A DNA stretch of 64,000 nt, taken from the NCBI RefSeq assembly GCF_052324685.1, contig NC_135218.1:12738858-12802857 (forward strand), read 5' to 3'. The translations under genes were made by a program, and so were the position numbers. The stretch comes from Brachyhypopomus gauderio (lineage: Eukaryota > Chordata > Actinopteri > Gymnotiformes > Hypopomidae). The notes under the pieces are model-generated. The model was not told the origin of the DNA, made no database searches, and saw nothing but the letters and a program-made list of their open reading frames with translations. Shown here piece after piece: positions 1 to 64,000 of the stretch; position 1 is the stretch's first letter; each line of letters opens with the position of its first letter.

Positions 1-3000
1 ATCTGTGGGGTATGAAACTAGCTTTACTTTTACACTGCAGAACTTCGTATCTTCAGTGCTTCGTGTTCAATAGAGGCCGCTGTTGGCCTTTACGGACTAC
101 GTGACGAGCGTTTGGCCAGACTGCACGTGCGCTTTATGAATGGAACATGTGGCCTGCAGCGCAACTCTGAAATGTACTGGATTGAAGACGCTATAATCAT
201 TACATGAACCTATTCAACTTCACTCGACTGAACTTTGTTTTACACTATTTATAAAAAACAGTCTACGCTAACACATATGATTTGACTAATGAACATCAAG
301 TAAATCCACAACGACTTTGGTCGGGATATATTTAAGGAGAAACTGGAGAAGAACCGTGAATTCGAAACAGCACCTCACGTTCTTCTCAAGTCCAACTGGA
401 GCAACAGGCTTTACTCATTTAACGTGCTTGATTCGACTCGTCAATTTCAAGGACAACCTTGAATTAGACACAGCACCTCGCTGGCCGCACAGCCATTTTT
501 AGACCGAATTCTGCCGAAGCAGCAGCTTGAGGTAGTAATCCTAAAGGTGGCATTAGAGTAGGCCACAAAGCCTCATAAGCTTACTGTGGCCTCGACAGAA
601 TCCACCGTGAAGAATGATCTGTGGTGCCAAAAAACTGCTACCGTGTCACATTCTCCTTCTCCACCCTGCTAGTCTGTGATAAGAGGAAACTGAGCATCGT
701 TTCAGGACGTTTGCTACATGGCAAAATGCCTAGAGAAGTCGCCGGTTAGGAGAACAATCATCAAGGCCTCCACACATTGCACTTACCTCCACGAAGTCCC
801 AAGGTTGCCCAAGGTATCTGCACACCTTCCTTCAGGTATTTAGGTAGCTGACCCAGATTACACGACCAATTAGACCGACTGGCTAACTATATGGGTCAGC
901 ATTAGACGGCAGGACAGCCACCATTCAGAATATATATTTATGTCGTCGGACACACGCTTATTGGTAACGCACATAAGAAGTGAACACATATACGCGCAAA
1001 TACGTGAACCTTAAAGAGAAGGACACAGCTAGCTTGTTTTTCTTAAAATGTATCATAACTTCATCCTCGTTCGTTCCGCGCCGGAAATCCTGCGCGTGCG
1101 CTGTTCGTTATGTCGGTCTGCTTGTTTTTCTGTTTTTCTAACTTGCTAAAGTAAAACGGGGTTCTTTATGGATCTCAAGAACAAAGTAACCAAAATCAAA
1201 ATTTAATGTAAGGAGAGGGACTTAGCCAATATTAATGTAATGTAGTAAAATTCAGTGGGGGAGGGGTCTCAAGTACTCAATTACAATGTCGAAGTACTAA
1301 GTAGCTACTATATAATATATATTAAGGCTACACTTTGTTCAATGATGTAATGTGGTAAATGTGCGTGATACAACCATAGGACTACAGACTAGATATACAG
1401 ACTTGTTACAACCTTTCTCTACTATCTCTGGCTTTCACGGCAGTGGGATATGTGGGAATAGGAGAGTTCTGATTTGTGCGTTAATGCCTTATGGGAGACT
1501 TATATTAATAATGTGTTAATGACTAGGGGAAGAGTTATAATCACACTCTGGCAGCATTTACAAGTAAGCCACAATCACACGTGATCTGTCTGGGAATATT
1601 ATGTAATGAAAAACTGCCTGCCAAAAAGTCTCCCAAACCAAGAACATGTGCGTGAACTAAGTATTATAAGAATATTTCTGTACACACTAGTTTGTTCCTG
1701 TAACGTTTTTTTGCCTCATGTTGACATGCTGTAAATCTCTCGTTGTTTTCTCAATTAGTCAAATTCAGATTATTACAGAATAAAACTAAAGATAATAAAA
1801 TGAAATAATTGTTCTAATTGTAAATGAAAACACCAACATAACTTGCATCCATAACTGAGAAAATAGGGTAGATTTATAATACAAGGGCATATGCCATTCC
1901 CAGAGATGGGTCCATTTTTAGCTTATTCATACTCAAATTTCCTGGGGCAGACCCTGCTCCTGACACATGTATGTGCACAAGAGAGAGATAGAGAGAAAGA
2001 GATGGAGAGAGAAAGAGAGTAAGCTAATGTTTATCTTAAATGTTTTAACATGAGATATTAACTTCTACAGTGAATATCAAGCTCTTACACTTCAAATAAG
2101 AATATCACTTCCTTTAAACCCTTTCGCCAGTAGACAACTCATAATAAACCTGGCTAATAACACAAGTACAGACGAAACTGGTGATGGACACCATATATGG
2201 AACTAGTTAGTGTGAATTAATGTGGCTCAACACTGGCTGACTGATCCTGTCACTGTGCGGCTCATAATCATGTTCTGTTATGCAGGCCCTAAATATTTAC
2301 TACAAGATCCATAGCCTCGCAGTTTTATGTACGTGGGCTGTACCTCTGTTTATTTACTTTGGTAGAGTAATATCAGCTCAACATGTTTTTAGCATCCTAT
2401 AGGCCAAAGAGACAGGATGCTGGTTATACTGTTATACACGCCTGCTAATTACCTGCTACTGTGGACAACATAAACGAACATGGTAGACTCATTGATACAA
2501 AAGCTCACATTCACACATGTAGACATAAACAATAACCTTTAACCAAAATGTTGAAGCATTATTTCTTTTCATTGTATATTGAAGTTGTAGCTTCTGTGTA
2601 CTGTTGAAGAAGAAAATAAAAGACATAAACATAAATATTGAATAATTCCAATGCTTTTCCACTAGCTTTTAATAGAAAGAGCTTCAATTTCACATCTTAC
2701 TATTTAATTGGGCTACATTTGTGCTTGTGGTTATGTGTGGGCGGAGGTGGGGAGTAAATCTTACTGAAAAGAACAATGCATTTGCACAGAGGCTTGGACT
2801 AAAGGACTAAAGACTAAAGAGGACATGAATCAAGGTAAAATATACTGTTTTCATTTTTGTACTGAAAAAATATGTACCGACATGGAGCAATAATCTAAAT
2901 TACAGGCTTGTAAAGTAAGAACATTTGTCATTGGGTACTTAATCTGTTTACATGCACATGTAGGGTTTGGTTGACTTACTCTGTACGTCAGTGCAGTTGA

Positions 3001-5046
3001 GGATCAAATAATAATGATAAACAGTTTTCATCTAAAAGGAAAATGTTAAGACACACAAACTTGTAAATAGAAAGGGAGAGGAGACATAGTTACTGACACG
3101 AGAGAGACTGACCCACTAAAATGCGACACATAAAATGTGTAATTTACTGACTCTCCTAATAAAAGCTCTGCACTCTGCAAACATCTTTAATTAGAAGCTT
3201 AAAATTATCCTGTACACACAGGCGAATGCACATGCCCATACGCGCACACAGGTTACTTGCACCTGTTGAACTTCACTCTTCTAAGCAAAGAAGGTAAACA
3301 TACATTTTCAAAATTTATTTTGTATCAAATCTAAAATAAAACAAATGGCTAATTAGTCTTTCCCCAATTTTTGTTTTTCATCCAGATTAATTACATAGAC
3401 TACCAAAAACCATGTGAACTGTGTGACCCCCGAAAATATTCTGGTTATGAGAGATTTGACTTAATGTATGTAGGCTTATGCAGTTTTAAGTGCAGATCAT
3501 AAAATCTATCATTTAAATCTACAATACACTGACTGTTAGTTTACATAAGATACTATGATTTGATGTTTTGGCTTGCAGTCCTGAAAAAATCACACACAAT
3601 ATACGTAGTTAATTGCACCTCGTTTTTTATTTCCTCAGAAAAAAACCCTCCTCATTTCTTGGGAACACTCTGTTCTATAGTGCAGATATGTGGTCAGGAC
3701 ACATGTAATGTGGGAGTGGAGGACTTAAAAGCTAAACGTGAGTCATTTTCTTTTAGCTGCCCTCCTGTCACATGTAACACAACGGCACAATCATATATTT
3801 GACCTGTGAGTTACACACACCCACATTTAAAACTGTTATTATATAACTGAAAGCTAGGGTGCCACTAAATCTTCCAAAATGTCATGAACCTCTGCTGAGT
3901 AGAGAAATACGCTTTCTCACGCCATTGTGTTCTCGCTTGGTCATTTCCTGTATCTCCATGTCTGCTGATGGAGGTAAAACAGTGTAGAGAAGTACTGAGG
4001 CCATTTGAAAACTGTGCTTTCTGGCTTTTTTTATGTTTGTGTTTGAGTGTTATTGTAAATTGCTTATTGAATTGTCTTGTGCTATGGAATGCAACCCAAT
4101 GATTATGGTCCTTACATCAGAGCAGCTCCTTTTTAAACTGAATCCTCTAACCCACCTCTAAGGTCACAGGAACCTAGGGAAAGCCAAGAAAACACAATCA
4201 GGACAGCAATAGGCAGCAATCAGGACAGCAAGTGTGTGGATAAGACAGTACAGAAAATGGTAGATGACACAAACGTACCCATTCAGTTCCACAATTACTA
4301 GTAGTCAAAATCAAAATATTCTTGCAAAATCATTTGTTATTTTTAAGCAGCAGTTTAATTCCCACAGCATGTGTCCTTTAAATTGCAACATTCATTTTCG
4401 CAAGAGCACTGTTCTGGAATCCCTTCCCGGTGGATCCTTCCTGAGGACAGCCTGCTTCCCGAGGACAGCCTGCTTTCATATGAGCGGTTGTGCATGTCTT
4501 TTCTCTTCCTTCTGCCTTCAGTGTTTTGATTCCCTTTTGCTGAGATGGCTGCCAGTGAAATGCTTAGGCTAATCCACGACTTCCAGTTACATTTTACATC
4601 TGAAAACCCATTTACACTGCACAGGTTGAAAAGTCAGTATGTCCGTATAACCTATAGCCAGCGAAAGAACTTCAAAATGTTGAAGCAACCCTGCATCCTA
4701 CTAAAATGTTTCTGTGTCTGATATGTGGTAGACATATAATTTTAAAGTGTTATAATATAGTATAATATACAAAAGTATAATTTTAATATTATACAAAGTA
4801 TAATATAAAAGCCATTCAATGAAGCAGAATTTCCCTTCAGACCTGAAAATGGTAACCAAGACAACATAATACAATACAAACCTAAAAACAGAAAAAAGAC
4901 ACACTGATTTGTCCTTGTGGAAAGACGACACCACTCACTCTTCCTGTTTTTCTTTCATTTCTTTCTCCTGCTCACGCTCAGAGCAGATTTTCGCTCTAAT
5001 TGTCTACCAATACCAATATACAGTAAGTTCACTAGTATTTATATAC

Positions 5047-5096
5047 ACATCCAAGCACTAAATTACTTTAATGGGTAATAGGGACCAGCAATATCA
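5047..5096 (+). repeat. Copy 1 of a short duplicated segment
   Basis: Two 15-base blocks (acatccaagcactaa and ggaccagcaatatca) occur here in order and again at 6284-6316, 1.2 kb downstream in the same orientation. This copy has 20 bases between the blocks, the other has 3. Family unknown; it may be one end of a dispersed element. Confidence 0.6.
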
Positions 5097-6283
5097 AAAA
5101 AATAATTTTTTGAAGTCAGAATGTTTGTCATAACTCTGTTCTTTCTTCCTTGGACATTTTTTTCCAAGACAGCAAAGACCGTCACTGCTGGTCATGTGAC
5201 CAGATACCCTGGCCTGGTGAAAGAGGCATGTGTCATAATACAGGCAACCTGTGTGGAAAAGTGAGAAAGTAAGAAAGAGTGAAATTTTAGGAATATACAG
5301 AGAAAGTGGTCGTGGTTGATTCAGTCTGTCCTTTGGTGCCACTTAGAGTCCAGAAAGTGTTCTCGTTTGGGGCCCTCTGGGGGGAATGGCTTGTCTGAAG
5401 GGGATTCCTGTAGAACACTAAGCACTAGATGTTCCCGGGGCATAGGTTGTTTGTGTTCATATGAACACACACACTTTACTGTAGGGATAACTTTAATTAG
5501 GCAAATTGGCTTCCTCTCAGACAAGTCTTCACATTTGTTTTCACGGACCTGTCACCATGCTACTCTGTCTGTCTCTTAAACCATGGTCTTAGTGGGTCAG
5601 TCATGAACATTATGAAACACTGACCCTGAGACACGCACACAGCTATAATCCTGAAGTCACAGGCTTGCCACATACCCTGAGGGCATTAACAAGGGAAATT
5701 GCATATTTTGTGGGTTTGTGTATGTGTGATAAAGGCAGTTGGTTTGTATATAAGTTTTGCATCAAAGAATTAACTAATATCCGCTCTTCTCCCAAAAGCC
5801 TGCAGTCTGATTCATCACTGCACACGCACAACTGCCGTCATCTCTAACATTCACACTGACGTCACAAACTCCTGGACCCCTTGGTGCAAAGTCACTGCAG
5901 CCACACAGACCTCTTCAGTACAAGCCCTCAGTGCACATAACCACAGACGTGCTAACTACCCTCAGTAGCACCAGTGACATGAAACAGGACAGGACAGAGA
6001 TACACATACACAAACACATAATAGTTCAAGGTTACATTTATTAGAGTGGAATTAAGTGTACTGCGTCTATATCATCTTGAGATATTTGCATTGTTTAATA
6101 TCCAGTACACACACATTCCCCTAACCTCTATCGCCCCTCACTCTTAACGCAATCATGCTCAGAGCTCTCATTGGTCTTCTAAATATAGCCAGTGCAGGAC
6201 AGGTATGAGAGGACTTCAAAAACCTGAATAGCATTACAATCACTGTCAGAGTCCAGCACCTTCAGTCTGACTCTCTTCCATGT

Positions 6284-6316
6284 ACATCCAAGCACTAAGT
6301 TGGACCAGCAATATCA
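6284..6316 (+). repeat. Copy 2 of a short duplicated segment
   Basis: Shorter copy of the segment at 5047-5096, with the same two 15-base blocks in the same order and orientation but a smaller gap between them. Confidence 0.6.
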
Positions 6317-7152
6317 TAATAGATATTTTGAGAAGATACAGAAACATTTACTAAACTATCTAAAACTACATAGTAAATTCAGTAGTTAATGTTGTCATTG
6401 TAGTTAGAAGGACTCTAAATGAAATATGAGCATTGTAGCACTATTGGTACAGAATACACAGACATAGAGGGTTAAAAATGCATATTTACAGAGCATAAGT
6501 TTTTTAAACTATTTGGACATCTGTTAATCTTCTTTCCCCAGTTGGTTGGTGTACCAGCTAACCGTAAGAGCAATATTAATTAGACTTGCTCTTTTTTAAT
6601 AACTGCAGTTTATTGCATGTAATGAAAAATGAGAATTTGCGACTGAGATAATTGCCAGTGTGGGCACGATGAGCAGTAACAAGCTGTTATGATGCATATG
6701 CCTGGAATACGCTCCCACAATGAGAATCTGACTCCACATGGAAATTGTGTGTAAGACCGTCTCCAAAATGGGAATATGTAAATATGTAAACTCAGTTTAA
6801 GACCTTCATAAAGGTTCAATCTCACACATCGTGGGTGCCTTTAAGACCCTTATTTTTAGTCAGGGCAGTTCAGCTTACTGTTAAGTAAAGCAATTCTTGT
6901 CATACTGTATTTGCTTTGTGCTCAAGACACAAAAGGCATTTGAAATATGATATAACAGTGTGTATGTATGTTATAGGAACTGTGTACGTGCAACACATGG
7001 GAGACTGGGAGATGTGATTTGCCTGGAAGAAATGTTGTAAGTGTGAGGTGATGGCTATGTTTATTATGTGACTCGTGTCATGAAAAGACCTTACGTGTGA
7101 ACTGTGCAGTTTGTGCCTTCTGTTCATTGGGGATGACTGGCATTACTATTAT

Positions 7153-7154
<2 letters not shown>

Positions 7155-7191
<37 letters not shown>
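7155..7191 (+). repeat. (TG)n microsatellite
   Basis: An uninterrupted TG dinucleotide run follows a short ATT-rich tract in intergenic DNA. Confidence 0.97.
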
Positions 7192-7193
<2 letters not shown>

Positions 7194-7729
7194 ATATTGT
7201 TATGTGGGTTTTTTTCCACCTCTCAATGCCATTGGTATGTGTAAGTGTTCTGTGATTTTTATGTGTTGTGTCACTTCTGGGGCTAGAAATGGAGTGGTAA
7301 AGAAATTACAATATGTGTGATCAGAAATTTGATGTGTGTGGTGATTTACATTTTAGCACTGGCACCCAAGTTGGAATCTTGACCATGCGATAGCCATAGA
7401 TGGTCATCAGTTAATGAGGACATAATACATACAAAACCAGGCACTTAGCGCTCTGCTCCTATAGCACATTCAGCTGCCATACTGTGTTGTGTAAGCGGGA
7501 GCTCAAACACCTTGTGAGGACTGTGTCACGGAGGGAGCACGCCCTGGTCCTCACCGTCCTAGGCAGGAGGCTTTTGTCTGATGGGAACATTCAGGGGGGA
7601 ATTGGTCCAATTTAATAACAGCAGCAGCAGAAACAACACTGTTCATCTTGCGTCTGACTGGGAAATTCAGTATTTTTCATACTACTATAAAACATTTTGA
7701 AGTGGCTATATGCTGGAGGCAGCCACGCT

Positions 7730-8033
7730 ACCCAGGACTCAAACCCAGGAGGTAAATGTGAGCACACCCAGAACCCCCCCCCCCCCCCCCCCTCCCCACC
7801 TCCCTTCAGAGAGCAACGGTCTCCATCACACTGCCTTCACCTCTGGGGAGCCCCACGTGGCATTTCTCACATGTCCCTCCACGCACAACTGCCCTTTTCC
7901 ATCAGGGCCATGCCCATGCACGTCACCAGGAGTTCACAGTGGCGGTTTTATCTTCCCAGGGGGCGCTCCTGGTGGCCTCACTACCATCACACTTCTGAGA
8001 CCATGTGAGAAAGACCCAGGACTCAAACCCAGG
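7730..8033 (+). repeat. 20-bp direct repeats bracketing a poly-C tract
   Basis: The sequence acccaggactcaaacccagg is present exactly at 7730-7749 and at 8014-8033 in direct orientation, bracketing 264 bases that include a C homopolymer at about 7774-7792. Open frames across the interval encode low-complexity proline and look artefactual. Confidence 0.7.
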
Positions 8034-9517
8034 TCTGACAGGAGCTAAACTTGAGCTCTGACCATGAGCTCTAAATGAGTTCTAAGCTCTAAGTCACCAT
8101 TAAAACAGTTTTTTCAGAAAACAAGCCATGGAACCATCAGGAAGTGATCATCTGACCATAGTGGATAAAAATGAACATGTTCACACTGTCGTCATTTATC
8201 TTCGATATTGCATATGGTGTATTTTTTACATTGGACTTATGCACATGAAAATTAGTTTCATTTATCGTCTTTATTGTTATTTTAAAATGTAAAAAATGCA
8301 TGTTTTTTAAATGCTTAAATTCACAGACATATGAATTTAACCCTAGCCCTAGATAGAATCTGATATCAGAATTGAAGTTTTGGGACATACACAATGTACT
8401 AAACAGAACTGTCTAATATGTATGACAATTTATGTCAGGCTCAGATGTTAGGAGATTGATCAGATGATAGTATAAAAACAACCCAGAAACAAGGAAGGAT
8501 GTGTCTATTTTCAAGTATAGAGTGGAATGAGAGAAAACGATATCAACAGATAAATAGATAAGCAGGATATGATGCACTATAAGATACAGTTTTCCATTGC
8601 AATCGTGTAAATTTAGATTTATACATATACACCTCCACAGTATGTGGGCTATGAAGAGCACCCACACAAATGAAGAAGTAGTGTCAAACTTAACTATCCT
8701 TCTGCTGTGTGTGAGAGAGAGAGTAAGAGAGAGAGAGATATATACTGTATGTGTGCCATTCTGCATCACAAGTTTTATTTTTAGTGTAGTATGCACATGT
8801 GCTGTGGGGTTGTTCCTGTACTTAATGGCTGGTACTGCCAACCCTTCTCCTTACATTTTCTGGTCGAATCTTGCTGTACAGATTGTCCTCTTTGTAAAAT
8901 GTAGGTCTAGTATGCCAAATGTGCAGTAGTAGATGAAATCAAGTAGTACATGAGATCAACCTCAGACATTACCACTGGCTTGGCTTGGAGCATAGCAGAG
9001 TGTCTGTGCACAGTAATTTTACCATAAAACTACACCATCAATTTACATAAGTGATCAGTTACATAAGCGATACGTTCTGTATAAATATTGCATGATCAGC
9101 TGAGACTTTATCTTTTTGGCTGGTACTTATCAGCAGTTGTTTGATTAGAGATGCAGCATGCTTTTATCTACATCAGTTTCTCTACAAAACTCTCTTGGGA
9201 AAGATGTAGACTTCCACACTATGCTGTGAAGATGTTTAAACATTGACAGCGTTCTTTATATTTCAGCCTGTGAGCTGTTCTCCAAAGTATAGGTAAACAT
9301 GACGACGAAGTCTGTAGTGTTTCTGTGTGGTGAACAGCAGTGTGGAGTATTGTTATGTCTATTTTACCCTTTAACACACATAACTGCAACCCTGCCTGTG
9401 GGTGGGCTCCAGGCAGGGAGTGACAGTCAGTGAGAGATTTAAAGATTGAGCTGTGGTTAAAATTAGGCTAGAGGTTATATCTGCCCCCATATTTACCTCC
9501 AGACCTCCCATGCCAAA

Positions 9518-9520
<3 letters not shown>

Positions 9521-9603
<83 letters not shown>
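9521..9603 (+). repeat. Long (TG)n microsatellite
   Basis: About 41 TG units without interruption. Apparent open frames across it are polyvaline-cysteine or polyhistidine-threonine translations of the repeat, not genes. Confidence 0.98.
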
Positions 9604-9604
<1 letters not shown>

Positions 9605-12339
9605 GGGTGGGTGGGGAGTTCTCTGTGTGTTTGTGTGTCTGTGCATGTCTATGAACTTGAGCTGACTCAACATTCTTTTCTGGCCCTCCTTTGGCAGCAT
9701 AACTGGATAACAGACAGCTCACCACTGGCCAGCGGGATTATGGGAATGTTAAGTGCGAGACATGATGTGTTCCAGAGTTGCGGCTCAGAGACGAGAAGAC
9801 TCCAGACTAGTGTCATAGATCCTCCAGTGTCCTTCAACTCATTATAATGTTTCACCCAATTACGTTTGCAGTTAGTGTTTAAACAACCGGTAGCCACACC
9901 AGTGCTAAATGTCCAGTGAGCTAATCAGATCCTCTTGGACATTTTAGTTCTGAGAATTCTGTTTTGCATTCTAGACATAAACCACACAGATTCTAGGTCT
10001 GTTTTCTGAAGCATATGGAAGGCTGTATTACTGCACTTATTGTGGGGTGAAATGCACAATGTGGTAATTCTGTCTAAAAATGAACAGGGTCCCAGAAAAC
10101 GCAACTGTTGGCTGCTGCAGCCTTCGCCTTTCTCTTCATGTTTGAATGAATCCTGTCTCGTGCATTCTGAAACTATAGACACATAAAAAAAAATCAAGGA
10201 ATAGATGTATACAAGGAATAGAAAGCTTTGCCATTCAATAGATTGAATTATCGAATGGCTCAATTATATATGGATAAGATCTTAAAATGTATAGCTCTTT
10301 TCCAACACGTTAAACATTGTCCACAAATAAATAATGGATAAAAATGAGAGATGGTAGCTGGAAAACTGGAAATGCATCCAACTGGAAATGCAGCAAGGGT
10401 TAACAGGATTTATCAGTCAAACAAATATCATAATTTTGCCTTTGGAAAATTGTATGCTCTGCAAAGTCCTGTGGTTGACTTGTGAATTTATACTTGAGGC
10501 ATGTTATGTAACATTTGCAAACACAGGCACACACATACACACACACACACGCCTATAAGATAATGTTCAGTGTATTCCAAGAACATTGAGAACTTTTAAC
10601 ATCTGGTCAAAACATGCTGCATTCCAGCTGTCTAGGCACAGAGGAAGAAGGCAGTACTAGATGAACTTTCTCTTCTCTTCTTTTGTTTGTTTAACTTTCT
10701 TCTTCTTTTTCTTCTTCAAAGGTTTTAGCTCCCAGATTGTTTTAGCTACATCTTATCAGAAAACATACATTTATCTGTTTGGTCATTTGTATATACAGTG
10801 TGGAATTGTATGTGTCCTCTCCAAAGGCTTTGTGTTTGTCATTTTGCAGTGTGTTTAATATAATCTGTTTAATATCTGAACCTATTTACTAGTTTTGGAT
10901 TTTTTTTTACGTGAGAAAGCTCTTCATCTTTGACCCTGTGGGAATGCTAGTGACTCTGAGTGTCCTAGACTTCTTTACTGCAAGGCCACGTGAGGCCCAG
11001 TTCTCTGCACGTGTTCAATATGTTTTCTCAGCTTGGAGGCTTGTGTTTTCAATTAAAGTACAGTTCCACAAGTACAGTTCCACAGGGACCAGCAGAGGGA
11101 ATGCTGAGCTGAGAAAGTCTGGTCTGAAAGCATTTACAAGGCAGAAAAAGTCAGTGTATACTGAGAATGCTGAGAATACAGGCTGTTTTGTTGTTGTTGT
11201 TGTTGGTGGAAGTGTTGGATGTGGTGGTGGTGGTGGTGGTGTTTTGCCTGAAGACATTAGAATAGGCCATGGCCAAAGGTCAGGGGTTCAGTGAGAATTT
11301 AAGTGGATTGAACATGGAGCAGGAGGAGTATTTGGCCTGACAATGATTAAACTGGAAGAGACAAAGAAATGGAGAAGTCTGAATTTAGTTTAATTTCAGT
11401 TGTGTAACAAATGTATTATATTAGCTAAAGTGTATAGCCCAAAGCCATTTAATTTCAAATTCTCAAATGTATTAGAAAGTTTACCTCAAATTGTTCAGAT
11501 ATGAAATATACTTGGCAACTTCTTCTTGTACTTGGAATCCTAAATTTGTCCGTCCATGGTTACCCTCAGCAAGCCATCATGGAATTGCTCAGTGGTTCTA
11601 CAAAATTCACCCTAACCTTGAGTAGCTTTGTTTATATGATTCCAGAAAAAAAATAAAGAATCCTAGCTCAGCTACTGCTATACTCTGGTGGCTCTGTAAA
11701 TGTTGTCATTTTAATATTTTTCTGGCTTACTTGACTTTCTGAATAAAATGAACCATAATAGAGAACCAGTCCCTACTATTTGACTAGAATTCATGCCCTA
11801 TGGTGCATTTCCATAGCTCTACCATTTCATTATCAATTTTCCATTTAGCCTAGTGTTACGCTTTTGATATTCTCCTACCTAGCGCAGCATGTTCGGTGAT
11901 GCAAAAGAAAACATCACCAGTCTTATGTCTTTTAACCTTTTATTATAACCAAGTTAAAATACAGAGATCTCTGGAGAGTACACAACAAAAGCCTAAACTA
12001 CTCTACTCTGTGGTATTCTTGTATCTTTGTGTAGGTCTTAAAACAGACTACTTTCACCTCTTCTTTATTGTCGATCTGAGTATGGCCTCCACACTTTCTG
12101 CTCTGCAATGGTCTCTCTCTATGTCTGCAAACTGTCTGCCTATTTCTATATTTAAAAAAATACTGCCTGTATTTTTTACTGCGCCAAGTAATCTCACCCT
12201 GACCTTTTCACCGTTTCCAGTTCTTCTCTGATACTGTTCGTCCTCCAGCACACAGGTGCTGTTTCTCAAGTTCTTGTTTTTCTATAACTCCTCATCTCTG
12301 CATGTCCTATATGCTCAGTAAGGAATTTTAATGCAAAGC

Positions 12340-12470
12340 AATTGATTAGTAATGCAATTGATTAGTAATGTAATACTAGTAAAATGTAATGCAATTAAAA
12401 TATAAATTGATTAGTAATGCAATACTAGTAAAATAATGCTAATAAAATGTAATGCCATTAAAATATAATT
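12340..12470 (+). repeat. A/T-rich degenerate minisatellite
   Basis: Imperfect tandem blocks built from attgattagtaatgcaat and actagtaaaat-like units recur three to four times. The copies differ by small indels, as expected of replication slippage. Confidence 0.75.
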
Positions 12471-12934
12471 CTCCACTAGTTAAACCAGTCCAAAGTAGAA
12501 TAATATCCTATGTTATACAAAAGCAAAAGCCATTTGACACTACATTTTATTTATAGTTACATATACATTTTGATATACTCTTTTTGCCTCTATGAAACCT
12601 TCGTTTTTTACTCTAATCTTAGGCTTAAGCTATGTTAGGTCAAATGACTTTCCTCTAGGTTAGTCAAAGTTATTTGAAGAGTGTAGTATTATTTTCCCAT
12701 TCTACAGTACTCAAAGTAGATACAAGGTTTCCAAGGCTACACCATAAAAAGATTTCCACAAGCTTCTCGATGATCGAAGATGACACACATGCACACGTGG
12801 CCACACGTCACTGGCACAGCAGTGAGCATCACTCTTACAGAAGGCGAGGGAGGGGTCTGTGTGCAATCCCTCTGTAACTGACACTACTGCTGTGACTACT
12901 CAAATTCAGAGGAAGTGGTGCAGGAAGACTTTCA

Positions 12935-12961
<27 letters not shown>
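12935..12961 (+). repeat. (GT)n microsatellite
   Basis: A short GT run in intergenic DNA, with no associated gene. Confidence 0.95.
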
Positions 12962-12965
<4 letters not shown>

Positions 12966-15879
12966 GTGCCTGTTATTTTAGTGCTGTATTTAGTCTCCAC
13001 ACTAAATGTTGTATGGGGTGTTGTAGGAGCTTGTGTGGCCTGATAATGTGCTGTACCAAACCGTGGTTTTCATTAAATCACTGAGTGGAAAAGTTCCACA
13101 TATAAAGATTACACATGAGAGTAAGAAAGTGTGCCAATGCTGGGAGGCTGGCACATGTGGGTCAGTTGCATTAATAGTGCAGTGATAATGACGCCAACAG
13201 AACAGACATTAACTCTGCATAACACACAGCAGAGAAAAACAACTCCCCTTTAACACACACAGATGAAAGCTGCTATTTTTGCTATTGCAATATGTTTTTA
13301 TACATGGTTTTAATTTGAGTATGCATTTCAAGTATCAAGTATTTCAAGTCATCAGAATTGTTACACATGATTAGGCCAAAAATGTAGTGACCCTCCTTAA
13401 GCTCTTACACTTATCAGAATCTCATTATAACGTAATGTGATTTAATCATTTCAAAACATCTTATCTAGACTGTTATCCAGTACTGAAAATACTTAGTAGA
13501 TTTCTGTAATTTGATAAATTAATTGTTGAGTTTACCTGCAAAAAATTACAAACATAAATTACAATATGTTTCCTGCACTATGTGCTTGAACTTTAAAAAG
13601 AACAAAGTCCTTTGGAAGTGATGGATTAATAAATCCTCTGTGCATACCAGTGCATACCAAAGCTTCCATTTCAAAATTCTGTGTCTACTTCAAAAAACTC
13701 AAAAGCACATACATTACACTTTACATAATTAGCTGTAAACATATCCATGCTATCGTAGTTACTCATTAGCTTTGACTTCTGATTCCTTTTGTAACATTTA
13801 TTTTCATTGTGAACAATGTGGCTCTGGTTATCCACAATTTTTATGCTAACGACACACAAGTCAAAAATTAACATCTTGCTCGACCACTTGTCTAGTCTAG
13901 TCCTGTCAAACAAGCTAGAGCAGCAAAAAATGTCAAAATTGATCATCGATGGTTTGGACAAACAACTGCTTAACCGTCTTAAAGGTGGTTTGTAGATTAA
14001 AGGCTACAGCAACCCATTTGTTATGTTTAGCAGCACTGTGTGACAATTACGTAACAGATCTCAAGGCGCGTTTTACATTGGGCGATGACGGATGGACGCG
14101 TCCTGTTCGGGTAGGCGCACGTGGACGTGAACGACGCGTCACGTGCGTAATCCATTCGAAATTGAACGCTTCACAAAAAAAATTAATGACTGGATAGACA
14201 GATCGCGGTGGAATCAATTAACATTCTGCATGTCTTCAAAACACCTGGTGGAATGTGGAGGGATCACTTATTGCAGTATCAGTATTCCCTGAGCCATAAC
14301 TGTCAAATTATGACTCGGGTCAATGTAATGCCTGGATAAACGTTGCAGAGATGGTTGCGATCTGAAAAGATCAGACAGTGACGTATGGCCTAAGTGAAAA
14401 TCTCAGTGCATTTTGGATATAATCGCCATTTTGGATGTATTACCTGGGTCACGGCTGTCTGATGTTTATTTATGACCATTTTCTCTTAGAGAAACGGTAC
14501 GCTCGTGTTGTGCAAAAAGCAGCACAAATATGTAGCACAACTGAAACTGCAAAAACCACGGGACAAGTTTTAGGTCTTTCCTTGTCATGATACTTTGATA
14601 TGCAGCCAGTTAAGGAAACACATGTCATGCACACAGGTGCGGGTATTTAGGCTTTGGCTTAGAGTTTTTTCTTAAGTGTTGACAACTACTCATAGAGTTC
14701 AGCATGGTATTCGCGTTGTTTGCTTCTGATTTCCGGTGTTTGAATAAATAAGTTACTTGATACCTCGAGTTTACTTTACTGCCCACTGTAATTGGCAATA
14801 ATTTCCAAAACAGTGAGTCAGTGACGTCAAACGTGTCATACGTGACGGACAAGTACAGTTTCGATTGGATGAGGCAGGACTCGCGTGAAGGGGCTGAAGA
14901 AATGTACGCATAGTATCGCCTACGTCTTATAGGCCTAGTCATTAACGTATAATGTAAAATCAGATACATCTCGCATCATACTGCTGTAACGCGTCTTCAC
15001 TAATACCGGTCTAATAAACGCGCTAAAGTCTTCACAGTGACCCCAGGATATTCCCTTTTCAAGTGCTCGAGCACGTACATTCTACGTCCGAGGAACGTCA
15101 GTTTATGTTTGTCTTCCATTTAGTGTGTTTGTTCTTTTTGAAAAAAGTGCTCACAGACCTTTCATTGTTTTGAGATAACTGAAAAGTTGAGACGTCTTCC
15201 AAACTTGCTTTGACGGCACTTAAAGAGTAAACAAAAATGAACGACATAACAGGTCGTTCGTACATACGTATCAACTAATGTTTAAAGTGTAGACTGGGTT
15301 GTGACTTGCTTATGTAGGGTAACTGTTATGTTTGGTATTCATGGAAGCTTCAGAAAGCGAGGCTGGACAGAGACTCTGGAGATGTTCGTTCTCATAAATT
15401 AACATTTCAGGGATGTGCCTATTATGTAAATAAATTAATTAAGCTGAATAAGCCAGTTCATTAATATCTATTCTAAAAAAATTACACAATCTGCTTTGGT
15501 TTGCATATACAGTAGAGCTGGGTGCCTCTTTGGTTGCATGCTTACCAGCTGATAAGCTGACTTCATGGTCCATGCTTCATCCCAGTCCTCCTGTTTGTTC
15601 CTATTCAGTCTTAAGCTTCAGCCTTCAGAATGCAACAACATCCCGGTTTAGCAGTGTAGTAGTCGGGCAGCTTGTTCGTGTGTTAGTTTATTTTGTATTT
15701 GTACAATTCTTGGCCATCTGTAAAGTGCATTCTTTGTCAGTCACTGTGACTACGAAAATGTGTTGCAAAAAAAAAAAGACAAGATTTGGAGTGTAAGTTT
15801 GTTTGTCGGGACTTCTCTGTATTGGTTGTTAAGGTGTGCCTGCCATTAATGTGTTTCTGCTATTTGTTTGTCGTCTACA

Positions 15880-16060
15880 GCAGGGATGCCAAGCTCTGTC
15901 CCTAGAGATTTACCACCCTGCAGAGTTTAACTACAATTCTACTAACACACCTGATCCATTTAATTGAGGTCCTCATTAACAGCTGAGTTTTAGAGCCAGA
16001 TGTTTTGGAAATAAACTCTGCAGGGTGGAAGATCTCCTGGAGTGAGGTACCCTTGCACAG
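15880..16060. mobile_element. Palindromic MITE-like element
   Basis: The ends are long imperfect inverted repeats. A 17-base block, ccaccctgcagagttta, at 15913-15929 is repeated exactly in inverted form at 16012-16028, and the flanking outer 25-30 bases also pair imperfectly. The wording resembles a short palindromic non-autonomous DNA element that I recall as very common in otophysan fish genomes. It has no coding capacity. Superfamily assignment (hAT-like or other) is not possible by eye. Confidence 0.75.
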
Positions 16061-16690
16061 AGGTATCGTGGCATGGAGGAACTTTTAATCTACAGATATA
16101 CATCTTGGAATTGCATGAGGGCTTTGCTCATGTCAAAAACATCAATATTCTTTACTGGCGATTTGTAAAAGGGAAAAGGTAGCTGTCCCGCAGCTACTAA
16201 TTAAGTTGTCCAGTATTTGTGCAAATTTGTGCCATACATTTCTTTTCTAAGTTTCAAATGGTTTGTTTTGGTTAATGCTACATAGTGTGTTGACTTGAAG
16301 TCAAAACCAAAGTGTGTTAGGCCAGACAAACTCAAACCAAATTAATGTAATTCATTTTTACTGTTACTGTGTTCTGTCTTATTATGCTGTTTTGTGCTGT
16401 ACAAGAAATGTTTACACCTGTTTGATGGGATTACTGTTGACTGTTTTATTGTTCTCTATACAGCAGTGACACTGACAGGGTAGTAAACTGCTTTATGGGT
16501 ATTGAACTGATACAAGCTTATCAGGCGCAGTAATATTGCTACATTTGTTCCACGCATCAGTGTCACTTCTTGGTTGTGAATAGTCTGTCAGCCAAATGTC
16601 TGAAGAGGTGCAGGCCTGTGGCCTGACACTAACTGCTCTTGAAGGACTAGACTTGGATGACTAAAACATTGTGTAGCAAATGGACCGTAC
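16061..16690. other. Non-coding DNA with a short inverted repeat
   Basis: No gene seen. An 11-base perfect inverted repeat (agtgacactga at 16465-16475 against tcagtgtcact at 16557-16567) with an 81-base loop hints at another small element remnant. Confidence 0.4.
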
Positions 16691-16699
16691 ACTCACCTG

Positions 16700-17345
16700 T
16701 ATATTTACATTTACATTCTTCTTGACAAGTAGTATAAGCTCTTATCAGGAGCAACGGCCAAACCTGATCATATTTTAAGAGCTTAAGTTATGGATTGGGT
16801 TTTGACTAGTGCCATCAAGTAGGAGGTGGGCTGTCCATTTCTGACTTTGAAGGTAAGCATCATCATTAAATATATGAGCAGCCAGTGAAGGACACTGTAG
16901 TGTAGCATCATGGGATAAAATAGGTCTTCTGAAAACCAGTGAGCTGCAGTATTCAAACCTAGAGATGAGGAGACTGAACAAGCACCTCGGCTAACCCACT
17001 GGAGACAAAACCATATTCAATGTTGAATAGTCATGTTTATGACATGAGTTGGGGACGACAGCTGGTCCCTGTGATCCTTGTGATGACCAGTTGCCCGGGG
17101 GATGTGTAACAGCTCAGTCTTTCTGGGAGTCACTTTCAGATGATGGGCTGCTATGCATGGTGAAATACTGAGATGTCGCTCGAAATGTGTGTCAGAAGGT
17201 GGAGAGGAAATGATTAGTTGGGTATCATCAGCGTAGCAGTGATGGGGAAAATTCATGGGAGGTGATTACCATCACCAAGGTAGTGCAAAGAAAAGAGGAC
17301 CTTGTGGGAGCCTTGTGGGATACCAATAGAGAGGATGGGCATCCT
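16700..17345 (-). mobile_element. CR1/L2-type LINE fragment: reverse transcriptase remnant with 3' tail
   Basis: Read on the minus strand, the frame near 17256-17020 contains HHCYADDTQLIIS, the YADD catalytic box of a non-LTR reverse transcriptase (YADD at 17224-17235). It is preceded by a degraded GIPQGS-like stretch at about 17300-17335. Further downstream on the same strand, near 16980, LISRFEYCSSL resembles the thumb region of CR1/L2-type LINEs. The 3' end at about 16708-16760 is a degenerate copy of the teleost tail motif 'gataagagcgtctgctaaatg' followed by repeated taaatg units. The copy is 5'-truncated and its frame is broken in several places, as is usual for a dead LINE insertion. 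Clade assignment is approximate. Confidence 0.75.
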
Positions 17346-19963
17346 CTCCATGCTAAGGATTCACCTTCAAACTCTATGAGGTTAGTATTAGTAATAAAAT
17401 GATGAGTGAATGTATATAACTAACATACAGTTTGGAGAAGACTGCATATGCAAGCATGCCATATATCACTTTGTATGTTGGACAGGTATTTGTAGGTTCA
17501 TATGTTGAACCATGTCCCAGAAACATATTTCCCATGTGTCTTAGGTTAGTCCCTATTTGTGATGAAATGAGATAGATTTGTTATTGTTTCAAACCAGCAT
17601 ATGATCTAGATATCAATGTTTAATGTAAATAACTAGATAAGTGTACATAGAGTGTTTTACGGCCCGGTGATTCTGAGACAAGCACAACAGTGTGAGAAAA
17701 CGTTGTACCATAAACAAGAACAATAGTACCCCTCGTGTGTTTGTGTGTGTGTGCGCACGCATAGGTGTGCACATATGCATACGTGTGCTTTTGCATGTGG
17801 GTGTTTGCAGATCCTATCAGCCTTCTGTGTATGCTCAGTCTGTTTTGACACCTTTTTCCACTCGTGTCTGTAAAAAGTTAAGGTCATTGAATCTCTTTCT
17901 AAGATGTACACAAGTCTATGCCTTTCCCAGAAGCAAAAACATTGTGTGTGTCTGTGTGTGTGTCAGGAAGATAATGGTGGTGATGATAATGAGTCTTCAG
18001 GCTATACTTGGCCAGTTACAAAAATGCTTTATGGCCTGTTAGTGCAGTAAATTATTATGCCCTGGTCCCTTAAAGCTCAGTAAAGGTTTCATAGAATTCA
18101 TTACACAGTTAGAGCAGCCCATGTCAGCATTACTTGGTAAAAGCTTACTGGAAGCTTTTCAGGCACACACTTTAATTGCTGTGCAGTATGTGCCGGACAT
18201 TTTGTTCTAGGAATTCCAATGAGACAATATTATGTCTTCCTTAAAATTTAATGTGGATCACAAGCAAATTACATATTGCATGTAGTATCAATGTGACCAG
18301 AAAACATTAAATTAATGAGGCCAATTGTTAGTCATTTTGATAAGGTGTCAAACCTAAAACTGAAACAGAATGTCCTATGTTTAGAGGGAATTAAATGCCC
18401 TGGTGGGCAGCGGGTCACTATGGACTCACGTGTTTATATATATAATTTAAATCATTCAACACAAGTGATATTTTATAAGCAACAATATTTTGTCCACTCT
18501 GTAGAGTGTCCGAATGTAACCACTAGTTAAGAGTGCTGGATTGTGTTGCAGTGAGCATGTGCAAATCTCCATGTACCAACCCTCTCTCTCACACACCACA
18601 CTGCCCCTGCGGTGTGGTGACGACTGGCTCCACCAGACTAAGTGTGTGTTCACCCAAACATGTTGCTATAAGGAGAGATTGAGACAGGTGGCCACGGGTA
18701 ACGAGCCATTAGCCAATGCAGGAGAGATGCTGGAGAAAATAACAGGAGTAGTGTGTGCTGTCCTGCCTCTGCTCATGTATTGGGTCTCCCTGTATTTGTC
18801 TGTGTGCATACACGTGTTTTGTTTTAAAATGTCTTATCAGGCTTCCCGGTGACCATCGGGCAGCATCAAAAAGAGTAGACAGTGTAACTCTTTATCTCTC
18901 TTACACACACTGTAACTGTAACATACAAGAGGCCGTGGTTAGGGCAGGGTTCCCGTGTGAGGTGCGTTTATTAGGGCTATCCCACAATCACAATTGCTGG
19001 ATGACACAAGCTATGAGCACACAGGGTTACGAAACACAGGCAAATCACAGTCAGATAACAGAAAGCAACAGTGTCAAATAGCAGAGGAGATAGAGGGGAT
19101 TTCTAGGTATAACACAACCAGGAACTCAGAGGAACAAGAGTCCAGGAATAGTAATGCTTACAGAAAACTGAAAACAACAGAAAAGGTTTATAAAAAGGGA
19201 GTCCATGGATTGGAAGCAGGTGTGGGTGGTGTTGAGGTGGAGCCAGAGATTAAATCACCAAGCTGTCTTTATTTACTCAGTAGAGACCCCATGTGCGACT
19301 TAAACCCACTATATTCATAAATACATCATTGATGTTTTCTGACTGGACACCATTTAACAGCACAGTTCAGAGGTTCCGAGGTTTTGGTACTAATTATGCC
19401 ATATTAGGTTTCATTAGTTAAGAAGTACCATTTTATTTTCTTTTAGAAGCCCCACCTAATAGAAAAACTAGATATTCATGACCTTGTTGACCTGTGCCTC
19501 ATTCCATAACATGGATTCCATGGGACATTGAATGAGTATATAACTATGTAAATCAGCCAACATGATATTCTCTAATATTGGATCTAGAGTTCTCTAGAGC
19601 ACACACATCTACCTCTGTACACTGCTTTTCACACTGATTTATGCACACACTCTTGGACACTCTGGCTTATTTTAATTCTGTCCAAAGTATCAAGAAATGC
19701 AAAGTTACAGATTTTACATTTCACATCGCATTGACATGCATCCTGTGTTTTCAAATGTTGGAATAATACTCAGAAACAAATTACTTTTGATAATGATCAT
19801 TTGATAACCCAAGAAAATCTCAATTTAGTTTGAATCATACATTGTGTGTTTAGTCCAGTGTTTGTACCTCTCTTGCTCTTTATCCGTACTCATTGATCAC
19901 ATACACTTATCACATCATCACATATACAGAGATGGTAGGGATGAATTTGTGTGCATGTATGTA

Positions 19964-19996
<33 letters not shown>

Positions 19997-20500
19997 TTGA
20001 CAGGGAGTGTTGGTTTCGTTCATGTGTCACCTTGTTATCTTGTGTTGTTTTCCTGTTGCGTGAAGGGTGTGTGTGTTTTACATGACTACAAGCATCACAG
20101 CTCTAATGGTTTATTGTTGGGATGTAGTGGAGCGGGTAGGGTTTTTCACATTGTGTGTGTGAAAGAGAGAGAGAATATGTAAATATATTTAGTGTATTAG
20201 TATATCCCTATGGGAGTTACTGTGTGCCTTTATCTAATTAAGATCTCGCTAAAATGTTTTCATAAGATCTTACTTCCTCTCCCTTTCTCTCTCTCCTTTA
20301 GATTTCTGAAAATCTCTCGTTCTTTCTCTCCCTTTCTCTCTCTCTGATTAATAAGATGTTTAGGCATGGAAGAGAACAGCTGATAGCAGCTCTGTACTTT
20401 CTGTTTCCTTCCTCTTCTTTGTCTTTCTTCTCTCCCTCCTCCCCTTCTCACCCTTTGTTTGTTCAGTTCCCACTTCTTGCTTGCTTCCCACCCAACAACA
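17346..20500. other. Intergenic DNA upstream of ip6k2
   Basis: No supported gene. It contains short TG/GA compound microsatellites (around 17735-17760, 17945-17962 and 19965-19995). At about 18930-19260 there is a purine-rich, A-rich stretch with the texture of a degraded repeat, whose class I cannot name. Open frames of about 100 codons here lack domain signatures. Confidence 0.5.
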
Positions 20501-20733
20501 GCTGTGGTGTCCTGATTGGCTTAGCCCAGAGAAGGGGGTGGAGCAGAGTCACTTGTTGTGAAATTTTTCCTCCCTACCAGGAACAGACCTCTCAGTCTGA
20601 GCAGAGCCAACGACAGAGTGACATTACAGACTCTGTACTGGACAGTGAAGAATTAACCTGCCACACAAAAAGAGAAAAGAAGAAAGAAAAACATCACCAC
20701 CTCTTTAGCTCCTTTAACCAGAACAAACGGGAA

Positions 20734-20743
20734 TATATAAAAG
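20734..20743 (+). promoter_or_regulatory. ip6k2: Candidate TATA box of ip6k2
   Basis: TATATAAAAG lies about 138 bases before the ip6k2 start codon, in a gene-proximal segment that also carries an inverted CCAAT-like ATTGGC at about 20515. The spacing would allow a start site near 20765-20775 and a 5' UTR of roughly 110 bases within the first coding exon. No transcript evidence is available here. Confidence 0.45.
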
Positions 20744-20867
20744 GGCGTTTTCTTTTTTCACATACTGCCTTCTACAGTCCTTTGTGCGTGAGCTAGGAAC
20801 AGGAAGACAGCAACCCCAGGAGAAACGCAGCAAAGTAGAAAGAACAGTGTCAGCTGGAGGAAGACGG

Positions 20868-20918
20868 ATGTGTGCAGAGGATGAGTCCCGCTTTAGAAGC
20901 ACTGATGGAGGGGTGTAG
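20868..20918 (+). promoter_or_regulatory. Upstream ORF overlapping the ip6k2 start
   Basis: An ATG in another frame begins 13 bases before the ip6k2 ATG and runs 16 codons to a TAG inside the coding region. Its context is weak (C at -3), whereas the main ATG has A at -3, so leaky scanning would be expected. If it lies in the mRNA it could lower main-frame translation. Confidence 0.5.
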
Positions 20919-21163
20919 ATACCCAGGCAAAGGGCCGCTGAAGGGTGGAGTGATGCTTGAGCCGTTCGTCCATCAGGTCGGAGGCCATTCCTGTGTGCTA
21001 CGCTTCGGGGATCAGACCATCTGTAAGCCGCTAATCCCCCGTGAGCACCAGTTTTACAAGAGTCTTCCACCAGAGATCCGAAGGTTCACACCACAGTACA
21101 GAGGTGAGAGCACACATCTCCATCTCCTCACAAACAGGCATGTGCTGTTGTTCTGCGGTGCTC

Positions 21164-21204
<41 letters not shown>

Positions 21205-23293
21205 ATCTCTCTCTCCTCTAACTCTCTCTCTTTTTGTACCTTATCGAATCTGTATATATTGCATCAAATACAATATATTCCAGTGAACATATGATGTCAA
21301 TCATTTGAGCAACACACATACATACCGGCATAGATACACATGGAGGGTGCAGTGTACTATTCAAGGAGATTTGGCCTACAGAATCTGAACATTAGTGCTA
21401 ATGAGACATTTGAAGCCCACTCACTTGTGTCTTGACAACATGGAACATAATTTTTGTGACCCTTAATTACTGATATATATATTTCTAAGGAATCTATCAC
21501 ATACCCATATGCTGGCATCATTCCCAGGGTGCATGTGGTGAACAGAAGGTGTTGGCACTGTCTCTGAATCTGTAGCAGTGTATATGGTGGGGCTAAAAAA
21601 AGATATTAGATGGAATGAACTTGACCATCAGAAAAGAATGCAGTACACAGCGCCTCTCTCTGTCTTTCTCTCTGTGTCTCTCTGTCTCTCAGTCAAATAA
21701 CTACTCAGATAGACCATGTGCGCCTGGTAAACGGGTATAGTAAGCATACTGTCAAAACCGATACAAAAAGGCACACAGAGATACCTTTTCTGACTCAGCA
21801 GCAGAGAGTGCATGACTGTGCTCCGTGGTGCAACGAAGTGACATCACAGCTAGTGACGTCATCATTGTGACTGCAGTGAGCCGGAAGCCCCAGGGTCCTA
21901 CTGCCCGTCACAGATTTTTCTCGCACGCTCTCACACTGCCATGGATTTAGATGTGGTTCTGTTGTTCACTTTTGGGTTGTGTAATAGCCATGTGTGTTCC
22001 GCTTCATGCTAATAGTGCCTTTGAAAGACATTTCTGTTATACCCCTCAACCTCTATGTTAAGGTCCTCAACCTCTATGGTTAAGATGAAGCACACAGTGT
22101 AAATTATCCAATTGGCCATGATGTGTGTGCGTGCATGTGCTCGTGCATGTGCTCGTGCATGTGCGCGTGCATGTGTGTGCACATGTATGTGTGTGTGTGT
22201 GTCAAATTTCTGGTCTATATTCTACTATGACTCAGTGTACAAACTGTTCAATGTTCAAACTGTAAACATATTTAATTAAATGAATTACTTGTATATATTT
22301 TTAAATAATAATTGACATATAAAGGTTGTCTGCCTATGAACAGTATTTAATGTGGGAATAATTATGTATAAATATTGTGCCAATGAATGGGGGCTTTCCG
22401 GTTGTTTGCACCACAGTTTTTGCATAAGTACATAACAACCTAATCTTCAATGTGCTCATGTTAAATTTCACTTCTCTCTCTCTATAGGGGTGGTGTCAGT
22501 CAGTTTTGAAGAGGACGAGGAAGAGAACCTATGTTTAATAGCATACCCTCTACACGGTGATTCATCTGACCTGGAGAACAAGGAACCCTTGGCTGATGGA
22601 GAACCCAAGAACAAGATTCTGAAATGGGGGAAGAAGAAGCCGTCTGGTCTTCTGGAAAACGAGCGGGCGCGACAGAGCCGTAAAGAGGAGAAGAGCAAAA
22701 GGTAAGATGGAAACATTTCTCCACAAGCACACACACAAATGCTCTGTCTCTCCAACAAATAGGCCCAATGACCTTCTGACACATTACTGCTAGTATTGGT
22801 GTATATTGCTATCAAGAAAGATATATCAGTATAGTGTATATCTCATACCATGTCACTACATGTGTTGAGCCTCCTCTCTCGCTCATTCTGTAATCCTGTC
22901 GTTGTGCCTGAGCAGTAATCGTGAGGACACGGCGGAGGTGTTGTACTACAGCCTGGAGAAAGGGAACGTGGTACCCCAGATCAAACACAACCCCTGGAGT
23001 CTACAGTGCCACCAACAGCATCTCCAAAGGATGAAGGAGAACTCCAAACACAGAAACCAGCACAGTATCCTTTAGAGCTGAGAAACATGCATACACCCAC
23101 ATGCACGCCCACACGCACACATGCGCACGCACGCACGCACACGCACGCACGCACACGCACGCACGCACTCTAACATAGATCTTTGGAGAGTTTACATTAT
23201 GGCAGCCAAATTCAGGATCACTGGAACATCCAGAGCTCCCGGCCGTGCACACTGTAAACTCATGCTAGGTTTAGACAAACCATCTAGCTATTA

Positions 23294-23364
<71 letters not shown>

Positions 23365-24289
23365 ATGACAGTAACAGCAGCCTTTCCTCAAAGTCACATC
23401 CACTTGTTTATAGTGGAGGCTCAACGCCTTTTCGCTTCCCTCTGCTGTGTTTTTTCTTTGACCCACGACCCTTTCCAGAGTTTATTCTGTTGGAAAACCT
23501 CACGTGGCGATATCGGGTTCCGTGTGTTCTGGATCTGAAGATGGGAACCCGGCAGCATGGGGATGACGCCTCTGAAGAAAAGAAAGCCAATCAGATCCGT
23601 AAATGCCAGCAGAGCACATCCTCTACGATAGGAGTTCGCCTCTGTGGGATGCAGGTAACACTATATCTGGTGTCATGTTTTACTAAGTAGTAGGCTGCAT
23701 TACTGTGATCAAGAAATATTAATGCTGAAACCTCTTCCTCTACCGGTAGGTGTATCACAGTGTGACGGGGCAGCTGATTTTCATGAATAAGTACCACGGG
23801 CGTAAGCTGAGTCTTGCTGGCTTTAAGGAAGCTCTGTGTCAGTTCTTCAGTGATGGCCGGGTTCTGCGCAGAGAGATTCTCTCTGCCGTCCTCCAGAGGC
23901 TGAAAGAAATGCGTGCGGTTCTGGAGGCCTGCGAGAGCTATCGCTTTTTCTCCTCGTCTCTTCTCGTCATTTACGACGGAGCGCTTCTGCCGGCCCCTAG
24001 ACCCCGCCCCTCTCGGGGAGGAGAGGAAGAGGACGAGGAGGATGACGAAGATGATGATGATGAGGAAGAAGGAGCGTATGGTGGGCGTTCCCAAAGCAGA
24101 GACAGTTCCAGCGGCTCGGGTTCAGGGTCACCACTGGTGGACGTAAAGATGATCGATTTTGCTCACACGACGTGCCGTGATTATGGAGAGGACACTGTGG
24201 TTCACGAAGGTGGAGACAGCGGCTACATCTTTGGCCTTCAGAATCTTATTAGCATTCTGTCCCAGCTTGAGGAGCACAGTAACGATTAA
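20881..24289 (+). CDS. ip6k2: Inositol hexakisphosphate kinase 2 (5 coding exons)
   Basis: The enzyme phosphorylates InsP6 to the pyrophosphate 5-InsP7 using ATP. Coding exons are 20881-21103, 22488-22701, 22916-23064, 23479-23654 and 23750-24289; phases join without a stop to give 433 residues, close to the human protein (about 426). The N-terminus MSPA followed by [17 protein letters not shown] matches IP6K2. The inositol-phosphate kinase signature [16 protein letters not shown] starts at residue 210 (PxxxDxKxG), SSLLVIYDG lies near 322-330, and the metal/ATP motif MIDFAHTT lies near 388-395. An acidic run (about 346-361) and a Ser/Gly linker fill the variable loop before the IDF motif. The start at 20881 is chosen from family agreement and its purine at -3. 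Intron 1 holds a (CT)n tract and intron 3 two CA-type microsatellites. IP6K1 or IP6K3 is less likely because of the MSPA start. Confidence 0.93.
21161..21230 (+). repeat. (CT)n microsatellite in ip6k2 intron 1
   Basis: A CT-rich tract just downstream of the first coding exon, about 60 bases past the splice donor. Confidence 0.95.
22122..22202 (+). repeat. Compound TG/GTGCATGTGCTC repeat in ip6k2 intron 1
   Basis: Tandem gtgcatgtgctc-like 12-base units lie between short TG runs, ending in (TG)n. Confidence 0.85.
23103..23168 (+). repeat. (CGCA)n-type microsatellite in ip6k2 intron 3
   Basis: Alternating cgcacg/cacg units begin about 40 bases after the exon 3 donor. The open frame through it is an artefact of the repeat. 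Confidence 0.9.
23294..23362 (+). repeat. (CA)n microsatellite in ip6k2 intron 3
   Basis: About 34 CA units in the intron preceding the exon that carries the kinase signature. Confidence 0.97.
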
Positions 24290-24793
24290 ACACACGCACA
24301 CTCTCACGTTGTGTTACTTCAGAAACAGCCATACCAGGCTTACAGTGGAAGCCCTGATAATGCTAACAGGGTTGATGTCCACATTGGGGTCACCCTGCAG
24401 AGCTTTTGCCACGCCCCAAAGAGGAGTGGCCACAGGGTGCGGAGAATCAGGGGCTCTCAGGAGCTGAAGGGACTGAACTCCTCGCACTTTAGTTTGTTCT
24501 GTGATATCTCACTATGGTGACAGAGAGTGGTCCCTCTCTCCTGCAGTCGTCCCTCTCTTTCTGAAGGAGGAGAGATGGAGGGAGCCCCATGTTTGGAATT
24601 GTTCTCCTTCTGTGAACGAGAGAGAAAGGAGCAGTTTTCAGAATTATGTGCGAGAAAGAGACAAATCTGGAAGAAAAAAATTGTTCAGTTCGCACTACAA
24701 ACATATTTTGATGGGAAATTTATTTGTAGCAGTTGTTAAAGACATTTTCTTCTTTTTTGAAGGGGTAGCACAAATGTAACTACGGAGATACTT

Positions 24794-25198
24794 AATAAAC
24801 AATAAGGGAATATTAAGGTGCTTTACAAATACTTACAAGACCAAGAAACAAAAAGACATAGGGAAGAGACTTTTACAAACATCATGAAGGGAATGAGAGA
24901 GTCTTGTATGACAAGCAATCGCATGGACACCATTTTTGTGCTTGGCAAGGATAAAATTGGACATTTTGCAACTTTTTTGTTCTTTTTCTTCCTCCTCATT
25001 CCGTAGGTTATTAGGTACAATATAAGCAAAGGACTTTATTTATTAACTAGAATATTTCTGTTCTTCATAAAGTGAACCTAAAGGATTAAATGACATTCCA
25101 TTTCACAATGTACTGTTTTGACATGTTATTTATAAAAACCAATTCTAATGTTATGATTTTCACAGTTTTCTTTCTCTGTTCAACAGTATGAAAATAAA
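24794..25198 (+). terminator. ip6k2 polyadenylation signals
   Basis: Two AATAAA hexamers, at 24794-24799 and 25193-25198, follow the ip6k2 stop codon by about 0.5 and 0.9 kb. Either could end the mRNA; the second is followed by a T/G-rich segment. Confidence 0.6.
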
Positions 25199-25321
25199 TA
25201 AAGAGAATTCTGTTTTGTCTGTGGTAAAAAAAAATGGTAGTGTCTTCCATAAGTGTGTAAGTGTCTGTCCATGTGTGTGTATGCGTGTGTGCATGTGTGT
25301 GTCTGTGTGTGTGCAAAGCAA

Positions 25322-25364
25322 TTTGTAAGTCGCTCTGGATAAGAGCGTCTGCTAAATGCCGTAA

Positions 25365-25367
<3 letters not shown>
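25322..25367 (+). mobile_element. Teleost LINE/SINE 3' tail remnant
   Basis: The stretch aagtcgctctggataagagc followed by gtctgctaaatgccgtaaatg is the tail motif found at the 3' ends of many teleost LINEs and SINEs. A degenerate copy ends the LINE fragment at 16.7 kb. Only the tail survives here, and it runs directly into a (GT)n microsatellite. Confidence 0.75.

Positions 25368-25459
<92 letters not shown>
25366..25459 (+). repeat. Long (TG)n microsatellite
   Basis: About 47 TG units directly follow the element tail, suggesting that the microsatellite grew from the short 3' repeat of the retroposon. Confidence 0.97.
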
Positions 25460-25460
<1 letters not shown>

Positions 25461-27490
25461 ACCTTTTTGTCTGAGTATCTGTTTTACTGGTGTAACTACA
25501 CAAACCACACTCTGGAGCTATGAAGCAGCTGGCTGTGCATTATATATCACTGCTCAGTGACCGAATGCTATGTTGAAACATTTTCCCTGAAAACAGCCTT
25601 TCCGGAAAAATCATGTATTCATTTGAAGTCTGGCCCTGCTTGTTTTAAGTACAATGTGTTTCCTTCTGTAACATCTGTAAGTAACATCCATAAGAACTCC
25701 CTTTGTGATGTTCAGTTCACATGATCCGCATCTGCACTTGGATTAGTGATTAGTGAAGAGGAATTTCATACCACTTCCTACATTTAGTCAGACATTAGCT
25801 CCCAATTTTGCTCTTCATGGGGAACTGGATGCCCAGAGAGAAGGTTCTGGTGGGAAATGATGGGCTTGTGTTTACTGTTTATGCTGCATCTGCAACATGA
25901 AGAGACACTTCTGCAGAACGTACGCAGGCATGTTAAGGATTTGTCTAGTGAAATTTAGCAAAAACTGTTTTCACTGCTTTTTCAAATTTGTGTTCTTTTT
26001 TTGTGATTAAAGTGCTGACGGTAAGTCTAATCTGTAGTGTGTGTGCCTAGTGTGTTTGTTCTAATATGGCCAGAAAAGAACAGGCTGTGACGGCCTCAGC
26101 TGCCCTGCCGCTCATGTTTCCTGGATAACCCCATGAATTACACTCTCAAATCTCAAATCACTTCCTGTGTCAACACATGTCCACTGTCACCTACACATTT
26201 CACAGTAATATATGACTTCTGTGGATATATAGCCAAGGACCATGTTAAAATAAAAGTGTTGTTGAGTAAGTCATGTTGACAGAATTGCTGGGCTTTATTG
26301 TGGGACTTTTAAATGCGATGCAGTGTTAACATCCTGTTACAGGTGCTACTCACATCATCTTTGCTCTTGTACGTTTAGCGTCAGCTGGAGAGAGAGGATG
26401 TGTGGGATGGACAAGGCTGGCAGCCAAAATCACTGAAGGCTGTTCGCTGTTGCACAGGACACAGCTTCCTGTTCCTGCGGGCATGCGGGAGTCACTGGGA
26501 AGAGCGGCCCTGGGACTCCAATGCTCCTGGGGAGGCAGTGAGCAGGTGGGATTTTCGGGTCTTTCTCTGCCTGCCTCTGGCCTCTGGGGGAATGTTGTCG
26601 CAGCTTTCTACCCTTGCTGGTAAGTACATTCTGTACGTTTATCCTATGTTGCACTTTTATGTTGCACATAAACACACACTCACACATACATATACATCAC
26701 AGTCATTTGTGCTATATGTCTTGGGTACACTTTCTGCTCTTCTTTGCAGTGGTCATTTGAGCTGGTTGTTTTTTTTCTGCCCTTCTGTCTTTTCCCTTTT
26801 TATTCTTTTTCTCCCCCTCTTTTCTTTTCCCCTCTTTTCTATATTTTATCTTCTTATGGTCCACCTAAACCCAAAGTTTTTACTTTGTACTATATTATAC
26901 AGAATTGTTATCATTTGATCTATACATAAAAACAAAGTTGTCCTCCAAAGATGAGGGGGTAGAGGTGGGCCACAAAAAATTTATATACCCCCCCCCCCCC
27001 CCCCCCCCCCCGCTAGCTTAATACATTTGATTGAATTCAGGGGTAACTATCAAACAGTTAAATATAAAACGTTTTTTTTGTTAGATACATGTTAAAAGCT
27101 AGATACATGTTATTAGAATTTGTGTGCATGTGTGCATCCGTGTGTGTGTCTGTGTGTATGTGTATGTGTGTGTGTGCGTGTTTGTGTTTGCATGCAAATC
27201 AGCACTTTTACAGCTACCCTAAAATCCTCTTTCCTTTCTGGTTTCCATGGGAATTGGATTTGTGATGGTGATGGATCGCTATGGCAACATGTCTCAGTAT
27301 TTTTAGTTGACTGCTAGATGGAATGAAAGGCAAAATTTGCTGAACTCCAAACTCAAAAAATGTTTCAGACATTTTTGGGCCACATCCTGAAACACATCCT
27401 GAAAGACCGGTGTTTGTAAGTTTACTTGCTCCAAAGATGGCAGGTTCATCGCTGTTACTCTCACTATGCTTCATAAAATTATAGCTGTTG

Positions 27491-27610
27491 GTTCATCACT
27501 ATGACATCTCTGTGATTCATCACTATGACGTCTATGTGATTCATCACTATGACTGTCTATGTGATTAATCACTATTACTGTCTCTGTGGCTCATCACTAT
27601 GACTCTCTCT
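27491..27610 (+). repeat. 25-bp minisatellite, about 5 copies
   Basis: The unit is roughly ttcatcactatgac-tctctgtga, repeated imperfectly five times in tandem. Confidence 0.85.
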
Positions 27611-27687
27611 CAGCATCCCTGCAGAAACTAGGGTTTAAGTAGCTGGATCAAGGATATAGAACTGCAGTGGCTACCTCCACCGGCAGT

Positions 27688-27776
27688 GCAGAACATGCAG
27701 AACATGTAGAACATGCAGAACATGTAGAACATGTAGAACATGCAGAACATGTAGAACATGTAGAACATGCAGAACA
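27688..27776 (+). repeat. 9-bp minisatellite, about 10 copies
   Basis: Tandem nine-base units alternate between cagaacatg and tagaacatg, differing only at the first base (C or T), with some regular higher-order alternation. Confidence 0.93.
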
Positions 27777-30700
27777 CTCTGGCATTCACTCATAATTTCC
27801 AAATGGTGTTTCTGCATCTCAATAAAACACTGTACATTCCTTTAAAAATGTCCTTAAACACACAATCATTCTCTTTCTGTCTCTCTCTTTCTCTCTTTCT
27901 CTCTTCCTCTCGATGTCTCTGACACACACACACATGCAGTTCACCTTGAGGTAATGCGTTTTATTAAATCAGCAGTAGCTCTGAACATTTAATACTCCTC
28001 CACTGTCCTCCAGAACTCTCTTATCTATGGCACTGTAAAACCTGCAATAAAACTTTAAAATGAACTATGTGACCCATGAGCGATACAACCTGCAGTTTGA
28101 TATGTCCTCTCCAGTATCACTGACCTTTGACCTTACCTTTAATAATCTGCTGCAGTCATTGTGATGACTCAACATTCATTACCTCTTTGTTCTATCTACA
28201 CTCTGTCCCTGTTTGAATGAAGTATGTACATGTGCTTGCTCCTTGTTTGTTTGTTTGTTTTTGAGTTACAGTGTAGACAGTGATTATGTTATTATGTTTA
28301 GAGTGAAACAGGAGAGCTCTGTTATTGACCGCATCTGTCATCTGTCACTTACCAGGTACAAAGCAGATGAAGTGGGAACAGCAGAGAAAGAAAATTTCAT
28401 CATGGACACTTTTGTGTGAGGAAATTGTGACAGTTTTGGTTTTGGTTCTGTTGGTTTTGGTTCTGTTGGTTGTATATTTTTGGAGATAGCCCTTCATGCC
28501 AGGCTCCCTGGCCTTGTGTACCTGTCACTTCCCCTTGAGCAAAGTTCACTGACATGCTGACAGCACTGTAGGCCAAAGTTTACTAAATATAACCAGCACG
28601 GCAGTTACATGTATCAACCGCACAAGTTAGACATTAAATAAGCAGTTCATTGTTTGATTCATTGTCCATTTCGGTACAAACAGCTCAACGTTCCAGCTGC
28701 AATACCAATAATCAGGCTCTAATATCACAAGAACAGCGATCAGTAATTACCATCTGAATGACTGGGCTGTGTTCTGTTTGATGCACTTCAACAACAATGT
28801 GTAAATTCAATTGGAAATGAAAAAGATGTAGCCCTACATCTATAATGCTTGCACAATTACATGTTTTTTTTTTATCATATTCACTTAAACCTAAAAATGT
28901 TTATGTAAACGATCTTGCTAGTTTTTCTTTCATTCAATAGCCTAACCTATTTCAAACAGATCCTGTTTTAACAGTGTGGTGGATGATAGGAATTTTAAGG
29001 ACCTGTTGGACATTTCATAACTTATATTATTGGTTATCCATCCATCTACTTTAACCAACACCTGGCTTTTGCTTTGTTCTATTTCACCCAGGTTGTTAGG
29101 AAATAAATACTGATTTCGACAGTCTGCACAAATGCATGCACAGACATGATGGGACCGGATGCGTGAGTGCATACATAAGCAGTGGGTGCAGAAGTATAGG
29201 CTCCTGGAATAACGTGGAGTGACGCAGAGCTGTTTACTCAAAGCAGTGCTCCCAGTGGAGTGGAGATCATGGGGATGGTGGTTGTGGTTACGGTGTGATG
29301 TGGGTGGAGTTGTTGTACCCACGTTAAAGAGTCAAGGACCAGTGAGTCAGTTCAAATGATACTGACAATGATACTGACATCACTCTTTCCAGTCTTTTTC
29401 ACGACGTCACAAGTTTCAAGTTTAGACAATAGGCTACACCACAAAATTATTTTTTCATATAATAAAAAATAGGTCATTAGATGTTTGAGAGTTGTGTTTT
29501 GACTGTATGTGGGCATGTGCCACTAATTCCTGTTCCTCCTGCTATGCTGACATGGTGAAGGAAAGGAGAGATTTTCTCTGTCCCTCTGTTCTTATCATTT
29601 TTGTATTTAAGAAGTAGTGAACTGCACATTTTTGTTGGTTACTCGGCATAAGCATTAAATGTCTGTGCCTAATGATTAACCATTTCCTTGGCATCATCAT
29701 GTTAATAGGAGGGCACACGTTGTGATGTGGCATTGCCTCCTTTGACCCTAAGAAGTGTGAAGTGGGTACGAGACAGAGGAAGATGGAGCCCCACAGAGGA
29801 AAAAGGAGATGGAAAGAGAAAGAGGAACAGAACAGTCATGAGAATGTTTGGCAGGTTGTCCAGGAGATGGTGCTTCAACAAGAGCAGGGACACGTGGTTG
29901 AGTTTGTCATGTGACCTGGCAAGTAGAAATGTGAAATGATTGGACAATGGCCTCATTAGACACTAATTAAATACACGTGTGGAGTGTGTGCTGGGGCCCG
30001 TTTGTGTCTTGAACAGAAGACTGGGCGTGGTCAAGATAGACACAGGTTATGTAGTGAATCTACATCCACACACAAAACATTTCTTTATATGGGATAAGTT
30101 AAAGAATAAAAGACTCCTAATTAGCCTAAATATTTGTCTTATTGATACTGAGTTACAGAGGTCGGGGTAACAACTTCACATTTACATGCAGGATCTATGT
30201 GCAGTTGCTGTCTACCTACTAACAGCATACGAAAATTCAGCAGTGTGGTATAATATACACAGTTGACCAGACAGCACTATTTTTACAACTGGCTTAGAAT
30301 GCATGGCGCACTCTGCTGGTAATAAAGTCAACTACGTCGTGCCCTTTACTTCTGACTTTTGATGACACCCACTGGGAAAAAAAGCAAATACGTTGTCATA
30401 TGTTGATAGCTATGATATTTATTCAACAACGAACAGGCGCCTATGGATAGCAGATGAGGGTTTTCTACTTTTTCACAATATAATCATTTTTTGACCAAAC
30501 TTCAGTCCTAAACATAAAAACACAATCACCCGTTATGGGAGATAAAAAAAAACATTCAATAAAACCCGAATTGAATTAAACAAAGACTCTAATATTATAA
30601 CACGTCTTCCAGAGTTCAAGATCTTCCCCCCATATTTACCCTGGAAATAATTCAGCAACTGCCGACCACACCCGGAGGTTTTTTTTATTGTTCAGCATGA

Positions 30701-31019
30701 CTGCTGAATTTCCTCCATGAACGCCAGTTTTAAGATACCACTGTTGTATTTTCGGCATTTAGGACAATAGATGAAGTATAAATACAGCTATCGTTGGTTT
30801 TCTATTTCAGTTTTGCAGCTCCCCCGTAGATACAGTATACAGTTACTTGTTCTTGGGGAAAAAAACATAAGTTGTTTGGAATATCATTTCATATGCAATT
30901 TTGTCAGAGTTAATAGACTATATTTATTAACCCCAGCAACGTTGGTTTAAATAATTTTGTTGACGAGACGACAGAAGTCTCGGTGGGTGTGAGAGGAACA
31001 CATCTCACACGGGCTCTGT

Positions 31020-31105
31020 TCGAAAGAGCCTACTACGTACTACTGGCGTACTGATAGCCCCCCCTAAAAAACAGTATGCAGTGTGCAGTACGTAGCGCGC
31101 GGTTG
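31020..31105. repeat. MITE-like palindromic segment abutting the sec61a1 promoter
   Basis: The sequence gttcgaaagagcctactacg begins an imperfect inverted arrangement of tactacgtactac/cgtactg units against cagtatgcagtgtgcagtac. It resembles short 'gtactactgcatactg'-type elements that I recall as common upstream of teleost genes. Boundaries and family are uncertain. Confidence 0.35.
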
Positions 31106-31295
31106 GGGACAGAGATCGGTGAGGCGGAAGCGCGGCCGTCCGTTCCGTCCGTTCGTCTGACGTGGTGCAGCTCCGTGTAGTGTTGACGTGTCTCTACAGC
31201 GCTTCCTTTACCAACGCTTCGCCGGCAGCACAAGACCCTTCCTGGCTCCACACTAGGAGCTAAGACACCGAACACGACACACGGAAGACAATACA
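31080..31295 (+). promoter_or_regulatory. sec61a1: sec61a1 CpG-rich promoter/5' UTR with UPRE-like sites
   Basis: This is a CpG-dense stretch immediately before the sec61a1 ATG. It contains TGACGTGG at 31158-31165 and TGACGTG at 31184-31190. TGACGTG(G/A) is the unfolded-protein-response element core bound by ATF6/XBP1, and SEC61A1 is a known response target. Whether the motifs lie in the promoter or the 5' UTR depends on the unmapped start site. Confidence 0.55.
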
Positions 31296-35574
<4,279 letters not shown>

Positions 35575-36471
35575 ATCTCCTGCACATGGACACATGCGTA
35601 CACTGACACACACCTTGTCAAACTCTTATTTTTATGAGTGTTATCCTCATTATTTTATATACCTTTTTTTGGTGCAAGTTCAAGTGGTCGATTTTCAACA
35701 GTGCTGTCTTGAGAGAACGCCCTGGTATTGGCCAGTTTGGCTTTGAAACATTCTCTTTGGTCTGAGATGGTGTCTAACTGTCTCAGAAACATGAGAAATC
35801 TTGGTTAAAACTCAATGATTAGTTAGTAAAGCTAGACTCTGTGAGCTCTGTTGAGGACTGCTGGTTGACCCCACACATTTCATCCACTCCAGAGATTGGT
35901 TTTACTGGAGCAGCAGTTCTCCAACATATTGTCTCCCTCGAACACTGGCCCAGTTGTTCGTGTTTCAACCACGGTAGTCTTGCACTTCAGTGTACTGCTG
36001 AAGGGCTTTGTGTCCCCGGTGGCTGTAAGCGTGAACCTCTCTGAAAATGTTTCCATGGCAATGTTGGTGTTTGCTGGTTTCTTAAGGACATTTGGTTATG
36101 GCGTAAGTAGGCTTGTCGGAACCAAGCAAATACACTTTGTGTATTGTAGAAGATCGTGTGATAGAAGCCCAAGTGGAAGAGAGACGGTGAAACATCTTTA
36201 TTGTAATAAGGACTTTCATCTCCCCCTTTCTTTTTTTTTAAACAATGCTTGTGGTCATCCAAGCATTTTGTCTACAGAAATAAGGCAGAAAGGATACTGG
36301 ACAGTCCTCCACAAAAAAAAAAACCTTTCCAATGTCTCATCGACTTAGTGTGTGTGTGTATATATGACATTTAATGAAATGTGCCACCATGTAAAATAAC
36401 CTTTTTGTTTTTGAATATGTACAAAAAATGCAGTTATGAACATCTACCTTCTGGAAAGAGTGCTCATTCTC

Positions 36472-36477
36472 AATAAA
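36472..36477 (+). terminator. sec61a1 polyadenylation signal
   Basis: An AATAAA about 0.9 kb after the stop codon is the first strong hexamer in the 3' UTR-like region and is followed by T/G-containing sequence. Confidence 0.6.
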
Positions 36478-36499
36478 AGCTCTTTTGTGAAAGACTGTT

Positions 36500-37561
36500 T
36501 CTCTATTACAGTGATTGGTCAAAGGGGACTTTGGTTGATCAGGGGTGAGTTTCCTCCTCTTGTGGAATGCAGTAGGTTTGGTTGTTTTTCCTACAGTAGG
36601 TAAAGGGTAGTTACTGCACTGTACATGTGATGTCACCTACTCCAGAATAAACAGACAGCAGCAGTGGAGGACTTCATACCTGCTTGGGTCCTCATTTACC
36701 CAGGGCTGCTCTCAGCTGTAGGTGGCATGTTTCCACATGCCTGATCTTGGCAAGTGCGAAGTGAGGGTTATTTATTATCATGAAAAATGGGGCCTGGCAG
36801 AGGAACAGCAAATATTCACTCAGAGGGGAAAGAGCAGACATCATTGAGAAAGGAGTTCTGGTGTCAAAGCTGCTGAAGAATTTAAAAGCTATACATGAAA
36901 GCTCCACCTGGACTGAAGTTGTACTTAATGGGTGTTTAATGAGTGGGTATGTTGCTCTTTCTTGGATCTAATTTTTCCAGAAAGTCTGGAGGCATTGTGA
37001 ACAGGCAGTGGTTTTTCACATCTGTAGAGGTCTTACTGTAATGTCATTTCAGGCTGCCTGAACTGGTTCAGATATGTAACAGCATGTGTTTTTTTAACTT
37101 CTTGCGGGACAAGGAACTCGATTCTTCCTCCAATTCTGAGTCAAAATGGAGGCTCCCAAGGCATAAAAACTACTTTGATGCACTTGAGTGTTGTATTTTC
37201 TTATCTGCAGTATGTATATGAATGCATCCAAATTTTGCATCCAGGTTACCATCTTACCAACTGACTGTGCAAAAAAGGGGTATGTGATTTTGGGAGCTTA
37301 CCACATCATATTTTCTTTCATCAATGATTACCTGTGAGACAGGGCCTTAGTTTGTAATTGGATGAGACAAAAGGGGAATTGGCCTTAACTGGCCTATGGG
37401 GATAAGGGGAGGGGATGAGAGGGTCAACAGGACACTGGCTGCTGAGATAGACCTCTGTTCCTGAGAGTGGACTTCTGGGACAGGACGCACTCAGAAATTT
37501 CTCCCTTTCAATTTCACCAAAACCATTCCTGTAAACCATCTCAGTTTTGCTTGAGACCTTG
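36500..37561. other. Intergenic DNA between sec61a1 and uroc1
   Basis: No gene seen; about 1 kb that must contain the uroc1 promoter. I find no obvious TATA box close to the ATG. Purine-rich sequence (ggggataaggggaggggatg) lies at about 37400. Confidence 0.45.
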
Positions 37562-38668
37562 ATGGCAAGTTTAAAGGAACTTTGTGGGGGACTCCCTCTT
37601 AGGCCCCTCCCACCAAACCGTGGCAGAGACGCCAATGTGCCTCACGCACCTGTCCGCACTCCAGACCTGACCCCCGAGGAGAAACGGGTGAGTTTTGCCA
37701 GTAACGAAGCTCTGAATCATTTACAGTTATTACCACATCACTCAGCGTAAAAGCAGACCACCACTGTATGGTAGAGAATGAAGCCACTTGTGTGTAGTGT
37801 GAAGAGCATTCGAAAGCCACAGACTCTTGAAAATAATGACTTACAGGTCCGTGACTACCTTCTATCAAAAACATTTGTTACGTTGAACTTCTGAACATGT
37901 TCAGCCAAACGTTCTGAAGCCACTTCAGGCAAATGCCAATGGGACTCCGTTGTGAGCTTGGGGGTCCAAAGGTTAAGTGCAAAATCCTTAAGACAGAACT
38001 ACCATCGGTTATCAGACCTCCACTGAAGACCACAGAGAATCCCACAATGTTTGCAGCTATGTCAATAATCAGAGAAGATATGAGAGGGGAAGATGTAGGC
38101 AGGAGAGAGCGAACCCAGAGAGGGGCAAAATGAATAACAGGTTTTGCAATGTGATTGTGGCATGTTCCAGCAGTAAGTTGATGTGTAACCCCTGCCCTGC
38201 TCCTCTCTAACAGCTGGCCCTGTGCAACGCTCTGAGGTATTTTCCTCCTGCTCTTCATGCCACCCTGGCTCCAGAGTTCGCCCAGGAGCTTAAGGAGTTC
38301 GGGCACATCTACATGTATCGCTTCTGCCCCACACTTCGCATGAGGTACACACGCATACATGGACTAATCATTACTGCTTCTACTCTCATTTTATAACTTC
38401 TTTTATCTCATTTGGATCATTTTCAGTGATATCAGTGGTTTGTCATAGAGAGATTATTATGGTTATGAGAGATCTTACATTAGAGGCTTAATCATTAGAA
38501 TGTAATAACTCTTCTTAACATGTTGGGATGGGTCAATGGGCTGAATATTTGAGGGATGCGGTGGGAGTCCCATATAAACTCCCACAACCCAAACTCAGGT
38601 CATGGACATGCAGTTAACCAACAAACCACCTCAAAACATCTGCATGTGCATTTCAAGTTGCACCAATC

Positions 38669-38716
<48 letters not shown>

Positions 38717-39060
38717 GCAGGGCCTATCCCATTAATCAGTACCCCTGTGAGACTAAACAAGCTGCAGCCATCATGCATATGATCATGAATAATCTGGATC
38801 CAGACGTAGCTCAGGTATGTAAACGTATACACACGTACAAACTCAACACATAAAAACGTCCCTACATGCTATGAACTATATTCTGGTGTGGTAAACTAGC
38901 AAACTTACAAATTGTGCTTGACACTGTTCAGAACCCTGTCTGAGGACCAGAGCTGTATGATAATCTGAATCATTCACATCACTCAATCATTTCTCAGTTT
39001 CCACAGGAGCTTGTCACCTATGGAGGAAATGGACAGGTGTTCAGCAATTGGGCCCAGGTA

Positions 39061-39149
<89 letters not shown>

Positions 39150-39700
39150 TGTGTGTGTGTGAAAGAGAGACAACGAGAGAGACAGATTATTGCAGTGTTA
39201 CTGTTTCCTAATATTGTGTGTGTGCATGTGTAGTTCTGGCTGGTGCTTCACTACCTGAGCACTATGTCTGAAGATCAGACTCTGGTGATGTACAGTGGAC
39301 ACCCTCTTGGTCTCTTTCCCAGCCTGCCCTCCTCTCCACGCTGCGTCATCACCAACGGCATGGTAATACACACACACACACACACACACACACACTCCTC
39401 TCCACACTGTGTCATCACCAACACAAACACACACGCTCACATACACACAGTCCTCTGTGTATATTTTAAGTTGAAAGATTCACTTCAACCTTTACCCTCT
39501 TTTGCAGGTCATTCCAAACTATTCTTCTAGGGAGAAATATGAGAGGATGTTTGCTCTTGGGATTACCATGTGAGGTTCATCCATAACACGTCTATAATCA
39601 TAACTGATTTATCAAATTCCCACTTAGTTCTCATTAATCTCTTTTGTCTGTCACTGTTTTTCTATCTCTTGGTCTGTTTCTCTCTGTTTGTGTGTGTTTA

Positions 39701-39741
<41 letters not shown>

Positions 39742-41126
39742 AGGTATGGGCAAATGACAGCAGGAAGTTACTGCTATATTGGCCCACAGGGCATTGTCCA
39801 TGGCACCATGGTAAGTAACAGATCAGGCATAATATTTCCCCCAAAAATCTTAATTTACAAGGCTTATTTATTTTGTTTGTAAATGTGTTACTAATTATTT
39901 AGTACTTTAGTTAATTGGTGTTGGCAGGAAGCCACTGTCTATGTTGACAGGTACAACTGTCATTATAATGCTTTGTCTGATCATACCGATCAAACCCCCC
40001 CCCCCCCACTCCCCCCCTTAAATGAAGTCATTTCTGTCTTTCTCTCTTGGTGTGTAGCTTACTGTTCTAAATGCAGGTCGGCGGTACCTTGGCACAAGTG
40101 ACCTGAGCGGTTGTGTATTCGTGACCTCTGGCCTTGGTGGCATGAGTGGAGCACAGGCAAAAGCTGCTGTTATCGCCGGCTGTGTGGGGGTCATCGCAGA
40201 GGTCAGCCAATTATCAGACATTTAAGCACAGACAAATTAGCGCGCCTGCCTGCTCATGATCAACACCTGGTCCCACGGTCCAGACTCAGTGTCACCATGA
40301 AGCCAGGGTTCTGCTTGCAGATGAATGAGGTTGCTCTCCAGAAGAGGTATGAGCAGGGCTGGCTGATGGAGGTCACCAAGGACCTCGACCACTGCATCCA
40401 GCGCATCAGGTACCAACCACACACACCGCACCTCCTCCCCAGCAGGTGTTAAAAAGGTAATTCACAGTTTAAAGGGTGGCCCTATTGAGACTGTTGGCAT
40501 GTGAGCATCTAGTTGACTCCTTGCACCCTAGTACCCTGGTGAGCAGGGCTACTCAGCGGAATGAAATGTATAACAAAACTGAAATAAAAACACCCACTGC
40601 ATCAAAATGGTAGCTGCCAAATATAATAAAAGGAAATGGAGATAATTATGAGATGGAACATTCTTTGTTTCTCACAGGGAGGCCAGGAGGTCAAAGATGG
40701 CCTTAAGCTTGGGTTATCATGGCAATGTTGTGGACTTGTGGTGAGTTCAAGAGTGTAGTTGAACTTTTGTCTGCTGTGTTGTGTTTTTTTTTTAATCTGC
40801 GTGTGTGTGTATGCGAGTTTGTGTATGGATGTGCATATGTGTTTGACTAGATGCTAGTATTCATGTTTATGTGTTATTCAGGTATATCATTGTATGAGTG
40901 TGTGTCTGTGTGTGCTCGGTTTTCCAGGGAGCGTCTCTGGCAGGAGTATGAGCGGACAGGAGAATTACTGGTGGATTTGGGTTCTGATCAGACATCACTG
41001 CATAACCCATTCAGTGGTGGATATTATCCAGTCCAGATCAGCTTCAGCCAGGCCAATCATCTCATGAGCACTGATCCTTCACTCTTCAGGACCATTGTAC
41101 ACGAAAGGTGCACGCGCGCGCGCGCG

Positions 41127-41170
<44 letters not shown>

Positions 41171-44100
41171 TACACTTTAACAAACTTGGCTGAGCAGGTG
41201 GGACGCAGATGCAGCTTTCTGGAGTTTTAATAAAGGAACTAATACAAAACCAACATATTCACACAAAGAACAGAGGTGACAAGAACTGCTAACATGAAAA
41301 GACACAAGGAGCATGAACTACATGAACAAACATAATTACTCACAACTTAGAACATACAACTTACAACCTACAATAACCCACAACACTAAAGACCAAACAC
41401 AGGACTTAAAATACACGAACTCAACAAGGAACCCAACAAGACACACCTGAAAGCAATAACAAGGGGTGGAGACCTAGGCAGGGGTGTGAAAACAGAGACA
41501 ACAAGGAATTCCAAAATAAAAGACACTCAAACACACAGAGAACAAAACAAAATACATGACTGACAGGGGGAGGCAGGACCACATGACATACACATACACT
41601 TACTTCAGGTTCATTGTGCAATTAAAAGTTACACCAACTCTCATGCACATCAGTCACTATACATGCCAGTACCATTTTCATGCTTGAAAACCATTGTGTA
41701 CATGCTCATGCACACATGAGACTAACAAACTGCATTCTCAACACCAATCCAGGGTATTTGGTATTGTTGTACTTGTTACAGATACATAGAGTATTTACAT
41801 ACAAAACAGCAAAATCCTGAGTGCTTTTTTAAAAAGCGATTTCACCTTGTAAATTCCATTGTAATGGTCATTATGCATATTATTCAGTATCTACTGTAAA
41901 TTAGTCATTAACTATACTGAGTATAATAATAAAGGTGTAAGAAATGAGATTCTGAACCCACTGATAGGTATTTGCACTATAAGACTATAAGACATTTACT
42001 CGGTATGTTAGCAGGGTTGCCAACTCTCACAATTACCACAATTACACAATTACAAAGTTGCCATCCCTGTGTTAGAACAGTGAATTTCATCAAACTCTCC
42101 TGTCCAAAAAAGTGGATTTAAATTTGCTTTTATCCTTTAAGCCAAAGCACAGCTTTATTCAGAATTCCCAAAGTAAAACATTAACCTTAAAATTGTGAGC
42201 ATTGTCAGTGCTGAGAATAACCAATTAAAAAAACTGTGGGTATTTGGCTGTGGGGAGTAAACACAGGAGATTTTGTTGTGTAGCTTTCACTGCAGTGCTA
42301 GCTCTGAACACCAGTGTTTTTCCTCCTGCAGTCTTCGTAGGCAGGTAGCCGCCATCAATAAACTGTCAGAGGAAGGAATGTTCTTCTGGGATTATGGCAA
42401 CGCTTTCCTTCTGGAGGCTAAGAGAGCAGGCAAGTATCACTGCCATAAACAGGAGCTATGCGGTGTAACCCTGCATAGACGTCTTTGTGTATCTTTGTAT
42501 ACATATGTATAAACTTTGGGTTCATAATGCTGTAATCACTCCAGGTGCAGCGGTGGAAAAGACAGGGGGAGGAGATACAGAGTTTAAATATCCCTCTTAT
42601 GTACAACACATAATGGGGTGAGTTGCAAAGACATACATCCACATCCAAGCCACCAGGGGGCCCCCAAGAGCACCAAGATATCATGATGAGCCTATTAACA
42701 ACATTATTTGTTATTTGTTTACATAACAAATTGGTGTTGAGGTGGTGGTATGGGGGCCCCAAATGAAATTCTGCTTAGGACCCCATAAAGGCTTGGGCGA
42801 GCCCTAACATAAACAGCACTTTTTCTCTTGTTTAGTCTCTGTGATTTTGACATTCGCCCTCTGTCTGCAGTGACATCTTCTCCCTGGGTTTTGGGCCCTT
42901 TCGCTGGGTTTGCACCTCAGGGAACCCTGCAGATCTTGCCCAGACCGATGACATCGCCACGGCGGTGCTTGAGGAGATCAGTGGTGCGGTGAACGAGCGC
43001 GTACAGCAGCAGTACAGTGACAACATCCGCTGGATCCGCCAGGCTGCAAAACACAACATGGTGCCGTACACCGCACACCTGGCCCACATGTACATGCAAT
43101 CCAATTAAACACCAAGTGTGAAAATCTGGATGATTTGATTGGCTGCTTCTGTGTCTAGGTTGTGGGTTCTCAAGCCCGTATTCTCTACTCGGACCAGAGA
43201 GGGAGAGTGTCCATCGCCTTGGCTATAAACAAGGCCGTAGCAGATGGCAGAGTCACAGTAAAGCTCACACCCACCCACCGAGGCACTACTAAACTAACTA
43301 AGAGCTTGATTAGCAGATACAATGATGCAACATCAGGGTGTTCATCTCTCTGTAGGCTCCTGTAGTGATCAGCAGAGATCATCATGATGTCAGTGGCACA
43401 GACAGCCCCTTCAGAGAGACATCCAACATCTATGATGGATCAGCTTTTTGTGCAGGTACACACAACTCTCATTGAGCCACACACACACACACACAAACTA
43501 CACAACAGCATCTGTATTTACTATATGTCTGTATTTTGTGTTTTAGACATGGCCGTGCAGAATGTGATTGGCGATGCATTCCGTGGTGCCACGTGGGTAG
43601 CCCTGCATAACGGAGGTGGTGTTGGATGGTAAACACAGATGGGATTGTACTTCATTATTAATCAACACTACTTGATTTGATATAATACTAATGATACTGT
43701 ATTATTTGTATTATTTTGTGTTGTACTGACTGTGTTGTAGTATTTAGTCAAGAAAAAGAAAAACTAGTGTCTGCGATATATTTACAGTGCTTAAGATGAT
43801 CAATTCAGTCTTGAGAACTGGGGCATGGTGACCATCGTGATGATTAGCTGTGATGGTGTACTGATGTTGTTTTAACGCAGGGGGGAAGTGATGAATGGGG
43901 GCTTTGGACTAGTGCTGGACGGTTCTGAGGAGGCCGGCAAGAGAGCCAGAATGATGCTAAACTGGGATGTTTCTAATGGGGTGAGTGAGTGAGTGAGTGA
44001 GTGAGTGAGTGAGTGAGTGAGTGAGTGAGAGAGAGAAAAGAGACATATAAAAGAAATTTACTAATTTGACTTCCATACTTAAATTCATATATTACACTGG

Positions 44101-44305
44101 GGGAAATGTTTTGTATACTTCTTTATTTATATATACTTTAAATACTTCATGTGTGCAGGTGGCTCGCAGGTGCTGGTCAGGCAACTCTAATGCTTACGAG
44201 ACAGTTCAGCTCGCCATGCAACATCAGGCAGAGCTGAGGGTTACCATGCCGTACAGCGTACAGGACCAGCACGTAGTGGACCGAGCACTGCGGGAATACA
44301 GCTGA
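37562..44305 (+). CDS. uroc1: Urocanate hydratase, urocanase (19 coding exons)
   Basis: The enzyme converts urocanate to imidazolone propionate in histidine breakdown, using tightly bound NAD+. Coding exons are 37562-37687, 38214-38344, 38721-38814, 38998-39057, 39234-39362, 39508-39569, 39744-39810, 40058-40201, 40321-40409, 40678-40740, 40928-41107, 42332-42429, 42545-42617, 42871-43060, 43159-43257, 43356-43455, 43547-43628, 43881-43980 and 44159-44305. They give 677 residues, against about 676 in human. Signatures include TYGGNGQVFSNWAQ, GQMTAGSYCYIGPQGIVHGT, the Gly-rich TSGLGGMSGAQAKAA (GLGGMSGAQ at about 248-256) and ATWVALHNGGGVGWGEV. Exon 12 ends at a non-canonical GC donor (GCAAGT), and exon 14 uses a weak GTGCCG donor. 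At least seven introns carry microsatellites close to a splice site. The chosen ATG has T at -3. Confidence 0.95.
38674..38715 (+). repeat. (TG)n tract replacing the polypyrimidine tract before uroc1 exon 3
   Basis: TG units run to within five bases of the exon 3 acceptor AG (ttgcag), where a pyrimidine tract would normally lie. Confidence 0.95.
39062..39146 (+). repeat. (TG)n starting at the uroc1 exon 4 donor
   Basis: The run begins four bases inside intron 4 (gtaatgtgtg) and continues for about 42 units. Confidence 0.97.
39366..39394 (+). repeat. (CA)n starting at the uroc1 exon 5 donor
   Basis: The CA run begins right after gtaata of intron 5. A near-copy of the preceding exon end (ctcctctccac-ctg-gtcatcaccaac) follows the run at about 39394-39421, suggesting that a slippage or unequal-exchange event duplicated exon sequence into the intron. 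Confidence 0.9.
39703..39739 (+). repeat. (TG)n abutting the uroc1 exon 7 acceptor
   Basis: The TG run is separated from the exon 7 acceptor only by ttag, again taking the place of a pyrimidine tract. Confidence 0.95.
41111..41168 (+). repeat. (CG)n/(CA)n compound repeat at the uroc1 exon 11 donor
   Basis: Immediately after the donor gtgca there is a (CG)8 run, potentially Z-DNA-forming, followed by about 20 CA units. Confidence 0.93.
41180..41600. repeat. A-rich repeat-like stretch in uroc1 intron 11
   Basis: A/C-rich, strongly strand-biased sequence with many acaa/caag words and no coding capacity. It has the texture of a degraded dispersed repeat, but I cannot assign a family. Confidence 0.3.
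42640..42812. mobile_element. MITE-like element with GGGGCCCC ends in uroc1 intron 13
   Basis: Blocks cagggggcccccaagagc and gtatgggggccccaaatg, then cataaaggcttgggcgagcc, match by memory the terminal region of a common teleost non-autonomous DNA element (ends resembling CAGGGC...GAGCC). It has no coding capacity, and the left boundary is unclear. Confidence 0.45.
43981..44028 (+). repeat. (GTGA)n tetranucleotide at the uroc1 exon 18 donor
   Basis: The repeat starts at the splice donor itself: GTGAGTGAGT... so that every four bases recreate a GTGAGT donor-like word. About 12 units, then GA-rich sequence. Confidence 0.95.
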
Positions 44306-44406
44306 ACTACTCATGACGCACATGCAGTGATATTTAAGATCACGGACAACAGATGACTCGAGTCATGAATTCCAGAATTATGTAATAGAATAATTGACTA
44401 ATGTGT

Positions 44407-44412
44407 AATAAA
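44407..44412 (+). terminator. uroc1 polyadenylation signal
   Basis: AATAAA about 100 bases after the uroc1 stop codon. Confidence 0.6.
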
Positions 44413-44744
44413 TCAGGCAAGATTCGATCCAAATAGACGTTATGTGCAGATTCATACAATATTTGCTTCGCTGTGCATCGACAAGACTACAACTATAGTA
44501 CATGATGCATTGTAATTGGGAACTGTCTTCATCAGCATGTCCTTGAATATCATATTATAAGTAAAATTACCATTAAATCTGTTCGCCAGCTGATGAAAAG
44601 CTCAAAGTGTAACAGCAATAGCGTTAAATATACCTGGCTGGAGCATAACAGTTCGCTAGCAAGATATTTAACATAGACGCAAACGGGACGTTTAAAACAC
44701 CAAACGCCTCTGGTGTAGATGGGTTTAAAAGTTGCAACAGATCT

Positions 44745-44758
44745 GTTGCCATGGCTAC
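44745..44758 (+). promoter_or_regulatory. Candidate X-box (RFX site) upstream of the 44.9 kb gene
   Basis: GTTGCCATGGCTAC fits the X-box pattern bound by RFX factors, which drive ciliary genes (GTTGCC, spacer, then a near-RGYAAC half). It lies 168 bases before the first ATG of the next gene. A palindromic GTTGCAAC at 44731-44738 lies next to it. The surrounding DNA is CpG-rich. Confidence 0.55.
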
Positions 44759-44925
44759 ACGCACAAACGCGCGCGACTGTGTGACCTCTGAAAACGGATT
44801 TCAGTGCTCATGACGCAGGGCCACGTATTTGTTTATAGCAATGCATCTAATGTACTTTTCATGCAAATAATAGTTAAAAAGAACGTTTTGCTTATGGATG
44901 AACTGGTCTTGAACGAGGAATTTAG

Positions 44926-46685
44926 ATGATTAAAAAACGAGATCTATTACAAACGCACTTATTTAAAATAACTTGTCGTGTGTTATTTGGACCACCAAAG
45001 TCCAGGGACCGGATCATCGTCGCGCCTCCAATGTCGAGATTCTTAGTTATGACATGCGGTCGAACTAAACTTCCGGATTTAACCATAACCACTGGGTTGG
45101 GAAACGAGAGCGCTGCGGCCCAGAGATTCAGAAGTTATCCGGGGATGGAACACGTGGAGCTTGCAGATTGGATCCGGGAGAGACGGGCGTTTCGCGAAGG
45201 TCTTGACGGCCTGGGAGATCTGGATAAATGGTTCTACAGCAAACCAGACCTCACGGAAATGGAAATTCTTGTGATGGATCGTGGGAAACAAACACAGAAA
45301 ATGCTACCTGGGGCACTCCCTGACACGACCAAGGTAGATACGATCGAGTAAAGTGGAAATGAGAATGTTGGTTGATTATAAAACCCATAATGAGAATGTC
45401 CACTTCAGGTGGCTCGGCCCATGAACAGAGAGACGTCTTCACAGATGCAAGCAGGGTGTGAGTTTCAACTCGAGGATGCGGAGGTGAGAAGATTCTCCAA
45501 ACAGCTGGCGAATCAGGAGGCGTGATTTAGCTCCGATGACAGTGCGCTGGAGGAGCAGGGAGAATTAGATACAGCGACAGTGCAGGAGGGTTAGACACCC
45601 GGATACAAATGCAGTAGCACTTTAGTAAAAATTAAGATTAGTCTCATATTTGATTTTTGGCCTTTATATCTGACCTGCTGCAGGATGACATACACAGGGG
45701 CGAAATTCTGCCGAACCCAGTTCAGATGGGCAGTACAACCCAGGAAGCCCATTCCTACCCATCCTCTCTGGGAGGTCCCACAGGCGATATCGTGGACGGC
45801 TTCAGAGGACAAAGCCTGGAGGAATATCTAAACTGTGTAGAGCAAAGCAAGCGGCAGGGCCTGTTTATCAGCCAGACTACACTAAAGAGAGGCATGCCTC
45901 CTTCAACATCTACACCATGTGTTACAGATGTCTAAACAAGTACACCAAAACCTTATTATAATCATATACCTCATCCCCTCCTCACACATACACACACACA
46001 CTTTGTTTCTCAGCCTTGCTGTACCCTGGAGATGTGAGTGTGTGTAAGGAGCTGGCATTAAGGCAGGCAGGCTCAAGTGCTCTGCCAGGCCCACAGAACC
46101 GTGGGAGGGGCCGGGAGTCCTACGCCAGTCCTCCAAGATATGGAACAGAGGAGGAGAACATAGACAAACGTAAAGGCCACAAAGACAGGCAAGTGACTGA
46201 CTGACGTGATCGTGCAGCTCCTGCACTGCCTGCATCTGGACAGGTCATAATGCCCTGGACCGCAGTGACCATACATATAAAGTGTTATGATGTGTTCCAC
46301 CCAGTGTAGATGTATCTACCCTAAGATTAAAAGGGACACTATTGCATTTTACACCAATGCAACAGAAGTCAACTATTTATTTCCAGTGCTGTCTTTGAGA
46401 ATGTAATGTCATGTAGCATTCATTACATCTTGAGTTGGGGTGTGTGTGTGTTGCACTAGAAATAAGAGGCAGCCTCTGACTCGACGTGCAGACACATGTG
46501 CCTTCTGGCCAGGACATGATGAGCATGTGCGGGTCTATTATCCTGTTGTGTCTCGCCGTCCTGAGGGTGTGCTGTTTCATCGTGTTCAACACCCTCCAGA
46601 TCCAAGCCCAGGACACTGGCCTGTCAATGAAGCAGGATACTCCACTTCTGGAGACATTAGTGGGCGTAAAGTTTATACCTTATAG
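44926..46685 (+). CDS. Unassigned conserved-looking protein, possibly EFCAB12-like (5 exons)
   Basis: I do not recognise this gene with certainty. Exons 44926-45333, 45409-45483, 45684-45891, 46014-46188 and 46460-46685 join in phase to a 363-residue frame with no internal stop. Visible features are a basic N-terminus, a charged stretch ending GDLDKWFYSKPDLTEME, a Gly/Pro-rich middle, TTLKRALLYPGDVSVC across the exon 3/4 junction, and a C-terminal exon with FWPGHDEHVRVYYPVV and PGHWPVNEAGYSTSGD. No EF-hand loop, signal peptide or membrane segment is evident. Introns 3 and 4 would have GC donors (GCATGC and the consensus GCAAGT). The upstream X-box suggests a ciliated-cell role, and wording plus a 3q21-type neighbourhood make EFCAB12 a candidate. 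An alternative start is the in-frame ATG at 45031. Exon 3 could instead end at a weak GT donor about 55 bases earlier. Confidence 0.55.
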
Positions 46686-47131
46686 GGTTCTCTGTGACAC
46701 TTTACAGCCCACATTATGATTTCAAACGCTCTCTGGAACCCTCTGCACTACCTTCTAGAACCTCATATTCTAGAACCTAGAACCTAGTTCATATTCTGGT
46801 GCTCCTTTTCTATAACCCACTATTTAGTTTAGTTCCTAATCTACCCTCTTGGCTCTTATATTCGGATGTTTGTAAGATCTTAAACAACCTGGACTGACCT
46901 TGGTAGTGTTTTATGTATCCACTGCAGTGTAATAGATTACCAGCCAGCCCTCTTAGTTCCCACTAATGTGCTGGAATATGTCAGTTAAAAAATATTACTT
47001 ATTGATAAGTACATGATTGTTTTTGTATTATCCCATGATTCCGTAAATAATAAGATGTGGTGAATTAGATGCTAACTGAACATTTGGCTTACTGACTTTT
47101 TACCATTCATTGTGCCCTCGGGGGTTAACAA

Positions 47132-47137
47132 AATAAA
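47132..47137 (+). terminator. Polyadenylation signal of the 44.9 kb gene
   Basis: AATAAA about 450 bases after the proposed stop codon and 410 bases before the next gene's ATG. Confidence 0.5.
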
Positions 47138-47546
47138 AGTACATTGTAGTTTCCAAGTACACCCTGGAGATTCGTGTTTTCAATGAGGTTGATGCCTAAT
47201 TAGACCACTAGGTGGTAGTGTTACAGGGCAGAATACTGTGTTCATACATCAAAGAACTACAACATGTAATTGTTGTCACAGATGAGCTGTAAGATATGTT
47301 GTGCTTCTGCGTTATCTATAAGTAAATACTTACTTTCCAACCTTCTATTCAACAGGGTTTTTTATGTATGTGCTGAATTTGATGGCCTGTTAAACAGCTA
47401 TGATTTGCATTCGGAAGTGAGAGTGTGTGTGTGCATGCGTGTGTGTGTGGGTTTGCTGTATTTGTTTACTCAGATGTAGATCATTCACATCTTCAAGTGA
47501 GAACGTCAAATATACAGAGTGCAGTTTGCTGGCGGATGCTAGGAAG

Positions 47547-49197
47547 ATGTCCCGCGTTTTAAGTTCACTCCTGACGACTCGTGAGAACGGGCTGCTGTTC
47601 AACCTGGTGGGCCAGGACTGCAGTGTGAGTCTAGAACACCTCTACCTCCTCTTCCTCCTCTTCTTCCTCTTCTTCCTCTTCTTCCTCTCCTCAGCATGCC
47701 ACTTGCCTAATGGGGGTTTGCTATTCTGTGGTTAATAAAAAGAGCACTTTGCTTCTACTTGATTTCGATTTCGAACTTGTTTTAAGTATTAATTTGCTTA
47801 CAAACAGCTGTGCAGTAAAGGGTACATGACTGGGGTTGAAAATGATTTGTGGATTAATTAAATAAATATTAAATACTACATATATTTTAGATTCATATAC
47901 ATATTGTATATATTATATATTTCATTTGTAAAATCATCTGGTTGTATTTTGTTCTCTGTATACAGTGTAAAGGAATAGAATATATAATTCTGAGAGAGAG
48001 AGAGAAAGAGAGAGAAAGTGTGTGTGTGTTTATTAAGAGGTTGATTTGTTTATGGTAGCTTTGTGTTACACTGTGTTCTCTTCCTTCATAGCTCATTTTA
48101 CTGGCAAAACCCAAACCAGTACATGACTTTACTGCCGTTATGTGTGTGTGTGCAGGTCTCCGCATGTGCGGTGGTTCAGCTGTATCTGGCAACCTCACCT
48201 CGTGAAGGTCAAAAATCTCAATGGGAAATATACAGTTGTGGAGTTTTGTGTCTGGTGCGAGACAGAAAACTAAATTCAACATTTATGCGGCTCTTCAGTG
48301 TCAAGGTTACTCAAAAGCACAAAAATTCATATAAATGCACAGGTTACTGTGTAGACACATGCTTATATTGATATATTGTCCTGATTGTGCATCTGATTTC
48401 CATGCGTGCTATATACCTGTAAATAATGTGTTGAATCATGTTTCTTGCTTAACAACTACATATCACAAAGTATATTCAACATCTAACCAATGAAATTCTT
48501 AAATCAGCGTTATCTTGACAGAATAACTAACTGAATTTAATGCCAGTAATATCTGGTTCTTTCTCTGCAGAGGGCCAAGTTGCTATGGGAACAGGAGCTG
48601 TATACACCTTTTGAGTATTCAACCCCCTGCCACTATTTCCACACCTTCCCCAGTGATGTTAGTAACACACAGCTCCATTATACCCCATCCCCTTTTTCAT
48701 GTTTGTCTGTGTCTCTGTATTTTAAGTATGTGCTGTGTGTGTGTTTCTGCCTTATATGTGTAGGACTGTCGGGCAGGGCTGAACTTTGCTAACGAGGAGG
48801 AGGCTTGCAGGTTCTGCAGCGCTGTACAAAAGTGCATCAGCAGTACTAAAGGTCAGTACCTCTCCCACTAATCCCCTCTCTAAATGAACTCTCCCACTGA
48901 AATTTCTGAAAATATTCCCAGTAAATTCCTCTCCCACTAAACCCCTCCAATTGAACACTACCACTGAAGTCCCATGTCGCTGACCTCCAGCACTGGACTC
49001 CCACTGCTCCTCAGTCCTGCCCAGGCAGGCAAGGATTCAGGCCAGCTGACCTCCTGCTCTGACCAGCCCTGTAACTGTGTCCCATAGTGCCTTGCACACT
49101 GGTTCGAAGTCATAGTCTGGACTCAACCTCACCTTGGTTGCTGAGAGATAAGCTCAACGCATGTCTGACTGCATCGTTAACAGGAAGACGGTGAGGA

Positions 49198-49235
<38 letters not shown>

Positions 49236-49813
49236 AAATGTTCACAGATTTCAGAATGCATTTTTAATGGTTTAAAACCCAACTAGGCGTTGACTACTTA
49301 TTTAGTTCCGTTTGACTGGGGCCAGTTATTTTGTTTTCTTTGTCTCCTTGTCCCATAACCATCCACTGTTGACTTGGAGGTGAACAATCAAACATTCAGA
49401 CCAGGGACCAACGAAGTTATGAGTTCCCCAATGGACCAGCCAGGTGCTTCCCCAAGGACCCTCTCCAACTCTACAGCTGGATCTGTTTCTTTGGCTGAGA
49501 GGAAGGGACCTCTGCCCCCCATACCTTCACACGCAAGCACAGCCTCACCAGCCCCAGTGCACGCTGAGGTGCAGAATCTTACTGCTGGCTTTTCCGTCCC
49601 TCTCCCTCCCCCTTACCCAGCCCCAAGATTAATTGGAAATCTAGCAGGAGTAAAGAAAAGTGCCAGCTTTTCTCCGGTGAGTAAACAGCAAGGCCACCCT
49701 CCATTTTGTAAACATGCACATGATATTTAGGTGTAAACCAAAAGGCCACTTTATTGGACATGATTATCCTTTAACTTTTGGAGCGTCCCTGTATGGAATC
49801 CAGACACATTGCA

Positions 49814-49896
<83 letters not shown>

Positions 49897-50559
49897 TGCA
49901 GCATATAATCCACCTACATCCAGCATATAATCCAAAAAGGGGGCCATGTAGATGTAATCAACTCTGTGATCAAAGGGGTCCAACTAACATCCAGGAGTCC
50001 GACTAATGTCCATACACACCACTGGTCACTCCAGATAGGTGATGACCAGCTGATGACCAGTTGGAGTGCCATTGCTGTCTAAGGAACACAGAAAGGCCAT
50101 TAGGCCAAAGAGCACATTAACTGGATCACTGAGCAGTGGAACAAACATCATCTGGACAAATGAATCCAGATTTCTGTTCCTCTATGCAGATGGGAGGGTC
50201 AGAGTTTAGAACAAGCAGCATGGATGAATTGTGTCAGGTGTCAACAGGCTGGTGAAAGTAATAATGTACTGTATATCAACATGTCAGTACCTCTAATTTG
50301 CTATCCTGTTTGCTTAGATTCAACACCTAGTGGAATCTGTGCCACAAATTGTGGTTCTGAGGGGAACCCAGTGTGCTACTAGATGGGTGTCTCTATTAAA
50401 GTGGCCATTCAGTGAAGGTATAAAGCACATGAAGTTTTGTATGGGTTTGACTATTTGCTAATGTGAGTTTAATCTTATTGTAGGGAGAAAATTATTCTTA
50501 TGCTGCAATGAAGACTCAAAGAAGCCTGCATTCTACAGGTTCATCTGCTTTCTGACCCG

Positions 50560-50612
<53 letters not shown>

Positions 50613-50714
50613 CTACTGACACTGTTCTGTTTTGATTCATGTTTCATACCTTAAGTTTTTTGTTTTCACTGTTTTTTTTCTGTTTTTGCAGCTAACAAAG
50701 GAACAAAGAGTTAG
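47547..50714 (+). CDS. WASP-family WH1-domain protein lacking CRIB and VCA (8 exons)
   Basis: Exons 47547-47624, 48156-48305, 48571-48657, 48764-48851, 49088-49190, 49400-49676, 50484-50538 and 50692-50714 join in phase to 286 residues ending NKGTKS. Residues about 5-135 form a WH1 (EVH1) domain of the WASP/N-WASP type: AVVQLY, KLLWEQELY (79-87), YFHTF (98-102) and DCRAGLNFANEEEA (106-119). This domain in WASP binds WIP. A proline-rich tail follows, with KGPLPPIP (204-211) and VPLPPPYPAP (about 235-244), plausible SH3 or profilin ligands. No CRIB, WH2 or acidic Arp2/3-binding segment is seen before the stop, whereas WASP proteins run to about 500 residues. All introns have GT-AG ends. The first four exons are confident; exons 5, 7 and 8 rest on phase and splice sites only. 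It could be a diverged WASP duplicate acting without Arp2/3 activation, or the 3' model may be incomplete. Confidence 0.7.
49200..49232 (+). repeat. (CA)n microsatellite in intron 5 of the WH1 gene
   Basis: The CA run starts about ten bases after the proposed exon 5 donor. Confidence 0.93.
49735..50415 (+). mobile_element. Tc1-like DNA transposon relic
   Basis: Inverted ends are present: ggccacttta at 49744-49753 and its exact reverse complement at 50397-50406, matching the 'ggccactttatta' ends of a common teleost Tc1/mariner family. On the + strand, 50060-50250 resembles its transposase, including TNESRFLFLYADGRVRV (from 50156), where the family has TDESRF; the second catalytic Asp reads Asn. 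About 0.7 kb remains, so most of the transposase is deleted. It lies in intron 6 of the WH1 gene and contains a (TA)n expansion at 49816-49893. Confidence 0.85.
49816..49893. repeat. (TA)n microsatellite inside the Tc1 relic
   Basis: About 39 TA units. Flanking sequence (gcagcatataatcca) recurs on the right side, consistent with local duplication. Confidence 0.97.
50563..50611 (+). repeat. (CA)n microsatellite in intron 7 of the WH1 gene
   Basis: The CA run begins about 25 bases after the exon 7 donor. Confidence 0.95.
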
Positions 50715-53700
50715 GAACATGAGAGGAACGTGTTTCAAGACCAGCATGCTGTTTTTCTACCATGGCACTGCCATTATAGCTTAATCACTCTTGCAAGAAA
50801 CCCTGAAACAGGAAGGACACTTCTCTCGCTTTGAATGCTGGGTCATTGTGTTTATGAATCAGCTGTGATTTAACATTTACTGGGGCACACTAGTGAAAAT
50901 AAGACCTAAAGATCTCTCAAAGCAACTGTGTATTTTACTTCAGGCTGACTAGATGTGAGAATAGCGGGTAAATATTGTAAAAAGGATCATAGAAGTACTA
51001 CACGCGTGTGAATGAGTTGGTATGTGTTACGTTGGTTTGTGTAAAGTCTTGGTACTTACTAGTCTAGCTTACACTGATTACCATGCGACGTTCAAAAACA
51101 TAATCTGAAATAACCATTCCTTTTACTTCTGCGTCACCTACTTACAGAGGCCGAAGTTAATCACTTTGCATTTATCCGCATTCCGTGTGTGTGTGTGTGT
51201 GTGTGAAGCCCGCCCTTGCTGCGCGTTTTTACTTAAATCGGCGTCTTTGATTCCTAGAAAATGATACACATACACAGTGGATCGGTTGCGTTTTCACCCA
51301 GTGACACTCAACCAAGCACTGGCGCGCGCGTGCACACACCCACTGACATGATCCATATGCACGCGCTACCTGGGCACGCTGGAGATAAGCAACGCTCCAT
51401 AAACCCACTGACGATGAGAGGTTTGGTGCCCTCCTTGATCGCGCATAACCGGAACAGCACAGGTAAGATAACCCCCCCCCCCCTCCCCCGTGAAACAACT
51501 CTGCGTAGCTTTTTGGATCAGCTGTCTTCTATCGGCCAAGCGAATTTTGCAAGAAGGCTGTACGGCTCGGGTAACGCTGGCGGAGGAAGTAAACAAGCTG
51601 CTTGGGCACACGATGGGAAGCTGATCGAGCTTACAGTTCACTCCACTTTACTGCTGGATAGCACGCTCACGTATTTTGACAATAACCGTGTGAACTACTT
51701 CGCACTTACTTAAATCACTGGGCATTTTAAAACGGGAGCCCAATTAGTTGGACCGTAGTGAGTACTGACGCCAACTGCGCCCTGCGTCAGCTGCACGTTC
51801 AAACATAACTGCAAATAGTAGAACTGTCATGCAAATAAATGCATTATTTCATAAACGAAATGCTTTGCACTCAGGATGGTGATCGCATTCAAACGTACGC
51901 TGCCTGTGTTCACTTAGATAGCAGTTTGATCGCCGAGCATCCACCGGTGATGTCGTGTAGACTTAAAGTAGGTTATACATTCCTGAGGTCCGGAAGTTGA
52001 TGAAACATGTTTTGGCGAAAATGAAGCATTTCTATATATGTTTAACTGGCCAGCTTTCACATTGCTGTAGAGAACGTCGATGCGTTCATATGCGTGGTAA
52101 ATCGTTTGATGCAATGAGTGTGTAAGCTGTGCTCGGTGGCTTAGAGGTTTAAACTGCAGTATTTGTTGGCAACTGAGAGAACAGAGCAGATTGATATATG
52201 TACAAAATGTGTGTGCGCGCGCGCGTGTGTACGTTGGTGGTTTTGCTTATAGTGAATACATTGTAATTGCATCGTCATTTAATATGGAGAGTGTTTCATA
52301 TATGGGTTATTTTACACTTTCTCTTCCCGTTCTCTAGTCAGGCTTCTGCATTCCCCACCTCTGTGTCTGTCTCGCGCTTCAGCCCTCCCTCGCTTGAGAA
52401 TCTGGGTGAAAGTTCATCTTCATCCCTCCAATACTATTTTAGGCTTTGTCTTGCTCTGTTTATACTGTCTTCCTGTGTGTCTGCATGTGTTCATGTGTTA
52501 GTATGTGAATCGTTTTTTTTTCTCGTTTGTATACAATTAACAGTAGACAAAATACTTTGTTTGCTGCACACATATCTCGCTGTACAAACAGAATATTTAA
52601 AGATGCTGAGTATTATGCAATCAGAAGAGCGTGCTGAAAAGTAATATGTGTAATGACATTCATGATTCAATTAAACACTGCAGGACTTAATTGTTTGGTG
52701 ATGGTAGTCACTTTGTGCTGAACAGACAACATTGAACTATCGTTTCATCAATCTTTAGCTTTGAAGTTATGCAAGGTATGTAGCCTAATAGCTAGCTACA
52801 AATGTGATATTTTGACCTCTCTACTTTTGACTACAGTAGTACTTTGCTTTTGGGACTCCAAATATTCACAAAATAATGCACTACACAATGAATGTGACAT
52901 GAATTCACATGGAAAGCCCTTTCTCTCTCTCACTCTATCATTATCTGATATTCATATTTATTAATTCATTCCCTGTCATTGATACACACATGCCTTGGCT
53001 TTATTTTCTCCACTTTACAACGTAGCTAATGGGCGTACAGGTGCTGTGTATGACTTGCTGAGCTGTTAGACGAGATGCCAAGGTCTTGTGCATTTTGTCT
53101 AAATGTTTCCTGATCTCATATAAGTCTCACTCATCGGTCAGTACATGGAACTGCATTGCAGTGTTATCCCTAAATTTTGAATAGTCTAGTTCATGAAATG
53201 GGAAAAAAAACAGCCAAATATCCACAGAACAATCTTCACCCCAAACTAGAGGTTGTGCTGTGAGACCAAGTTCAACTGTAGAATGGTCAAGTCCTCCATA
53301 TACTTTAGGTATCGTGACAAGACACTGACTCCATTCCAAATGCAGGATGGACTCTGTAGCAATACTGGTTCCACCACTCATAATGTCCTCTCACAGGCTC
53401 TGTGTGCAGCTTGTCTACGTGTGGCTGAAGTAACTGCCAGAAATGCAAGTCTGATTTCCCCTTGAGACGTTCTAGTGATGTCAATATGAACAACAAATCC
53501 AACAGTGGACTATGAAAGGGACGGTGGGGATTGTCAGCTAATTTGTTTTTGCATTGGTTTCTGAATTACAATTATGATGTATGATATGTATTATGTATAG
53601 TATGATATAAAGTCATAGCATTCCAAAACAGCAATAAAAGGATTAAATGGGTTAAACTTGTTTGCAGACACAGGTAATCTTTAAAGAATTTTTGGACTTG

Positions 53701-56700
53701 AAAGCAGTGGAGTTAGCCTTTTAAGCAGGAAAAAATTAGATTTTTACTTCATTTATTTTCTAAATTGATTTACCAGTCAAATTAATACAAGCAATAAACA
53801 TTTATTTTAAAAAATAATTATTTTAAGACACAGTATAAAACCTGTTACAGCAACTCAAATGGTTTAATGAAACCAGTTTAACCATTTAATTACTCAAACC
53901 ATACACAGAGTATGAACAATATTTGTTCTATTAGTTTATATTACATAAATTATCATTAGATATAATTTTGTAGGCCACAAACCTTTCAATTTGTAGCTGT
54001 CACCATGCTTTGATGCCCATATAAGGTTTTACTGGTTTAATAATTTTGTCTTACATACATTTTTCTCCTAAATATCACAAGACCTTTGAATTATGAGGTC
54101 ATTAAATGAATAATTAAATGAATGAAGGAAACAAGTTGAAATACAGTGAACATATAAACATGCTCTCCTTTGTAATGGGCATTCCGTAGCAGAGCATCTG
54201 TTTGTGTTTAGCCCTGTGATCTGTTCCACTGCCCCTTTCCAGCACAAATCTAACACCATGGGTTGCCAGATATAGATAAAACTACCTGGCAAGCAGTAAC
54301 CTGTAGCTATGAAAGCAAGTGAATGAACTGGTTTTCCAGAGTTAGTGTTGGATTTTACAGAACCTCATCATCCTAAAACCCTCCAGCCTGAGAGACGTAG
54401 TTAAACGTGAATATTGGCAATGCAGTTGAAAGATGGAGACAGCTTAGAGCCCGGAAGGTTTTTAAGAACAGGTGAACATTGTACCTCAGCTAAGGTTATC
54501 TAACCTTAACTAATTTATCACTGCTAATAGAGATGGTCACTAAGTTATTTCGCATTTACGTAGCTTAGATTGCTAGATAGATATTTTAGAGAAAGTACAG
54601 CTTTCTGTGTAAATTCTCAATCTTGTAGGTTTAGTAGCATCAACCTGGTTATTTGCGTGAGGTTTGAGTCAAGGTGGACGGGGTGGGGTCAGACAACTCT
54701 AATATTTTACATTTGCAAACTGAACTGGTATCACAAGACCAGTAAACTCTTTAGTAGCCTAACTGTATGTTTTTATTGATAATATGGTGTGATGGAATAG
54801 ATTTTCAAAAACTAATTCATTTCCACAGATGAAACCCATTTAGATCCGAGTTTCTAATATGGGCTTGGCTCCAACAAGGATGAGTGAATTAGTTGTTGAA
54901 ATAGGCTAATGTTGCTATTCACAAGTAGGGGAGATGTAATGGTATTGATGACAACAGTGTTACTCTAAAAATGAAGTGGTATCATGTTCATAATGCAGAT
55001 ACACTAGTATCGTAAATAACCCGGCGCCAGGAACAACGCCAGCTGTGCAGCTTTAGGGATCTTTTGTTTGTACGTTCATTAGTGCAATCTTTTTTTTTTT
55101 TGTATCTGGATACAGTACTTGATTTTACATGAAGGGTACATTTATGTAAACATTATGTAATTTAGCAATTCATGTGTTACTGTTTAGCACAGTATTGGAG
55201 TAATTCCAATTAGTCTGACAGCTAAAATCAACATAGTTTTGCATCTGTAATGAACATGTTAATACTAAAACAATTATACATGGAAGTACTACTGGAAGAA
55301 ACCCAATAGCAAATTTTGAGTATCATATCATGCACTACATGCTATAGACATCAAATATGTAATAAATATGTAACTCTAGCGACAAACTCTGGTATTGAAC
55401 TAGTATGTGTTAACTAGACAAATATTACTCGAGCTCATATATGCACAAGGGCCTAGTGCTGAAAACAGCTGCAGTCTGTTCATATGTAGATCCCTCGTTT
55501 AACTGACAGCTACAAACTAAGTAGATTCTGGCTTGACAAAAATTATCAAAAGCTTAATTGAGAAAAGTGAAAAAACTGACGACATTCTATCAGCAAGACA
55601 TGTTTGGATTGATGTTTATGTAATGGTTTAAGTCCGTACATATTTTGTATTGTTCAAGGTGTATTAACCTCACTGTGTAGTTTCACAGTGCACAATCCTC
55701 AAACGGCTGAACTCTATATTATAGACAAGGTAAACAAAACTGGAAATCTAAAATCGAAGATGATGTCATCTGTTATGAACTTAAAGATTACTTTATATTG
55801 ACTCGTTGTTTAGTGTAGGTCATTTGGATGCATCAACGTATCAAGCCCCTTGAAAAAAAGATATATAGTTTCACCACTAGATGGCACCGTTTATACATGT
55901 AGACTGTTGCTTTGTCCTGCCGAAACAATATGTAGAGTGTGTATATATCGCCAAAACATATTTGAAATGTTTACTAACCTTCAGAAAATCACACTCTTGT
56001 ATTTTACATATAGACTGCTTGGTTCTATATTTCTCTACTTGAATTTTAGTTAAGATGATTAATTTATACATTTTTGTCATTCTGTCAAGCAGACCATGAA
56101 ATAGGTTGTTTGGCTAGCTTGCTGAATTTGTTGGTTTATTTGTGAGCCTTTGTGAGTAAACATGTCAATGTGCTAAAGATAAAGTGTCTGGTATTTTTAC
56201 TACTGCATGATGCCACCTGAATGACAAACAGGAACGGTCTGCTATGCACTACGTCCGTGTGTTGTTATCGTTTTCTCAGAAAGCACAATATGTTCAGTTT
56301 GACCACGATGTTTACTACTCCGCGGCCGTGTGCTGCTCACGCCTCCCCGGGTAACGTGTGCTGGCTGCTACGGGCTGGAGGCTCTCGATGGTCGGACGTT
56401 GATTGGACGGAACCGCCTCAACACTCACGGTCCATGTGCGCTGCATGTGAAAAACCCGAGACTTCCGTTTTTTTATGCTGTTAAACCCTTTCACCTTTGC
56501 TGTTTTTACCTTACGACGTATAGATGGGGTTCGTCTCCGGGTTGATATACGGTAGTTTTGAAACGTTGTTTTGTATCTTTTATACGTATCTCGTCCATTC
56601 TACTATTAATATTGTTGCTGTTAATACTCTTAATGTTTTAATTTAAATTCTGGTGTTTTTTGCGTGGCGCCTGTTTTCTGGATGCGCGTTTATACCGGAC
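50715..56700. other. Intergenic DNA upstream of pfkfb4
   Basis: No supported gene. At 51230-51720 a CpG-richer patch contains an open frame of 150 codons and a consensus donor (cacag/gtaaga near 51462), but no family match. The rest is A/T-rich, with a (TG)n at 51184-51206, (CG)-containing repeat at 52211-52228 and many short non-coding open frames. At about 56300-56800 CpG content rises towards pfkfb4. Confidence 0.5.
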
Positions 56701-56838
56701 ATTACGGTAGAATCGCTCTTCGCTTCTCCTCAGCCGATATGACATAAATTGGACCCGAACCAGTTAGCGTGCACAGTCTTCTGGACTAATGGTGAAGATC
56801 AACTAGGTGTGGAGAAGCGTGATGTTAACGTAACCGGG
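56300..56838 (+). promoter_or_regulatory. pfkfb4: pfkfb4 promoter/5' UTR region with HRE-like cores and tiny uORFs
   Basis: A CpG-richer segment directly before the pfkfb4 ATG. It carries RCGTG cores, the minimal HIF-1 element, at 56354-56358 and 56767-56771; mammalian PFKFB4 is hypoxia-induced. Three very short upstream ORFs occur at 56739-56747 (2 codons), 56789-56806 (5 codons) and 56822-56833 (3 codons). The transcription start is not mapped, so their presence in the mRNA is an inference. Confidence 0.4.
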
Positions 56839-62189
<5,351 letters not shown>

Positions 62190-62758
62190 TGCACGTGTGT
62201 TGGGTATCCCACATGGCCTCCACTCCATCAGGCTCCGCCCCGACCAACGAACACTCCTGCTTCTCCTATTTTTATATTGTTTTTATGCCCACAATTACAG
62301 AGCAAAGTAGGAATTGGCTGATCATTACTTTTCTACTTATTTTCTTTATTTTTGTCCTATTGTACCACTGATAACTGGAATCCAGTTCTATGATGAGCCC
62401 TACTGTGTGGGCATACCATCGCAGACTTGGATATAGAGACGATTGATGGTGATTAAGCAGCGGCAAGACTGTGACCTTTTTTTTCCAGGGTTTTTTGTTT
62501 TTGTTTGTTTGTTTGTTTGGCTAATATACCATTTTCTAAAACTGATTTTAGCATTAACCTTTTGTTCTTGCTTTCTCGTTTTTGAAATATATTTTGTGGT
62601 GGAGAGCAAAAAGTGTCAGTTACTGTGCCAATCGCAACCCAATCTTTATTTATTTAAGCCTCAACCGAAACTCTTCTGATGTTTACTTACACATTTATAT
62701 CGTCTTGATGAGCCTGATGAAGTCTTTAAAATGATCTGGTAACAACTTTCTAGTTGGG

Positions 62759-62764
62759 AATAAA
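62759..62764 (+). terminator. pfkfb4 proximal polyadenylation signal
   Basis: AATAAA 570 bases after the stop codon. Confidence 0.55.
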
Positions 62765-63524
62765 GTTCATATATTGTCATGTCAGAATGTGATGAATGAA
62801 CACTCCTTACTACTCCAGTAATGTTTAGTGCTCCAGCCTTTATAACCGGAACAATTGTGCTTTTTTTTTTTTTCCCCACATGCATTTTTCATTGTGAATG
62901 GAGAGCTCCATTTGGTGTGGGTGTGTAAATACCTGTAACTATAGAACTAGAGCACTTTTTTTTGGTACATTTCCATAATTTTTTTTGCAGCAGTAGATAC
63001 TGGTAATAGTAGGTTAAATCTTGAAATGTATGATAAGGTGAAACCCATATAATTGATTGAATGGGGTGTGTGTGTGTGCGTGTTTAAAAAAAAAAAAAAA
63101 ACAAACCTGTGGAGAATAGTCGCAATGAACAAGTTGAAGTGTGTGTTTGTGCATGGAGGGAGCAGCAGGCACTTGGTGAGGGTGTCTCCAGCAGGCCAGT
63201 AAGGACGAGCAAGGGGAGATGGAAGAATCACGCACATTACTGCTGTTTTACCTCCGCCACCACTCACGCCTGCGACACTGAGCTGGCTGTGGCCTTATGT
63301 CTGCAATCCAGGTCTATACGCACATCTCTGGGGACGCTGGTGACCGGGCAGCACTCCTGGTTTTACTTCAAGGAACTTTGGAACCGCATTAAGCCATCAG
63401 GGGAACCAATTTTCTGAATGTCACTAAACTAGCTTCTGTGTAATGTACCACTCTTATGATTGAGTTTTATTTTTGATTTGTTACTATTATGGCAAATGTA
63501 TTGAAGTTTGAGCTGTTTTGTTCA

Positions 63525-63530
63525 AATAAA
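63525..63530 (+). terminator. pfkfb4 distal polyadenylation signal
   Basis: AATAAA 1.34 kb after the stop codon, the last + strand hexamer before the opposing minus-strand signal. Confidence 0.5.
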
Positions 63531-63671
63531 CAATTTCTGATTAAAACTATCTGACTTGGTACACAATATGAGTTCCTGAACCTGGGGGGATTTTATACCA
63601 CAGCATATTTTCCTATAGTCAATTAATTAGAAAAAATAATGGAAATATTAACTTGAGAGGGAAGATTTCCT

Positions 63672-63677
63672 TTTATT
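63672..63677 (-). terminator. Candidate polyadenylation signal of a convergent gene
   Basis: AATAAA on the minus strand, about 280 bases downstream of the possible terminal exon at 63954-63972. Confidence 0.35.
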
Positions 63678-63953
63678 TTCTTTACAATATTGCCTGGATG
63701 TATAAAGACATCAAAATTTCAGAAGAATCCACATATATTAATGCACATGGATAAATAATTACTCACTCTACAAAACAAAATCCATATAATTAATCCTAAC
63801 TGGAATGAAAGAAAAAAAAAAAGATGCGTTTTCTGACAAAGGCCCTCATACAATCATAGTCAATTTGATAAAGCATTTCATAATACTATAGTTACAGTGC
63901 AAAGGCCGCTGGGAAGTGGTGTCTTAACGGCAGTGACCGGCTTAAATGTCATT

Positions 63954-63972
63954 CTACATCCAGTAGAAGGAT
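63954..63972 (-). CDS. Possible last coding exon of a convergent gene, partial
   Basis: On the minus strand a typical acceptor (ttttatgttttccag) is followed by a short frame that can read Ser-Phe-Tyr-Trp-Met-stop. A minus-strand polyadenylation signal lies about 280 bases downstream. The rest of the gene would lie beyond the window. Nineteen bases cannot identify a family, and the reading frame itself is uncertain. Confidence 0.25.
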
Positions 63973-64000
63973 CTGGAAAACATAAAAGACATCACTCTGG

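Follow-up and report, generated by a model that had tools for sequence, protein, structure and literature searches.

What might a gene of the WASP family do if it keeps the WH1 domain and a short proline-rich tail, and offers no recognisable actin module? The question is raised by a locus in the 797 Mb genome of the gymnotiform fish Brachyhypopomus gauderio, within the stretch of 64,000 nucleotides analysed here (C8:12738858-12802857; hereafter, the window), where the gene under study lies on the + strand. According to PMC3884764, WIP chaperones WASP, and the majority of WAS mutations fall in the EVH1 (WH1) domain and reduce the affinity for WIP. Our preferred reading, which we put at roughly even odds, is that the locus holds a genuine, rapidly evolving paralog of the WASP family whose product would serve as a WIP-binding, Arp2/3-inactive adaptor or competitor. 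Its WH1 domain would bind WIP-family proteins, the tail would perhaps bind SH3 proteins and perhaps also WW proteins, and the protein, being inactive towards Arp2/3, would limit or redirect the WIP available to full-length WASP and N-WASP. A natural gene of this kind, with the WIP interface kept and the actin module dropped, would amount to a competitor or adaptor for WIP produced by evolution and, if this is true, would open the Arp2/3-independent functions of WH1 to separate study in a fish.

Four + strand exons, separated by GT..AG introns and joined in phase, encode a complete WASP-type WH1 domain (47547-48851). Splice sites are ranked here among 305 GT sites (46.7-51.2 kb) and 260 acceptors, using a scoring matrix.

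47547-47624, + strand: exon 1, start codon and N-terminal helix of WH1; inside the match to human WAS residues 4-131
48156-48305, + strand: exon 2 of WH1, phase 0 to 0; tblastn with human WASP and N-WASP, E 2.4e-5 and 3.8e-5
48571-48657, + strand: exon 3 of WH1, KLLWEQELY, phase 0 to 0; tblastn; acceptor rank 1/260, donor rank 41/305
48764-48851, + strand: exon 4 of WH1, DCRAGLNFANEEEA, ends in phase 1; tblastn; acceptor rank 22/260, donor rank 3/305

Exon 1 ends in phase 0 with a donor of rank 9/305 and is weak in tblastn by itself (E 0.12); the splice sites of exon 2 rank 24/260 (acceptor) and 30/305 (donor). The initial annotation had taken these four exons for the WH1 domain of a WASP or N-WASP, and this is borne out by the introns, the phases and the homology searches. 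The spliced product matches Pfam WH1 (PF00568) with E 4.4e-26 over profile positions 2-110 of 111, and the best solved structure is that of human WAS (9s9x, E 1.7e-34, residues 4-131), followed by N-WASP (6uhc, 6.2e-31); identity over WH1 is 47% to human WASP and 48% to human N-WASP. The exon phases, 0/0/0/1, are those of WASP1 from the same genome, read by eye, and presumably those of the human WAS WH1 exons too. In WASP1 and its companion WASP2 the WH1 exons are followed by small exons that run from phase 1 to 2 and from 2 to 1, again by eye. An upstream ATG stands at 47536, 11 bases 5' of the start, and by eye begins a short uORF in another frame, overlapping the start codon.

The WIP binding proposed in the initial annotation finds its support at the level of residues. 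The WIP contacts named in PMC7407642, in human WASP numbering, are Y54, W64, F114 and T116, V50 and V51, and E100, and all seven are kept; so are the five residues of the groove-packing unit from the same source (W97, Y107, H115, F128 and A134). Among the severe-disease positions, nine of ten buried ones are kept (F74 differs) and six of nine at the surface (L39, T111 and R138 differ). Taken together, contact, packing and severe-disease positions are kept at 22 of 26, against 60 of 128 positions overall (hypergeometric p 1.3e-5), and this pattern would be what selection for WIP binding leaves behind. Because disease positions are generally conserved, the test favours a constrained WH1 fold and groove over WIP by name. 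Relative to five other WH1 domains, 34 of 42 invariant columns are kept, and 26 of 86 variable columns equal human WASP. Two lysines given as WASp ubiquitylation sites in the same paper, K76 and K81, are replaced by R and N, K81 being R in three long paralogs of the same genome; regulation may therefore differ.

Conserved WH1 contacts would also serve a protein that binds WIP, or another WH1 ligand, for signalling independent of Arp2/3, without in practice competing with WASP. We regard this alternative as possible and somewhat doubtful; it has a precedent in the EVH1-dependent, Arp2/3-independent role of WASp with NFAT, as given in PMC3884764.

The genome also carries long WASP genes at C4:29.89 and 30.71 Mb and an N-WASP gene at C5:33.46 Mb. 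By the module searches described below, every module is present in at least three of its long genes, a fourth long gene is read in part, and the short gene comes in addition. Among the 14 matches of a search of this genome, none was a second copy of the short gene. An exon-wise search with PF00568 gave 26 matches and missed the window gene itself, so other small WH1 genes may escape it too, and genome searches of either sort can pass over small exons. A tree of WH1 domains (7 rows, 130 columns), as suggested in the initial annotation, gave the gene the longest branch of the vertebrate rows, with 1.07 changes per column where the other five range from 0.07 to 0.37, and did not settle its placement among WASP and N-WASP. 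No inner branch of the tree was starred, and none of the groupings tried was rejected: with the two fish WASPs (p-AU 0.181), with all WASPs (0.342), with both N-WASPs (0.34), with the genome's own N-WASP alone (0.0904) or with human WASP alone (0.279). Such a branch would suit a pseudogene in decay, left over from a WASP duplication, its 3' half lost and the rest drifting. We think this unlikely, as the four WH1 exons are open with their GT..AG introns in phase, and the changes avoid the contact and disease positions in a manner unlike drift.

The gene appears to lack the remaining WASP modules. These were sought downstream in the window and in the next 10 kb, some 25 kb beyond exon 4, by tblastn with human WASP and N-WASP sequences and by profiles for CRIB, WAID, WH2 and the C region that we made from sequences of human and of this genome; the A region was sought by tblastn alone. 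Neither method gave a convincing match to CRIB/GBD or WAID in that stretch, and neither the WH2 and C profiles nor V-C-A tblastn gave one to WH2, C or A (VCA). The best profile score listed downstream was 7.7 bits, and the best tblastn piece, 24 acidic residues at 60238-60309 with E 0.81, was taken for chance. As positive controls, CRIB, WAID, WH2, C and A were all recovered in two WASP genes and one N-WASP gene of the same genome. A match to a home-made N-terminal CRIB profile at 32724-32756 of the window (11 residues, 14.8 bits, E 0.0067) is upstream of the gene and was likewise taken for chance. A whole-genome search with PF00786 (CRIB) returned 20 matches, none on C8, and is not counted as evidence because the CRIBs already known from WASP on C4 and N-WASP on C5 escaped it. 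The earlier description of a diverged WASP paralog without CRIB, WH2 or acidic module is thus supported within the searched stretch, the window plus 10 kb. From its predicted product, the gene seems to offer nothing recognisable for Cdc42 binding, autoinhibition, actin binding or Arp2/3 activation; the WIP groove, being kept, could let the protein bind ligands of the WIP type.

Were diverged or distant CRIB/VCA exons to exist, the gene model would be incomplete and the gene an ordinary or S-WASP-type WASP. In favour of this, the fish S-WASPs are grouped with WASP through WH1 and CRIB/WAID in PMC3298513, the search was bounded by the window plus 10 kb, and the weak acidic piece lies within it. 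We consider it improbable, since in the three control paralogs WAID reached 105-119 bits and the downstream maximum among the matches listed is far lower, and since the control genes extend about 4.1, 5.7 and 16.5 kb from WH1 start to acidic end, well inside the length searched.

Beyond exon 4 the candidate features are as follows.

49088-49190, + strand: doubtful exon 5, long (49088-49190), a 7-nt microexon (49184-49190) or skipped; donor rank 2/305
49400-49676, + strand: Pro-rich exon, start 49400 or 49477, in the place of WASP exons 6-7; open frame 49359-49727
50484-50538, + strand: possible exon 8, GENYSYAAMKTQRSLHST; in phase; acceptor rank 23/260, weak donor rank 83/305
50692-50714, + strand: possible last coding exon with stop; acceptor rank 3/260
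51834-51839, + strand: AATAAA, the sole AATAAA/ATTAAA in 50601-52400; motif search

The three options for exon 5 are all in phase, and its acceptors rank 51 (long form, 103 nt) and 25 (microexon) of 260. The open frame 49359-49727 encodes AERKGPLPPIP...PLPPPYPAPR, and the Pro-rich exon within it has the best donor of the region (49677, rank 1/305); of its two acceptors, 49477 scores 6.6 and 49400 scores -1.3. In its predicted sequence this exon resembles the human WASP linker: compared from 49477 onwards, 1 of 1000 shuffles was as good. Against the linker of the genome's own WASP1 the figure was 37 of 1000, which is marginal, and against those of WASP2 and human N-WASP the comparison was at the level of chance (616 and 1000 of 1000).

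Five spliced models were computed, of 226, 231, 254, 259 and 286 residues, and retention of the intron after 49676 would give 218 residues. The tail end at residue 286, as originally annotated, belongs to one of the five and not to the best spliced: that model depends on acceptors at 49088 (rank 51, score 3.2) and 49400 (rank 159 of 260), while the 226-residue model joins exon 4 directly, and in phase, to the better-scoring acceptor at 49477. If exon 8 is skipped, the frame through 50692 runs to a stop ending at 50784. No CRIB or VCA part is recognisable in any of the six models, and a Pfam search of the 254-residue model at E up to 10 found WH1 and nothing else. From the region's strongest donor, splicing reaches acceptors in frames that end by 50714 or 50784, which also speaks against an incomplete gene model.

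The link of the AATAAA to the gene is unsure, because it is located in a stretch of high CpG observed/expected. This stretch (51001-52500) lies directly behind the gene and is promoter-like, with CpG observed/expected of 0.8-1.0, the preceding 5 kb having 0-0.5; no coding exon was recognised within it.

Codon usage, trained on 2817 codons from paralog, RUVBL1, SUV39H1-like and GATA exons, gave no signal over the tail exons (the Pro-rich exon and exon 8), and a score as high as that of the Pro-rich exon was reached by 290 of 655 random pieces without stops. This absence and the weak splice sites of the tail would fit a decaying pseudogene and weigh against the preferred reading. Since the same test scores the certain WH1 exon 2 negative, its silence on the tail is no evidence. 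Signalling independent of any competition with WASP would in turn suit some motif-like stretches of the tail, read by eye: RKGPLPP (class I SH3-like), PPPY (PPxY-like) and YAAM (YxxM-like), by what we take to be the motif definitions. Such short motifs arise by chance, and the exon that carries YAAM is doubtful.

The idea of a short fish WASP is not new, a point absent from the initial annotation. As Kollmar et al. 2012 (PMC3298513) describe them, short fish WASPs, named 'S-WASP', are without the basic region, C and A, are expected neither to bind nor to activate Arp2/3, are grouped with WASP on the homology of WH1 and CRIB/WAID, and are seen as WASP duplicates that underwent domain loss. Our literature searches found no experimental work on such a short fish WASP protein. 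The present gene is like the S-WASP of that published description in being an extra fish WASP homolog with WH1 and a short Pro-rich region, and without basic region, C and A; it differs in that no CRIB/WAID was found in the stretch searched, so that it looks reduced further still, and is therefore not a confirmed member. The two may be orthologs, with further loss here. The same source describes a basidiomycete S-WASP, which likewise lost the VCA module after duplication of WASP. That protein ends shortly behind WAID, without a Pro-rich region, whereas this gene shows the reverse, a Pro-rich tail and no recognised WAID. With WASP (WAS) and N-WASP (WASL) it shares WH1, the exon phases and the WIP-contact residues, and its Pro-rich stretch is as in the human WASP linker; unlike them, it has no recognised basic region, CRIB, WAID, long polyproline, WH2, C or A.

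What is new here is the placement of the short gene by synteny, which suggests a candidate source of the short-WASP duplicate and puts a possible origin of short fish WASPs into testable form. A SEC61-alpha gene, with the only SecY-family matches in the genome, ends 12 kb upstream of the WH1 gene; we take it to be SEC61A1, A2 not having been compared. Some 0.40 Mb away on C8 is RUVBL1, seven of whose eight pieces are 80-94% identical to human RUVBL1 and one, gapped, 66%, against 36-56% for RUVBL2. At about 0.39 Mb is a GATA gene whose three exons score 109, 94 and 73 bits with GATA2 against 110, 90 and 66 with GATA3, and which is thus GATA2-like by a small margin. Both WASP genes on C4 have a SUV39H1-like gene nearby, at about 68 and 58 kb, with identities of 62 and 63% to human SUV39H1 (the comparison being with SUV39H1 alone); a GATA gene on C4, 1.4 Mb from WASP2, has two zinc-finger exons that match GATA1 best and a C-terminal exon that matches GATA2/3 better. 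SEC61A1, RUVBL1 and GATA2 are, we assume, neighbours at human 3q21.3, as presumably are SUV39H1, WAS and GATA1 at Xp11.23.

Two likely co-orthologs of human WAS are thus placed on C4, and the window gene belongs to a different block. The SEC61-alpha/RUVBL1/GATA2-like neighbourhood, set against the SUV39H1-like one, suggests a third WASP copy as old as the vertebrates rather than the teleost twin of WASP. An origin in the 2R duplications is the simplest reading of the synteny, although a WASP copy may also have reached this block by transposition. Extended to a full history, vertebrates would once have had a third WASP gene, arisen as a 2R ohnolog within the GATA2-RUVBL1-SEC61A1 paralogon; it would have been lost in tetrapods and retained in some fish, where, stripped to WH1 and a short Pro-rich tail, it would have turned from a nucleation factor into a competitor of WASP and N-WASP dedicated to binding WIP. 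We offer this history tentatively, as possible rather than probable.

Between the SEC61-alpha and WH1 genes lies another gene (44926-46685, SRDRIIVAPPMSRFLVMTCGRTKLPDLTITTG...), for which Pfam gives a sub-threshold match to CFAP91 (E 0.19) and nothing else. Further upstream, at 23750-24286, is an inositol polyphosphate kinase exon (Pfam IPK, E 2.4e-33), of IP6K type by eye. The two WASP genes on C4 stand about 0.8 Mb apart, each with its own SUV39H1-like gene, in oppositely oriented blocks (C4:29.82-30.77 Mb). In linker exon 7 of WASP1 (L021:9845-9985), the two conserved parts, MATVDIQNPD... and ...LMGKGKKDKKG, are in different reading frames, whether through a broken frame, a mistake in the assembly or a splice that was not recognised. 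A second N-WASP, with WAID, two WH2, C and A, lies on the - strand at C5:9.88 Mb (L043:2736-4614), on the same contig as the first. That first N-WASP, at C5:33.46 Mb, has a diverged WH1 exon 3 (L025:5078-5170, C5:33466077-33466169) in which W97, Y107 and H115, three of the five groove-packing residues in human WASP numbering, are replaced by F, S and I; its CRIB, WAID and VCA look normal.
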